From Candidatus Thorarchaeota archaeon (GTDB lineage: Archaea > Asgardarchaeota > Thorarchaeia > Thorarchaeales > Thorarchaeaceae): a DNA stretch of 64,000 nt. Shown piece by piece: positions 1-64,000 of this stretch. The translations under genes and the position numbers were made by a program. Position 1 is the stretch's first letter. Each line of letters starts with the position of its first letter. The stretch is taken from positions 62,001 to 126,000 of the forward strand of contig JAEORX010000001.1 in assembly GCA_016840685.1 (NCBI GenBank), given 5' to 3'. The notes below the pieces were generated by a model. The model was given only the letters and a program-made list of their open reading frames with translations. It had not been told where the DNA came from and searched no databases.

Positions 1-35
1 AATATAGCTGTTTGACTGAGGACCAGTTTTTGGAA

Positions 36-254
36 TCACTCATCATATTTCATTGCTATGGCTAATCCAAGCAATATCAACAATATACCAATGTAGAGAT
101 GGTGCAGTTGAAAAGTACCTATCCAGTAGGGATCGAAATCGGGCAAGAAGTGAAGAAAATCTGTACCCGGCACAAAGTCGTGAAGATCATCAATGACCAA
201 GACTAGTCCTACTAGGAATGTCAGAACACCAGCTGCAACTCCTTTTTTTCCCAC
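36..254 (-). CDS. small membrane protein, uncharacterised
   Basis: 72-aa ORF with two hydrophobic segments. Confidence 0.45.
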   Translation of the reverse strand: MGKKGVAAGVLTFLVGLVLVIDDLHDFVPGTDFLHFLPDFDPYWIGTFQLHHLYIGILLILLGLAIAMKYDE

Positions 255-335
255 AATTCAACACTCCTTTTTCATTGTCTTGCGAAATCCACTGGGATGA
301 ATGTAAACTTTAAGCGTTATCAATGCATCCTCTAG

Positions 336-530
336 GTGCTGGTTAAGATGGAAAAGTCGAAGAACTATTGGGTTCTTTTAGCTTACATAGGTATAACTCT
401 TATACTTCTAGCCGGTGTCTATACTGGTGTGCCAACATGGTTGGACTATCTTGACTATGGTTTATTAGCTGGTGGAATCATCTTCTTGATTCTTGCGGCA
501 ATTGATTTTCGAAAGCGGAAAAAGGTATGA
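336..530 (+). CDS. small membrane protein, uncharacterised
   Basis: 64-aa ORF, two hydrophobic helices, basic C-terminus. Confidence 0.4.
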   Translation: MLVKMEKSKNYWVLLAYIGITLILLAGVYTGVPTWLDYLDYGLLAGGIIFLILAAIDFRKRKKV

Positions 531-576
531 ATAGTCAATACTCCTTGGCCCGCTCTCCGGTTGTTTGAGATACCAA

Positions 577-1020
577 TCATCGGATGCTCTGCAATCGATA
601 CCACCAAACCAACTCAACAATAATGATTAGCAATACTGCAAGAAAGAATCCCAATCCACAAAGAGTTGCGGAGATTACAAATAGGGACCAATGCATGAAC
701 TCACTCTGGTCGGGACTCGGAGCCTCTTTATAGACTAAACGCCCATCCTGACTCAATAAATGAACTTGATAGAAGTACTCTTGAGATGACCAATTGTGCT
801 GCTTCTGGACAACAAGAGGAAACAATGCGTGGCTGTTGTAATAGACAACATCATAATTGGGTGTGACACTCTCACGAAACACTCCAGCAGTTCTAACATC
901 GTTTACGACCAAAAATGAGGCGATGACTGTGACAATGAGAAATATTACAACCGAATACTGTTTTCCAAATCGTCTGAATATTCCCCATGCAAGCAATGCT
1001 GCCACTGTAACAATGATCAT
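577..1020 (-). CDS. membrane protein, uncharacterised
   Basis: 147-aa ORF with N- and C-terminal hydrophobic segments and extracytoplasmic middle. Confidence 0.5.
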   Translation of the reverse strand: MIIVTVAALLAWGIFRRFGKQYSVVIFLIVTVIASFLVVNDVRTAGVFRESVTPNYDVVYYNSHALFPLVVQKQHNWSSQEYFYQVHLLSQDGRLVYKEAPSPDQSEFMHWSLFVISATLCGLGFFLAVLLIIIVELVWWYRLQSIR

Positions 1021-1160
1021 TTCATGTCAATCCCTCTTTTTTGAACTTTCATTTGTTTAAAAGACTGATAAAATATTGGAAGGTTGGACATGTAACATTG
1101 AAGTTAGGAACAAGCCTGCGCTCCGGTTGTTTGAGATACCGATTATCGAGATGACACACA

Positions 1161-1736
1161 TCAAAACGGAGAAGCACGAATTATGACCTGGCACGATATG
1201 TGAATCCTTCCTGTAGTCTTTCCACCCACTTCTAGGAATCGGAGGGCCCAGACATAGGTGTGGTCGTTGATAGGTCCACCCCAACCACTACCACCAAAGG
1301 TGTCACCAAGAACACCGTATTCTGCTGCCTCGCTACTGGCAAATAAAGCATCATGTTCAGTTTCATTCAACTGAAGATATTCGGTGATGTTCATTCTTCG
1401 ATAGTCGAAATTGTAACGTACAGATCCTCCATTGCCACCTTCAATCTCTCCACTGATGCCTATTACAAGAAAGATGTCATCAGGATGCTCCATTCCTCTA
1501 AATTCTCCATAGAGCCAATCGACTCCTAGCTCAAGTGTGACTCCACTTGTTTCGTATACGATAGTGGTCCATTGTTCTCGTTGTACAATCACATAGGTCA
1601 CTCCGCCCAGTGAGGTAAGAAGTATCGTCGCAACAAGAAGGGCCGCAGAAAACCCTCTCTGTTCTTTCATTCTCTTACGAAGGCTTGACTTTTCAGAGGT
1701 TACCAAAACCTCCACCCAATTACAATATTGCTGCAA
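1161..1736 (-). CDS. membrane-anchored extracytoplasmic protein, uncharacterised
   Basis: 191-aa ORF with one hydrophobic N-terminal anchor (FSAALLVATILLTSLGGVTYVIV). Confidence 0.5.
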   Translation of the reverse strand: MQQYCNWVEVLVTSEKSSLRKRMKEQRGFSAALLVATILLTSLGGVTYVIVQREQWTTIVYETSGVTLELGVDWLYGEFRGMEHPDDIFLVIGISGEIEGGNGGSVRYNFDYRRMNITEYLQLNETEHDALFASSEAAEYGVLGDTFGGSGWGGPINDHTYVWALRFLEVGGKTTGRIHISCQVIIRASPF

Positions 1737-2009
1737 TTTGTATTAAGACTGAGCGTTTTCTAGAAATGCCTACAATCCGAATATATGAGATACCAATCAT
1801 CGAGAAGCCACACATCCGTGTAGGCATATGGTTCAGCCTGCTAGTCCTGCCTGTGTGGTTCTCTCTCAGAATTTATCTAAAATAGCGTGTTTTAACCTCG
1901 TATGTATTCAGCTTTCCTGAGCCCACTCCATAATCCTTTTATTGAAATCCCTGCGGTTTCGAGCTAATCTGGTCATGTTGTAGACCGTAGACCAATCAGG
2001 TGAAACAGT

Positions 2010-2549
2010 ATGGGAAAACGTCCAGGTCATTGTTACAGAGAATGCGACCGCCAGCCCTTCATGAGAAAGCGGTACATTCACAGACAGCCCGCAAGCCGAA
2101 TAGTCAGCTTTGACATGGGTAACACTAGCGGAGACTTTGAGGTTGAATTGTCACTAGTTGGTCTTGAGCGGTGCCAGATCCGACACCAAGCCCTTGAGGC
2201 AGCACGTGTCGCGTCTAACAGGGACATGACTAAGACTGTGGGAAGACAGAACTACCACCTCAGGGTCCGTGTAAAGCCCTACCACTACCTCCGAGAGAAC
2301 AAGATGATTTCTGGTGCTGGTGCTGACCGTGTGCAGGACGGGATGCGAAGGGCGTGGGGCAAGGTGATAGGAATCGCTGCACGGGTCAAACCAGGTCAGC
2401 CACTTATCACAATTAGGGTGAATCCAAGACACATAAAGCCCGCAATGGCTGCCCTGAAGAAAGCTGCTCCGAAGATGCCTACTCCGTGCAAAATTGTCTT
2501 CGACAAGATTGACCCTGAATTGAAACGGCAGATGGGTATTGGAGTCTAG
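2010..2549 (+). CDS. rpl10e: 50S ribosomal protein L10e (uL16)
   Basis: MGKRPGHCYRECDRQPFMRKRYIHRQPASRI...; L10e/L16 family. Confidence 0.93.
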   Translation: MGKRPGHCYRECDRQPFMRKRYIHRQPASRIVSFDMGNTSGDFEVELSLVGLERCQIRHQALEAARVASNRDMTKTVGRQNYHLRVRVKPYHYLRENKMISGAGADRVQDGMRRAWGKVIGIAARVKPGQPLITIRVNPRHIKPAMAALKKAAPKMPTPCKIVFDKIDPELKRQMGIGV

Positions 2550-3283
2550 TCATCTGACTTCTTGTGTTCATTCACAAGCTCATTGATTCTCCGCACCAAT
2601 CCTGTGAGTGTGGCCACTTCTCTCCCAGTCATGTACGCCCTCCCCAACAGATTTCTGAAGACCTGTTTTGCAATGGGAACTTTGTGCTCCTTTAAACTCA
2701 GTTGGTCCACAACCTCATCAAAGAACTTGTACACCTGCTCTCGTTCCTTGAATGTCGCGGCTCTGGCTTCATAGGGTTGACGAGGCTCATTCTTAGCGTA
2801 TCTAGTGAAGAGATGATAGAGCACTATGGACACTGCGTGACTCAGGTTGAGACTTGGGTAGTCCTTGGAGGCAGGAATCGTGAATGCTAGGTCACACAAT
2901 GCTAGCTCTTCATTGAACAAACCCGTGCTCTCCCTCCCAAACACCAGCGCGATTCGACCATCAAGAGAATTTGGATCAGGTAATTCAAACAGCGGAACCA
3001 AGGCTCTCGTGACGCTATGGTTTCTTCCTCCCCTCGCAGTCGCAGCCCATGCCAGGTCAATGTCATCTAGAGCAGAACCAAGGTCTTCAAAGACTCCTGC
3101 GTTGTCTAGAATGTCTTGAGCGTGGACTGAGAACATCTGCGCAAACTGGTCTTGTCTATGGTCCTCTCCCACTAGTCTTAATTCGCGTACTCCAAAGTTT
3201 GCCATGGCTCTTGTCACAAAACCAACGTTACCTGGGTTCTCTGGACCCACGAGAACGACGGTCAGGGTCGGAAAATTTGTCAA
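2546..3283 (-). CDS. SpoU/TrmJ-like RNA methyltransferase
   Basis: VVLVGPENPGNVGFVTRAMANFG and ALVFGRESTGLFNEEL SPOUT motifs. Confidence 0.88.
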   Translation of the reverse strand: MTNFPTLTVVLVGPENPGNVGFVTRAMANFGVRELRLVGEDHRQDQFAQMFSVHAQDILDNAGVFEDLGSALDDIDLAWAATARGGRNHSVTRALVPLFELPDPNSLDGRIALVFGRESTGLFNEELALCDLAFTIPASKDYPSLNLSHAVSIVLYHLFTRYAKNEPRQPYEARAATFKEREQVYKFFDEVVDQLSLKEHKVPIAKQVFRNLLGRAYMTGREVATLTGLVRRINELVNEHKKSDD

Positions 3284-3292
3284 CTGGAATCC

Positions 3293-4501
3293 CTACCTGC
3301 TTGCGAGTTGTAAGATGTCTCCATCCTGAAGTGGATAGTTGAGTCCCACGGTTCTCCTCTTGATTTTGTCATTATCTCGTAATATCACCGCAGAACGAAA
3401 TCGCTCGACAAACAGCTCCTTATGCACCTTTCGTGCGGCATCCTCCACAACCGAGCCCTCAGGAAGGACAATTGGCCTGTCCTCTCTCTTCTTGCCTGGT
3501 ATCTTTGTATAGACTCTCAGAATGTCCAGATGCTCATAGAACGCCCAGCTCATCCCATCAAGATTCTCTTTCTTCAAAGCAGAGGTTGGTACTATGTCGA
3601 ATCGATGTCCATACTTCTCCTCAAGCTCCTTGAATCTGGCTACCGACCCCTGTGCGTCACCTTTCGTAGCCACAATCAACGCTCTCACATATGCAACGCT
3701 TGCATCTAAGGCATCGACCAGCTGTTCGAATGTTGCTGGCCTTTGAAACCGTACAATTATGTTCGTGATTCTACGAGCCTTGAGGTATTCTTTCACTACC
3801 TCAATGTCTCCCTCAAAATTATGAGCACCATAAATCATGTGCCCACCCAACCCAACTCGTTCGATTCTGATTACCGACTTCTCCTTGTTTAGGCGAATTC
3901 TCGCAGCATCCAGCTCTCCAAGGATGACATTCATCTGCTGGTCAATATCCTGTGAGAGATCGATTACCAACGCAATACAATCAGTGTTTCGAGCCACGGC
4001 TAATGCCTGTCGACCTATGCCAGCCTCATGGCTACCAACAAATAGACCAGGAATCTCCACAAGCTGGATATTGATGTCTTCCAGAATTAACATTGCAGGT
4101 GTTGGGACTGGTGTAGTGAAAGGATAGCTCCCAACATCAAGGTCTGCATTTGTGACTGCATTGATGAGAGTGGACTTTCCACAGTTTGTGACACCAACGA
4201 GACAGATTTGACCCGCTCCCTCTTTTCGCACAACCCCCTCTTCCGACCCACCAGTACGACGTGCTCGGTCCTGCTCTCGTTTCTTCTCAAGCTGAGCCTT
4301 GAGGGTTGCTAGTTTCTTCCTATAATCTCCCACCATTCTCTCTGCACCCTTGTGCCTTGGTGCAAGAGAGAGGAGCTTTTCCAGTTCTACTATCCGCTGA
4401 GTGAGATCTTCTGTTTCCTCATAAACTATCCTCTGTTTATCAAATTCTGGGGTCACGTTGGTTGGCAAAGAATCACACTCTAACTGAATCCACTGAAACA
4501 C
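3293..4501 (-). CDS. DRG/Obg-like GTPase with C-terminal TGS domain
   Basis: GVTNCGKSTLINAVTNA P-loop, ATKGD, C-terminal TGS (YPLQDGDILQLASR). Confidence 0.9.
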   Translation of the reverse strand: MFQWIQLECDSLPTNVTPEFDKQRIVYEETEDLTQRIVELEKLLSLAPRHKGAERMVGDYRKKLATLKAQLEKKREQDRARRTGGSEEGVVRKEGAGQICLVGVTNCGKSTLINAVTNADLDVGSYPFTTPVPTPAMLILEDINIQLVEIPGLFVGSHEAGIGRQALAVARNTDCIALVIDLSQDIDQQMNVILGELDAARIRLNKEKSVIRIERVGLGGHMIYGAHNFEGDIEVVKEYLKARRITNIIVRFQRPATFEQLVDALDASVAYVRALIVATKGDAQGSVARFKELEEKYGHRFDIVPTSALKKENLDGMSWAFYEHLDILRVYTKIPGKKREDRPIVLPEGSVVEDAARKVHKELFVERFRSAVILRDNDKIKRRTVGLNYPLQDGDILQLASR

Positions 4502-4528
4502 AGTAAATCTGTTATTATGAAGCTTTCT

Positions 4529-4990
4529 TCAGGGATTGAATTCCTTTCTATCAGCAGATAGATTAACGTCAAGAATGAATCGTTCGGGATTCTCTGAAGG
4601 CACTCTGATTGCCTCAGAGCCCCACAGCTTCAGTAGTTGCTCAAGTGGTGACCGTGTCACTTCTATTCCGTTGTCCATTGCAAAGGTTTCTCCAACATCA
4701 AGCGCTTGTGACTTTTCAAATGCCTTCAAAAGGAAGAATGAGATTGATCTCTCATCTGGCGAAACTCTTCTCAGAGAATCACCCGGAAATGATATTATCC
4801 TGAGGTCCTCCTCGACCCCTACCGCTAACGAAACAATCACGTCACGTCGAAGGTCCCCTGAGATGAACAAACCCACGTTTACGCAACGACATGCAGCAAT
4901 CACTTCATGGCTGTTTTGTCCAGTCTTTACAGAACTTTTGTCAATTGGTAGGTTCTCAAACATTACTAGGAAGCGGCGCACAGAAATCAC
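4529..4990 (-). CDS. trmY: tRNA (pseudouridine54-N1)-methyltransferase TrmY-like
   Basis: CRCVNVGLFISGDLRRDV and PGDSLRRVSPDERSISFFLLKA match TrmY-type SPOUT motifs. Confidence 0.75.
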   Translation of the reverse strand: MISVRRFLVMFENLPIDKSSVKTGQNSHEVIAACRCVNVGLFISGDLRRDVIVSLAVGVEEDLRIISFPGDSLRRVSPDERSISFFLLKAFEKSQALDVGETFAMDNGIEVTRSPLEQLLKLWGSEAIRVPSENPERFILDVNLSADRKEFNP

Positions 4991-5007
4991 ATTCTAGCCT
5001 ATGCTGG

Positions 5008-6357
5008 TCACATGCCCTGTAGACCTGGAATGCCAGGAATCCCGCCTTTTCGTCCTCGACGTTGTTTTCCCATCTGCTTCATCATCTTCTTCATCTGTTC
5101 ATGTTGCTTCAGGAGTTCTCTGACATCCGCCTGTGATGTTCCAGAACCTCTCGCAATGCGTTTGATTCTTGATGATTTGATTAGTTTGGGCTCTTCCAGC
5201 TCCTCCTTGGTCATCGAATTCATGATGACTTCCCATCGCTTCATGTTCTCTTCCTGAATCTCAGCCATTCCCTCAGGGAGCTTGTATTGGAGCCCAAGCA
5301 TCTCCATCACTTTTCCAATTGGTCCCATCTTTTTGAGCTGCTTCATCTGAGCCATCATGTCCTTCAATGTGAACTGTCCCTTCATAATTCGTTTAGCAGC
5401 ATCTTCCTCTACCTCGATCTGAGCTTCTCTTACCTTCTCAATCAGCCCTCGAATGTCAGACATACCAAGAAGTCGTCCTGCAAACTTCGTTGGATTGAAT
5501 GGTTCAATAGAGTCCATGCCCTCTCCAATACCGATGAATTTGATTGGCGCTTGAGTGGCTGCTACTGCTGAGAGTGCTCCACCACCTTTGGCACTACCAT
5601 CAAGCTTGGTGACTATTATAGAGCCAATGTTTGTGGCCTTCTTAAACGCGGCTGCTTGAACTCCTGCCTGCTGGCCCAGAGTGCCATCTATGACCAAGAC
5701 TATCTCTTGGGGCTTGACACTTTTTGATATATCCTGCATCTCTTTGATGAGTCCGGTTTCTTCTCTATGCCGACCTGAAGTGTCTAGAAGGATGAGCTCT
5801 ATTCCCTTCTTTTCCATCTCCTTGACGCCCTGCTTGGCCAACTTGATGGCGTCCTTTTCGTTTTCATCGCCCCAGAATGGCACATTGGACTTCTCTGCCA
5901 ACTGTTTGAGCTGGCTATAGGCACCAGGTCTGAAGTTGTCCGCGCATATGACTCCAGTCTTGATACCTCGTTTCTGATAATATCGTGCTAGCTTTCCAAT
6001 AGTGGTTGTTTTTCCAGATCCTTGAATTCCCACCATCATTATGAGGTTGGGCTTCCCCGGATTGATTGTGAATGGGACAGTCTTCTCTCCTAGGAAGTAT
6101 GTCAGTGTGTCCCACACGACACGAACAATGTGTTCACGACGAGAAACACCTCTTGGCAGTTTCTCATCCAAGGCTTGTTCCTCTACTCTCTTGGTTATTG
6201 CCATTACAAGGTTGACATCAACATCCGCCACCAATAATGCACGTTGGATGTCCTTCACGAGTTCCTTCACTAGTTCCTCATCAATAACACTCGCACCGAA
6301 CAGCCTCTTCAAGGCCGAGTTGAGTGACTTTCCAAGACCTTCTAGAACCAAGACCAT
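5008..6357 (-). CDS. srp54: signal recognition particle protein SRP54
   Basis: GIQGSGKTTTIGKLARYY, DTSGRHREE, TKLDGSAKGGGALS, Met-rich C-terminus. Confidence 0.96.
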   Translation of the reverse strand: MVLVLEGLGKSLNSALKRLFGASVIDEELVKELVKDIQRALLVADVDVNLVMAITKRVEEQALDEKLPRGVSRREHIVRVVWDTLTYFLGEKTVPFTINPGKPNLIMMVGIQGSGKTTTIGKLARYYQKRGIKTGVICADNFRPGAYSQLKQLAEKSNVPFWGDENEKDAIKLAKQGVKEMEKKGIELILLDTSGRHREETGLIKEMQDISKSVKPQEIVLVIDGTLGQQAGVQAAAFKKATNIGSIIVTKLDGSAKGGGALSAVAATQAPIKFIGIGEGMDSIEPFNPTKFAGRLLGMSDIRGLIEKVREAQIEVEEDAAKRIMKGQFTLKDMMAQMKQLKKMGPIGKVMEMLGLQYKLPEGMAEIQEENMKRWEVIMNSMTKEELEEPKLIKSSRIKRIARGSGTSQADVRELLKQHEQMKKMMKQMGKQRRGRKGGIPGIPGLQGM

Positions 6358-6489
6358 TTCACCGTCTTACGGGACTGCTCCTCCCGCAGCGCATATCAAC
6401 CTTCGCCTTTGAGTCACATATGATATCTACATTCAAGGGGAAGGTCTAAAACTGGGTGCGTTGTAGGACGGACCTGTGGGTGATATGAC

Positions 6490-6975
6490 ATGTCCGAGAT
6501 GGTTGGTGAGGAAAAAATCAGAATAGTCAAGATTCATGATGGTACCGTGATTGATCATATTAGAGCTGGAAAAGCCCTGGAGGTCCTTAAAATATTGGGC
6601 ATCACTGGTAAAGATGGAAACATCGTGACCCTCGCCATGAACATAAGCAGTTCCAAGATTGGAAAGAAAGACATCGTGAAGGTAGAGAACCGGTTTCTCA
6701 AGGAAGCAGAAGTTGCTAGGATTGCGCTGGTCGCACCAGAAGCAACTATCAACCTCATAAAGGACTCCAAGGTCATAAAAAAGACTCGCGTTGAGCTTCC
6801 TGAAACAATCACCGATATCTTTGATTGCCCCAATCAGCGATGCGTGACAAACAAAGAGCGTGAACCAATTCATAGTAAGTATGAGGTTGTTTCGAGGACT
6901 CCTGTCCAGCTCAAGTGCCTGTACTGTTGGACGATTGTCGAAGAAGCTGATATCATCGCTCAATTTGCGAGCTAG
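6490..6975 (+). CDS. pyrI: aspartate carbamoyltransferase regulatory subunit
   Basis: GTVIDHIRAGKALEVLKILGI; C-terminal zinc motif CPNQRCVTNKE...LKCLYC. Confidence 0.92.
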   Translation: MSEMVGEEKIRIVKIHDGTVIDHIRAGKALEVLKILGITGKDGNIVTLAMNISSSKIGKKDIVKVENRFLKEAEVARIALVAPEATINLIKDSKVIKKTRVELPETITDIFDCPNQRCVTNKEREPIHSKYEVVSRTPVQLKCLYCWTIVEEADIIAQFAS

Positions 6976-7024
6976 AATCTGAAAACCAATACAATTCCAA
7001 ATGCTTTTTAGTAGACAGCAAAGC

Positions 7025-7381
7025 ATGAGTCTAAGTTCGACTGCAGTGGTAGTTCACATGTCAAGCGATAAAATAGCAGTGATTGGTGATAGAGATACTG
7101 TCACGGGTTTTCGGCTAGTTGGCGTTAGTGAGTGTGCCGTTCCGAAAAGCACCGCAGAAACCCGCGATCTTCTCTATCAGTATTTCAGAGACCCCACCAT
7201 GGGACTCATATTAATCACTGAGCCTCTAGCTACAGAAGTAGAAGACGCAATCGTTGAGCTATCACAGTCACCCGTACCAGTTATATTGCTGGTACCTGAC
7301 AGAGATGGAGCCACTGGCGCCTATGAAGCAGTACTGAGAGATTTGATTCGCAGAGCTGTTGGAATCGATATAAACATCTAA
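7025..7381 (+). CDS. atpF: A/V-type ATP synthase subunit F
   Basis: KIAVIGDRDTVTGFRLVGV motif; directly upstream of subunit A; start placed at ATG 7025 within the ORF beginning 7001. Confidence 0.87.
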   Translation: MSLSSTAVVVHMSSDKIAVIGDRDTVTGFRLVGVSECAVPKSTAETRDLLYQYFRDPTMGLILITEPLATEVEDAIVELSQSPVPVILLVPDRDGATGAYEAVLRDLIRRAVGIDINI

Positions 7382-7387
7382 TCTAAA

Positions 7388-9214
7388 ATGAAATCGGAGA
7401 CATGGACTTTGACCAAAGTAACTGGGCGTATTGAGAATATTGCAGGACCTGTAGTACAGTGCTCTGGGATTCCTGCTGTTCGTATGTATGAGGTTGTGAG
7501 AGTAGGAAACCAGAAGTTGATTGGTGAGGTGATTGAAGTTGGAGATGAGGAGTTTACAGCTCAGGTGTATGAAGAAACATCTGGTATTGCTCCCGGTGAA
7601 CCAGTGGAAGCCACTGGAGACTCTCTCTCAGTAGAACTCGGTCCAGGACTCTTGGGATCAATCTATGATGGTATACAGAGACCCCTGCCCAACCTCCGAG
7701 AATTATCAGGCGACTTCATCACAAGGGGCTTGAGTGTTGATGGACTCAACAAGGAGAAGAAGTGGGAGTTCACCCCTATAGTCAAGGTGGGTGACAAGGT
7801 TGCACCTGGTGACATTATTGGAGAGGTGCCTGAAACCGGTATCATCACCTCAAAGATACTCATTCCTCATGGGGTCGAGGGGGAGATTGTGGAGCTGGTC
7901 AAGAAGGGAGAGTATACAGTAACTGAAACCATATGCAAGGTGAAGGACCAACATGGTGACATACACGACGTCATCATGCTGCAGAGAACTCCCGTCAGAG
8001 TGGGAAGACCATTCAAAGACCGCGTTGGGATGGACACTCCCCTTTTGACAGGACAGCGAGTTATCGATACCTTCATGCCTCAGGCAAAGGGAGGCACTGG
8101 GGCGATTCCTGGCGGATTTGGGACTGGGAAGACTGTGACCCTGCATCAATTTGCCAAATGGGCTGATGCTCAAGTTGTGGTCTATGTTGGCTGTGGTGAG
8201 AGAGGAAATGAGATGACAGAGGCACTTGAGGAGTGGCCTCATCTAAAAGATCCAAAGACTGGTCGTCCCCTGATGGAACGAACAGTTCTGATTGCCAACA
8301 CTTCGAACATGCCAGTTGCAGCGCGTGAAGCATCTATCTATGTCGCAGTTACAATGGCTGAATATTTCCGCGACCAAGGCTATGATGTTGCTCTGATGGC
8401 AGACTCGACATCTCGTTGGGCTGAGGCTTTACGTGAGATTTCAAGTCGTTTGGGCCAGCTCCCATCCGAGGAGGGATATCCCGCATACCTTGGCTCACGA
8501 TTGGCTCAGTTCTATGAACGAGGCGGTAGAGTAAAGACACTTGGTTCAGAAGAGAAACTTGGGTCAATCACAATCTGTGGCGCGGTTTCACCTCCTGGCG
8601 GAGATTTCTCAGAGCCGGTCACACAGGCTACGCTAAGGATTGTGAAGGTGTTCTGGGCGCTCGACAAGGACCTTGCAGCTAGAAGGTTCTTTCCAGCCAT
8701 TAACACACTGACAAGTTATTCTCTATACTTCAATACGCTTGAAAAGTGGCAGCGAGCAAACATGGGTGGAGATTGGCCCGAACTGGTCAAAGAGGCTCTA
8801 GCCCTCCTGCAGAAGGATCAGGAACTCAGAGAGATTGTCCAGCTTGTAGGTCCCGACGCACTGCCAGAGTCTGAAAGAGCTATTCTGGAAGCCGCCAGAA
8901 TGATCAAGGAGGACTTCCTGACTCAGAGTGCACTCCATGAGATTGATACATACTCACCAATCGGCAAGACCTATCGTATGTTGAGAATCATCATCAACTT
9001 TGCACACAAGATGACCGAAGCCGTACAGATGGGTGTTCATGTCCAAAGAATCTTGGAGCTCAGTGTGTTGGACAATATTGCGCGAATGAAGATATCACCA
9101 TGGGACTCATATGACGAAACAATGGATGCCATTGAGAGGAAGATGGAAGGAGAGTTTCAAACACTATTTCAGGAGTTGTCGGAGTCCGGCATGGTGTTCC
9201 AAGAAACAGCATAG
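7388..9214 (+). CDS. atpA: A/V-type ATP synthase subunit A
   Basis: [42 protein letters not shown]. Confidence 0.96.
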   Translation: MKSETWTLTKVTGRIENIAGPVVQCSGIPAVRMYEVVRVGNQKLIGEVIEVGDEEFTAQVYEETSGIAPGEPVEATGDSLSVELGPGLLGSIYDGIQRPLPNLRELSGDFITRGLSVDGLNKEKKWEFTPIVKVGDKVAPGDIIGEVPETGIITSKILIPHGVEGEIVELVKKGEYTVTETICKVKDQHGDIHDVIMLQRTPVRVGRPFKDRVGMDTPLLTGQRVIDTFMPQAKGGTGAIPGGFGTGKTVTLHQFAKWADAQVVVYVGCGERGNEMTEALEEWPHLKDPKTGRPLMERTVLIANTSNMPVAAREASIYVAVTMAEYFRDQGYDVALMADSTSRWAEALREISSRLGQLPSEEGYPAYLGSRLAQFYERGGRVKTLGSEEKLGSITICGAVSPPGGDFSEPVTQATLRIVKVFWALDKDLAARRFFPAINTLTSYSLYFNTLEKWQRANMGGDWPELVKEALALLQKDQELREIVQLVGPDALPESERAILEAARMIKEDFLTQSALHEIDTYSPIGKTYRMLRIIINFAHKMTEAVQMGVHVQRILELSVLDNIARMKISPWDSYDETMDAIERKMEGEFQTLFQELSESGMVFQETA

Positions 9215-9279
9215 TGCTTGTCGAAATAGTCCTAGAATTCGTAGCCTTTATGGCGAAGTGTGTGATATAGCTAGTCGAC

Positions 9280-9831
9280 ATGAAGCGGCAAAAACAGCTG
9301 GAAGAGTTGCATGAAGTCATCAGGAACTGTACACTCTGCCCGCTACATAGAACTCGTACTTATGCAGTCCCTGGTGAAGGTCCGGTTACTTCGCAAGTGA
9401 TGTTTGTTGGTGAGGCACCTGGTAAGAAGGAGGATGAGTCAGGGAAGCCCTTTGTAGGTAAATCGGGCGAGTTCCTGACTGAATTACTTAAAGAGATTGG
9501 GCTCTCTCGAGAGTCCGTTTTCATCACATCAATCCTTAAGTCAAGACCTCCAAGGAATCGGACTCCCACTCAGGCTGAGATTGATGCCTGTAGGGGTTAT
9601 CTTGAGCAACAGATTGAGATAATCAACCCACAGGTCGTGGTGCTCTTAGGAGGAGTGGTAATCTCATCTCTCATTGGTCCGTGGAGAGTTTCTGACGCTC
9701 ATGGGCGATTTTATGAAAATGGTGGGAGGAAATACTTCATGACCTATCATCCTGCAGCGGCTCTAAGATTTCCGAAAATCAAGTCAACAATGAGAGAGGA
9801 CTTACAGACATTGCGACATGAGCTCGTTTGA
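9280..9831 (+). CDS. udg: type-4 uracil-DNA glycosylase
   Basis: CTLCPLHRTRTYAVPGEG, MFVGEAPGKKEDESGKPFVGKSG, CRGYLEQQI, YHPAAALR. Confidence 0.92.
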   Translation: MKRQKQLEELHEVIRNCTLCPLHRTRTYAVPGEGPVTSQVMFVGEAPGKKEDESGKPFVGKSGEFLTELLKEIGLSRESVFITSILKSRPPRNRTPTQAEIDACRGYLEQQIEIINPQVVVLLGGVVISSLIGPWRVSDAHGRFYENGGRKYFMTYHPAAALRFPKIKSTMREDLQTLRHELV

Positions 9832-9866
9832 GTGGTCATTATAACCAATTGTACTGACTCCCTTCT

Positions 9867-10382
9867 GTGAGCCAAATGATCAGTCAAGTGCTTCTATTAC
9901 TCCAATCGCCATTTGATTTACAGATGCCTGAAAACTGGTTCAATACAATTGGTGAGATACTCAATGTTCTCTTTGCACTTGCCATTCGTGGCTATCTGAT
10001 CTTTGTCCTCCTAGGTATGATGATTTATGCAACCAGTCTCAGCGATGGTCTAGCGAAGTCTCTGGTCGTGCTGGGGGTTGCCTTATACTTTGGTGGGCCT
10101 CTCATTGTCAATCTGTTTGGCCAGTTCAGCGGAGTTGAGCCAGTTACTCTTGAGAGTGCGACCCTTGCTTGGCTTCAGCTAGTTGGTATGACAGATGGCG
10201 AGATAATCGCATTATTGGTCTGGTTGGGTGATGGAGTTGCAGCTATTTGCTTATTGATAGGGGCTATTCTTTATTTCACGCCAAATGCGAACGATATGAC
10301 TGGAAAGGGTAAGTCCCTGATGGTCAGAGCTTTGTTGTTGGCACCAATTCTAGCGTTCTTTCATGTAGCGGCTTGGCTGTAG
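9867..10382 (+). CDS. multi-pass membrane protein, uncharacterised
   Basis: 171-aa hydrophobic ORF between udg and atpB. Confidence 0.55.
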   Translation: MSQMISQVLLLLQSPFDLQMPENWFNTIGEILNVLFALAIRGYLIFVLLGMMIYATSLSDGLAKSLVVLGVALYFGGPLIVNLFGQFSGVEPVTLESATLAWLQLVGMTDGEIIALLVWLGDGVAAICLLIGAILYFTPNANDMTGKGKSLMVRALLLAPILAFFHVAAWL

Positions 10383-10439
10383 AAACACTTCGGAACTCTT
10401 AAAACTCGGCTGCTTTTACGACACTGAAGCATAGACTGA

Positions 10440-11861
10440 ATGACTAGGATGGTCCACACGATGTCCAAAGAATCCTCAATCGTCTACAGAACAGTTCATG
10501 ATGTAAGTGGTCCACTTCTTGTTGTCGAAAACACACATGATGTTGCATACAATGAGGTTGTGAAAATCAGAGCCCCTTCAGGGGAGTTGTTAACAGGCAC
10601 GGTTCTTGAAACAGGAAAAGGGCGTGCTGTTATACAAGTCTTTGAGGGTACAAGTGGGCTTGATACAGATGTCACTGCTGTACGCTTCACTGGTGATACA
10701 TTGAAGCTTCCAGTTTCATCTGAGATTCTAGGAAGAGTCCTTGATGGAGCTGGAAACCCATTGGACAAGGGTCCTCCCCTTACCGCTGAAGATCACTGGG
10801 ACATCTATGGTTCGCCCATTAATCCATACGCACGACAGTATCCACGCCAACCAATCCAGACAGGTATATCCGCAATTGATGGACTAAATACACTGGTCCG
10901 CGGTCAAAAACTACCTATCTTCTCAGGCTCTGGCCTTCCTCATAATAGAATTGCTGCACAGATAGTCCGACAGGCAAAGATACCGGGTGAAGAGGGTGAG
11001 TTTGCCATAGTGTTCGGTGCGATGGGTATTACGGCCACCGAAGCGCAGTACTTCATGCAGTCCTTCGAAGAAACAGGTGCCCTTGAACACACGACTCTGT
11101 TTTTGAATCTCGCAAACGATCCTGCCATTGAGCGTATCATCACTCCACGTGCTGCACTCACTGCAGCTGAATACTTGGCTTACACTGCAGATATGCATGT
11201 GCTTGTCATACTTACAGACATGACGAATTATGCCGAGGCACTCCGAGAAATCAGCGCAGCAAGGTCCGAGGTACCAGGCCGTCGTGGGTATCCTGGATAC
11301 CTCTACACAGACCTCAGTCTAATCTACGAACGAGCTGGTCGTATACATGGACGCAATGGCACAATCACTCAGATGCCTATCCTGTCCATGCCTCAGGATG
11401 ATATGACTCACCCCATTCCTGATCTCACGGGATACATCACTGAGGGTCAGATGATTGTTGGAAGAGGTCTGCATAGACGAGGGATATACCCACCAATAGA
11501 CCCCGGTCCCTCGCTCAGCAGGCTGATGAAAGAGGGCATTGGTGAGGGGATGACAAGGTTCGACCATAAGGAAATTCAGGCACAGCTCTACTATGCCTAT
11601 TCCGAAGGTCGAGATCTTCGAGACCTTGTTGCAGTTGTTGGCTCTGAAGCTCTGACAGATAGGGATCAGAAGTATCTCAAGTTTGCAGACAGATTCGAGG
11701 CTGAGTTCATCAATCAGGGAGAATTTGAGGACAGGTCATTTGAACAGACCCTCGATATCGGCTGGAACCTGCTGAGTGACTTCCCAGAGCGTGAGCTCAA
11801 GCGTTGTGACCCTGAAACAATCTCCTGGGCTCGTGATAAGGGTGTGTACAAACCCAACTGA
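10440..11861 (+). CDS. atpB: A/V-type ATP synthase subunit B
   Basis: [40 protein letters not shown]. Confidence 0.95.
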
Positions 11862-11910
11862 TTCAATCTAGAAGTAGAATGAACAATCTCGGTGTTTAAG
11901 AAGAGTCATA

Positions 11911-11931
11911 CCTCCTCCTAATATGAGGAGG
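11911..11931 (+). promoter_or_regulatory. perfect 7-bp hairpin CCTCCTC-N7-GAGGAGG covering the ribosome-binding site
   Basis: GAGGAGG is 5 nt upstream of the GTG start at 11937 and fully complementary to upstream CCTCCTC. Confidence 0.6.
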
Positions 11932-11936
11932 CCGTT

Positions 11937-12641
11937 GTGAGGCTCTTAGTTGTGGGTAGTTGTGGCAAGAGAAAGCTCCACTATCACACCAAACAACCAT
12001 CTTGCCTTGAGCTAATCAAACACCCAGACATAGAATACTGGCGAAAGAAGCTCCCAGAAGTCTGCGCACCCGCCCGTGAAATTTACACAGGTCCTCAGAA
12101 CACTGAACTCGTCAAAGCTGTTGACCTACTCCGCAAAATCCCAAATGTTGAGGTTCAGTTAGTCGTTGTTTCTGCAGGCTTTGGTATACTCCAAGAGCAC
12201 GACCTAGTACCACCATATGATTGTAGCTTCATAAACATGAAACTATCCCAAATCAGAGAACGTACCCAGATTCTAAATTTGAAGTCATCCTTCTCTTCTT
12301 TGACTTCCAATGGATTCGATTTAATCTATCTAGCTCTGGGAAAACGGTACCTGGATGCCCTAGGAGATGATGTTTCGAAACCATCAAAGATTCCCACAGT
12401 TACCTTCCAAGGAGAGGGAACTAAACAAGTCACCCGAATCTCCTGCTCAGCAGATGTAGTGAAGGCTTTTTCAAAACAAGGCCATAAGATCCACGGAGTG
12501 GTCGGCTTCAAGGGAGACCTACTCAGACTATTGGCCAAGCATGCTCTTGAAAAACCCCATCCCCATGCAGAGGTGAAGAAGTGGGTCCGGCAATCCTATC
12601 TGAAAATATTGATTCATCAGCTAGGTGGACTCTCAGAGTGA
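11937..12641 (+). CDS. DUF6884-like/YaaA-related protein
   Basis: SCGKRKL, PAREIYTGPQ, VVVSAGFGILQEHDLVPPYDCSF pattern. Confidence 0.6.
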   Translation: MRLLVVGSCGKRKLHYHTKQPSCLELIKHPDIEYWRKKLPEVCAPAREIYTGPQNTELVKAVDLLRKIPNVEVQLVVVSAGFGILQEHDLVPPYDCSFINMKLSQIRERTQILNLKSSFSSLTSNGFDLIYLALGKRYLDALGDDVSKPSKIPTVTFQGEGTKQVTRISCSADVVKAFSKQGHKIHGVVGFKGDLLRLLAKHALEKPHPHAEVKKWVRQSYLKILIHQLGGLSE

Positions 12642-13487
12642 AATCATCTTTTCTTCAACATCTATTTCAGCCCTGACTCCATGCAGCAAGTTATCGAATA
12701 GAAGCAGACCACCAACTGTGTAAGGCCCTTCACGTTTTCTGCAGGTCATCCTGACATTAATCTGCACCTCATGGCAACTATGATTAAGTGAGGCCTCAAT
12801 GAACCCAATTCGAATTTTTCTATCACGCGGAGACCAAACATAGGGCTCCACAGAATTGACTGAAAGGTTATCATCCAGTCGAAGCTCTATCTCAACATTC
12901 TGAAACGGAAACCTGCTCGCATTTATGATGGATATGACCACGTTGATTACGTTCTTCCCAACTAATACAAAATCCTTCACAAGATTGACTTTTGGAGAAA
13001 CCAGCTCATCCCTTGCGACTGACCGTGTTCTCTTTGTGTGAATCGCCTCCTCCGGGATGATATCACTTCCTTTGTATGGTCCCTTCTCTAGTTCTTTCGG
13101 ATTATCCGCCCATCGAATCAAGCTCTTGAAACCACTCAACTTCACACTGTTCAGGATGCCTTTTTCCGATGTAGTCTTTTGCTGAGCTCTACGAATGACC
13201 TGAATCACCTCATGCTGCAGTGCCGCCATTGTATACTCCTCAAAGTCCTCTCTGTTTCGAAAGTGAGTCACCCAGCTATCAACAAACTCAATGATTTCTC
13301 GCGCTGCCACAATTCTATATCGATTCGTCTTGAGCCATTGTTTCCTCGTGTGAACCGCATAGGAAATAGGTGCAAAGGACCTACATGCCTTCTTCCACTC
13401 ATGTAAGTCATAAATCTCTAGGTCCTCCGATACAGCATCATGAAGTATCTTTGATAGTTTCCTACTCAACTTTGACTTCATCATCAT
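12633..13487 (-). CDS. uncharacterised protein, helical N-terminus and beta-sandwich-like C-terminus
   Basis: 284-aa ORF; C-terminal FVLVGKNVINVVISIINASRFPFQNVEIELRLDDNLSV resembles Ig/appendage-like beta sandwiches. Confidence 0.55.
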   Translation of the reverse strand: MMMKSKLSRKLSKILHDAVSEDLEIYDLHEWKKACRSFAPISYAVHTRKQWLKTNRYRIVAAREIIEFVDSWVTHFRNREDFEEYTMAALQHEVIQVIRRAQQKTTSEKGILNSVKLSGFKSLIRWADNPKELEKGPYKGSDIIPEEAIHTKRTRSVARDELVSPKVNLVKDFVLVGKNVINVVISIINASRFPFQNVEIELRLDDNLSVNSVEPYVWSPRDRKIRIGFIEASLNHSCHEVQINVRMTCRKREGPYTVGGLLLFDNLLHGVRAEIDVEEKMISL

Positions 13488-13610
13488 CTACTCCCCACCT
13501 CTACAACAGTAGTGGAGTGGACCCCCGCCCTCTGTGTCTTTGTAGCCTTAGTTGTTCTAATAAGCATGTAAAACTCGTGGATGTAAATATCACATCTAAT
13601 AGCTTTTTAG

Positions 13611-13955
13611 CTACTCATCGCCAATTCCGTGGTGGAGGTAGTGGTCTTTCTCCTTCTTAGACCCAAAGCTTCTGAGACCTTCAGTCTTCAACTGGCCTCT
13701 AATTTCCTTGGCTTGTGATGGACTGATCTCCTTCTGCTTTATGAGAAACTCAACGATTTCAAGAGCCTGCGACACGGTGTCACATCGTCGAATATAGTCG
13801 ACGACGTCAGGTGTGAATGTTTCTCTGCCTCCCGTAGAATCTGTTTCCTCGGCCATTGTCCGGACACCATCTATCTTGAATGTCTTTGTGGCTTCTTCTT
13901 CAAGTTCTTTACTAAGCGCGGGAAAGGCTTCCCGAAATTCACCATCTTCAGACAT
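13611..13955 (-). CDS. DUF2095-like archaeal protein
   Basis: FREAFPALSKELEEE...FTPDVVDYIRRCDTVSQALEIVEFL. Confidence 0.5.
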   Translation of the reverse strand: MSEDGEFREAFPALSKELEEEATKTFKIDGVRTMAEETDSTGGRETFTPDVVDYIRRCDTVSQALEIVEFLIKQKEISPSQAKEIRGQLKTEGLRSFGSKKEKDHYLHHGIGDE

Positions 13956-14063
13956 TCATTGTCACCAGACATCCATGACCTGTCACGGTCATGGTGTATC
14001 TCATGACAGACTTCTGAAAATTGACTTAAGAGCTTTGTCAAGACGGCGCGGGGGTAATCCTCA

Positions 14064-15599
14064 TCATTTGCGCAAAAACTCCCAGGGTAGTTCATTCTGC
14101 AGTCTTTCCGCATCATTTGCGACTGAGAGGAAAGAAATCCCTGTTTCCTTCTCAGCTCGTCTCCATCCCCCATAACCACCATACTTTGCAGCAGTCTGAA
14201 TCACTGGACCCAATGAACGGTCCCCAACAGAGAGTGCAGCCTGTATCCTAGCATTTCTCGGATCCAGTGACTCAATCGTGACTTTCGATCTCCCCTTGAC
14301 TCCCTTCTCTACTATCTTTAGTTTCCGACGAAGTTCATCTAAGGGCGGTTGCGCCTCTCTCTCCCATCTCGTTTGAGCCTTTGGAATGAATGGATTGACG
14401 CTGGCGGTGACCCTCATTCCTGATGTCTTTGATAGCTTCACAATCATGTCAACTGATGCCTTGATATCATCATCAGTTTCTCCCGGAAGACCAGTTATAA
14501 AATAGAGCTTGAGTGAGTTATACCCCGCCTGAGCAGCGGTTTCCACTGCACACTCAATGTCAGAGTCTTCCAATCCCTTTCCTACTGATCTTCGAAGTTC
14601 AGGTGATCCTGTTTCAGGGGCTATAGTCAGTGTTCGTTGTCCGCCTTGCACAAGACACTTCAAAAGAGACTCGGTCACCGAGTCTGCACGGAGGGAGGGG
14701 ACAGAAACTCCCAGATTCTGGCTGACAGTCCAACACACAAGGTCTTCCAGAGCGTCGAGGTCTCCCAAGGATGAACCCACCATGGATACTTTTTCAACAG
14801 GAGTGTTTTCTGTGCCAATTCTGACGAGATCCTTCAATTTATTCAGGCTCCTCGTCCTTCTTGGCTGACATACATGACCAATCAGACAGAATCTGCACGA
14901 GTGCCCACAACCCCTTGTCACCTCAAGAAGGAACGATTTGCCAAATACAGGCTCGAGTCGAGAACCCTCTACAACATTGGGAATGATTTGAGCCACAGGG
15001 TAATCGAGTGAGTCAAGATTATGAATAATGTTACGTTCGACCTTTGACTTTGGTATGGCTGGAACATAGACTCCCCTGAGTTCGGCGAGTTCAGTTAAGA
15101 CCTCCTTGCGTGAGTTTCCAGATTTTGCACAATCCACAATTTCATGTATTACTAAATCTCCCTCGCCCACCACAAAGGCATCAACAAAATCAACAAAGGG
15201 TTCAGGGTTTGCAGTGACCACAGGTCCGCCCACAATCACTATCGAGTCCTCACCGCTCCTGTCCTCAGCGCGAACCGGCACATTTCCCGAATCGAGCATC
15301 TGTATAAGATGGATGATATCTTCCTCATAGGTCAAAGAGAATCCAATGACGTGATTGTTCCTCAGGGGTCTCTTACTCTCTACTGAGAGTGTGGGGGACA
15401 AGGTGTCAAATCTAAAATATCTCTCACAGGATGTGTCTTCTCTTGCATTTAGAAGCGTATAGAAAATATGAAGTGCCAGTCCGGTCATTCCTGCTCTGTA
15501 GGTGGATGGATAGCAGAATCCAAATAGCACGTCAACACTACTTGAGTCCTTTATTATCGTGTTGAACTCCTTTAGTGTGTTGGATGACAAAATCTCCAC
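14064..15599 (-). CDS. B12-binding-domain radical SAM protein
   Basis: EVTRGCGHSCRFCLIG (CxxxCxxC), N-terminal IVIVGGPVVTANPEPF region. Confidence 0.85.
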   Translation of the reverse strand: MEILSSNTLKEFNTIIKDSSSVDVLFGFCYPSTYRAGMTGLALHIFYTLLNAREDTSCERYFRFDTLSPTLSVESKRPLRNNHVIGFSLTYEEDIIHLIQMLDSGNVPVRAEDRSGEDSIVIVGGPVVTANPEPFVDFVDAFVVGEGDLVIHEIVDCAKSGNSRKEVLTELAELRGVYVPAIPKSKVERNIIHNLDSLDYPVAQIIPNVVEGSRLEPVFGKSFLLEVTRGCGHSCRFCLIGHVCQPRRTRSLNKLKDLVRIGTENTPVEKVSMVGSSLGDLDALEDLVCWTVSQNLGVSVPSLRADSVTESLLKCLVQGGQRTLTIAPETGSPELRRSVGKGLEDSDIECAVETAAQAGYNSLKLYFITGLPGETDDDIKASVDMIVKLSKTSGMRVTASVNPFIPKAQTRWEREAQPPLDELRRKLKIVEKGVKGRSKVTIESLDPRNARIQAALSVGDRSLGPVIQTAAKYGGYGGWRRAEKETGISFLSVANDAERLQNELPWEFLRK

Positions 15600-15602
15600 T
15601 CT

Positions 15603-16880
15603 CTACTTATGGTCTGTATCCATAACCACCTGTTGCTGTCTGGCAATAACGAGTTTGTTCGGTGGGATATCCCGTTCCAAAATGACACCAACGCCGGTCT
15701 GAGCCCCCTGATGAAGTACTACTCCAGGACTTATTGAGGTTCCAATACCAGTCTTTACATCATCGCCGATTATGGCTCCAAGCTTTCGTCTTCCTGAGTT
15801 GATACGCTCGCTCCTCACGGTGACAAAGATGGACCTATCGTCATGTCTTAGATTGGCTGTGATGGTACCTGCACCTAAATTAGATCTCTGACCAATTATT
15901 GAATCACCGACATACGAGAGGTGTCCCACATTTGTATCATCCATAATGATGGAGTTCTTGATTTCCACTGCATTACCAATCTTGACTCTCTTTCCCAAGC
16001 AGTTGTACGGGCGGACATAGCAGTTTGGTCCTATCACCGACTCACAATCTATAAAGACAGGTCCCTCAATATAGGCACCACTTCTAACAGTAGTATCTTC
16101 TCCGATGAAGACGTTTCCTTTTAGAACTGCGCCATTTTCCACTCTGCCAATAATCTGCGCTTCCTGTTGTTCAAGGTATAGCTTGTTCGCTTCGAGTAAA
16201 TCCCATGGCTTACCGATATCCAACCACCATGATGGCAATGAATATGCTCCGACATTTCCTTGCTCTATCAACATCGATATGGAGTCCGTGATTTCGTACT
16301 CGCCTCTTGGCGAAAGTTCAGTCTTCTCTATAGCCTCCCAGAGCGGAGCGCTAATCGCGTATATTCCCGCATTCACCTGATTACTGACCATCTGCTCTGG
16401 TTCTGGTTTTTCTATGAGAGCTTTAGCTTTTCCCCTCTGAACCTTGACAACGCCATAGGCACTAGGATTCTCAATTGGTTTGACAGAGAGCGTCAGATCA
16501 AACCCCCTCTTCTTGTGCCGTTCAATGAGACCTTCGAAAGTATTAGGGCCCACCATCACATCACCATACATCAGAATAGCATCGCTTTTTCCAACGAATT
16601 TCTTCGCATGACCAGCTGCATGTGCAGTTCCTTTCCGTTCTTTTTGATTCACGAACGAGATTTTCATCTTCCACGATTGCGTTTCAACAGCCTCGCGAAG
16701 CTTTTCTGCGTGATAGCCATAGACAACCAAGGTCTCTCTGATACCAGCTTTTTCTAATGCTTCCATAGTGTGAAAAATCAACGGTTTCCCAGCGATGGGC
16801 AGTAAATGTTTCGGCTGGTTGGCAGAGAGTGGTAGCATTCTCGTCGAGTCACCTGCTGCAAGTATGACGGCCTTCTTCAT
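15603..16880 (-). CDS. bifunctional NDP-sugar pyrophosphorylase/acetyltransferase, GlmU-like
   Basis: AVILAAGDSTRMLPLSANQPKHLLPIAGKP; C-terminal left-handed beta-helix hexapeptides. Confidence 0.88.
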   Translation of the reverse strand: MKKAVILAAGDSTRMLPLSANQPKHLLPIAGKPLIFHTMEALEKAGIRETLVVYGYHAEKLREAVETQSWKMKISFVNQKERKGTAHAAGHAKKFVGKSDAILMYGDVMVGPNTFEGLIERHKKRGFDLTLSVKPIENPSAYGVVKVQRGKAKALIEKPEPEQMVSNQVNAGIYAISAPLWEAIEKTELSPRGEYEITDSISMLIEQGNVGAYSLPSWWLDIGKPWDLLEANKLYLEQQEAQIIGRVENGAVLKGNVFIGEDTTVRSGAYIEGPVFIDCESVIGPNCYVRPYNCLGKRVKIGNAVEIKNSIIMDDTNVGHLSYVGDSIIGQRSNLGAGTITANLRHDDRSIFVTVRSERINSGRRKLGAIIGDDVKTGIGTSISPGVVLHQGAQTGVGVILERDIPPNKLVIARQQQVVMDTDHK

Positions 16881-16992
16881 CGTGAATCAACTAACCCATG
16901 CCTCTCAGAGTTAAAGACTTTCCCGCAATTCTACAGAGGTATCCATTCTCCAGCCCGAAGTGTCAGAAAGGTCAAATTGACATCGAATAGAA

Positions 16993-17007
16993 ATTAACAA
17001 CGTTAAT
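16993..17007. promoter_or_regulatory. inverted repeat ATTAAC-aac-GTTAAT, candidate operator
   Basis: Perfect 6-3-6 dyad between the divergent genes at 16880 and 17136. Confidence 0.35.
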
Positions 17008-17135
17008 CCTTCACAGCCCACGACCGCGACATGCTACTCCAGACGGCGATAAGTTAATAAGCAACTTTGTAAGTCAAATAACTAGTTGATTGAGGCAATT
17101 TCTCTAAGAAAACCTCAACTAATTGACAAATTACA

Positions 17136-17399
17136 ATGGGAAGGTATTCAAAAATGATGAGCGATCAACAACTCAAAGAAGAGCTCAAGAACATGAAGCT
17201 CACAAAGAGCCAGATGATAGTTCTTGACATTCTCAGGAGCAGCGGTAAGGGTGGCGTCACTCCAAAGCAGCTTTTGGACAAGGTATCCTTTGCACCTAGA
17301 ACTGTCAGATATGCTCTTAGAAAACTCTTGAAGAAGAAACTGATCAAGCGTGTTCCATGCTTGCAGGACATGCGCCAATGGATCTACGTTCCTGCATAA
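17136..17399 (+). CDS. winged-helix DNA-binding protein
   Basis: SQMIVLDILRSSGKGGVTPKQLLDKVSFAPRTVRYALRKLLKKKLIKRV. Confidence 0.7.
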   Translation: MGRYSKMMSDQQLKEELKNMKLTKSQMIVLDILRSSGKGGVTPKQLLDKVSFAPRTVRYALRKLLKKKLIKRVPCLQDMRQWIYVPA

Positions 17400-17411
17400 T
17401 CAATGCAGAAG

Positions 17412-17471
17412 GGCAATAAAATTGCCTACAAGAATTCCGACACTAGTAGCCCGCTGGGCTATTAGTTGTCG
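17412..17471 (+). terminator. two consecutive hairpins downstream of the wHTH gene
   Basis: GGCAAT-aaa-ATTGCC, then CGACaCTAgTAGCCC-gct-GGGCTAtTAGttGTCG. Confidence 0.45.
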
Positions 17472-17531
17472 AGTAAAACATGACTTTGTTCATTTCTTAA
17501 TGCTTATAGTTTGAGGTAAGGTTGAATTCCA

Positions 17532-18218
17532 ATGCAAGGGGCGAAACCAATGGATACGATAAAGGTCCTGACTGGCGAGGAAGCAATCGATGCCTATAAA
17601 GTTCTGAGCGATGAGAGCCGGAGGCAGATTCTTCATGCTCTACGAGCTCGCCGAATGTCTACAACAGAACTCATTGAATTTCTCTCTGCACAAGATCCTG
17701 AGAAGGTAATCAAACCTCAAACTGTAAGATACCACATTAAGGAGCTTGAGAAATGCGGTCTTGTGGAGCAGGATGGTTACGAACCCACAGGAAACGGTGA
17801 CAGTCACATCATGCAGAAAATCTGGCGGGCAACAGCTGAAAATGTATTCATAGCAACTGGTGATATGGATGAGCTTCCAGAATATGCAGATACTGATCTT
17901 GATCGAACTCTAGATATCGTTGGTATAATGAAAGAGCTTGGTTTTGTACTCAAGAATGAACAGGAAATGAAGAAAGTCGCTGAAGATATGACAAAGCGAG
18001 ACAGGATTCGATTAAGAGGACTTCAACTGGCAAAGGAAGCCCTCTGTGAAATTCGCGAACTTGATCCTAAACTGTACATGCTATTTCGTAGTGTTCTCAG
18101 TGCAGTCCGACTTGAAGAAAAGGACTACATAGAGTATTGGGAACTCAGTAGGAAAATAACAGATATTCTACGCGAGGCATACGAGAGGGGTAAGGGGAAG
18201 AATCCTCGAGTATACTAA
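17532..18218 (+). CDS. ArsR-like winged-helix transcriptional regulator
   Basis: YKVLSDESRRQILHALRARRMSTTELIEFL...QTVRYHIKELEKCGLVE. Confidence 0.8.
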   Translation: MQGAKPMDTIKVLTGEEAIDAYKVLSDESRRQILHALRARRMSTTELIEFLSAQDPEKVIKPQTVRYHIKELEKCGLVEQDGYEPTGNGDSHIMQKIWRATAENVFIATGDMDELPEYADTDLDRTLDIVGIMKELGFVLKNEQEMKKVAEDMTKRDRIRLRGLQLAKEALCEIRELDPKLYMLFRSVLSAVRLEEKDYIEYWELSRKITDILREAYERGKGKNPRVY

Positions 18219-20515
18219 CTTTCAGAACCAGGGTATTTTGTGGTCAATAAACGTCTTATTCGTGTAGCAATCTTTGGCCCTACACCTTTAGCTTTCTGCA
18301 ATTCTTTCTGGTCGGCAGAGAAGACTCTTTCCAGAGTTCCAAATTCCGATAAGATTGATCTAGAGGTAACAGTGTCCACTCCCGGGAAGCCTGACAGGAT
18401 GTATTCGAGAGCCTGAGCGTCTGAGCCCTTTGTGTCCCCTGACCGTGTTCGGAGAGGTTTTCCAGACCCTACTTGCTCAAGATGCGCAATCCTATAGAGA
18501 ACATTTGCTGTTTCTTCAGCGTTTCGGGTCCAGAGGATTGGCACCTGTATCCTGATAGCAATTGATGCCAGAGCGCCATAAATTGAAGCTGGGTTGACTG
18601 CCCGTTGACCTATAATCTGTTCTCCTTCGATAATGAGCACTGGGCGCCGATAAGCTGAGCGCAAAGCTGACAGCTGAACAAAGAGACGACCGTCAATGAG
18701 TGATTGGATGAAGTCCCCAGTTTCTTTTCGCTCAATTGCCACATCCTCAGATGCCACATAATCGCCAATCTCTAGACTCTCTCCAGAAATCACAACATCG
18801 AGTCTTGTCAGCTCACGTGCAACGGCTGTGGGGAGTTCTCTGGAGTCGACAATGAGTCGAATATGGTCGTCTTTCTTCGGAGCCTTACTCACCATAGATT
18901 CTGCGACCTGAATCTCACCATCTGATACAAAGTCCTCTAGACTGGTCTGTTTCTCGTCATCCTCTTTCTCAGCCTCTTTAAGAGCTGAAGGCATCTTCTT
19001 CAATTTACTAATCACACTCCAATGATAGAACTCATCGTGAGTCCCTTTTGCAACAAAAATCACAACACGTCCCGGAGAATGACGCCCTGTTCTCCCTCTG
19101 CGTTGGATATATGGCACTACAGATGGGACGCAGTCATAGAACACCACCAGGTTGCATTCTGGAATGTCCAGACCCTCCTCTCCCACCTGTGTGGCAACTA
19201 ATACATTGAACTCATTGTTTCGAAATCCATCGAGAATCTCTACCTGTTTCTTCTGACTGAATCCTTTATCTGAACCGCGAGAACTCTGTCCCACAAAACG
19301 GCTTACCCGAGCATCATCAAGCTGCTCCAAGGTTTCACATACCTCAACAGCAGTGTCTCGAAAACGAGTGAATATCAGAATACGTGAGTCCAGATCAATT
19401 GATAGCTGTTCGCTCACAATCTCTAAAACGGCATCTGCCTTGGGATGTCGATGGTCCTTTTCAATGAGCGCACTTAGTAGGCTCTCGAACTGCTTAAACT
19501 CTGATCTTGACACCAAATCCTTGATGCCCTTCGAGCTCTTCTTATTCCTAATTTCCTCATAAACTCCCTGAATGTATCGATGGGTTGGTGTCAGACCCTG
19601 AGTTCCAACAAACTCCAACAGATGGATGACTCGTAGTAGTGCTGTGAGGTTTCGAATTACGACATAGAGTCCATGTGGTGGTTTTGTGTATGAACCGAGC
19701 TCCTTTCGGACATCTTTCTGAGCCTTCAATATCTCCTTTCGAGTCATACGCCTTGCCTCAGGTAGACTGAATCCTTGGTTGATTACTGGGACTCTATACA
19801 CATCGACTATCGAATAGAGAATATCTCTTAGGACCTCAATCTCCGGAGGTAGTGTGATGAATCGCATCTCGGAGTCTATTGAAACAATATAGTCACGTAC
19901 GTCTCTACTCTTCTCATCTCTAACTTCAACATGAGGAAGTCTGAGATTCTCGCATACCACTCTAATATGTTCTGCTTGATGACCCGGTGATGCAGTGAGA
20001 CCAAGGCTTTTCCTATTGAAACCCTGTTTTTCGTAGAGCTCTGCAATGAACGTGTAGGCATAATTACCAACACCACGATGAGCCTCATCAAAGACAATCA
20101 ATGACACATTTTCAAGAGTATAGCTTCTCTGGACAAGATCATTCTGAAGAGCTTGAGGGGTCATTACTACTACGCGAGCCTCTTCCCAAGTTTTCTTTCG
20201 TTGGTCCGGAGAATCATGTCCTGTCAGACATACAACCAAGTCCTCATCAAGCTCCAAAACTCTTCGTAGATATCGTGCTTGCTGGTCTACAAGGGGTCTT
20301 GATGGTGCCAGAAACAGGATTTTTGAATCCGGGTGTTGAACGAGGCGCCTTGCAGCCACAAGCGCCGCAATAATTGTCTTCCCCAATCCTGTACTCAGGA
20401 CTATCATTGTACTCTCTTTAGCTGCGACTTCAGCGAGGTTGACCTGATACGCTCTATGTTCTATAGTTTTTTTGCGCACCATTGGTTCATCCACATAGAT
20501 TGTATTATTCACCAA
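18215..20515 (-). CDS. hef: Hef helicase/nuclease (FANCM/XPF-like): SF2 helicase, ERCC4 nuclease, HhH
   Basis: STGLGKTIIAAL, DEAH, QRRGRTGRH, GDYVASEDVAIERKETGD nuclease motif, C-terminal HhH (GVGPKIATRI). Confidence 0.94.
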   Translation of the reverse strand: MVNNTIYVDEPMVRKKTIEHRAYQVNLAEVAAKESTMIVLSTGLGKTIIAALVAARRLVQHPDSKILFLAPSRPLVDQQARYLRRVLELDEDLVVCLTGHDSPDQRKKTWEEARVVVMTPQALQNDLVQRSYTLENVSLIVFDEAHRGVGNYAYTFIAELYEKQGFNRKSLGLTASPGHQAEHIRVVCENLRLPHVEVRDEKSRDVRDYIVSIDSEMRFITLPPEIEVLRDILYSIVDVYRVPVINQGFSLPEARRMTRKEILKAQKDVRKELGSYTKPPHGLYVVIRNLTALLRVIHLLEFVGTQGLTPTHRYIQGVYEEIRNKKSSKGIKDLVSRSEFKQFESLLSALIEKDHRHPKADAVLEIVSEQLSIDLDSRILIFTRFRDTAVEVCETLEQLDDARVSRFVGQSSRGSDKGFSQKKQVEILDGFRNNEFNVLVATQVGEEGLDIPECNLVVFYDCVPSVVPYIQRRGRTGRHSPGRVVIFVAKGTHDEFYHWSVISKLKKMPSALKEAEKEDDEKQTSLEDFVSDGEIQVAESMVSKAPKKDDHIRLIVDSRELPTAVARELTRLDVVISGESLEIGDYVASEDVAIERKETGDFIQSLIDGRLFVQLSALRSAYRRPVLIIEGEQIIGQRAVNPASIYGALASIAIRIQVPILWTRNAEETANVLYRIAHLEQVGSGKPLRTRSGDTKGSDAQALEYILSGFPGVDTVTSRSILSEFGTLERVFSADQKELQKAKGVGPKIATRIRRLLTTKYPGSES

Positions 20516-20618
20516 TACTAAAGCCTCGTGAAGTAATCCGTTTCTAGTATTCAGTGATAATACTCACTGTAAAAAGCCTCCTACAAACAGAAGTAATAGA
20601 GCAAGGAGCCAAGTTGAA

Positions 20619-20963
20619 ATGACTACTACTACTACTAAGGAAAGCATGCCCAGTGTCGAAGCAGAGCTGTACGAGCTAAGCATGCCAGGACGACTGCTGG
20701 GAAAGGAAGTCCTGGACAATAGAGCCAGAAGAATTGGCATTGTACGAAGTATCAGAATCGCACTCAATCCGACACGCTCAGAGCTCATTGTGAAGGGTGC
20801 CGAAGTGGAATTCCCTGTTGATTTCTCAAAAGTGGACGCAGTTGGGACAGTAGTCCAGCTTAACTCAGTAGTGAAAGATGCAGAAGAGATTGAGGTTCAT
20901 GATGTAATCAGACTCCAGAAAGAGGTCCTTGATGACATCAAATCATACTTAGGCACAAGATAG
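20619..20963 (+). CDS. PRC-barrel-like protein
   Basis: LLGKEVLDNRARRIGIVRSIRIAL pattern. Confidence 0.55.
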   Translation: MTTTTTKESMPSVEAELYELSMPGRLLGKEVLDNRARRIGIVRSIRIALNPTRSELIVKGAEVEFPVDFSKVDAVGTVVQLNSVVKDAEEIEVHDVIRLQKEVLDDIKSYLGTR

Positions 20964-21032
20964 ACCCACAATTGAGGAATTCGAAGGGTTTATTGTTATA
21001 GAGATGCTTTTCCACATTCGGAGGCGCCCCAA

Positions 21033-21854
21033 TTGGACCTCACTGTGGAAAAACTTGCCAAGATGATTGATCACACGGTTCTCAAGCCAGAAACAACCAC
21101 AGCAAAGATTAAGCAGCTGTGCGAGGAGGCAACAATTTACAATTTTGCAGCTGTCTGCATAAATCCTGTTCATGTCCCCTATGCTGTTGAACTTCTTCAG
21201 GACACCTCTGTGAAGGTATGTGCCGTCATAGGATTCCCCCTCGGAGCCACGACACCAGAGGTGAAATCTTGTGAGACAAAAGATGTGGTTCATGCAGGTG
21301 CTCACGAGGTTGACATGGTCATCAACATTGGAGCGCTTAGGGATGAAAACTATGACCTTGTGAAGCGAGATATTGAGTCAGTCATTGACGCCTCAGGAGA
21401 TGCGCATGTCAAGGTCATTCTTGAAACTGGGTTTCTCACTGACGATCAGAAACGAAAGGCCTGTCTGATATGCAAAGAGGCTGGAGCTGATTTTGTCAAG
21501 ACCTCCACTGGATTTGGCCCCATGGGTGCAACACCTCATGACGTCAGATTGATGCGAGAAACAGTTGGTCCTGATATGGGTGTCAAGGCTGCAGGCGGTA
21601 TCAAAACCTTCAAGGATGCTGTACGTTTGATAGACGCTGGGGCTGATCGCCTCGGGACCAGTTCTGGTGTGGCAATAGTGGAGGACTTTCGATGGGCTCA
21701 GTATAGTGACTCATGGATGGTTCCTGACAAGCCGTGTTGGACTTGCCCCAGCAGAATGGCAAACATGGCCAAGCAACCCAAGGAGGTCTACAAGTGGTAC
21801 AAAGAGCGATGTCTTACCTGTCCCGACAAGGAACACAATATCTTCAATGACTAG
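21033..21854 (+). CDS. deoC: deoxyribose-phosphate aldolase with cysteine-rich C-terminal extension
   Basis: [41 protein letters not shown]-terminal [10 protein letters not shown]...[10 protein letters not shown]. Confidence 0.92.
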
Positions 21855-21865
21855 GAGGTAGAAAG

Positions 21866-23656
21866 TTGTCAAAATCTTCACTTTATGCCGATGCCCCGAT
21901 TCTACATGTCTACCTACACGACAAAAGCATTCGTAGAGAATCCCTGCCTCCTGACTTATACGAGCATTATCTTGGAGGTCGGGGGCTGGGAGTAAAACTC
22001 CTGTTTGATAATCTTGCTCCGGGAACTGATGCCCTTTCACCGGATAACCTGCTTGTATTTGCTGTAGGTCCCTCCACAGGGACAAGTGTCCCAACTGCAG
22101 GTAGGTTTGTTGTTATCACAAAGTCTCCAACTACAGGTACGATATTTGATTCTCATGCAGGGGGCTACTTTGGTGCTCAGCTCAGACGTGCAGGATTTGC
22201 TGCAGTGGTCCTTCATGGCAAATCCGACAATCCTGTCTATCTGTGGATCAATGATGATGAAGTTGAGGTTAGAGATGCCTCGAAATTATGGGGCAGGGAT
22301 GTTTTCACTACTTCTGATGAGTTATTGGAGGCGACCGATGCAAAGGCGCAAGTTGCCTGCATTGGCCCTGCGGGCGAGAACCTTGGTCTGATGGCGGCTA
22401 TTATGACTGATAAGCATCGAGCCGCAGGTCGTGGAGGTGTTGGTGCAGTTATGGGCTCGAAGAACCTCAAGGCAATCGTTGCCAAGGGCTCTGGAGAGGT
22501 CGGTGTTCATGACCAAGAGCGACTCAAGGCCGCAGTAGAACGAGCCCGTAGACTCATCAAAAAGAATGCAGTGACTGACAAATCACTTCCAATGTATGGC
22601 ACTCCAGTACTAGTGAGTGTAGCCAATGAGCTGGGGATGCTACCTACACATAACTTCCAAGAGGGTACCTTCAATGATGCTGAAGGGGTATCGGGTGAGA
22701 AGCTCCTTGAGAGGTTCTCGGCGGGAACATACCACTGCCATGGGTGTCCCATTGGATGTGGTCGTATCAGTTTGATTAAGGGAGAAAAGGTTGGGGGTCC
22801 TGAGTATGAGTCACTTTGGGCTCTTGGTCCCCAGTGCGGAATAAACGACCTTGAATGGATAGCAATTGCTAACGACCGATGCAATCATCTCGGTTTGGAT
22901 ACAATTTCCACAGGTTCTACCATTGGAGCAGCAATGGAACTCGTTGAGAAGGGGAAGCTCGATGCTCCTCTAAAATTCGGTGACACAACAGGAGTACTTG
23001 ACCTAATAGATGACATAGCATATTTGCGCGGACTCGGAGCCGAAATGAGTGAAGGGTCTATGAGACTTGCTGAACGTTATGGAGCACCCGAGCTCGCTAT
23101 GCAGGTAAAGGGACTGGAACTACCTGCCTATGACCCACGCGGCGCACAAGGCCATGCACTCGGGTATGCCACTTCAAACCGTGGGGGCTGTCATCTACGT
23201 TCATACCTGATTGGGCCTGAAGTGTTAGGTTCTCCAGTCCTTGTTGACCGTGACAGGCCAGAGGGAAAGGCGGACCTTGTGAAACTCTATCAGGACCTCT
23301 CAGCAGCCATGGACTGCATGGTTGTCTGTCGGTTCACGAATTTTGCATGGACAGTTGATGATTATGCCGAGATGGTCTCCGCGGGAACCGGTTTTGAACT
23401 CAGTGGTCATGATCTACTCAGACTAGGTGCTCGAATCTACAACCTAGAACGTCTCTTCAATCTACGTGAGGGATTCACTGCTGAGGATGACACACTTCCA
23501 CAAAGGTTCTTCAAACCGCTTCCCGAGGGTGGGTCAAGAAACCGTGTTGTGCATCTTAATCAGATGTTGAAGGAGTACTACGAACTTAGAGGTTGGGACA
23601 AGAAAGGACGACCTACAGAGGACACGTTGAGTAAGTTGGACATTCCGGTCTCTTGA
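21866..23656 (+). CDS. aor: aldehyde:ferredoxin oxidoreductase family (tungsten enzyme)
   Basis: GGRGLGVKLLFDNL, AGRFVVITKSPTTG, YHCHGCPIGCGR cluster-binding motif; TTG start with GGAGGT upstream. Confidence 0.93.
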   Translation: MSKSSLYADAPILHVYLHDKSIRRESLPPDLYEHYLGGRGLGVKLLFDNLAPGTDALSPDNLLVFAVGPSTGTSVPTAGRFVVITKSPTTGTIFDSHAGGYFGAQLRRAGFAAVVLHGKSDNPVYLWINDDEVEVRDASKLWGRDVFTTSDELLEATDAKAQVACIGPAGENLGLMAAIMTDKHRAAGRGGVGAVMGSKNLKAIVAKGSGEVGVHDQERLKAAVERARRLIKKNAVTDKSLPMYGTPVLVSVANELGMLPTHNFQEGTFNDAEGVSGEKLLERFSAGTYHCHGCPIGCGRISLIKGEKVGGPEYESLWALGPQCGINDLEWIAIANDRCNHLGLDTISTGSTIGAAMELVEKGKLDAPLKFGDTTGVLDLIDDIAYLRGLGAEMSEGSMRLAERYGAPELAMQVKGLELPAYDPRGAQGHALGYATSNRGGCHLRSYLIGPEVLGSPVLVDRDRPEGKADLVKLYQDLSAAMDCMVVCRFTNFAWTVDDYAEMVSAGTGFELSGHDLLRLGARIYNLERLFNLREGFTAEDDTLPQRFFKPLPEGGSRNRVVHLNQMLKEYYELRGWDKKGRPTEDTLSKLDIPVS

Positions 23657-23666
23657 AATAGCTAAT

Positions 23667-25658
23667 CTGAATGGTCCCCTTCAGAACGAACGGAGATGGA
23701 CCCAGCTGGCCAGAGGAAACAGAAGAAACAGGAAATTCCGAAGAGGCCATGCTCCATATCTGACAAGGATTCGCTTCTTCTGGTGTGACACATGCAACGT
23801 TCCCAGAATTACATCAACCGAATGTAGTGTCTGTGGATCAATGGCAAGGAAGATTGAGATCTCTCCTCCAGGAGATCCATTCCCTGCCATGGAGGGTCAT
23901 CTTGAAAGGACGAAGAGCACCATTGATGCTCAGTTCGGTGAGGGAATTGGTCAAGAGCTTCTTCCATCAGACAGGACTATTGTGATGAACAAGGTTTCCT
24001 CACTGGATGCGATGTATGAGATAATTGTCGATGGTCACATTGTGGGTCGTTTACGGTTTGATATTCCAAAACGCAGCTATACCTTCCTCCTGTCCCTTGA
24101 GGGTGCCCGGAGAATCGGTTTAGTGAGTCGACAGAAATGGGTCACAATACATGATGGAGTCCTACAATATCTGAAAGAAGGAGCAAATCTCATGGTCCCT
24201 GGAATTGCAGGATGCGACGCAGATGTTCAGGTTGATGATGAGGTTTGGATTGCTGATTCAAATGGAGCTGTTGTTGCTACAGGTATCTCTCGAATGACAG
24301 GTACAGATATGGCTAAGGTAAAGAAGGGCTTCGCAGTGAAAATCCGGGAGGTCCAGGATCCTCTTTCACCTTTAGTGAACCAGAAGACATCTTCCTGGGA
24401 GGATGCGGTAGCATCCAACTACAATGATTTACTTGATATTGAAAAGGAGGCAATGTCTTTCATAAAACGGATTGTAGTCAAACAGGGTCTTCCAGTAGTT
24501 GTTGGTTTTAGTGGAGGGAAAGACTCGCTTGTCACATATCTGGTTGTAGAAAAGGCAATCGAAGACAGGCCTCCGATTTTCTTCATGGACACTGGAATCG
24601 AACTTCCAGAAACTATCGAGTACATCAACAGATTTGCTCAATCTCGAGATGTCAAAATCATTGGACAAAAGGCAGGTGACCGGTTCTGGGAATCGGTTGA
24701 TGTCTTTGGACCCCCAGCTCGTGACTTTCGATGGTGTTGCAAAGTCTTGAAGCTTGGACCTGCAGCCACATCGATTGCAGAAGATATGGGTGGTGAAACA
24801 CTAAGTTTCATGGGGCAACGAAAACTGGAGTCATTCCAGAGGTCCATTGAGCCACGTGTTACAGAAAATCCCTGGGTCCCCGGACAGGTTTCTGCAAACC
24901 CCATCCAGAACTGGAATGCTCTAGAGGTCTGGTTGTATATCTTTAGAGAAAAAGCAGATTTCAATCCGCTCTACAACAGAGGTTATCAAAGGATGGGCTG
25001 CTATCTCTGTCCAGCTTCACCCCTAGCCGAGTTGGAGAGTCTGAGAGAAACTCATCCTGAGTACCATGAGAGATGGGAGTCCAAGATGAAAGAGTGGGCT
25101 GAAAAATACAGATTCCCAGATGAATGGATTGAGATGGGTTTTTGGAGATGGAAGAAACTCCCACAGGGACAGATGGAGCTGGTCAACAGGCTTGGTCTTG
25201 ATATTGAACCTGACCGAACCAGTCCTGGAGAAAAACTGGAACTTCAGGTGACAAAGGGGATTGCTCCTTGTACAAAATCGGGTTTCAGCATCGAAGGCGC
25301 CTTCTCACAGGGAATTGATTTAAACAGAGTTTCTAAAGTCTTCCCGATATTTGGTAGAACGAAACTCTCAGAGGAAATGGGCGCTCTTAGGACAAGTGCT
25401 GGCGAAAACAGCATCGCACTCTTCAGTTCAGGTTCCATGGTTGCTCGAGGAACTGACGAAAAGAGCGTGGAGCAGCTTACCAAGCAGTTAGAACGTGCGG
25501 TCAGAAGAGCGGTCCTCTGCCAAGCATGTGGTTCATGTGTCCCACAGTGCGAACATGATGCACTCTCAATTCACACAGGAAAAATAACAGTTGATGCTGA
25601 GAAGTGCACTCACTGCCTCAAATGTGACAGTTGGCCTTGTCCCACTTACCTCTCATAG
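23667..25658 (+). CDS. PAPS-reductase/N-type ATP-pyrophosphatase family protein with N-terminal zinc ribbon, PUA-like domain and C-terminal 2x[4Fe-4S] ferredoxin domain
   Basis: VGFSGGKDSLVTYLV; CQACGSCVPQCEHDALS...CTHCLKC. The reading frame extends upstream of the tracked ATG 23841 and encodes RIRFFWCDTCNVPRITSTECSVCGSMARK; start codon uncertain (CTG 23667 is one candidate). Confidence 0.8.
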   Translation: MNGPLQNERRWTQLARGNRRNRKFRRGHAPYLTRIRFFWCDTCNVPRITSTECSVCGSMARKIEISPPGDPFPAMEGHLERTKSTIDAQFGEGIGQELLPSDRTIVMNKVSSLDAMYEIIVDGHIVGRLRFDIPKRSYTFLLSLEGARRIGLVSRQKWVTIHDGVLQYLKEGANLMVPGIAGCDADVQVDDEVWIADSNGAVVATGISRMTGTDMAKVKKGFAVKIREVQDPLSPLVNQKTSSWEDAVASNYNDLLDIEKEAMSFIKRIVVKQGLPVVVGFSGGKDSLVTYLVVEKAIEDRPPIFFMDTGIELPETIEYINRFAQSRDVKIIGQKAGDRFWESVDVFGPPARDFRWCCKVLKLGPAATSIAEDMGGETLSFMGQRKLESFQRSIEPRVTENPWVPGQVSANPIQNWNALEVWLYIFREKADFNPLYNRGYQRMGCYLCPASPLAELESLRETHPEYHERWESKMKEWAEKYRFPDEWIEMGFWRWKKLPQGQMELVNRLGLDIEPDRTSPGEKLELQVTKGIAPCTKSGFSIEGAFSQGIDLNRVSKVFPIFGRTKLSEEMGALRTSAGENSIALFSSGSMVARGTDEKSVEQLTKQLERAVRRAVLCQACGSCVPQCEHDALSIHTGKITVDAEKCTHCLKCDSWPCPTYLS

Positions 25659-25761
25659 TCAAGGTCAAGAAATCATAGACCGAACTTCTGAAAGCACCGC
25701 CTCCCGTGTAACAACAAGGTTATTATCTCAGCTTTTGTCAGACTCCTCGGTCGAGCACAAA

Positions 25762-27114
25762 ATGTTGGCAGCGATTAGTTTGCATATCTATAGGTACCGC
25801 AAGTACCTAGTGCTCACACTTGTGATCTCACTAATCGCTATACCGATTGCTGATGTTCTTGTCATCCAGAGAGACCGAAATCGAAACGAGATGTATGGTG
25901 AAGCCTTCTGGATCTATGGATTCGGAGTCTATACGATGAATGATACATATCTTGCTGAATCTATGGAAGGTTTAGGTTTCCCATATAATGATGGAGAGCA
26001 TGTACTACCAGAATATTTGGGTGGGGTAGAGTACGAATATCCGGTCTTTGGGTTGATATTTTTTGCAATAGCTACATGGCTATTCCCCGGTGCAGGGGAG
26101 TTACAACCGTTGTGGCTCAATTTCCTCCTTGTGCTTGTATTCAATCTGAATCTTGTCTTACTTTCCATTCTACTCAAGGAGAAACTACAGAATAAACAAT
26201 GGGCACGCATGTTCTTTGCCGGCTATTTTGTGTATGGACTCATCATGTCGGCGGGTGGCGGCAAGCTCGAACCACTTGTAGACTGCTTACTGCTCATGTC
26301 ACTGGTTCTATGGCAGGAAAAGCAGCATGGAAAAGCAATGTTCACACTAGGACTGAGCGTGCAGACTAAGGTGTATTCCGTTGTAGTTTTCCCCATCTTC
26401 TTTCTCATAAATCCAGTATCATCAGTATATTTTATTGGCTCATTGTTCGTTTCCGTAATTCCGTCATTCTTTGGAGCCAGTTTTGAGTCTCTTATCTCAC
26501 ACTTTCTCAACACATCCACGTATAGTGTGTATATTGTAAACTCTATGTTCCCGGGTCTGCTATGGGGCACACCCGATCTGTCTGTTGATCCAATTTCCTA
26601 CTATTGGTGGCCACCAGCAGCGATTCCGATATTCATCTATGCCTTCTTTATGCTACTGACAATCAGACCATATTTGCCAACAAGGAAGGATCTTGAAGGG
26701 AAGTCTATTCGACAGAAATTCCTCGAGCTCAAGTATCTCTACCTCTATCTATTGCCTGGAATACTCTTTGTCTTTCGGTGGGTCATGCCGTGGTATCTAT
26801 ACTGGCTTGCACCAGTCGTGGTTCTCTTTGAAAAGGATGAACACGCCAGTGGGTACATGAAAGAGATGGTAGTGGTTGGCTTTCTCTATACATTTGGACT
26901 AATTTGCAATTGGCCATACTTCAGTGGTGATCCTGGTCCTTTGCGTGATTTCGTAGCACACTTTCCCCTTGGTGAAGGCACAGTCCTTGGAGTGGTCCTT
27001 ATCGTAATCCTTGCTGGATTGACATACGTTCTCTGGAAGTGGGAATTCGATCGTCGAGATAGAAAGATGGAACTGATGCGTGAGGCTGAAGCGAGGGGAG
27101 AACTCATCATCTGA
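25762..27114 (+). CDS. multi-pass membrane protein, GT-C-like glycosyltransferase candidate
   Basis: About 10 hydrophobic helices; start placed at ATG 25762 rather than the tracked 25591, which overlaps the ferredoxin domain. Confidence 0.65.
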   Translation: MLAAISLHIYRYRKYLVLTLVISLIAIPIADVLVIQRDRNRNEMYGEAFWIYGFGVYTMNDTYLAESMEGLGFPYNDGEHVLPEYLGGVEYEYPVFGLIFFAIATWLFPGAGELQPLWLNFLLVLVFNLNLVLLSILLKEKLQNKQWARMFFAGYFVYGLIMSAGGGKLEPLVDCLLLMSLVLWQEKQHGKAMFTLGLSVQTKVYSVVVFPIFFLINPVSSVYFIGSLFVSVIPSFFGASFESLISHFLNTSTYSVYIVNSMFPGLLWGTPDLSVDPISYYWWPPAAIPIFIYAFFMLLTIRPYLPTRKDLEGKSIRQKFLELKYLYLYLLPGILFVFRWVMPWYLYWLAPVVVLFEKDEHASGYMKEMVVVGFLYTFGLICNWPYFSGDPGPLRDFVAHFPLGEGTVLGVVLIVILAGLTYVLWKWEFDRRDRKMELMREAEARGELII

Positions 27115-27117
27115 TTT

Positions 27118-27579
27118 CTATCGTGGTGTTCCATTTTCCCGATAATAATCGATTATACGCCCTCTGATTAATGTAGAAGAACAGAGACCATCCGCCTCAC
27201 GTTTTTCCAATCGCACGATTTTAGTGTTCAGACCAGCACTAGAGAAAAGGGCTTCTAAAGAGCTCATGTCTGTATTTTGATCATATCCCAAGGCAATGAT
27301 GTCTGGTTCAATCTCAGTAACAATTTGTGTGTGGTCATCCGTGTCCAGACCAATCACAGCCTTGTCAACATACTTTAACGATTCTACGATTCTTCGTCTT
27401 TGCTCTTGTGGAAATACAGGTGGCGCTCCACGCTCTCTTAGAATGGTTTTGTCAAGCGCTATGACAACGACTAACTCACCATCCTCACCTGCCAACTCTT
27501 TAGCCTGTTCGAGATAGGAGATATGTCCAAGATGTAAGATGTCGAATTTTCCCGCTGCAAGGACTCTCTTTCCTTTCAT
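27118..27579 (-). CDS. ribL: archaeal FAD synthase/cytidylyltransferase
   Basis: AAGKFDILHLGHISYLEQAKEL; SSTLIRGRI. Confidence 0.85.
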   Translation of the reverse strand: MKGKRVLAAGKFDILHLGHISYLEQAKELAGEDGELVVVIALDKTILRERGAPPVFPQEQRRRIVESLKYVDKAVIGLDTDDHTQIVTEIEPDIIALGYDQNTDMSSLEALFSSAGLNTKIVRLEKREADGLCSSTLIRGRIIDYYRENGTPR

Positions 27580-27597
27580 TGGGATGACCCCTGATTT

Positions 27598-27882
27598 CTA
27601 ATCCTCATCTACTGCGAGGAAGGATTCTGCTTCAGTGATGACCTCAATTCGACGTTTTGTCTTGGTTATTTGGCTTACATGTACAAGTCCGTTTATTTCG
27701 AGTTGCAACAAGGCTTCGTTGAGCTCAGATTCGCTAGGCTCTTTACCAAGCTCTTTCTTCAATGCTCTTTCGAGCTCATCATCTAAGATGACCCCTCGTC
27801 GCTTTTTCACAATATCAACAATCAGGTTCGTCATAGGCATTGAGTTCCACGGTACCAAATTCAATTCACCCCAATAGATCAT
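27598..27882 (-). CDS. small winged-helix-like protein, uncharacterised
   Basis: [26 protein letters not shown] pattern. Confidence 0.5.
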
Positions 27883-30086
27883 CCGTACATAGCATGAGTC
27901 GCAGAGTCTGCTTCAGTGGTCCTGCGAAGAGTCTGGTCCATCTTTCTGTAGCGTTCTAACATCTCCTTAGTCACTGAGGAATGCACCGACTCGATTGCTT
28001 GTTCAAAGTGTTTCCAAGAAACAATCTCGGTTTCCATGTCCTCTCGTAGAGCTCTCATTCCCGCTTCTCTACAGATTGCTTCGATATCCCCGCCCACATA
28101 GTTTTCCGTCATTTCAACTAGTTTTCCAAGCTGTTTTTTGACATCATTATCCAGTGGCATACCTTTGGTATAGATCTCAAAGATAGCCTTCCTGCTTTTT
28201 GCATCCGGAGCATCAACATAGACAAATCTGTCAAACCTGCCAGTTCGAAGTAGCGCTTTGTCTATCAATTCCGGACGGTTTGTTGCAGCGATAACAACAA
28301 TGTCCTTCATTGACTCCAATCCATCCATCTCTGTCAGGAGCTGGCTAATCACTCTTTGGTTGTGAACTGCACCAGGATCGCCTCCTCCTGCTCCTCTTGT
28401 TGGTGCCAGAGCATCAATCTCATCAAAGAATATAATGGCTGGAGCCGCTGTCCTCGCTTTTCTAAAAATCTCCCGAATTGCTTTCTCACTCTCACCGACC
28501 CATTTTGATATAAGCTCAGGGCCCTTCACACTGATGAAATTTGCTTCGCTTTCAGTCGCAACAGCTCTTGCCAAGAGAGTCTTTCCACAACCTGGCGGTC
28601 CAAAAACGAGTACTCCTTTGGGTGGTGTGATGCCCAGTCGACGAAAGGACTCCGGTTTCTTTAGAGGCCATTCCACAACTTCTTTCAGCTCTTGTTTTGC
28701 TTGGTCTAATCCTCCAATATCATCCCATTTCACATCAGGGACTTCAATAAACACCTCTCTCACAGCAGATGGTTGTATTTCTTTCAGTGCCTCCAAGAAA
28801 TCGCCATTATGCACTTCCAGTTTTTCTAATACATCCTGAGGAATTTCATCCGCCTCTAGGTCAATCTGTGGAAGGTACCTCCTTAGTGCCTTCATCGCTG
28901 ACTCTCTACAGAGTGCTTGGAGGTCTGCACCTACGAACCCATGTGTGATTTTTGCTAGGTTCTGCAGGTTTACTGTACCATCTCCCTCTGTGGTCAATGG
29001 CATTCCTCTCGAGTGAATGAGGAGTACTTCCAGTCTTCCCGTTTCATCAGGCACTCCAATCTCAATCTCCCTGTCAAACCTGCCTGGTCGTCGAAGAGCT
29101 GGGTCAAGTGCATTCACACGATTTGTTGCTCCTATGACAACGACTTGGCCGCGTGCCTTCAGACCATCCATTGTCGCGAGCAGCTGAGCGACTACTCGTC
29201 TCTCAACTTCACCCTGTACATCTTCTCTCTTGGGTGCAATTGCGTCCAGCTCGTCAATGAATATGATACTCGGTGCATTCTCTTCGGCTTCTTCGAAGAT
29301 CTTTCTCAGTTTCTGTTCTGATTCACCATAGAACTTGGACATAATCTCTGGACCATTAATATGTACAAAATTGGCCTCAGACTCACCAGCAACCGCCTTT
29401 GCCAACAGTGTCTTTCCTGTACCTGGTGGACCGTGTAGGATGAGCCCTCGTGGTGGGTCAATACCCAGTCTTTTGAAGATTTCAGGATGTTTCATTGGGA
29501 GCTCCACCATCTCTCTAATTCTTTGGATGGCATCAGATAGCCCGCCAATCTCCTCATAGGTCACCTGTGCTGCACCAACAACATCCCCCGTTGGTTTCTC
29601 AGCAATGGCAAGGATAGTTGAATGCTGGACTACAACAGTTCCTGCTGGTTTTATGGATGTGACCTTGAATGGAATAGCCCTTCCAAGGATTGGAATGAAA
29701 ACAGTGTCCTGTGTTGTCACAGGACAATTCAGGAGCTTTCTCTTTACAAACTCCTCGAATCGTGGTTCTGGTCTGATAGGGACCGACGTGGGAGCTAGTG
29801 TAACATTCTTAGCTGGTTCTTCATTAGCCCGAGTAACTGTCACTTTCTCACTCAGACTTACGCCTGCGTTTCTCCTGATTCGACCATCCATCCTGATAAT
29901 CTCTCTGCCTTTATCCCCCTGATAAGCTGGCCATGCTATGGCAGCAGTCAATCTCTTGCCCTTAATCTGTATGATGTCTCCAGTTCTGACTCCCAGCTTC
30001 TCCATTGAAACGGCATCAATACGCACTATGAATCTACCAATATCTCTATGCTCAGCTTCTGCGACCTTAAGGGTAATCTCGACCAT
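27879..30086 (-). CDS. cdc48: Cdc48/VAT AAA+ ATPase
   Basis: Two AAA domains: [18 protein letters not shown] and [19 protein letters not shown]-terminal double-psi barrel region. Confidence 0.96.
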
Positions 30087-30296
30087 TTCTTTGAAGCATC
30101 CTCCTATATCATTATTATAGTATGAGAAACACGACGGAGTTTGTCAAATCAGTGAAATCCGTCTTGTTTCTGCTATTCAATGTTTCTTTATCTACCAATA
30201 TAATCCGATACGGAACTGGTTCTTCTGGCTCTATAGATGCGTGAAACCTGATAAAGTGATTCTGTGAGTGTCAAACACATGTGGAATACGCGCCTA

Positions 30297-30563
30297 CTAC
30301 ATCCTAGAAACCCTTTCCACTTCGACCTGTGATACACCCTCAAGAGCGCTAATGGCAGATTCTATGTCATCAGTACCTCCCATAGACTCATCTCTTGCGA
30401 GATTCATTCTAAGCGCTTTAAGGCCAAATGCTACTGGTTGAGTTTCAGTTGCTCCCAGGTCTGTTCCCTCTGGAATCACAGCTTTTATCCTATCAAGCAA
30501 GTCGTCCAAGTCCACCTCAACATCCTCGGGCATAATTCGTAGGGTCATCACAACTCGTGCCAC
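30297..30563 (-). CDS. ef1b: translation elongation factor aEF1-beta
   Basis: 88-aa, LRIMPEDVEVDLDDLLDRIKAVIPEG...PVAFGLKAL; GTG start. Confidence 0.88.
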   Translation of the reverse strand: MARVVMTLRIMPEDVEVDLDDLLDRIKAVIPEGTDLGATETQPVAFGLKALRMNLARDESMGGTDDIESAISALEGVSQVEVERVSRM

Positions 30564-30586
30564 TTCATCTCATCTCCCAAATGCCA

Positions 30587-30754
30587 CTATGGCCCCTCGA
30601 ACCCACAATTCGGACAAGTGTACCTGTTTGAAAAACGTCTGCACGACTCACATCTCCAGATGGTAAATTCTCCACAAGATGGACATTGAAATTTCACAGA
30701 TTCCTCCTGCGGAGAAACAGATGCGTGACATGAAGTACACCTGATAGCTTTCAT
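30587..30754 (-). CDS. 55-aa double zinc-ribbon protein (HVO_2753-like), absent from the ORF track
   Basis: Read by hand: MKAIRCTSCHASVSPQEESVKFQCPSCGEFTIWRCESCRRFSNRYTCPNCGFEGP*; four CxxC motifs; upstream of aEF1-beta. Confidence 0.88.
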   Translation of the reverse strand: MKAIRCTSCHASVSPQEESVKFQCPSCGEFTIWRCESCRRFSNRYTCPNCGFEGP

Positions 30755-30910
30755 AGTCGCCAAGTTATCACCAGAAGGTTTTCTGATACCTAAGATACCA
30801 GTTTTGGGCCCGTGCTGATGAGTTTATTATAAATCTGCCGAAGTGTATCATCCGGAAGCATATATTCTTGAGATACCATTGATTCTTTCAATGACGAAGG
30901 AGATGATCAA

Positions 30911-31981
30911 ATGGGCACAAAACTGGGTGACATTGTTGATGCGACCCCGATTTCTCTCACTGACATGTCAGGAAAGAAAATCGCTATTGATGCCTTCAAC
31001 ACGATTTATGCTTTCCTCTCGAGCATCAGGCAGCCCGATGGCACGCCACTGACTGATAGACAGGGACGGGTCACCAGCCATTTGAGTGGATTGTTCTATA
31101 GGAACATAAACTTGTTAGAGAATGGTATCTACCCTGTCTATGTATTTGATGGTGAGCCACCATCATTGAAGGCTAAGGAGGTTCAAAAGAGGAGAGAGAT
31201 TCGTGAGGCTGCATATGTCGAATGGCAATCAGCCAAGGAAGAGGGGAGAATTGAAGATGCCCTGAAGGCCGCAAAGGGGAGTTCAAGACTAACAACTCCT
31301 ATGATTGAAGAATCTAAGACTTTGCTAACTGCCCTAGGTATTCCAGTAATTCAGGCACCATCTGAAGGTGAGGCATTGGCCGCACAGATGGCTCGTGAAG
31401 ATATGGTGTGGGCCAGTGCTAGTCAAGATAATGACTCTCTGCTATACAACTGTCCTCTGATGATTCGAAACCTCTCTATCTCTGGAAGACGTCGCGGTGG
31501 TCGTTCTAGGACTGACATAATGATCTCTCCCGAGTTGATAGATCTTGATAAGAACCTCCGTCTGCTGGGGGTCAGTCGAGAACAACTTATTGATATTGCA
31601 ATTCTTGTTGGTACAGATTACAATGATAGTGTAACTGGCATTGGGCAAAAAACAGCCTTGAAGCTGATAAAGAAACATGGCTCTCTAGAAGAGCTTGAAG
31701 CTCTGTTTAGGAGTTCAAAGAATGTCAAAGACAGAGGGAAGTATGATGAGCTTCAGCAAATTCCATATCAAGAGATAAGAAACCTCTTCCTTCATCCACC
31801 ACATATGAAGGTCAAAGGTCTAGAGTGGGCTAGTCCCAACTCAGACGACCTTCATAGAATTCTATGCACAGAGCATGACTTCAGCGAAGCCCGGGTTGAA
31901 AAGTCACTAGAGCGACTTACAACTGCACTGAAGGAGATGCGTGGGTCTACCCACCAGAGCTCGTTGTCTGACTTCTTCTGA
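30911..31981 (+). CDS. fen1: flap endonuclease 1
   Basis: GKKIAIDAFNTIYAFLSSIRQPDGTPLTD; EGEALAAQMA; C-terminal PIP-like QSSLSDFF. Confidence 0.95.
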   Translation: MGTKLGDIVDATPISLTDMSGKKIAIDAFNTIYAFLSSIRQPDGTPLTDRQGRVTSHLSGLFYRNINLLENGIYPVYVFDGEPPSLKAKEVQKRREIREAAYVEWQSAKEEGRIEDALKAAKGSSRLTTPMIEESKTLLTALGIPVIQAPSEGEALAAQMAREDMVWASASQDNDSLLYNCPLMIRNLSISGRRRGGRSRTDIMISPELIDLDKNLRLLGVSREQLIDIAILVGTDYNDSVTGIGQKTALKLIKKHGSLEELEALFRSSKNVKDRGKYDELQQIPYQEIRNLFLHPPHMKVKGLEWASPNSDDLHRILCTEHDFSEARVEKSLERLTTALKEMRGSTHQSSLSDFF

Positions 31982-32034
31982 CTTCCGTGACGGATATATA
32001 GTGACACGACAAAGGAGTAGTAGGACAAGGGTGA

Positions 32035-32727
32035 ATGGCTCAAATGAGAGAGAGAATGACAGCGGTCAGAGCATCCATCTCTGATATCACTAGTGGTTCA
32101 TTTTCAAATGACAATGGACCCCATGTAATTTCCCCCTTTGGTGTTGAACTGAGACGAGTTGTGCTTGTAGGTTTTGTTGTAAACAAGTTCTACAGGGAAG
32201 GCGATGACACTGGAAAGAAACGCTTCGAGAGCATCACCGTGGATGATGGAACTGACACCATAGGAGTAAAGGTATGGGGCGAAGAGGATGCATCTCTGCT
32301 GGAAGGTGTAAAGGAGAACATACTGGCTCTTGTTGTTGGTAGGGTTCGAGAGTACAATGAAGAGGTCTATGTGATGCCTGAGATAGTTCGAGAATTGACT
32401 GATCCAAACTACATGAGTCTTCATCTCCTAGAGCGATATAAGGCGATTCTTAATCGTAGTGGCATTTCAACACCAGAAACCATAGAGCAACAGCAGGAGA
32501 TCCTAACTACTCCCAGTGTTTCTGTTTCTGGTAAGCTTGCAAATGATATTCTTGCCTATGTAAGATTGGAGGCACCACCGGAGGGAATTTCTCTGAGAGA
32601 CATTGTGGCATACTTCGAGAAAAAGGGACAGGACTCTGAGAAAGTTCAGACAAAGGTGTTCAATCTTGTTGCGGAAGGTGCGCTCAACGAGGTCAGTATC
32701 GGGCAATTCCGTGTTTCTGACCTATAG
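32035..32727 (+). CDS. OB-fold ssDNA-binding protein, RPA32-like
   Basis: RVVLVGFVVNKFYREGDDTGKKRFESITVDDGTDTIGVKVWGE; C-terminal wHTH. Confidence 0.75.
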   Translation: MAQMRERMTAVRASISDITSGSFSNDNGPHVISPFGVELRRVVLVGFVVNKFYREGDDTGKKRFESITVDDGTDTIGVKVWGEEDASLLEGVKENILALVVGRVREYNEEVYVMPEIVRELTDPNYMSLHLLERYKAILNRSGISTPETIEQQQEILTTPSVSVSGKLANDILAYVRLEAPPEGISLRDIVAYFEKKGQDSEKVQTKVFNLVAEGALNEVSIGQFRVSDL

Positions 32728-32798
32728 ATAAATCTCATGACAATCGACGTCTTCCGCCGAAACAATACCTTCAATAGCGTAAAAGAGAGAAACCAAGT

Positions 32799-33212
32799 AT
32801 GGACGAATATGACAAGCTGCTGGACAGGGCTCGTTCACAGGTCCCAGAAGATGCCTTCAAGAGGTCAGGAGAGAGATTTCAGGTTCCTGATGTTCAACTA
32901 ATGGTCCAAGGTAATAGAAGCATCTGGCAGAATTTTCAAGAAATCATCAATGTTCTGAATCGGCCCGGAAGAGAGGTCTTGAAATTTGTTTCAGGACAAC
33001 TTGGAACTGCGGGTATCATGGAAGGTAGTCAAGCCCTCTTCAATGGAAAATTTACTGCAGAACTCTTAGATGAACTTGTCAATCGTTACATCGATTCCTA
33101 CGTTATCTGTCCGGTATGTACTCGTCCTGATACGGAGATCCATAAAGAGTCCGGAGTATATCTGCTTGTATGTAGCGCTTGTGGGGCTCGAACAGCAATT
33201 CGACCAGTCTAG
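32799..33212 (+). CDS. translation initiation factor aIF2-beta
   Basis: YDKLLDRARSQVPEDAFKRSGERFQVP; C-terminal zinc motif CPVC...CSAC. Confidence 0.93.
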   Translation: MDEYDKLLDRARSQVPEDAFKRSGERFQVPDVQLMVQGNRSIWQNFQEIINVLNRPGREVLKFVSGQLGTAGIMEGSQALFNGKFTAELLDELVNRYIDSYVICPVCTRPDTEIHKESGVYLLVCSACGARTAIRPV

Positions 33213-33231
33213 CTATGGAGGGATTTCTGTT

Positions 33232-33531
33232 ATGGTGCAGGTCTACTTGCGTGTCAGCGAAACTCACGAGCATTATGTTGTGGCAATGTGTGACAAGAGT
33301 CTCCTGGGAAAGACACTCAAACAAGGTGACATATTCTTCAAGGTCAGTGAGGAGTTCTACGGTGGAGACCTAGTCGATTTGAGTACCTGTATGCAGCATC
33401 TAGAAAAGGCTACAATTGCTAACATGGTTGGAAAGAGAACTGTCGAAGCTGCGATGAACGCGGGGCTTGTTCATGAGCAGGCCGTCCTATACATCGAAGG
33501 ACATCCTCACGCACAGTGGGTCAAGCTCTAG
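33232..33531 (+). CDS. DUF424 family protein
   Basis: VAMCDKSLLGKTLKQGDIFFKVSEEFYGG; start at ATG 33232 rather than the tracked 33070. Confidence 0.8.
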   Translation: MVQVYLRVSETHEHYVVAMCDKSLLGKTLKQGDIFFKVSEEFYGGDLVDLSTCMQHLEKATIANMVGKRTVEAAMNAGLVHEQAVLYIEGHPHAQWVKL

Positions 33532-33920
33532 GGTTGACAACCTCCATCGTGACTACCGCCACCTCCACAGAGACCATCCCGATTCATTAACTCACCAACC
33601 CCTTGCAGGTATGTCTTTATCGCATCACCAACGGTTACATTGCTGCTCCTGATAATTGTCAGGCCTACTTGCTGAGCCGCCATGAAGGGTCGCATCCCCA
33701 TCCCCTTAGTGATGAGAACATCTACTCCAAGGCTAGCAAGTTGATTAACAGGCTCTGAACAGCTCGAATGTCCTGGATTTGGCACAGTTTCAACCTTAAC
33801 AATCTCGCCATCTTCGACAGTTGAAACAATGAATGCACGACAATGACCAAAATGATGACTCACGGGACTATCAAGCCCGTTATCAATATCTGCGGTTACA
33901 GCAATCTTTTGCATACTCAA
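33528..33920 (-). CDS. dinitrogenase iron-molybdenum cofactor (NifX/NifB-like) family protein
   Basis: IAVTADIDNGLDSPVSHHFGHCRAFIV; CGGGGSHDGGC tail. Confidence 0.87.
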   Translation of the reverse strand: MSMQKIAVTADIDNGLDSPVSHHFGHCRAFIVSTVEDGEIVKVETVPNPGHSSCSEPVNQLASLGVDVLITKGMGMRPFMAAQQVGLTIIRSSNVTVGDAIKTYLQGVGELMNRDGLCGGGGSHDGGCQP

Positions 33921-34355
33921 CTAGGTTTCACCATCTCTCTGTTTTTTGTCCCATCGTAACCAACGCAAACGAGTGGATCCACAATCCTTGCACTTGCTCT
34001 TGTCACTGGATGACATATCAACGGTTGATCCACAGTCAAGGCACTCAAGAATCCCTGTTCCATCTGCGAGAACGTATCTCCCGCCCTCAATTCGAAGAAC
34101 ATAGCCTTGTACAAGACCCTTTGCTACCTTGTTCCGTGCTGACGCCAATATCCTGTTAAATGTGGGTTGGCTGATGCGCATAACTGAACTCGCATCCCTC
34201 TGGCTCAGCCCCTCAAAATCAGACAGCTTGATTGCCTCAAACTCATCGATGGATATCAATATCTCCTCGAGGTCTTTTGCTGGAATCCCTGCTGGTTTGT
34301 ATACCGAAACTGGGGGTTCGCGTGTGACCCTTCTATGGAGCTTCTTTCGAGGCAT
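33921..34355 (-). CDS. DUF134 DNA-binding protein
   Basis: DEFEAIKLSDFEGLSQRDASSVMRISQPTFNRIL. Confidence 0.87.
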   Translation of the reverse strand: MPRKKLHRRVTREPPVSVYKPAGIPAKDLEEILISIDEFEAIKLSDFEGLSQRDASSVMRISQPTFNRILASARNKVAKGLVQGYVLRIEGGRYVLADGTGILECLDCGSTVDMSSSDKSKCKDCGSTRLRWLRWDKKQRDGET

Positions 34356-34457
34356 GACTTATCACTCCAGCTTCTTGACAAAAGAATTGTGGTTGTTGAT
34401 TGTACCTAACAGTCCACGTTTTAAGCGAATTTGTATGACACACTCAGGTTGGTTGAA

Positions 34458-35531
34458 ATGAAAGCCCCCTGTTATCTGTGTGGAGAACCCGCATCACTGG
34501 ATGGTCTCTGTATCGACTGTTATAACAAAGAACATCCTTTGATTGAGGTTAGTACACCGCTGACATTGGTCGCTTGCAAAAGATGTGGTTCGGTGAAGAT
34601 ACCCGGTGGTTGGAAGAAACTGACACTCGAAGATGCCAATTCAGAAGATCTCTGGCCACACCAACTAGATATTCTCCTTGACAGTGAAGTCAAACCCCTT
34701 GGTCAAGAAATAGAGGTCATTATTGAGGAAGAGAAACGACTAGACAAAGTCTTACATGTTGCTCTGAGAGCCATTGGGAAATCTCACCAAGACCTCCCCG
34801 CACACGAGGAAAAGTACAATGTAGAGGTCCGGTTTTCATATGGAACCTGCGATACATGTGGCATGATGAGTGGGGGATACTATGAAGCGACACTCCAAGT
34901 ACGTGCCGACGGAAGACAGTTATCAGAAGATGAGGAAGAAGACATTGTTCGGACTGTGACAGAGATGACTGTTGCACAGTATGGCCATGATGACAAGGCT
35001 TTTGTCACGAAAATCAGCAGTGATAGATATGGTTTGGACTTCCAACTGGGCTCTAATCATCTCTGCCAATCCATTGCTGATTTCCTTGAGTCACAATATC
35101 TCGCCGAGCGAAAGCAGAACTACAAACTAGTCGGTCAAGACAAAGTAGGAAAAGACAAGTTCCGTATAACCATCCTAATTCGATTGCCCAGGTTTGGTCT
35201 AGGTGACTTTGTCAAGGTTCTTGGTAGTCCTTGTCAGGTGATGGCAATGGGCAAGAGTGGATTGACCTGCTTCGATCTGGTCCAACGGCAACGATTCACA
35301 ATGAACCCCAAAAGCTCCAAATGGCAGACTCTTGAATATCTCGCTTCAAAGGATGAAAAACGTGAGTTTATGGTTACGACTAAGGTCCATGGGCAACCTA
35401 TCCAACTGATGGACTCAAAGACTTTTGAGATAAGAGATATAGACGAAAATAACCTTGAAACAATTGATGTTGGAAACATCGTGTATGGGGTTTTTCTTGA
35501 GGATGAGTTCTATTTGCTTCCTACGGAATAG
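34458..35531 (+). CDS. nmd3: NMD3-like ribosome export/biogenesis protein
   Basis: CYLCGEPASLDGLCIDCYNKEHPLIEVSTPLTLVACKRCGSVKIPGGWKK. Confidence 0.88.
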   Translation: MKAPCYLCGEPASLDGLCIDCYNKEHPLIEVSTPLTLVACKRCGSVKIPGGWKKLTLEDANSEDLWPHQLDILLDSEVKPLGQEIEVIIEEEKRLDKVLHVALRAIGKSHQDLPAHEEKYNVEVRFSYGTCDTCGMMSGGYYEATLQVRADGRQLSEDEEEDIVRTVTEMTVAQYGHDDKAFVTKISSDRYGLDFQLGSNHLCQSIADFLESQYLAERKQNYKLVGQDKVGKDKFRITILIRLPRFGLGDFVKVLGSPCQVMAMGKSGLTCFDLVQRQRFTMNPKSSKWQTLEYLASKDEKREFMVTTKVHGQPIQLMDSKTFEIRDIDENNLETIDVGNIVYGVFLEDEFYLLPTE

Positions 35532-35624
35532 GTTGGGATTTCGGTACTCTTAAATGGCCTCTACCTGAATCCAGCAACAGTCGCTATAGGACGGTATAGT
35601 CCAGCGACAAGTCGGAGGATTATT

Positions 35625-35963
35625 TTGTCCCGAAAAAAGGCAGGCGGCAAAAAGTCGCAACAAGGTGTTAACCCAGACGAACCTCTTAGAGTGAGGACCC
35701 CAAGACGTGATGATGGAGAGATGTTTGGAATCATCATTCAGATGCTTGGATTTGATAGAGTTCGAGTCAGGTGTGAAGATCAGAATATCCGCATAGGTCG
35801 GATTCCTGGAAGGATGAAGAAGCGTGTCTGGATGCGAATCGGGGACACCGTCCTTATCACCCCTTGGGATTTTCAGAGTGATGAGAAGTGTGATGTGATT
35901 TACCGATATAGGGGTAACGAGATAGACTGGTTACAGAAGAAAGGCATTCTGAAGATGTTCTGA
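35625..35963 (+). CDS. translation initiation factor aIF1A
   Basis: GEMFGIIIQMLGFDRVRVRCEDQNIRIGRIPGRMKKRVWMRIGD; TTG start. Confidence 0.93.
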   Translation: MSRKKAGGKKSQQGVNPDEPLRVRTPRRDDGEMFGIIIQMLGFDRVRVRCEDQNIRIGRIPGRMKKRVWMRIGDTVLITPWDFQSDEKCDVIYRYRGNEIDWLQKKGILKMF

Positions 35964-36043
35964 GGAGAAGTCAAGGCTTTTTTGAGTAGAATTGCTAACT
36001 TCAAGGGGTTTCATATCAGTAGTATTTAGGAAGGCATTACCTG

Positions 36044-36832
36044 TTGACGCGAGCTGATGAGCAACACAAGAAAATAATCTCAGAACTCGACCGTCGGAAG
36101 CAAAAACGTCGGAAGGACGATGACGAGTTCAAAGTAGTTGAGGGTGTCATTGACCCCCCCACGCTCAAGACGCTCTACAAGCTCCTTAACCGGGGTACAA
36201 TTCGTGCATTGCATGGTGTGATTAGTACTGGAAAGGAGGCAAATGTATATCGTGGAGAGAATACTGATGGAAAACCTGTTGCTGTGAAGATTTACAGGGT
36301 TTCTACAGCTGAAACTGACTTCATGCTTGAATATATCATAGGAGATCCTCGGTTCAAGCGAGTAAAGCGTCGCAGTCGGTCTTTGATTCCTCAATGGGCA
36401 ACAAAAGAATACAAGAATCTCACAAGGTACTATGAAGCAGGAATCCGAGTTCCAAAACCACTAGACCTCGAACGCAATGTTCTAGTTATGGAATTCATAG
36501 GAGACACGAAGAGGAATCTACCAGCGCCTCTACTCAAAAATGTAGAAATCCCTTCCCCAGTAAGGACATTCAATGAGATCACTCGTATGATAGAAAATGG
36601 TTACACAAAAGCAGGTCTTGTACATGCCGACCTCTCTGAATATAACATCCTATGGCTCAGAAGACCTGTATTCATTGATGTGTCCCAATCTGTTCTGATT
36701 GGACATGACTATGCGGAAAAGTATCTATTCCGTGACATTCAAAACATGACTACTTACTTCACAAAACTGGGCGTTGATACCGAAGACCCACAGGTCATCA
36801 CAGAATATATAGTTGCAGTAGGTGAAAAGTGA
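36044..36832 (+). CDS. rio1: Rio1-type serine protein kinase
   Basis: GVISTGKEANVYRGENTDGKPVAVKIYRVSTAETDF; LVHADLSEYNIL. Confidence 0.94.
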   Translation: MTRADEQHKKIISELDRRKQKRRKDDDEFKVVEGVIDPPTLKTLYKLLNRGTIRALHGVISTGKEANVYRGENTDGKPVAVKIYRVSTAETDFMLEYIIGDPRFKRVKRRSRSLIPQWATKEYKNLTRYYEAGIRVPKPLDLERNVLVMEFIGDTKRNLPAPLLKNVEIPSPVRTFNEITRMIENGYTKAGLVHADLSEYNILWLRRPVFIDVSQSVLIGHDYAEKYLFRDIQNMTTYFTKLGVDTEDPQVITEYIVAVGEK

Positions 36833-37399
36833 ATGCTTTATCATGAAACAATCAAGGTGCCAGAAGACAGGGTTGGTGTGATTGTAGGACGGAATGGTAA
36901 AGTCAGGCGTCGTGTAGAACAACTTACAAACGTCAAGATAGATGTGAACTCTGAGGGAGTTGTAACCATTACTGCCCCCCAAAATACTGAGGACCCTGTT
37001 TTGGCTTGGAAGGCTCGTGACATAATTCGAGCTATGGCCCGTGGATTCAGTCCTAAGAACGCGTTTTCGCTAATTGATGATGACATGCAACTATTGGTGA
37101 TTTCTTTACGGGAGGTTGTTGGGTCTTCACAGAATCAGATGAAAAGAGTTGCTGGACGTATCATTGGAGAGAATGGTCGTACAAGAAGAGTCATTGAGCA
37201 GACCACAGAAACCAAGGTGTCTGTATATGGAAAGACCATTTCTATAATTGGCATGAATCCTGGTCTGGACTATGCAAGAAGAGCCATTGATATGCTCATA
37301 TCAGGAGCACCACATAGTGCTGTCTACTCCCGTTTGGAGCGAATGCGTAGAGACATAAATCGTCAGAGGGCTGAGCTCTGGGAAGATACTGACCTATAA
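36833..37399 (+). CDS. KH-domain ribosome biogenesis protein (Dim2/Pno1-like)
   Basis: KVPEDRVGVIVGRNGKVRRRVE; GRIIGENGRTRRVIEQTT. Confidence 0.9.
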   Translation: MLYHETIKVPEDRVGVIVGRNGKVRRRVEQLTNVKIDVNSEGVVTITAPQNTEDPVLAWKARDIIRAMARGFSPKNAFSLIDDDMQLLVISLREVVGSSQNQMKRVAGRIIGENGRTRRVIEQTTETKVSVYGKTISIIGMNPGLDYARRAIDMLISGAPHSAVYSRLERMRRDINRQRAELWEDTDL

Positions 37400-37453
37400 T
37401 GTCTGTAATACCTCGTCTAATATGACTAGCCCGTTTTTTGATACAAGAGTAGA

Positions 37454-38971
37454 ATGAGTCATCCAAAGAGCCAAGATGCCAGTTTTGAAAGCATCTCTCC
37501 TGCAGAGTTTTTCTATAGGAACCAACAGATGGCTGGATTTGGCAATCCTACGCAGGCAGCCTATTCAACTATTCGAGAATTGGTTGAGAATAGCCTTGAC
37601 TCATGCGAAGATGCTCAGACACAACCAATGCTAGAGATAGACATCCAAACCATAAATGCAGATACAATAATGATTACCGTGTCCGACAATGGTACAGGGG
37701 TTCCTCCAGAACAGGTTCCATCTGCTTTTGGTCGAGTACTTTATGGGAGTAAATACTCGCAACAGCAGAAAAGAGGAACCTTCGGTTTGGGTGTCACAAT
37801 GGCCATTCTATATGGTCAAATCACCACAGACTCGCCAGTAGTTATTCACACACAAACTCACACTTCCAAGGGGGTTCTCTATAAACTACTAGTCGATGTT
37901 GAGAACAACCGTCCCCTGGTTGAGAGCAAAGAACAACTCTCTCGAAACGCCGTCGGTACCACAGTCACAGTCCAGTTGAGAGGTGATCTGAAACGGTCAT
38001 TAGACCGAATTGTCGAGTACATACGCCTTTCTACTGTGTCAACGCCTCACGCTAAGTTCTCTCTGAAGATTGATAATGAGGTTGTTCTGGAGTTGGGTGG
38101 CTGGTCCAAAACTCTGCCTGCTCCAATAAGAGCAACAAAACCACATCCAAGGTCAGTCGATATGGAACTCCTTCGTAGACTCATCTCAAGACATAGCGAG
38201 AAGAGTCTTGACTCATTCCTCCAAAGCTGTTTCCAAAAGATTGGGTCAAGAACCTCAGCACGCTTTCTTAGGTTCATGAATTTGAATCCTAACCGCCTCA
38301 TGTCTGAATTCACAAGAGATGAACTCTCTCAGCTTGCACAAGCTCTTAGAAAGTATGATGGCTTTGAACGACCAGATAGCAGATGTCTCAGTACCATCGG
38401 TAAAGACGAATTCTTGACTGGTGTGGTTTCTGTCTTCAATGCCAAGTTGGTTGAATATGCCAGTCGTGGTGTCACTGAATGGCAAGGCAATCCGTTGGCG
38501 CTTGAGGCTATTCTTGCTATTGGAGATGAATTTCCTCGTTCTGATGTACCAACGCTCTATAGATTTGTGAATAGAGTGCCCCTACTCTATGACTCCAGTG
38601 AAGGTGTCATGACGCGTGTCCTAAAGAGAATTAATTGGACAAGGTACAATGCGAAGTCTTGCGAGCCAGTTGCATTATTTCTGCATCTATGTTCTACTAA
38701 GATTCCCTTCAGGGCCGCAGGAAAACAATCACTTGCATCTATTCCAGAGATTGAGCACGAAACATACCACCTCTTTAAGGAGCTTGGAAGAAAGCTTGGG
38801 AGGCTCAATGATAGGTCCAGACGAAGCGCTCGTCAAGTCAAGAAAATGAGGGAGTTCTCAAGATCATTTAGACAAATCGCTCGATTCAGTACAACTCTAG
38901 CTGGTCAAGATGAAGTACCATCCACCGATGAGTTGGTAAAACAGCTTTTTGAGGTGAGTCAAGATGAATGA
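37454..38971 (+). CDS. top6B: DNA topoisomerase VI subunit B
   Basis: GHKL motifs RELVENSLDSCEDA, VSDNGTGVPPEQV, RGTFGLGVTMA. Confidence 0.95.
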   Translation: MSHPKSQDASFESISPAEFFYRNQQMAGFGNPTQAAYSTIRELVENSLDSCEDAQTQPMLEIDIQTINADTIMITVSDNGTGVPPEQVPSAFGRVLYGSKYSQQQKRGTFGLGVTMAILYGQITTDSPVVIHTQTHTSKGVLYKLLVDVENNRPLVESKEQLSRNAVGTTVTVQLRGDLKRSLDRIVEYIRLSTVSTPHAKFSLKIDNEVVLELGGWSKTLPAPIRATKPHPRSVDMELLRRLISRHSEKSLDSFLQSCFQKIGSRTSARFLRFMNLNPNRLMSEFTRDELSQLAQALRKYDGFERPDSRCLSTIGKDEFLTGVVSVFNAKLVEYASRGVTEWQGNPLALEAILAIGDEFPRSDVPTLYRFVNRVPLLYDSSEGVMTRVLKRINWTRYNAKSCEPVALFLHLCSTKIPFRAAGKQSLASIPEIEHETYHLFKELGRKLGRLNDRSRRSARQVKKMREFSRSFRQIARFSTTLAGQDEVPSTDELVKQLFEVSQDE

Positions 38972-40016
38972 GTCAAAACCAGCGATTGAAACTCTTACAT
39001 CACTGGGCGAGAAGATAGTCCAAGCATTGCACGAGAAACGGTATCCAATACTTGAGATTCCTGATCGAACGACCAGTAATATTGTGTACAATGAAGACAC
39101 CAATCACTATGTCCTTGGCCCATCACGCAGCATTCGCGATTCCAGCAATGTGAAACATGTGAAGCGTTTTGCGCAACTGACCTGGGTGGCATCCTTTGCC
39201 AAGGAACTCCTGAAAACATCCAGGACCAGTTCACTGAGGGACCTCTACTACTCATCGGAAGCTTTTGGTGTAGGCTTTTCAGAGCAGTCTGAGTCAGACC
39301 GGATTGTGACTGACCTCGAATGCATCACAGGTCTTCCGCGCGAAAGTTTCGGCATCTATCCTGAAGAACACTCCTCAATCTATGGTGAGGTCGTGATGTG
39401 TTACACTGTTCCGGGGTATGAAGGGCGGGAGATTGACCTAACTGTGAGCCCAGACGGCTTGCCAGTGGGTCCCGCTCTTATGACTGCTGATCCTATCGAG
39501 TCAAAGGCTGAAATTGTCTTAGCTGTGGAGTCAGGAGGAATGTTCTCTCGATTAATCGAAACCAAAGCATGGAAACGGTTCAAAGCGGTACTGATACAAC
39601 TTGGTGGACAACCCCCTAGGTCTACGAGACGCCTGATGAGAAATCTAAACGCAATCCTTGGACTACCAGTATATCTCTTTACAGATGGTGATCCTTGGGG
39701 TATGCACATCGCGAAAGTTGTTATCAGTGGTAGCGCGAACTCAGCCCACATTAAGGACCTCACGATTCCTGATGCGAAATGGATAGGCGTCACTCCTGAA
39801 GATATAGTTCAATACTCATTACCATCAGAACCGATGATCGATGCTGACCTCAAAAGGTTAGATGAGCTTGCACATGATGTTCGGTATAGTTCCTCAGAAT
39901 GGCAAGACCACATCCAACAGTTCAAGAAGTTAAGGGTCAAGGCCGAACAGCAAGCCTTCAGTAGGTTTGGTATGGACTATGTTGTTGACACATATCTCTC
40001 CAAGAAGATAAGCTAA
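38964..40016 (+). CDS. top6A: DNA topoisomerase VI subunit A (Spo11-like)
   Basis: LRDLYYSSEAF catalytic region; LFTDGDPWGMHIAKVVISGS Toprim. Confidence 0.95.
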   Translation: MNESKPAIETLTSLGEKIVQALHEKRYPILEIPDRTTSNIVYNEDTNHYVLGPSRSIRDSSNVKHVKRFAQLTWVASFAKELLKTSRTSSLRDLYYSSEAFGVGFSEQSESDRIVTDLECITGLPRESFGIYPEEHSSIYGEVVMCYTVPGYEGREIDLTVSPDGLPVGPALMTADPIESKAEIVLAVESGGMFSRLIETKAWKRFKAVLIQLGGQPPRSTRRLMRNLNAILGLPVYLFTDGDPWGMHIAKVVISGSANSAHIKDLTIPDAKWIGVTPEDIVQYSLPSEPMIDADLKRLDELAHDVRYSSSEWQDHIQQFKKLRVKAEQQAFSRFGMDYVVDTYLSKKIS

Positions 40017-41089
40017 ATTATACCTACTCCAAACGGATATCCAACGAGGAGCACCACCACAGCTCCGAACGCAATGATTGCTTGTAGAACCAAAAGGAAA
40101 AGCACATTTCGCCTCTCCGTCATAGTCTTGAAGAAATGTGGTAGTATCCAATATATTGTGAATGGACCAATCACCTTCAAAGTTCCATCTTCTCTTGGAG
40201 ATGCGAACTTCGCATACTCGATTCCTTTTCGCTTGATATACAAACGATATATGATGTACAGTAGAAAGTTGAGCATAAATGGTACATACATTATGATGGC
40301 CAATCTATCCATGTTGCCCAGAATCAATGCTGATGCCATCGCAGCCCCAATCGGAAGTCTTCCAACATCTCCTGGCAATATCTTAGCAGGAAATCTATTG
40401 AAAATAAGAAATGCGATAGATGCTCCTAACAGTGCTCCAGCGACCACCCCAGCATCTGTTTGCGCAGTTGTCATCATGTGTCCATCAACGAAGGGGGCCA
40501 AAATAAGATAGAGGAGAATCGCAGCAGAGTTGATACTGCTGAGACCCGCCTCGAGCCCGTTCATGCCACCATACATGTTAGTAGAATCCACAATGAAGGT
40601 CATCATCAAGGGGACTATGATGAGAGCGTAATATGGGCCAAAATTGATGGTACCAATGAATGGAATACTCATTGTTGGATTTCCCACACTGACAGCAACC
40701 ATTGGAATGGAGGCTACTAGTGGAAGAGCAATCTTCGTCCTAGTCTTGAAGTTAAACGTGTCGTCAAGAAGTCCAATGATTCCTGCCATTAGGATTGAAA
40801 CCAAGGCTGCTAACAGCCCCTCACGAACTTCCGCATGGTCTTGAAATGTTGTGATACCTATGACCAGAAGAATTCCGAACACTATTGCGAAGAGGACTAT
40901 GAACCCTCCCCCCTTTGGAATCTCAGGTTTCTCTGGTTTATGAACATCGATTCCAAACTTTCCTGCGTCACGAAGCATTCTGATAGCTCCGGGCATGAAC
41001 AGGATGACAACAGCAAATGCTGCAACCAATGCCATGAGTACCGGGATCACATAGACCACTTCCGATGCATGAACGCACTTCATACCCAT
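40013..41089 (-). CDS. UDP-GlcNAc:dolichyl-phosphate GlcNAc-1-P transferase-like (MraY/Alg7/AglH family)
   Basis: GIIGLLDDTFNFKTRTKIALPL; TNMYGGMNGLEAGLS; FLIFNRFPAKILPGDVGRLPIGA. Confidence 0.88.
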   Translation of the reverse strand: MGMKCVHASEVVYVIPVLMALVAAFAVVILFMPGAIRMLRDAGKFGIDVHKPEKPEIPKGGGFIVLFAIVFGILLVIGITTFQDHAEVREGLLAALVSILMAGIIGLLDDTFNFKTRTKIALPLVASIPMVAVSVGNPTMSIPFIGTINFGPYYALIIVPLMMTFIVDSTNMYGGMNGLEAGLSSINSAAILLYLILAPFVDGHMMTTAQTDAGVVAGALLGASIAFLIFNRFPAKILPGDVGRLPIGAAMASALILGNMDRLAIIMYVPFMLNFLLYIIYRLYIKRKGIEYAKFASPREDGTLKVIGPFTIYWILPHFFKTMTERRNVLFLLVLQAIIAFGAVVVLLVGYPFGVGII

Positions 41090-41231
41090 TTTGACCTTTT
41101 CGGAGTGTTTGTGCAGGCTTTCAACATCCGAAATCTATAATAACAAACCAGAAGCTCGAGCGACCCACTCCCCGTCTACTGGAATCCTAAACAGCTAGAC
41201 AGAAACCCCAATGAAATCATGGTGATTTGTA

Positions 41232-44207
41232 TTGAGCCTGTTGAATAGAAGGATAGGAACCCTGCTACTACTCACACTATTAGTGATGAGTAGCATCATG
41301 GCAATCACTCCCATCTCAGAAACTCTGGAATCAAATTACTTGGCTCAAAATAAGGACCTAGGGTCAACCTTAGCCGAGTCCGCAGTGAATCTCTCCATTC
41401 CCTATGTTGATGATTACTATGGGATCACTGATGGAATAATCGACCCAACTGAATACACAAGAACCTACATCGATCCAGTGACTGGGGTCAAAGTCTATGC
41501 TGAACATAATGGCACCGTTTTGTACATTGGTCTAGAAGCAAGAACATCTGGCTGGATTGGTTTCGCATGGCAGAACTACACCGATGGCTTCACTGTTGCT
41601 GGCTTGAACAACAGTGACATCATTGTAGGATATTCACCAGGTTCATCACTTGAGGCATATTGGCGAGTTGTACCTACAGATGCAGTCACAGTGCATTACA
41701 TACTTAGCTTGAGAAACAGTACAGTAATCCAAGAGTCCGATTATCCTGACATCGAATCTACTCAACCTCTTCAAGATGTACCTGCGCTCCAGATGTACAA
41801 GGACGCTATTATTGGAATGAGGGTTGGTGAGAAGCGTCACTTCATAATCCCTGCAGACCAAGCATATACCGATAAAAACCACGAACTCTATGGGCAGGAC
41901 CTGATTTATGATATTGAACTGCGAAGAATCTACAGAAATACTATTGACGAGCTGGACAACCCGGCTGACCAGGGTCAAGTTACATACAGTGACGATTATG
42001 GGACGAGTACGTTCCAACACCTCCCTGACACAGACCAGTCAAGAATTCTGCAAGCTGGTGGCTCTGACAATGGCACTTATACACAACTCGAATATGCGAT
42101 ACTACTCAATAGTACAGACATTCATGATATCCCATTACTCAGTAACATAGACATCCAATTTCCATTTGTGTTCATGTTTGGAAATAGCGAAACGTTGAAC
42201 GGGTTACCAGTACAACATACATACTGGGCGGAACCAGCCATGTTTACCTTCTCGCCCAATACTCCACCAGTCCTAATCATCGAGAATCCAGATGATGATG
42301 CTGTTCTTGAGTGGATTGTGAACATCCAACTCAATGCTACAGATGACTTGGTGATATCCTCGTCCTACCGTATTGATCAGAATGAATGGAATCCCCTGAG
42401 CTACAACTTTCTCTCTAGATTCTGGGAATCTAATGTTGATTTATCAGAGTTTGCTGAGGGTGCCCACATATTAACATTCAATGCGACAGATCTATCAAAT
42501 GCCACTGCCACAAGCAGCATAAACGTAACTATTGATAGACCCTATTCTCCTCTATTGGGAATGAAGATGGACGTTGAGCGTAAGGTTGGTCCTACTATCC
42601 ATTATGGATCTGTAGTGGATGATACCTTTACGATAATCAACAATGGTTCAATTCCAATCAACTTCATTGACTTGTATTTGCCAACAAAATACGCCTCATA
42701 TTTCCTGTCAATCACTGGGATTGATGAAGATGGAAATGAGATTGTTATTACCCGTCTTCACGACTCAAGTGGTATGCTGCATTGGAGATTGCAATTCAAC
42801 GATCCCATTGGATTTGAAGAGCAATATACATTCTCGACAGAGATGTACATGACATCACTATTCAGGCTTACAAACCCTGGAACATGGGAGTTCCAACTGA
42901 CCTTCCTGAAATATCCATATCTCCCATATGTTATTCGTCATGCAGAGTTTGGCCTAGTCTTTGAACAAGGTGGCTCCTTGGTCACGGGCGAAGAGATACC
43001 CGACTCCATCGACACCAACTTAGCACCATTCGCATCCAATAACTTTACTTCACGTATTCGTCTCACCAACACACAGGTTGTCGCTAATCGCATTACTCGA
43101 GTAACGGTGGATGCATGGGGATGGTTGACCTATAGGGAAACAATCTCTCTTGATAATACTGGCTCAGCAATCCTTCACAGTATTCAGTTCATAGTACCTG
43201 CCTACTCCAAATCAATCAAAGTATATGATCAGGTTGGCATTCTGGCGCGGACTCAGAATCTCATTAGTTATGGTGAGTTTAATGAAACGAGCACCGTGAA
43301 TGTAAATCTTGATGCAGACAGATTTGGTGATGGCTTGAAATCAGGATTTCGATACACCTTCACAGTCGACTATATTATTCAGACTAGTAGTTATCAGCAT
43401 GCCACAGAACTTGGGAGCAAGCTCGCTGTACCAATGGCTGTCTTGTCCGATGTTCTGATAAAAGAGCATATTGTTGATGTTGTGTTGTCTTCATCCGTTG
43501 CACTCAGTCAGGCAACAGAAGGTTATCGCATGCTCTATGGAGTCTTCGACGCGACTCTGAGATATACCTCTTACAACACCACCAGACAAAATCCACCGTC
43601 ACTAGAAATAGTCTATAGAACCACTCTTGGCGCAGCAGCAAGACCTGCTATCTTCTCGCTAATTATTGGATTCATTGGGCTCATCTATGTAGCTATGAGG
43701 AAGGTGGAGTTACCTGAAGAAGTGACCGGACCAAGAGATGAGGAGGGTGTCATTGACTCTCAGCCAAAACAAGTCGGTGCCCCACCAGAACTACTCCGAG
43801 AGTTTGCGAACCTCTACTCAAGGAAGACTGCGCTTAACATGGACTTGGAGAAGCTCGACGCGGCTCGGAGAAGAGGGAAGGTGAAAAAGCGGGAGTATAT
43901 GATTCGTGAGCGAGACCTGAAGCAGCAGATTGATGAGATTGATATTCAGCTTCCTAGCCTAAGAGATGACCTGATCAGCTATGGGGCTAGGTACCGCGAT
44001 CTTGTTGGACAGCTCGAGCTCCAAGACGAAAGAATAGAGGGTGCGAAAGCTGGTCTACGTCAACTCCTGTTGCGCAAGAAGAAACAACGAATCAGTAGAG
44101 TGGCTTTTGAGAAGTCTCGCCAAGACTATCTAAAGACCATCCAGAAAGCCACTAGTGCTAGTGACCGTATCCTGTTGTCGCTTCAAGAGGAAGCGGGAGA
44201 TATCTAA
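41232..44207 (+). CDS. large membrane-anchored surface protein: DOMON-like, FKBP-like, Ig-like, possible ribophorin-like region, TM, cytoplasmic coiled coil
   Basis: Signal sequence; LYIGLEARTSGWIGFAWQN; ALQMYKDAIIGMRVGEKRHFIIPADQAYTDKNHELYGQDLIYDIELRRI; C-terminal TM then charged coiled coil. Confidence 0.65.
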   Translation: MSLLNRRIGTLLLLTLLVMSSIMAITPISETLESNYLAQNKDLGSTLAESAVNLSIPYVDDYYGITDGIIDPTEYTRTYIDPVTGVKVYAEHNGTVLYIGLEARTSGWIGFAWQNYTDGFTVAGLNNSDIIVGYSPGSSLEAYWRVVPTDAVTVHYILSLRNSTVIQESDYPDIESTQPLQDVPALQMYKDAIIGMRVGEKRHFIIPADQAYTDKNHELYGQDLIYDIELRRIYRNTIDELDNPADQGQVTYSDDYGTSTFQHLPDTDQSRILQAGGSDNGTYTQLEYAILLNSTDIHDIPLLSNIDIQFPFVFMFGNSETLNGLPVQHTYWAEPAMFTFSPNTPPVLIIENPDDDAVLEWIVNIQLNATDDLVISSSYRIDQNEWNPLSYNFLSRFWESNVDLSEFAEGAHILTFNATDLSNATATSSINVTIDRPYSPLLGMKMDVERKVGPTIHYGSVVDDTFTIINNGSIPINFIDLYLPTKYASYFLSITGIDEDGNEIVITRLHDSSGMLHWRLQFNDPIGFEEQYTFSTEMYMTSLFRLTNPGTWEFQLTFLKYPYLPYVIRHAEFGLVFEQGGSLVTGEEIPDSIDTNLAPFASNNFTSRIRLTNTQVVANRITRVTVDAWGWLTYRETISLDNTGSAILHSIQFIVPAYSKSIKVYDQVGILARTQNLISYGEFNETSTVNVNLDADRFGDGLKSGFRYTFTVDYIIQTSSYQHATELGSKLAVPMAVLSDVLIKEHIVDVVLSSSVALSQATEGYRMLYGVFDATLRYTSYNTTRQNPPSLEIVYRTTLGAAARPAIFSLIIGFIGLIYVAMRKVELPEEVTGPRDEEGVIDSQPKQVGAPPELLREFANLYSRKTALNMDLEKLDAARRRGKVKKREYMIRERDLKQQIDEIDIQLPSLRDDLISYGARYRDLVGQLELQDERIEGAKAGLRQLLLRKKKQRISRVAFEKSRQDYLKTIQKATSASDRILLSLQEEAGDI

Positions 44208-44309
44208 GCATACACTATCTACCTAGACCATATCTCCCGCTCTCCAGAGTCACAAAGTAACTCTTATCAAACAAAGAGTGATGAGAATCTATCCCTGAGT
44301 AGGTAGTTT

Positions 44310-45167
44310 ATGATGAATACGAATGAATTCATTCAACGGGAGAATGTCCGCGCACGAGAATTGCTGAATGGTGAGTCACGCGCTCTGGAGATGTATCAGT
44401 ACCTGAGTGGATCTCCTAAAGTCCAGTCCTATCTTCGTACTGCAAATCGAATGGCTGTTTCCAGATTAGGCTACACAGATCATGGTCCAGTGCATGCTGA
44501 AGTCGCAACCTGGAACGCATTGAAGGTTTTTAATATTCTAGAAGAAACATTTCAACCAAACGTGGTAGCAGAAGGAATCGGTGACATAGATGATGCTCGG
44601 CTAATCGTGCTTGCATCAACTTACCTTCATGATATTGGGATGGTTGTACACAGAAGTGAACACCCACAAGCATCAATCAACTTAGCTAGTCCTATCCTTG
44701 ACTCAAAGCTCCTAGACATTTATGATGACCCTGCGAAAGCCACTGACATTCTCTCCTTCATTCTTCACGGTATCTACGCTCATGATGATGACACACAATG
44801 CCTTACCCTTGAAGCTGGAATCACTAAGCTTGGTGATGGATGTGACATGACCAAGGGTCGGACAAAGGTACCATTCCAGAAGGGCAAGGTCGATATACAC
44901 TCAGTCAGTGCATTAGCTATCAATAATGTCATTCTTGAGCGTGGTCCGACAAAACCACTTCGAATCACTGTGGCAATGGACAATCCGGCGGGTGTTTTCC
45001 AAGTAGAAGCTGTCTTGGAGAAGAAGATCTCGACATCAGGTCTTCAAGACTATATTGATATCGATGTTCTTGTGAATGGAAACCGTCTTGTTCTCTCCCA
45101 CGTAAAGAGACTATTTCGTGTCCAGATGGCTGAACCTAGTGACGGTCTAAGTCCCACCGAGAAATAG
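44310..45167 (+). CDS. HD-domain phosphohydrolase
   Basis: YTDHGPVHAEVATWNALKVF; STYLHDIGMVVHRSEHPQASINLA. Confidence 0.82.
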   Translation: MMNTNEFIQRENVRARELLNGESRALEMYQYLSGSPKVQSYLRTANRMAVSRLGYTDHGPVHAEVATWNALKVFNILEETFQPNVVAEGIGDIDDARLIVLASTYLHDIGMVVHRSEHPQASINLASPILDSKLLDIYDDPAKATDILSFILHGIYAHDDDTQCLTLEAGITKLGDGCDMTKGRTKVPFQKGKVDIHSVSALAINNVILERGPTKPLRITVAMDNPAGVFQVEAVLEKKISTSGLQDYIDIDVLVNGNRLVLSHVKRLFRVQMAEPSDGLSPTEK

Positions 45168-45243
45168 TGGTAGCCCCGCCAGGATTTGAACCTAGGTCTG
45201 AGAGGCCAAAACCCTCAATGCTGGACCACTACACCACGGGGCT
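45168..45243 (-). tRNA. tRNA-Gln (TTG), CCA encoded, no intron
   Basis: Cloverleaf AGCCCCG...GAGGG-TTTTGGC-CTCTC...CTAGG-TTCAAAT-CCTGG-CGGGGCT-A-CCA; 76 nt. Confidence 0.93.
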
Positions 45244-45266
45244 ATACTACTGCGCTTTGATTGAAC

Positions 45267-45596
45267 TCAGTCTTTGGAAGTCAGGCTGAAAGGAATTCCC
45301 CTCTCAATGATGTTAGAGGATATTCGCTCTTTCCATCTCTCAAGGAATTTAGTTTCCTCAATCCGCTGCTTCCCATCCAATCTAAGATTATCAGGGAGCA
45401 TACATGCTATCCCATCGATGACAGGATACCATCTACCACATTTTGGACATGTTATTAACGCTTCGTCAATCTCTTCGATATCCTCACTGTCGGATTCTAA
45501 GTTGTGTGAAGCAAAGACCTCCAACCTGAGTTGACTTCTGCAGTCACTCACAGGACAGGCTAGGATATCCATCAACCAGCGTTTCATATCAATCAC
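45267..45596 (-). CDS. Trm112-like zinc-binding protein
   Basis: LMDILACPVSDCRSQLRL...EALITCPKCGRWYPVIDGIACMLPDNLR. Confidence 0.82.
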   Translation of the reverse strand: MIDMKRWLMDILACPVSDCRSQLRLEVFASHNLESDSEDIEEIDEALITCPKCGRWYPVIDGIACMLPDNLRLDGKQRIEETKFLERWKERISSNIIERGIPFSLTSKD

Positions 45597-45653
45597 AACT
45601 GTGGCTAGCGTCGAATATTCCCTTGTCGTTAAAAATCATTCTCAATTACACCA

Positions 45654-47129
45654 ATGAGTGTTCGACCCGAAAGGCTATTTGGGGCTCCAGCTGCGCCCAA
45701 TCAAACCCGATATTCGGTGGAGTCATTGATGGAATACAAGCATCCCTGGATACCAATGACAAAGGCAACAGAGAAAGACATGCTCAAGTCGATTGGTAGG
45801 AAGAGTCTTGATGAGTTGTTTTCGAACATTCCTGAGAAATTCCTACTGACGCAAGATCTAAATCTTCCTCATTCTCATAGTGAGATTGAGGTGACTAGAA
45901 GGATACAGGAACTCGCAAATAAGAACACACCAGCCAACACAGGAAAGGTCTTTCTCGGCGCCGGAACAGGGATGCATTATATTCCTGCAGTGGTTCCTGC
46001 ACTGGCTGGTAGATCAGAGTTTCTGACGTCGTATACAAGTTATCAGGCTGAAGTAAGTCAAGGGATGCTACAGACCCTCTTTGAGTATCAGAGTCTTCTC
46101 GCTGAGATTCTCGATATCGATGTTGTGAACTCATCAATGTATGACATGGCTACTGCTGTTGCTGAGGCTGCAAGGATGGCAGTCCGGGTCAAAAAGCAAC
46201 GCTCACGATTTCTTGTACCCGGGACAATAAACCCAGAACACTACAAAGTCCTGTACACCTACACCGAACCTGCAGACATCGAGCTAGAGAAGATTGACTA
46301 TGACAAACAGACTGGACTAATGTCCCTTGCTGACCTCAGGTCCAAGATTGATGAACGAGTTGCAGGAGTATATATTGAAAACCCAAGCTATCTAGGGTTT
46401 ATTGAACCCCAAGTGGATGAGATAGGCAAAATAGTCCACGATAATGACGCTCTACTGGTAGCGGGAGTTGATGTTCTATCCCTCGGACTCATTCGACCAC
46501 CTGGTGATTACAGTGCAGATATTGTGGTGGCTGAGGGCCAGCATCTCGGTGTACCTATGACCTTTGGCGGACCACTGCTTGGGATTTTTGGTTGTACAAA
46601 TGATCGTAGGCTCATCTATCAAATGCCTGGCAGACTGGTCGGAATGACAAGAACAGAAGAGGAACCTTACGAAGATGGATATATTTTGACTCTCAGCCCT
46701 CGAGAACAACATATCCGACGAGAGAAAGCCACAAGTAACATCTGTTCAAACCAGGCGCTTGCTGCAGTGACAGCCACAATCTATATGGCACTTCTTGGTC
46801 CGACTGGACTGAAGCAGGTCGGCGAAACCATCGCCTATAATGCCAATTATACCTCCAAGATGCTCAATAAAATTCCGGGAGTTCACGCACCTGCTGTCGG
46901 GGAGTCTATCTGGAAGGAGTTTGTTGTTCGATTCGAGAACGGGATCAAGGCTAGAGATGTGCACGAGGGTCTTCTCAAGCGAGGTCTGCATGGTGGCAAA
47001 ATCCTCACAGAGGAGTTTCCCGCCCTAGGCGAATCAATGCTCATCTGCGTCACTGAGGTGCATAATAAAGAGGCTATGGATGAGCTGGTTCGAGCTGTGG
47101 AAGACATTGTTTCAAAGGAGGTGCCATAG
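45654..47129 (+). CDS. gcvPA: glycine dehydrogenase (decarboxylating) subunit 1
   Basis: FLGAGTGMHYIPAVVPALAGRSEFLTSYTSYQAEVSQGMLQTLFEYQSL. Confidence 0.94.
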   Translation: MSVRPERLFGAPAAPNQTRYSVESLMEYKHPWIPMTKATEKDMLKSIGRKSLDELFSNIPEKFLLTQDLNLPHSHSEIEVTRRIQELANKNTPANTGKVFLGAGTGMHYIPAVVPALAGRSEFLTSYTSYQAEVSQGMLQTLFEYQSLLAEILDIDVVNSSMYDMATAVAEAARMAVRVKKQRSRFLVPGTINPEHYKVLYTYTEPADIELEKIDYDKQTGLMSLADLRSKIDERVAGVYIENPSYLGFIEPQVDEIGKIVHDNDALLVAGVDVLSLGLIRPPGDYSADIVVAEGQHLGVPMTFGGPLLGIFGCTNDRRLIYQMPGRLVGMTRTEEEPYEDGYILTLSPREQHIRREKATSNICSNQALAAVTATIYMALLGPTGLKQVGETIAYNANYTSKMLNKIPGVHAPAVGESIWKEFVVRFENGIKARDVHEGLLKRGLHGGKILTEEFPALGESMLICVTEVHNKEAMDELVRAVEDIVSKEVP

Positions 47130-47130
47130 A

Positions 47131-48696
47131 ATGAGGTCTTATGTCCCCGATGACACAAGAGGTCGCCAGGCAAAGTGGGTAGAACCACTGATCTTTGAGA
47201 GGTCTGTCCCAGGAGTTGTAGGACACTCGTTCCCCTCAACTGAACCTGATGTGAAGAAAATAGCTGGAGACCTTAGTACTATCATCCCTCAAAAAATGGT
47301 CCGAAGGAACCCTCCAAACATACCCGAGGTTTCAGAGCCAGGAGTAACCCGTCATTTTACTAGACTCTCGCAGATGAATTTTGCTGTAAACCTGGGTACT
47401 TACCCGCTTGGGAGTTGCACAATGAAGTATAACCCCGCTGAGAACAACTGGGCTGCAACTATACCCGGTTTTTCTTGGTTACACCCACTTCAAGACACAG
47501 CAATGACTCAAGGAGCCCTTGAGTTGATGTGGGAGCTAGAGAGGTGGCTCGGTGAGATAACTGGGATGGATGCAGTGACACTCCAACCGGCTGCTGGTGC
47601 TCAGGGCGAGTGGACTGGAGTCATGATGATGCGAGAGTATCACCGGTGTGTCACAGGAGAGTGTGAGCAGAGGACAGAGATGTTGATTCCAGATGCAGCA
47701 CATGGCACTAACCCTGCATCAGCAGCTATGGCTGGATACAAGATTGTTGTTCTTCCCTCCAGTAAGGATGGTTTAGTGGACCTCGACGCACTCAAAGAGG
47801 CTGCTGGTCCTAAGACTGCCGGTCTGATGCTCACCAACCCTAATACGATTGGTGTATTTGAGAGAGACATTGGAGAAATCACTGATATTATACATGATGC
47901 TGGAGGACTGGTCTATTATGATGGTGCAAACTTCAATGCAATCATGGGAAAGGTCAGACCAGGAGACATGGGATTTGATGTGGTCCATTTGAACCTCCAC
48001 AAATCGTTCTCCACTCCTCATGGTGGAGGTGGCCCTGGAGCGGGACCGGTTGGTGTCACCGAGAAACTGAAAGCGTTTCTCCCTGTCCCACGAGTTGTGA
48101 AGAAGGATGATGGCAGTTTTGAACTAGACTATGACTACCCCCAGTCCATTGGAAAGGTCAAAAGTTTCTATGGCAACTTCGGTGTATTGATTCGGGCTTA
48201 CGCCTATATTTATGCACTGGGTGCTGAGGGTCTCGAACGTGCTTCTGAAGTGGCAGTTCTAAACGCAAACTATGTTGCCCATCATGTACGAAAGATACCT
48301 GGCTTCACCTTGCCGTATTCACAGGATGCACCCAGGATGCACGAATGCGTCATCTCTGCAGAAAAGTTGAAGGAAGAAACGGGAGTCACAGCGATGAATG
48401 TGGCTAAGCGTCTACTTGATTTTGGTGTACACGCTCCCACTGTCTATTTTCCTCTCATAGTCTCTGAGGCGCTGATGATTGAGCCAACAGAAACCGAGTC
48501 TCGTCAAGAGCTTGATTATTTCATCTCAGTACTTGAGAAAATCTCGAGAGAGGCTCATGAGGATCCTGAAAAGGTGAAGAATGCTCCCTATTCTACTGCG
48601 ATTGGTCTTTTGGACGAGTACCGTTCTGCTCATCCAAAAACCCTCACCCTGTCATATAGGATGTACCAAAGTCGTCTGAGAGAGGAGAATGAATAG
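47131..48696 (+). CDS. gcvPB: glycine dehydrogenase (decarboxylating) subunit 2
   Basis: YPLGSCTMKYNP, DAAHGTNPASAAMAGY, DVVHLNLHKSFSTPHGGGGPGAGPVGV (PLP lysine); start set to ATG 47131. Confidence 0.95.
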   Translation: MRSYVPDDTRGRQAKWVEPLIFERSVPGVVGHSFPSTEPDVKKIAGDLSTIIPQKMVRRNPPNIPEVSEPGVTRHFTRLSQMNFAVNLGTYPLGSCTMKYNPAENNWAATIPGFSWLHPLQDTAMTQGALELMWELERWLGEITGMDAVTLQPAAGAQGEWTGVMMMREYHRCVTGECEQRTEMLIPDAAHGTNPASAAMAGYKIVVLPSSKDGLVDLDALKEAAGPKTAGLMLTNPNTIGVFERDIGEITDIIHDAGGLVYYDGANFNAIMGKVRPGDMGFDVVHLNLHKSFSTPHGGGGPGAGPVGVTEKLKAFLPVPRVVKKDDGSFELDYDYPQSIGKVKSFYGNFGVLIRAYAYIYALGAEGLERASEVAVLNANYVAHHVRKIPGFTLPYSQDAPRMHECVISAEKLKEETGVTAMNVAKRLLDFGVHAPTVYFPLIVSEALMIEPTETESRQELDYFISVLEKISREAHEDPEKVKNAPYSTAIGLLDEYRSAHPKTLTLSYRMYQSRLREENE

Positions 48697-48742
48697 AAAC
48701 GTACCGAAAATGTTAGAGGTAAGTTGAGCTCTCTGAGAGCTG

Positions 48743-49114
48743 ATGATAGTCAAGAAGAAAGCTGGCCAGCACACAATCTATTTGGAATCAAAGGAGATTG
48801 GGAATGATCTTCTAATTGCCATATATGGTGGTGATGAACACCATATTGGGAGTGTAGCTGCTGCTTTTCCCACCCAGAGTCACTACAGAGATGCGATGAC
48901 TGTAAGCGTCAGCACACTCACATACCCTGGACATAAGGACTATGTAGTGGCAAACTCAGCCGCCGAGAAAATCTGCAAGGCTCTTGATGTTCCAACTGTG
49001 GTCACCGTAGGCATTCATTATGACAATGCTAGCACTGGAGAGATTCAAGAAATAATTTCAGTGGTGAATGACCTTGTGGAAGAGATAGTAACTCACTATC
49101 AAAAGGCTGAATAA
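48743..49114 (+). CDS. LpdD-like/PAC4-like fold protein, uncharacterised
   Basis: LLIAIYGGDEHHIGSVAAAFP motif. Confidence 0.5.
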   Translation: MIVKKKAGQHTIYLESKEIGNDLLIAIYGGDEHHIGSVAAAFPTQSHYRDAMTVSVSTLTYPGHKDYVVANSAAEKICKALDVPTVVTVGIHYDNASTGEIQEIISVVNDLVEEIVTHYQKAE

Positions 49115-49146
49115 TACCTCTACTTTCAGCTATACTGGTTGGATAT

Positions 49147-49428
49147 TTGAAGGTCAAGTTCAAGTCCTTCGGACCCATCCGAAGGCTCCTGAAAGAGAAA
49201 GTCATTGATATTGAGGTTCCGAATGACTCAACAGTCCGACAGGTTGTGCAGAGAGTGATTGAGTTGGGCGGGAAGGAACTAAGAAAGCTGATAATGCATG
49301 GGGATGACATCAGCGGGAATCTTATAGTTATGCTGAATAAGAAGGATGTTGATACTCTAGGTGGTATTGATATAGTCGTTCATCATGGTGATGAGGTTGC
49401 TATTCTCCCTCATGTCCAAGGCGGTTAG
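49147..49428 (+). CDS. MoaD/ThiS-like ubiquitin-fold protein with C-terminal Gly-Gly
   Basis: KVKFKSFGPIRRLLKEKV...LNKKDVDTLGGIDIVVHHGDEVAILPHVQGG*. Confidence 0.85.
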   Translation: MKVKFKSFGPIRRLLKEKVIDIEVPNDSTVRQVVQRVIELGGKELRKLIMHGDDISGNLIVMLNKKDVDTLGGIDIVVHHGDEVAILPHVQGG

Positions 49429-49439
49429 GCGTGGTTTGT

Positions 49440-50729
49440 ATGGGTCTGAAATACTACCTTGAAACGTATGGCTGTTCACTGAACACGGCAGACTCTGATA
49501 TCATAGTGGCACGTCTTAAAGCCATTAAAGGACAACGCGTCGAAGACATCAACGAGGCAGAACTAATTCTACTGAACACATGTGGTGTGAAGGAACCAAC
49601 TGAGGACAAGATTATCCATAGACTAGAAGAACTCTCCCGGGAAAAGACCCCTGTCATCGTCACTGGGTGTCTTCCAAAGATCTCCCTCGAACGAGTAGAG
49701 GACGCCATGCCGGATTTTGCTGCGTTACTTGGTCCCCAATCCATAGAAACACTTGCACTTATCATCCCACGGATACTTGAAGGCGAAAGAGGCATTCGGC
49801 ACGTCGAATCCGATAATGCCTACAAACTGAAGTGGTTTGCAGGTCCACCTGATAGTGTAATCTGTACAGTTCCCATCTGTGAGGGTTGTCTTGGTAGTTG
49901 CGCTTATTGCGCAGTGAAGTTTGCTCGTGGTAAGGTAAGAAGCTATTCAATAAAGGACCTCCATCAGAAGATAGAGCGATGCGTTTCTCTCGGATATCGC
50001 GAAATTCGACTGACTTCTCAAGATGCAGCTGTCTATGGGAGCGACACTGGCGAAACGCTTCCTGATCTATTGCAGTCAATTGGAGGAATTGAGGGCCCTC
50101 ATAAATTCCGATTGGGAATGTTCAATCCAAACATAGTGATGAGTTCAATCAGTGGCTTGATTGATGTAATGGATAATGAACACTTCTTCAAGTTCTTTCA
50201 TGTCCCTCTTCAATCAGGAAGTGACAGACTCCTTGGGACAATGAAACGACGCTATATTGTGAGTGAATGGGAAAGCGTTGTCGAGAGAGTCAGACATCGT
50301 TTTAAGAATGCGACCATTGCCACCGACATCATTGTTGGATTTCCTGGTGAAACTGAGTCCGACTTCGAGGAAACTCTAGAGGTGATTAGGAGAATAAAAC
50401 CCTCTGTCACCAACATCTCCAAGTATGGTGACCGACCGAACACTCTAGCATCAAAATCAAAGGAAAAGGTAGAAACTTCAGTCAAGAAGGAACGAAGTCG
50501 AGTCCTGACTAAACTTGTTGATGATATTCTTCTTGAGTCGAATGAAGCATGGATTGGGTGGTCTGGTCCTGTCATAATCACTGAAAGAGGTGTCAAAGGC
50601 GGGATGCTTGGACGCAACGAGTCATACAAGGTCGTGATAGTTCAAAAAGACCTGAGTCTTGGAACCATCGTGGATGTTGAGATTGTATCATCTGATCGAA
50701 CACATCTAAACGGTCAAGTCATTTCTTAG
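49440..50729 (+). CDS. MiaB-family tRNA methylthiotransferase (archaeal e-MtaB/CDKAL1-like)
   Basis: YYLETYGCSLNTADSDI; CEGCLGSCAYCAVKFARG; VGFPGETESDFEETL; start approximate. Confidence 0.92.
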   Translation: MGLKYYLETYGCSLNTADSDIIVARLKAIKGQRVEDINEAELILLNTCGVKEPTEDKIIHRLEELSREKTPVIVTGCLPKISLERVEDAMPDFAALLGPQSIETLALIIPRILEGERGIRHVESDNAYKLKWFAGPPDSVICTVPICEGCLGSCAYCAVKFARGKVRSYSIKDLHQKIERCVSLGYREIRLTSQDAAVYGSDTGETLPDLLQSIGGIEGPHKFRLGMFNPNIVMSSISGLIDVMDNEHFFKFFHVPLQSGSDRLLGTMKRRYIVSEWESVVERVRHRFKNATIATDIIVGFPGETESDFEETLEVIRRIKPSVTNISKYGDRPNTLASKSKEKVETSVKKERSRVLTKLVDDILLESNEAWIGWSGPVIITERGVKGGMLGRNESYKVVIVQKDLSLGTIVDVEIVSSDRTHLNGQVIS

Positions 50730-51723
50730 ACTTGATTTCGATATCAAGTACTTGACCTGATTCTGCACTCTGTCTTGAGGTTTCAACTATCTCCATGACA
50801 CAAAGCGCATCATCAATGCTCACTCTTGGAGTACTACCTGTCTTGATGCACCGCAAGAAGTCGTTAAGCACCTCTCGAGCTGGTTCGCCATAGACCTTTA
50901 TTGTAGCACCTCTTTCTGGGAGTTGGATTGTGTCGCCCTTTGCCACTGGAGCCTGATCCAGGTGCTGCACCTTGATTATCTGACCAAACAGGTCCAGCAC
51001 CAAGGACCCTTTAGTCCCTGACACGTCCATGTATCTACGGCGACCTGCATACTGCCTGGAGAGATGAAAGAGGTGTTCTGTTCCAGATTCAAACTTCACC
51101 ATCACAGTTGCGCTATTGTGGATTCCACTAGCGGTGTTACTCTGGGCATAGAGCTTTGCAGGACCACTACTTATTCTTGCCATGATGTCAAAGTCATGGA
51201 CCCCTATGTCCTCAAAGACATCTCCCAATGAAGGAATCCTCTCAGGCGCCACAAACCCCCTCCGGTCATGTATAACAGTTTGAGGGATCCCAATGGCATC
51301 AGTTTCAATGAGGGAAAGAGCTCTAGTCACAATAGGATTGTAAATCTCTGAGTGTGAAACTAGGGTGACAATCCCTCTTTCCTCCAATATTTTCGAAACC
51401 TCTCTGGCATCTTTTAGGGTACTTGACAAAGGCTTTTCGATGAGAATCCCTCTGATCTCATCATAATTGGTGGCAATGGTTTTAGCAATAGTTGCATGTG
51501 TTGATGTGGGTGTTGCAATGACAACACCTTCGGGTTTTGTTTCATCAAGCATGCTCGCGAAGTCTGTAAATGCAAGAGTGTCATAGTCCTTAGCAGTTTG
51601 TTCGGCGGCAGCTTTGTTAGTGTCAGCCACACCTACAAGAACTCCCATGTCACTAAGAATACGTGCATGAATACGACCCATGACTCCTGTTCCAATGATG
51701 ACTATCCTTCGAGATGACGTCAT
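50719..51723 (-). CDS. Gfo/Idh/MocA family oxidoreductase
   Basis: VIIGTGVMGRIHARILSDMGVLVGVADTNKAAAEQTAKDY; GILIEKPLSSTLKDA. Confidence 0.92.
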   Translation of the reverse strand: MTSSRRIVIIGTGVMGRIHARILSDMGVLVGVADTNKAAAEQTAKDYDTLAFTDFASMLDETKPEGVVIATPTSTHATIAKTIATNYDEIRGILIEKPLSSTLKDAREVSKILEERGIVTLVSHSEIYNPIVTRALSLIETDAIGIPQTVIHDRRGFVAPERIPSLGDVFEDIGVHDFDIMARISSGPAKLYAQSNTASGIHNSATVMVKFESGTEHLFHLSRQYAGRRRYMDVSGTKGSLVLDLFGQIIKVQHLDQAPVAKGDTIQLPERGATIKVYGEPAREVLNDFLRCIKTGSTPRVSIDDALCVMEIVETSRQSAESGQVLDIEIKSKK

Positions 51724-51794
51724 AAACCACTCCTATCGGACTCAGAATGCCCGCATTCATCTTGACCTTTATACATTGCCATAGTTTTCAGCCT

Positions 51795-52065
51795 GTATCA
51801 AGAGTGCATGAATTTTGCACCTTCGGGTTGGAAAAGCGGCGATTCTTGTCATGACAGTCTTATATTGGCTCGGGCAAATTGATGTATGAATCCAAGACTC
51901 ACACACTCCTTCAGGGACTCGCTATAAAGACAATGCACGTCTTGGATCACTATGCCGCCCCGAGTCCCATTATGCTTCAGAAGACAACTCCCTCCCTCGG
52001 ACCCACCCGTTCAAGGACTGCGATACGCCTCGTCGCACTCTGGGTGGGTCCTTTTACAAGCCCTC
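51795..52065 (+). ncRNA. candidate structured non-coding RNA, family unknown
   Basis: TTTATA box at about 51766; helices ATCCAAGAC(51890-51898)/GTCTTGGAT(51939-51947), GGCTCGGG/CCCGAGTC (51867-51874/51959-51966), GGACCCACCC(51999-52008)/GGGTGGGTCC(52042-52051) capped by TGCGA/TCGCA. Confidence 0.5.
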
Positions 52066-52156
52066 TTTTAGATTTCTAATGACGGAACTCAGAGAGTTAG
52101 ATTGGACATAACGAGACGAAGTTAATTGGCGTATTGCAATATTAAAATGGGACATT

Positions 52157-52825
52157 ATGTATCCTGTTCCAAGTGTGAGCAGAATGAATAAGAACCGAAA
52201 AACCATGGTCGTATTTGATACCTATGGCCCATACCTTGTAGTTGGAATGCCAAAATGCACCAATTCCAAGGGAATGAAAATTGAACTGGGACCTGTTTCA
52301 GCCCTTTGTCGTTGTGGTGGGTCTGGAGACAAACCCTTTTGCGATGGAACACACTCAAAGATAGGATTTGCGGGAACAAAGGATCCAGACCGCCGTGAGG
52401 ACAAAGTCATTGAGTTCAAGGGCAAAGAGATTACGATTTTTGACAATCGAGGGGTGTGCTCAGCGGATGGAGCCTGCATCAGGGAGAGTCCAGAGGTCTT
52501 TCAGAAGGACAAGAAGCCTATGTGGATATTCCCCGATGAGGGAGAAGTGAGGATGACAGTCGAAACAATCGAGAAGTGTCCATCTGGCGCACTCAGCTAC
52601 GCAATTGGCACCCAACGAATCCAAGACCTTGACCGTGAACCCTCTATCAAAGTTGCAAAGAATGGTCCACTGGAGTTTGTTGGATGGATAGAACTCGTTG
52701 ATGACCAAGAAAACAAACCCGAGTCCAAGGAACACTATACACTCTGTCGCTGTGGAGCATCTAAAAACAAGCCATTCTGCGACAACAGCCATAAGAAGAT
52801 CGACTTTAATGATGACAAGAATTAA
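52157..52825 (+). CDS. double-CDGSH iron-sulfur protein with central 4Fe-4S-like (Fer4_19-type) domain
   Basis: CRCGGSGDKPFCDGTHSKIGF; CSADGACIRESPEVF...CPSGAL; CRCGASKNKPFCDNSHKKIDF. Confidence 0.9.
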   Translation: MYPVPSVSRMNKNRKTMVVFDTYGPYLVVGMPKCTNSKGMKIELGPVSALCRCGGSGDKPFCDGTHSKIGFAGTKDPDRREDKVIEFKGKEITIFDNRGVCSADGACIRESPEVFQKDKKPMWIFPDEGEVRMTVETIEKCPSGALSYAIGTQRIQDLDREPSIKVAKNGPLEFVGWIELVDDQENKPESKEHYTLCRCGASKNKPFCDNSHKKIDFNDDKN

Positions 52826-52876
52826 CCAAGCAGTATCAGGTCTTGTACAAAATCACTCTGACAGATATGAAGTGCC

Positions 52877-53407
52877 CTACGCGTGTAGATAAGAGGAGGA
52901 AGCTGGCGTAGTGGGCGACATCTGAAACACTCGATTTCCATATACGACCAATAGAAGAGCCATTCCTACTATTGGTATTATGGGAACTTGGATTAGTGAC
53001 CACGTTTGCAAAGTGCCATAAATTGAATGACAGACAACTATCCAAATCAGAAAGAGGATAAAATCAATAATTGCTCCATATCTGGCTGGCATTCTTCTCA
53101 TACCCACTGCAACATGGATTACAAAATACAGGACGGTCATTATCACAAATGGAGTTGTATGTAGGTTGGTGATTCCTCCCTCAAGACCATAAATTTCCTG
53201 AATCTGTGCAATACTGAATCGTGCCGCCCAAAGGTAAATCGTGACACTTGATTCCCATCCTGGTGGCGGAAAGGAGGGTGGTTCTTCGGTGGTTACGAGG
53301 ACAGCAATTGGTGTGTTAATAATAACTAAAACAAAGAAAACGACTGGAATGATTATTCCAATGAGTTTCTGTATATCATAGGAATTGGATAATGAATCTC
53401 CTTGCAT
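52877..53407 (-). CDS. multi-pass membrane protein, uncharacterised
   Basis: 176-aa ORF with about 4 hydrophobic helices. Confidence 0.5.
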   Translation of the reverse strand: MQGDSLSNSYDIQKLIGIIIPVVFFVLVIINTPIAVLVTTEEPPSFPPPGWESSVTIYLWAARFSIAQIQEIYGLEGGITNLHTTPFVIMTVLYFVIHVAVGMRRMPARYGAIIDFILFLIWIVVCHSIYGTLQTWSLIQVPIIPIVGMALLLVVYGNRVFQMSPTTPASSSYLHA

Positions 53408-53558
53408 GAATTCATCCCCCGGGGTGAACTATTCATCAAATGGATTTGAAGATTATCTTGCAAGTATTAGATGGTACGGATGACAAAATATGTTGTGGGA
53501 TGAGATGAAATTAAAAGCATTCTTATCGTAGTCGATTTGTGAATAGGACTGATAGTCC

Positions 53559-54029
53559 TTGCCAATCAATTTCGATACTGCAACAGACTCTGATTTGAAT
53601 GAAATCCTATCCCTCATCAACACAGTTGGTCGTGAGTGGTTCAGCACAATCCTCCCTAAAGAACACTACTGAGATTCGTTTTTGACAGAGAATCAACTAG
53701 ACGAGATGGCAACAATCATGGAATTCTTTGCCCTCAGGAAGGATGATCAAATCATTGCTGTTGGGTCATTTGGTTCCAGAGATGAGGAAACAGCTTGGAT
53801 TTCGTTGATGTATGTTAATTCAAAGAATCAAAGAATGGGAATTGGCTCTTCACTGATGAGGTTTCTTGAGAAGAGGGCAGAACCCCTCGGTTTCTCGAAG
53901 ATTAACTTGGAAACTGACAGCAAGGCAACGTGGGCGATTAACTTCTATAGGAAATTCGGTCTCTTTATTTTTAAGAAAGAAAAGAGCCCATGGGGCTACC
54001 ATGTCTGGTTTGAGAAGAACCTAAATTAA
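53559..54029 (+). pseudogene. GNAT acetyltransferase interrupted by in-frame TGA at 53670
   Basis: One frame: (TTG)PINFDTATDSDLNEILSLINTVGREWFSTILPKEHY*DSFLTENQLDEMATIMEFFALRKDDQIIAVGSF...QRMGIGSSLMRFLEKRAEPLGF. Confidence 0.7.
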
Positions 54030-54106
54030 AGGGAATTGTACTTTGTTTGGAGAATTTTAATGTGGAGGGCGAGATTTGATTAAGCTCAAGAGTCTATAAT
54101 GTATGC

Positions 54107-54799
54107 GTGGTGTTTGAATTGAGAAGAACTCCGATGGGGCCAGCATTGGTTTCCCTCGGTATATTTGGTGGGGGTCTTCTTTGGATGGTCCTAACTGGAC
54201 TTAGGTTTGAATATCTCATCACTAATGTCTATCACGGCGATCCTGGAGAAGCAATCTGGTCTCTAGACCCTCTTTTCACAGTAATTGCTGCAGTTCCAGG
54301 ACTGATTTTAGTTTTCGTTGGAATCGCGCTCTCATTTCAGACTGCACCTGAACAGCCTAAAGACATCAAATCTGAGGTGGGCTATCATCAGATAAATTTG
54401 TACTACATAGGAGAAATCAGTCTACTTGTTACATCCATTGTGAGCTTCGTTGGTTTTCTTGGAGTATCACAAAGTACCATTGAAATGAATCACGTTTCTG
54501 CGACAATAATGGGGACAATTCTCATCACGTGCATAGCTCAGCTGCTATCTTCTGTTCTTGGAGAATCAATTCCTAGGCTAGATTCATTAAAACTCTCAAG
54601 GGATGTCGCAATAGTATTAGCTATGGAACTTTTCGTACTCCCCTTGTTTGTCATTGCTCTTCGATTATACACTTGGAGCTTCATCCGATGGACCACCTTG
54701 GCAATCACATCATCTGGCTTCCTTGGACTACTTCTTCTCGCTCCAAGGTTTTTGAATCCAAAGAGTAAAAGTGGTACAGAAGGAGAAGACAATGCCTGA
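54107..54799 (+). CDS. multi-pass membrane protein, uncharacterised
   Basis: 230-aa ORF with about 6 hydrophobic helices. Confidence 0.5.
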   Translation: MVFELRRTPMGPALVSLGIFGGGLLWMVLTGLRFEYLITNVYHGDPGEAIWSLDPLFTVIAAVPGLILVFVGIALSFQTAPEQPKDIKSEVGYHQINLYYIGEISLLVTSIVSFVGFLGVSQSTIEMNHVSATIMGTILITCIAQLLSSVLGESIPRLDSLKLSRDVAIVLAMELFVLPLFVIALRLYTWSFIRWTTLAITSSGFLGLLLLAPRFLNPKSKSGTEGEDNA

Positions 54800-55607
54800 C
54801 AATAATCAAACACACCCTTTCGATCAGGCAGTTGAACTCACCGCAACATCACCTTACGCATACCAAGGGCATATTCCTCAGACCTATGACAACATGGTAG
54901 GTCCATTCGGTGGTATAATTATTGCAGTCATTCTGAACGGCATTCTGAGTCATAAAGAACATCAGGGGAATCCCATTTCAATAACCGTGAACTTTGCTGG
55001 TCCTATCGAGGATGCTCCATTTGAGCTTAAAGTTCGCCCGATACGTACAAACCGATCGAATCAACACTGGATTGCTGAGATCACTCAAGGTTCACAGGTG
55101 GCTGCAACAGCCACGGCGGTTCTAGCAATCCGGCAAGAAACATGGATGGCGCGCGAGACACACGCTCCTGCTGCACCGAATCCTGAAGATGTTGAGTCGT
55201 GGTCAGCTCCGCCCGAACCTAAATGGATTCAACGCTATAACTTTAGATTCATACGTGGTGAATTGACATTGTCGGGGCAACCAGCAAAAGACTCCGAGAG
55301 TTTGCTCTGGGTGCGTGACGAACCTGCGCGGCCACTTGATTTTCTCTCTCTGGCAGCGATTAGCGATGTTTTTTTCCCTCGAGTCTTTATTCAACGCCAA
55401 CAGCTAGGGGTGGCAAGCACGGTGTCAATTACGACTTATTTTCATGCTGATGTTTCTAGTTTCGCACGTCAAGCAAGCCGTCCTATTTTAGCTGCGGCGC
55501 GGGGCCAACGCTTCTATCGTGGATATTTCAATCAGGTCGCTGAGCTATGGAGCGATGAAGGAGATTTACTCGCGTCTAGTAATCAGATGGTTTATTTCAA
55601 AGATTAG
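54792..55607 (+). CDS. acyl-CoA thioesterase-like hotdog protein
   Basis: MVGPFGGIIIAVILNGIL...PISITVNFAGPIEDAPFELKVRPIRTNRS; two-hotdog length; start set to ATG 54792. Confidence 0.7.
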   Translation: MPDNNQTHPFDQAVELTATSPYAYQGHIPQTYDNMVGPFGGIIIAVILNGILSHKEHQGNPISITVNFAGPIEDAPFELKVRPIRTNRSNQHWIAEITQGSQVAATATAVLAIRQETWMARETHAPAAPNPEDVESWSAPPEPKWIQRYNFRFIRGELTLSGQPAKDSESLLWVRDEPARPLDFLSLAAISDVFFPRVFIQRQQLGVASTVSITTYFHADVSSFARQASRPILAAARGQRFYRGYFNQVAELWSDEGDLLASSNQMVYFKD

Positions 55608-55686
55608 TGTTTAGCACCCAATCTGTTCGGGTTCTGCCCTCTAGGAAGATGGTGCGGAGGACGAAATACCCTTTGTAAAATATCTG

Positions 55687-56649
55687 TTAGTCCCTCTTGG
55701 AATAATGAACAAGAACAGCTACAAAAGCAATGATAGTTACAGAAATTAGGGTTGCAAATATCATTTGAATTGCGTCTGAAGGTACTGTATGAGAGGCTTC
55801 TGATGTAGTAGGTATTGTATAATCTATAGTTGGTGGATAATTCACTTGGTGAATCAGAATATATCCTTCACAGCCTCCCCTGATTGGCTCGGGAACAACT
55901 CCATAGAGCATTTCTACGGGGTATGGATACTCTAGGAACCATTCGCCAACATAGTTCTCTCCATCATGAGTGACTGAAACAGTATCATCTGGAATGAATG
56001 AAACACGATAGTACTGTGCTGATTGCAGCATCTCTATTCTCATAGTGATAATGGTTCTATCATATTGTATCTGTCCAGCTGAAAATCCGAACCCAGCTTC
56101 GAAGTAATCTATATCATATGTATCAACTCTGAATGAGTCCCTAAAGAGGAAGAGTCGATTCTCTCTTGATTCAAGCGTTAGGTTGACTAATGTGAAATTG
56201 CATGTATCATACCAAATCACATCGTGAACCCAGACCCAAGACGGAAACCTATCATGAAATTCTTCTGGCAGCTGTCTTGGGTGAGTTAGATTATGGAATA
56301 TTGAATCTCTCAAAGCCACATAATCTCCATCCAGACTCCATTCAGGAAATGAACCAGTTACAGTTTTACTTTTACTCCCCCACGCGGGATTGTAGAGCAA
56401 ATAAAGATCAGTTTCAAAATTATAGGGATTGGTCAGGTTGAGAGTTACCTCTAGAGAGATATCGCATCGATACCCCGGAGGCTTTGGTTGAAGTAGGGTA
56501 GTCATGTTAACTTCTGCATCTGATATGACCAAGTCTTGATTTGTCCCAGTAATCAATCCTGGAAAACATGCTGCTCCAATTGGAGGTGCAACGACTTTTA
56601 CAATGAACCGTGGATGTGATAAGAATATCAACTGAAATAGAAGAAACAA
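55687..56649 (-). CDS. membrane-anchored extracytoplasmic protein, uncharacterised
   Basis: N-terminal hydrophobic segment, beta-rich ectodomain, C-terminal TM then YSKRD. Confidence 0.5.
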   Translation of the reverse strand: MFLLFQLIFLSHPRFIVKVVAPPIGAACFPGLITGTNQDLVISDAEVNMTTLLQPKPPGYRCDISLEVTLNLTNPYNFETDLYLLYNPAWGSKSKTVTGSFPEWSLDGDYVALRDSIFHNLTHPRQLPEEFHDRFPSWVWVHDVIWYDTCNFTLVNLTLESRENRLFLFRDSFRVDTYDIDYFEAGFGFSAGQIQYDRTIITMRIEMLQSAQYYRVSFIPDDTVSVTHDGENYVGEWFLEYPYPVEMLYGVVPEPIRGGCEGYILIHQVNYPPTIDYTIPTTSEASHTVPSDAIQMIFATLISVTIIAFVAVLVHYSKRD

Positions 56650-56750
56650 TATCAGTAGCCTTCGAAAGCGTATATTTCTTCACCCGCAGAATATAATCCG
56701 AATTTGGATATTATTCTAGTGTTAGATGGAGATTGTAGTGGAAGTAAGCA

Positions 56751-56868
56751 TGGTGCGGAGGGCGAGATTTGAACTCGCGAATCGTGTTTGGGTTGGCAAG
56801 CAACCCATAAATCACTACTGAACCAGGCCCTCAACCTGGCGCCTTTGACCTGGCTTGGCAACCTCCGC
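56751..56868 (-). tRNA. tRNA-Leu (GAG) with 30-nt intron (about 56780-56809) at the variable-arm/T-stem junction; CCA encoded
   Basis: GCGGAGG...CCAGG-TTGAGGG-CCTGG-TTCAGTAGTGATT-[30 nt]-C-GCGAG-TTCAAAT-CTCGC-CCTCCGC-A-CCA; 118 nt minus 30 = 88 nt. Confidence 0.88.
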
Positions 56869-57202
56869 AAGTCTGAGCCCTATCCATGAGGACCACCTCA
56901 ATCGGTTCCCAAACCTGTGATAAGGATTTCTGTATTGGGAGAAGGCCTTGCCAAAAGGAAGTGTCTATTGGAATAGAAAGAGTCACAACATTGCAACAAT
57001 CTAGTCTATTCTCAATTTATTGAGCTAAAATTATCTGGTAGTTCCAGCTAACCATTCAAAAAAGCCTGGTCTTGTCGTCCTAGAAGTGGACTTCTTTTCT
57101 TTCTTTTCTTTCATTTTTATCACCTAGTCCATAGAACTCCATTACAATGCGTATAAAGTAATGGAAACCTGCACAGGAAAAAAACGCATTTTTAGGGAAA
57201 GT

Positions 57203-57310
57203 TGGAGCCCCGGGCGGGATTCGAATTCGCGCCTCATGGCGCTGATGACCATGAAGTCCCGCGATCAACTGCTTACGAAGCAGTCGCTATAACCCCTAAG
57301 CCACCGAGGC
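57203..57310 (-). tRNA. tRNA-Thr (CGT) with 32-nt intron (57226-57257) between T-stem and T-loop; CCA encoded
   Basis: GCCTCGG...ACTGC-TTCGTAA-GCAGT-TGATC-GCGGG-[32 nt]-TTCGAAT-CCCGC-CCGGGGC-T-CCA; 108 nt minus 32 = 76 nt. Confidence 0.88.
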
Positions 57311-57354
57311 TCGACTCAGCGCTCACTTCTAGAATTCTCTAATAAAACTTTATC

Positions 57355-58383
57355 ATGGAACCCACATCCCTGATTAGTGGAGGTCTTATGTTGAAGACCG
57401 GCGAGATGGGTGAACGTAATTTTCTGGCCAGAATCCGTGGTCTGGTCAATATACCAAGAGGAGCAGTTCTGGGGTTCGATGATGATGCATCAGATATCCC
57501 AATCTCAGACAGAAGTCATCTTGTCATCAATGTTGATACATTTGTGAGAAAGACTGACTGGCTTCCAGGAATGACTCCAGCTCAGGCAGGACGCAAGACT
57601 GCAGTGATGGCTCTGAGTGACTTGGCTGCTAAGGGTGCTAGACCTCTGGCTACAATGCTCTCCTTGTGTGTTCCTGAAGACTACGAAGTTGATGATGCAC
57701 AAGAAATCATTCGTGGTTTCTCTCAATATGGTCTAAAGGCTAGCATTCCGTATCTTGGAGGAGATGTTGGCATGTGTGATGATGTTGTACTGACAGGCGT
57801 TGCCCTTGGTGTAGCGTCACCGGAGGAAATTGTACCACGAAGTGGTGCGAGAGTGGGTGATATAGTCGCAGTCACAGGACTCTTCGGACTCACATCTATT
57901 GCATTTGAGGTTTTAATTAAGGGACGGGAGGTAGAGTCAGAGCTACATAAGGCCGCCCTTGAAACAGCATATAGACCTGAGATCGAGATTGATTTCATTG
58001 CGTCTCTCAAAGAAATTGGGGCCGTAACAGCTGCTATGGACAGTAGTGATGGTTTGGGAATAACATTACATACAATTGCAAAGCAGAGTGGGTGTGGAAT
58101 TATTGTTGACAAATTACCACTCCCGCCCGCTATTGATATATTCTGCCGCGATGAGAAACTGGACACAATGAAGATGGTGATGCAGGGGGGTGAGGAGTTT
58201 CTTCTGGTTCTCACAATACCACCCGAGAAGTATGATTCTGCCCTTGATATTGCAAAGAAGATGAAGGTCAATTTGCACAAAATTGGTTCTATTACTCGAG
58301 ATGACAGAGTTGTCTGGGCGAATGAGGAGGGGTCCAAGCCCATCCCTTTTGCAGGATATGACAACTTCAGAGAATGGGACTGA
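57355..58383 (+). CDS. thiL: thiamine-monophosphate kinase ThiL-like
   Basis: GFDDDASDI, NVDTFVRKTDWLPGMTPAQAGRKTAVMALSDLAAKGARP, GGDVG; start could be internal. Confidence 0.85.
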   Translation: MEPTSLISGGLMLKTGEMGERNFLARIRGLVNIPRGAVLGFDDDASDIPISDRSHLVINVDTFVRKTDWLPGMTPAQAGRKTAVMALSDLAAKGARPLATMLSLCVPEDYEVDDAQEIIRGFSQYGLKASIPYLGGDVGMCDDVVLTGVALGVASPEEIVPRSGARVGDIVAVTGLFGLTSIAFEVLIKGREVESELHKAALETAYRPEIEIDFIASLKEIGAVTAAMDSSDGLGITLHTIAKQSGCGIIVDKLPLPPAIDIFCRDEKLDTMKMVMQGGEEFLLVLTIPPEKYDSALDIAKKMKVNLHKIGSITRDDRVVWANEEGSKPIPFAGYDNFREWD

Positions 58384-58402
58384 GCAAGACTGGGTGAACT
58401 AG

Positions 58403-60130
58403 GTGCTTATCGAACGAGTTGCTCTGGTCGATGGATATGTCGATGAACCGACATGTCTTGGTGTTCCTCCCTATGTGAGCATCTATCCTCGGTATATTGC
58501 AGGAGCAATATGGACAAAGGCTCCCCAGTGTGAAATCTTCTATCACACGATTGATCAAGTTCGAGAGAGCTTTCAGAAAGCACAATTAGTCTGGTCGAAG
58601 ACGGACCTCATAATTCTCATAGCTGGAATGATTGTCCCGGGAAAATACATCGGTGGAACCCCCATCTCGGTCCGAGAGGCTAGAGAGCTGTTTTCAGCAC
58701 CTGAGCTAGAAGACATTCCCAAGCTTATCGTGGGTCCATGGGCCAGGTTTGGGTGTGGCCTTGAGGGAGGAAGGCTGGCTCTGAGCTCAGATGTACTCAG
58801 TCCCCCCTTCGACCATATAGTCACGGGTGACTCAGAACTAGTCGTTGCGGAAGCCCTAGAATCAGCAAATGGGTTTGAATCCGTCAACCTTGGTCTAGTA
58901 CGTGAGAGTGCTGATGAAATTGAGGATTATATCAAGAGAGGAACTTCAATTGTAGAAACGCATCCCGGTTTCTCTGATGGTCACATCATCTGCGAGATTG
59001 AGTCCTACCGTGGATGTCCTCGTTTTTTGACAGGGGGTTGTTCGTTCTGTGTAGAGCCATCCTATGGACCCCCACAGCAACGAACACCAAGTGCAATTGC
59101 AGGAGAGATCCAAGCTCTGAACGAATTAGGAATCAGGGCTTTTCGTATTGGACATCAGGCTGATATCTTCACGTACGGTTCTAACGAGATGGGTGAAACT
59201 GAGTTTCCTGTCCCAAACCCCGGCGCACTCGAAGATCTCTTCTCGAAAATCAGAGCTGGTGCGCCAGACCTTGATGTCCTGCATATAGACAATGTCAATC
59301 CTGGCACAATCGCTCACCATCCTCAGGAGTCTAAGAAAGTGGCGAAGACCATTATGAAATACCACACTTCTGGTGATGTTGCCGCATTTGGAGTCGAGTC
59401 CACGGACCCAGTGGTGATTCGTCAGAATAACCTGAAGGCTGATGCGGAGGAGGTGCTGGAGGCTGTGCGTTTGATAAACGAGGTTGGCAGACTCCGAGAA
59501 CCTTGGGGTCTCCCGCATCTCCTTCCAGGAATCAATCTACTCTATGGACTGCCTGGAGAGTCAGAGAAGACACTGGACCACAACATGGACTTTCTGAAAC
59601 AGATACTTGCTGAAGGTCTGATGCTCCGTCGTATCAATGTACGTCAAGTGATAGGACTCCCTGGCACCCGCTTATTACAGGAAACTGGTACGAGGGTCAA
59701 AAGAAACCAGTTCTTCAAACATCGAGAGGAAATACGCAACACGATAGACATAGAGATGATAAAACGAGTGGCGCCTCATGGCACATTGATTAGCTCAGTC
59801 TTTGTTGACGGTATGGATGGAAACCACTACCTTCTTCGTCCACTAGGGACCTATCCTCTATTATGTCACATGCCCAAGGGGATTGGTGAAACAGTCCCTC
59901 GAGATGTATTTGTCGTGGGGCATGGTCCAAGATCTCTCACCGTCCTCCCATATCCTCTCCCGCTCTCGCAGACAACATTATCCCAGTGGCGAGTCATTCC
60001 TGGAGTGGGAAGTAGACGTGCTACAAAAATCAAAGCAACTGAACATCTCAGATCATTAGAAGATGTTACAGAAGCACTTGAAATGGAGCTCCCTGAGTGG
60101 CTTGCACGAGCCATGGATTTTGAATCCTGA
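58403..60130 (+). CDS. archaeal radical SAM protein with C-terminal helix-hairpin-helix (COG1031-like)
   Basis: SYRGCPRFLTGGCSFCVEPSYGPPQQR; C-terminal WRVIPGVGSRRATKIKA HhH. Confidence 0.8.
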   Translation: MLIERVALVDGYVDEPTCLGVPPYVSIYPRYIAGAIWTKAPQCEIFYHTIDQVRESFQKAQLVWSKTDLIILIAGMIVPGKYIGGTPISVREARELFSAPELEDIPKLIVGPWARFGCGLEGGRLALSSDVLSPPFDHIVTGDSELVVAEALESANGFESVNLGLVRESADEIEDYIKRGTSIVETHPGFSDGHIICEIESYRGCPRFLTGGCSFCVEPSYGPPQQRTPSAIAGEIQALNELGIRAFRIGHQADIFTYGSNEMGETEFPVPNPGALEDLFSKIRAGAPDLDVLHIDNVNPGTIAHHPQESKKVAKTIMKYHTSGDVAAFGVESTDPVVIRQNNLKADAEEVLEAVRLINEVGRLREPWGLPHLLPGINLLYGLPGESEKTLDHNMDFLKQILAEGLMLRRINVRQVIGLPGTRLLQETGTRVKRNQFFKHREEIRNTIDIEMIKRVAPHGTLISSVFVDGMDGNHYLLRPLGTYPLLCHMPKGIGETVPRDVFVVGHGPRSLTVLPYPLPLSQTTLSQWRVIPGVGSRRATKIKATEHLRSLEDVTEALEMELPEWLARAMDFES

Positions 60131-60141
60131 AAGGAAAGAAG

Positions 60142-60250
60142 TGGCGGGCCCGGTGCGATTTGAACGCACGATTTCCAACTTAGAAGGCTGGCGCCCTATG
60201 AACCTCACAGCACACGGATTGTGTACAGCACCGGGCTAGGCAACGGGCCC
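60142..60250 (-). tRNA. tRNA-Arg (TCT) with 31-nt intron (about 60200-60230) in the D-loop; CCA encoded
   Basis: GGGCCCG-TT-GCCTAGCCCGG-[31 nt]-ATAGGGC-G-CCAGC-CTTCTAA-GTTGG-AAATC-GTGCG-TTCAAAT-CGCAC-CGGGCCC-G-CCA; 109 nt minus 31 = 78 nt. Confidence 0.87.
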
Positions 60251-60444
60251 TTCACCCAGCGTCGATTCTCTGAGGTCATAAAGCTTTCCGCTTGGTCTTG
60301 CAAACAACAGAAAGGTGGTTGCCCAGGGCTCAGAAGAGAACCCTGGGCGTTTTGGGTGTGTGTTAAACCAGTCCAGAGTAGGTAACTGGGTGTGGATTAT
60401 CATAAAGGAGTCAAATCTTGCATTCCCCTAGTCATATCATATAC

Positions 60445-60792
60445 CTAGCTCATTACAAAGGCTGGTGGGTAGATTACGAAGTACTGTACTACCACAGCAA
60501 GGAGTATTCCACTCAGGACCAACCCCTTTCCTCTCTTAGTGTTCACATCTGTGAACCAGAGAATAGCACCCCCTAGAACGACTACGACTGCTGAGATATT
60601 CCCAATGAAGATTAGGAACTCCCAAATCTCAGCAAAGTATGCAGCAATCATGGCTGCAAAGTCAGACAGCGGGCTAAGTATGTTATACAGAAGCATCGCT
60701 CTACCTATACTTCCATTCTTACTGAGGCATATAAACTCCTGAAAACAGTTGGCCCGTTCATTGCTGTGTAACGAAGCTTTATATCCATACAA
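60445..60792 (-). CDS. membrane protein, uncharacterised
   Basis: Three hydrophobic segments; real start probably downstream of the tracked start, because the 5' part runs into the operator region. Confidence 0.4.
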   Translation of the reverse strand: MYGYKASLHSNERANCFQEFICLSKNGSIGRAMLLYNILSPLSDFAAMIAAYFAEIWEFLIFIGNISAVVVVLGGAILWFTDVNTKRGKGLVLSGILLAVVVQYFVIYPPAFVMS

Positions 60793-60819
60793 AGTACTTT
60801 GTTATACAAAGAACTTTGT
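60789..60819 (+). promoter_or_regulatory. tandem palindromic operator ACAAAGTACTTTGT-n3-ACAAAGAACTTTGT downstream of a TATA-like box (about 60776-60785)
   Basis: Two perfect ACAAAG-N2-CTTTGT dyads with a 17-bp period, overlapping the expected transcription start of the gene at 60831. Confidence 0.75.
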
Positions 60820-60830
60820 AGGTTTCAACA

Positions 60831-61460
60831 ATGAACGAAAATAATCTACTAGCAATCGAACAGGGGACCTATCGTGAATCAATGAAAGATGGTCTTACTG
60901 AGTTTCTCCTGGGACTAGTGTTGTGTTTGATACCTGGGATAATGGCGGAATCGTACCTTGTGCCTATATTCGTGGTCTTCTATATTATCTTCCTCCCTCA
61001 GGGTATTGAAGCATTTAGAAGGAAATACACCTACCCTCGGACTGGATATGTGAAGCTTCGCGAAGAACAGCCTCCAAAACTCACACTGGGAGTAGCTGCA
61101 GCAATTCTTTTGACTTTCATTACCATAGTTGCAATACTCTACTCACTATCAATTGGAGTGATTGATCGCTACTTCATTTGGAAATGGCTACCAACTGTCT
61201 TTGGAGTTATTATGGTGGGTCCTTCTCTATATCTGAGGGATAAAACAGGTCAGAATCGGTATTATCTGTGGGGCGCCTTGACGACAATCTCTGGTCTTGC
61301 AGTATCACTGACACCCCTCCTCTCTGCTGAGGTTAGCTTGGCGGTCTATATGCTTGCTTGGGGTGGCGCTTTCATGATACTAGGCATCATCCGGTTCGTC
61401 TTATTCACTCGGAATAATCCCGTGATGGATACACCGGAGGATGAGAATGGTGAGCGATGA
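60831..61460 (+). CDS. multi-pass membrane protein, uncharacterised
   Basis: 209-aa hydrophobic ORF, overlaps downstream regulator. Confidence 0.6.
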   Translation: MNENNLLAIEQGTYRESMKDGLTEFLLGLVLCLIPGIMAESYLVPIFVVFYIIFLPQGIEAFRRKYTYPRTGYVKLREEQPPKLTLGVAAAILLTFITIVAILYSLSIGVIDRYFIWKWLPTVFGVIMVGPSLYLRDKTGQNRYYLWGALTTISGLAVSLTPLLSAEVSLAVYMLAWGGAFMILGIIRFVLFTRNNPVMDTPEDENGER

Positions 61461-61764
61461 GGAACGTGAGTCAGTAATTGATATTGACAAGCTCATCCAT
61501 GAGCCAGCCAGACTGATGATTATGGCACAGCTCTATGTTGTTGATGAGGCTGATTTCATCTTCCTGATGCGACAAACGGGTCTCACTTGGGGAAATCTTT
61601 CCTCACATTTGAGCAAACTCGAGGAAGCAGAATATATTGAAGTCCAAAAGGAGTTCCTAGACAAGAAGCCCCGTACTATCTTGAAATTAACGAAGAAAGG
61701 TCGAGAATCTTTCAGGGAATATCGTAGAGCGATGGACCATGTCCTCAGTGACCTGCCCGACTGA
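61441..61764 (+). CDS. winged-helix transcriptional regulator (HTH_34/ArsR-like)
   Basis: IHEPARLMIMAQLYVVDEADFIFLMRQTGLTWGNLSSHLSKLEEAEYIEVQKEF. Confidence 0.85.
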   Translation: MRMVSDEERESVIDIDKLIHEPARLMIMAQLYVVDEADFIFLMRQTGLTWGNLSSHLSKLEEAEYIEVQKEFLDKKPRTILKLTKKGRESFREYRRAMDHVLSDLPD

Positions 61765-61795
61765 CTGTGGGAGCTCGACTCCCACTTCTTTTTTC

Positions 61796-62251
61796 TTAGA
61801 CTATGTAGGGTATAGTCTGGGGAGCGACTCCCATGAGTCTATAGTATACGGTAATCTGACCGCGATGGTGGATACTATGTTCAATCATCTCCAAGAGTAG
61901 ATCTGCAACTGTTGCAGGAGAGTCGAAAAGGTCTATCTCCCTTTCTAAATCGCTGGATGAAATCATGTCTGCATAGACCTCAACGCGCTTGAATACATCA
62001 GTAGTCAGACCAATAATGGCCTCAGCCGAGTCATTCTGTTCGAGTGAATAGCGGAGAGGTTCCCATTGATTGGTAGTAACCCCTCGCATGTAAAACTCTA
62101 CTGACCTCACCATGTGAAGTACTATTTCTCCAATCTCTTTGCACTCTGGGCAGGGTTTGCTCATGATATTCACCTCTGTGAGCTGTTCTATCAATGGCAA
62201 GGTCTCTCGGAGATGTCGCTTTAGCGCATGAATCAATATCTGGTGAGTCAA
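61796..62251 (-). CDS. DinB-like four-helix-bundle protein
   Basis: IGEIVLHMVRSVEFYMRGV...LLEMIEHSIHHRGQITVYYRLMGV. Confidence 0.82.
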   Translation of the reverse strand: MTHQILIHALKRHLRETLPLIEQLTEVNIMSKPCPECKEIGEIVLHMVRSVEFYMRGVTTNQWEPLRYSLEQNDSAEAIIGLTTDVFKRVEVYADMISSSDLEREIDLFDSPATVADLLLEMIEHSIHHRGQITVYYRLMGVAPQTIPYIV

Positions 62252-62257
62252 TTCGTA

Positions 62258-63058
62258 TCACTTTCCTCTCAGACCCTCACAGAAGGAAAGCACATTCTTT
62301 CCTAGGTCCTCATAGTTATAGCCTCCTTCCAGAAGCCCATATCGACGACCAGCACATCGCTCCTCCGCAAAGTCGTGTATCATTCTACCAATCCTCCGAA
62401 ATGCCTCCGTTGAGAGGTTTCCTCCCCAGTCGTCCTCATACTGATCAAACCCAGCAGAGGCTACTATGATGTCGACTTCTGGTGCAGAGTCAAGGGACAT
62501 TTTCACATCCCTCAAGTATTGTTCATCCCCATTTCCACTAGGGTTGTGAATGGTGAACTTCGGGTCATCCCCTAGAATGTTGATGTTCCCATCACCCGTG
62601 TGTAGGTCAAAATCAAGGATGTAGGCTGATTGAATGAGTCCTTTGGCTCTCAGATGTAGCAATGACACTGCGATATTGTTGAAATAGCAGAATCCCCAAT
62701 ACGAATCACGAGACGCATGATGTCCAGGAGGTCTGATCAACCCAAATGCTGGTCCTCCTGCCGCTGCGATTTCTCCAGCCATGATTGCGCCTCCTGCTGC
62801 AAGTGTTGCCATCTTATAGAGAAGTCCTGGTTTCGTAGAGTCGTAATCATGCTTCACAGAATCAAGAGTGCGAGTTCCATGAGCACGAAGAATCTCCTCC
62901 TCAGTAGCTGGTCTTGCCTCCACAAACTCGTAGTCTGGGTGACTCCCTAAAATCTCGACAGCTGTATCAAGCCTTCCAGATGCCCCTGCAGGAGTCCTGT
63001 CATAATGCTCCTGCATTAAAGGGTGATATACGATTTTCACAATCACCTCAATGAACAC
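62258..63058 (-). CDS. histone deacetylase/acetylpolyamine amidohydrolase family protein
   Basis: FGLIRPPGHHASRDSYWGFCYFNNIAVSLLHL; AYILDFDLHTGDGN. Confidence 0.92.
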   Translation of the reverse strand: MFIEVIVKIVYHPLMQEHYDRTPAGASGRLDTAVEILGSHPDYEFVEARPATEEEILRAHGTRTLDSVKHDYDSTKPGLLYKMATLAAGGAIMAGEIAAAGGPAFGLIRPPGHHASRDSYWGFCYFNNIAVSLLHLRAKGLIQSAYILDFDLHTGDGNINILGDDPKFTIHNPSGNGDEQYLRDVKMSLDSAPEVDIIVASAGFDQYEDDWGGNLSTEAFRRIGRMIHDFAEERCAGRRYGLLEGGYNYEDLGKNVLSFCEGLRGK

Positions 63059-63123
63059 GGTAGGATTTGTGTCCTTAGGTTGAGTGGCTTATCAGAGAAG
63101 TTGGTGAGAAAAAGGATTTAGCG

Positions 63124-63190
63124 GACAGACAGGCTCGCGACCTATCTGCCCTCTGATGTTAGAGAAAAAGAGGGAAAGGACCTATTGTCC
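63124..63190 (-). terminator. candidate terminator hairpins downstream of the P1 gene
   Basis: Minus strand: AGGAC-n-GTCCT then T-rich CCCTCTTTTTCTC; second stem CAGATAGG/CCTGTCTG followed by CCTTTTTCTC. Confidence 0.4.
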
Positions 63191-63193
63191 TCT

Positions 63194-63502
63194 CTAACCA
63201 AAGAGACTGCCAAGTCCAGCAGTGAACTCTTCTTCTTTCTCTTCTTTCTCTTCCTTTTTCTCTTCCTTCTTTTCCTCTGCGGGAGCTCCACCACCAGCTG
63301 ATACTGGGGCTGCTGCTACTGGCATAGCTGCGGCGCTCTTTAGGGCTTCATCAATGTTAACATCCTTCAGGGCTGCTAACAATGCCTTGATCATACCTTT
63401 ATCGGGAGTCACGCCTGCTGCTGTTAGAGTGTCCTCCATTGCCTTGGCAGTGAGTTTCTGACCCGCCTTGTGGAGCAGAAGTGCTGCGTATATGTACTCC
63501 AT
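63194..63502 (-). CDS. rpl12: 50S ribosomal protein P1/L12
   Basis: [30 protein letters not shown]...[27 protein letters not shown]. Confidence 0.96.
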
Positions 63503-63523
63503 TTTTGTTACCTCTTGTATTAC

Positions 63524-64000
63524 TTATCCAAACAGGCTTCCCATGCCTGCTACCGATTCTTCTTCCTCCTCTTCTTCCTCAGATCCTTTCGGTTCTTGCT
63601 GCTCAGCCGCGTCTGAGGCGGGTGCAGCCGCTGTTTGTGCTGCCGCAGCAGCTGACTGAACCTGACCAAGGACATCGGGAGGTATTGCTTCAGGGTCTTT
63701 CTCAGCAACAACCGCTACTAGTGCGAATGCCTCTGAGTTAGCCTTTGACAAGAACTCATTGACCATGTCCGGCACGAAGAATCCTATATGTAATGCCAGA
63801 CTTTTTGCCTCCATGTTGGCTTTTGCGATAATGAGTGGTGCTGTATCTTCCGTCACAAAACCTGTGTTCACAGAGAGATTAACCGCATACTGGTGACCTG
63901 TAATGAATTGGCTGAAGAGCTCTTCAAGGTCAACTTCGAAGCTATCTGATGTCATTACTGCTCCATCACTATAGACAGCAATCAACTTGAGTTGTAATTC
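63524..64000 (-). CDS. rplP0: 50S ribosomal protein L10/P0, C-terminal part, truncated by the window edge
   Basis: INRFKVDLEELFSQFITGHQYAVNLSVNTG-like P0 region and acidic EEEEEEESVAGMGSLFG tail; frame runs to the window end. Confidence 0.9.
   Translation of the reverse strand, partial: ELQLKLIAVYSDGAVMTSDSFEVDLEELFSQFITGHQYAVNLSVNTGFVTEDTAPLIIAKANMEAKSLALHIGFFVPDMVNEFLSKANSEAFALVAVVAEKDPEAIPPDVLGQVQSAAAAAQTAAAPASDAAEQQEPKGSEEEEEEEESVAGMGSLFG

Follow-up and report, generated by a model that had tools for sequence, protein, structure and literature searches.

At positions 51724-52156 of the 64,000-nucleotide stretch of Thorarchaeota DNA that was analyzed (hereafter, the window), an intergenic region separates a MocA oxidoreductase gene from a CDGSH/Fer4_19 gene, and a first-pass annotation had proposed that this gap contains a structured non-coding RNA of an unknown family. 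The locus raises the question of whether an RNA gene resides here and, if so, what its product might do.

Structure and limits of the candidate RNA gene

Each of the elements named in that proposal, comprising inverted repeats of 9, 8 and 10 bp, a TATA-like box and an ACC-TTCG-GGT mini-hairpin, could be located in the gap. The 8-bp stem had been described as enclosing the 9-bp stem, which is incorrect: the arms of these two helices interleave in the order A-B-A'-B' and are therefore those of an H-type pseudoknot, an arrangement missed in the initial reading. On the plus strand, the first helix (P1) joins ATCCAAGAC at 51890-51898 to GTCTTGGAT at 51939-51947 through 9 bp and the second (P2), interleaved with it, joins GGGACTCG at 51914-51921 to CGAGTCCC at 51961-51968 through 8 bp. 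Further 3' lies a terminal hairpin (51999-52051) whose 10-bp lower stem is formed by GGACCCACCC (51999-52008) and GGGTGGGTCC (52042-52051), with an upper stem, TGCGA/TCGCA, and its loop at 52019-52037. The putative promoter of this unit is the TATA box CTTATATT (51859-51866), which would have an archaeal TATA function. Placing the start approximately 25 nt 3' of the TATA box and the end at the T-run that follows the hairpin (52052-52055) predicts a plus-strand transcript of about 170 nt (51886-52056), shorter than the 200-270 nt initially suggested, and this block is conserved throughout the genus (16/16 genomes). The T-run may act as a terminator, as 15 of 33 sequences have TTTT no more than 40 nt from the hairpin, compared to a background of 12%. 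The mini-hairpin (51819-51828) is indeed present but lies upstream of the TATA box, outside the predicted transcript, and is unconserved in relatives.

We assessed these helices against shuffled sequences and by comparison between relatives. No dinucleotide shuffle out of 300 equalled the RNA in having three Watson-Crick helices with a length of 8 bp or above, the longest helix of 10 bp was reached by 6 of 1000, and crossing helices of 8 and 9 bp arose in none of 600. The terminal hairpin folds with a z-score of -4.64 (0/200 shuffles), and across eight genera its lower stem is paired in 100% of cells, with five of the ten pairs changed on both sides, a covariation score that no shuffle out of 500 attained and slid controls that reached at most 62.5% pairing. 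Compensatory U-A to C-G and G-C to A-U exchanges distinguish subgroups in the upper stem. The covariation called for in the first-pass annotation is thus borne out for the terminal hairpin but not for P1 and P2, which are paired in 94% and 95% of cells, respectively (94.9% combined), with zero compensatory changes among the eight window-type sequences. Because no compensatory pair exists within the genus, the argument for the pseudoknot is drawn from the chance tests and from a locus in genus g3 (L063), where crossing helices of 10 and 10 bp adopt a matching layout in unrelated sequence (1/600 shuffles). Within the genus, groups B and C lack the window-type pseudoknot, as does genus g7, which leads us to conclude that the 5' domain turns over rapidly.

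Searches for known classes support the original assignment to an undescribed family. No Rfam 15 family matches the RNA at its gathering threshold or at E≤5, in agreement with the earlier remark that neither an RNase P nor an SRP RNA signature could be recognized; the genome has its own RNase P RNA match elsewhere, on contig C164 (159.9 bits, RNaseP_arch), and its best Archaea_SRP match is on contig C28 (76.6 bits, below the cut-off). A C/D guide RNA, with an RUGAUGA C box and a CUGA D box, was likewise rejected, as none of 35 family RNAs contains a C box. A small protein encoded by the overlapping ORF at 51879-52079 had been named as the reading that a conserved frame would favor; in relatives, however, this frame is disrupted by internal stops or frameshifts (L004, L005, L006 and L007), the predicted C-termini differ through indels, and the product has no Pfam match. 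A minus-strand reading of the RNA was also rejected, as we did not see a conserved promoter on that side. We conclude that 51886-52056 (+) very probably represents a gene, present in single copy, for an undescribed structured small RNA predicted to expose a C/U-rich single strand.

Distribution and genomic neighborhood

The genomes that we compared are nearly all metagenome-assembled genomes (MAGs). BLASTN recovered the conserved block in relatives, and covariance model R1, which was built from A2 and covers the 3' domain, detected the RNA in 16 of 16 genomes of the genus and 3 of 3 of genus g7, in a single copy except in the MAG G006, which contains two and is contaminated to about 7%. These two divergent copies (G006:C127 and G006:C209, corresponding to L016 and L004) probably derive from two strains in one bin. 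A cross-genus model (R2, built from A6) matched 26 of 231 Asgard genomes, every one of them in the same Thorarchaeota family, and gave no match in genera g5, g6, g8, g9, g10, g26 and g27. When covariance model matches and synteny are considered together, the RNA is found in about ten of the family's 13 genera. Upstream of MocA, a common arrangement of CTTATAT or CTTAAAT followed by a long stem and C-rich single strands recurs in g2, g3, g4, g6, g7, g8, g10, g25 and g26; for g6, g8, g10 and g26, homology is assigned from synteny, promoter and long stem only. This TATA motif lies 5' of the RNA in every genus in which the RNA was seen, whereas the upstream spacer has diverged. Taken singly, the helices of L062 (g3), L068, L071 and L073 were not significant against shuffles.

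The adjoining Gfo/Idh/MocA oxidoreductase gene (50719-51723 in the window, minus strand; Pfam PF01408) is the divergent neighbor of the RNA at each of the 16 named loci, and in several genera the gene order is MocA, RNA, tRNA-Leu(GAG). In genera g5, g9 and g27, MocA is retained and a tRNA gene occupies the place of the RNA, which has apparently been lost or relocated in these three genera. The loci in which we observed no RNA between MocA and the tRNA gene are L059, L076 and L079 (g5), L061 and L067 (g9), and L072 and L075 (g27). Outside of the family, 14 genomes yielded only distant MocA paralogues and no close orthologue.

The gene on the 3' side is not linked to the RNA in this manner. Of 16 related loci, just 3 have a full-length counterpart of the window's CDGSH and Fer4_19 gene (52157-52825, plus strand; PF09360 and PF06902) downstream, and the downstream gene is otherwise variable. 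Because MocA is constant and CDGSH occurs in few loci, the RNA is no leader of the gene that follows it, and a riboswitch or other cis-acting leader was rejected on the ground that these 16 loci share no constant class of downstream gene. In one locus (L047, about 3074-3217), CDGSH is reduced to its last ~48 residues and begins directly at the 3' end of the RNA, as if a deletion had joined the RNA to the tail of the gene.

The C/U tract and a putative second RNA gene

The feature of the RNA that we propose to be functional is the C/U tract at 51988-51998 (CUCCCUCCCUC), which is near-invariant in the genus. The conserved form of this tract, CUCCCUCCC, contains a CCUCC core that resembles an anti-Shine-Dalgarno sequence and is found, as (A)CAACUCCCUCCCUC, directly 5' of the terminal hairpin. 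A second motif, GCCUC, resides inside the hairpin loop (52027-52031), is invariant or nearly so in the genus, and recurs as GCCUC(CC) in loops of other genera. The predicted probability of being unpaired is 0.89 for the tract and 0.95 for the loop motif. In 16 representatives, taken as one per species or genus, we counted 25 CCUCCC/GCCUCC motifs where dinucleotide shuffles predict 6.5; significance was not reached in every genus and the exact motif is absent from 4 of the 16. The motifs are predicted to be unpaired at 0.71 compared to 0.47 elsewhere, with the higher value at the motifs in 15 of 16 representatives. C exceeds G in all 16, and since a C-rich strand that is short of G remains unpaired by default, we treat exposure as weak evidence.

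One recurring locus, and no conserved mRNA site, emerged when the exact complement of the tract was sought in seven group-A genomes. This locus (L182 / L196, at G000:C141 about 1468-1579, with relatives L192-L205 and L207) at first sight resembles a target, as GAGGGAGGGAG precedes an ATG. We rejected such a 5' UTR reading because the supposed ORF comprises 10-16 codons of changing sequence and because the conserved TATA box is on the other strand. Read from that strand, the locus encodes a putative second RNA (RNA2), in which CTTATAT is followed after about 25 nt by an RNA of 60-110 nt containing the stem GGGGGUCC/GGACCCCC and the loop UGUCACUCCCUCCCUCUCUC. Covariance model R3 places RNA2 in 15 of 16 genomes of the genus, the weakest matches (E 0.002-0.03) having the same promoter and sequence, and Rfam has no match at the locus. 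Its stem covaries, with four pairs changed on both sides (score reached in 0/500 shuffles), although the alignment was fitted to the model and is thereby biased towards the structure.

In group A, the window RNA (RNA1) and RNA2 share the 12-mer ACUCCCUCCCUC exactly, and in RNA2 this 12-mer is part of the C/U-rich loop. Both RNAs also carry CCUCC-type C/U-rich tracts in groups B and C, where their flanks do not track each other, and a covariance model recognizes no homology between the two. As the search that revealed RNA2 started from the motif's complement, and as 11-mers of this sort occur ~3-4 times per genome, the shared motif may be part coincidence.

Candidate modes of action

Because the RNA appears to have its own promoter, a constant location, a variable downstream gene and an exposed motif shared with RNA2, we propose that it acts in trans via the C/U tract. 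The reading that we favor, tentatively and at somewhat below an even chance, is that this RNA is an independently transcribed, family-specific RNA of Thorarchaeota whose C/U tract is its working part, most likely bound by a protein for which it serves as a decoy or scaffold. The 5' pseudoknot, in the window's subgroup, and the rigid 3' terminal hairpin would frame and expose the C/U strand and the GCCUC loop; an RNA-binding protein would recognize the tract, and the RNA would function in trans in the manner of the CsrB/RsmZ sponges. RNA2, which carries the same tract, would have this protein as its partner too. RNAs of the CsrB/RsmZ type present a short single-stranded motif repeatedly on stems, are encoded by more than one gene per genome and change quickly in structure. 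The repeated C/U motifs, fast structural turnover and presence of more than one gene described above fit this class, with the difference that the motif here is C/U-rich whereas theirs is GGA.

A close rival to protein recognition, though in our estimation a somewhat less likely one, is that the RNA is a base-pairing sRNA whose tract anneals to purine-rich GGGAGG near start codons and thereby blocks or alters translation. In keeping with this, CCUCC is common to CUCCCUCCC and the 16S 3' end of the same genome (GGAUCACCUCCU), and in a sample of 236 genes, about a tenth of the genome, Shine-Dalgarno-like motifs of at least 5 nt precede 44 genes compared to 19 of 236 in the control, a minority use. 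Bacterial precedents also exist. The 6C RNA of Actinobacteria is a small, stable, lineage-wide core ncRNA with C-rich loops on stems (PMC9569102), and these loops are reported there, by way of that paper's reference 64, to bind mRNA. It resembles the window RNA in presenting C-rich single strands on stems, and differs in that the window RNA belongs to another domain of life, lacks an Rfam match, combines a pseudoknot with one terminal hairpin and carries its main tract outside of a loop; its pairing with mRNA is hypothetical. Likewise, sX13 of Xanthomonas exposes C-rich motifs for G-rich targets near translation starts, and RNAIII and HPnc5490 are related C-rich-loop sRNAs (PMC3771888). The conserved exposed C-rich tract that typifies this group is found in the window RNA, which has no sequence or structural homology to its members and whose complementary sites are not enriched at starts. 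Indeed, strong duplexes with the tract (≤ -14 kcal/mol) number 12 at starts and 11 inside genes, and the mean duplex energy across the 236 genes is -7.4 at starts compared to -7.8 inside genes. In G000, moreover, the extended complement GGGAGGGAGTT leads back to the RNA and to no other site, and across the seven genomes GAGGGAGGGAG is found opposite RNA2 and at no conserved mRNA site. Since starts show no excess of strong tract duplexes over gene interiors, we lean towards recognition by a protein.

Local regulation of the divergent MocA gene, in which the two genes would share a bidirectional promoter region and the RNA or its transcription would tune MocA, accounts for the retention of MocA synteny in every locus seen. 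We nonetheless consider it improbable, as the RNA and the MocA transcript do not overlap, promoter interference needs neither a covarying hairpin nor a conserved C/U tract, and genera g5, g9 and g27 keep MocA without the RNA at this site. A DNA-level element is more doubtful still: a canonical four-run G-quadruplex motif (GGGTGGGTCCGAGGGAGGG) on the strand opposite the tract and stem (51990-52008, minus strand) could control transcription, and about half of 35 family sequences, the window included, contain such a motif, but the other half lack it while keeping the hairpin pairing, and the compensatory changes in the stem are accounted for by RNA pairing. Finally, a diverged H/ACA guide RNA, at which the first-pass annotation had hinted, is scarcely credible, since the superficial likeness to archaeal H/ACA RNAs (a hairpin with a 10-bp stem, an internal loop and an ACA about 14 nt past it) is confined to the window's subgroup, whereas the ACA (or ANA), which should be conserved 14-16 nt 3' of the pocket, is missing from groups B and C and most genera, a two-sided pseudouridylation pocket is lacking in sister species (group B), which have 0-1 nt on its 3' side and can form an alternative 14-bp stem, the GCCUC loop is constant unlike a guide, Rfam is negative, and inspection of the aligned hairpins revealed no K-turn, as had been noted at the outset.

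We regard as possible, though on the speculative side, that Thorarchaeota have a small-RNA system of their own, in which at least two structurally unrelated genes would have converged on or share the CUCCCUCCC tract and serve one partner, and in which the structure of the window RNA would evolve quickly between genera, with only stem, tract and location persisting. The open-access literature that we searched describes no Thorarchaeota small RNA of such a kind. Asgard archaea are the closest prokaryotic relatives of eukaryotes and their trans-acting RNAs are almost uncharted; two candidate RNA genes, for which promoters, ends, structures and a common motif can be specified, offer transcripts to look for in metatranscriptomes and baits with which to seek RNA-binding proteins.

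Elsewhere in the window, tRNA matches at 56754-56868 and 57206-57310 are 105-115 nt long and could hold introns, and a third tRNA match, which is short (61 nt) and borderline (30.1 bits), is located at 60145-60205.
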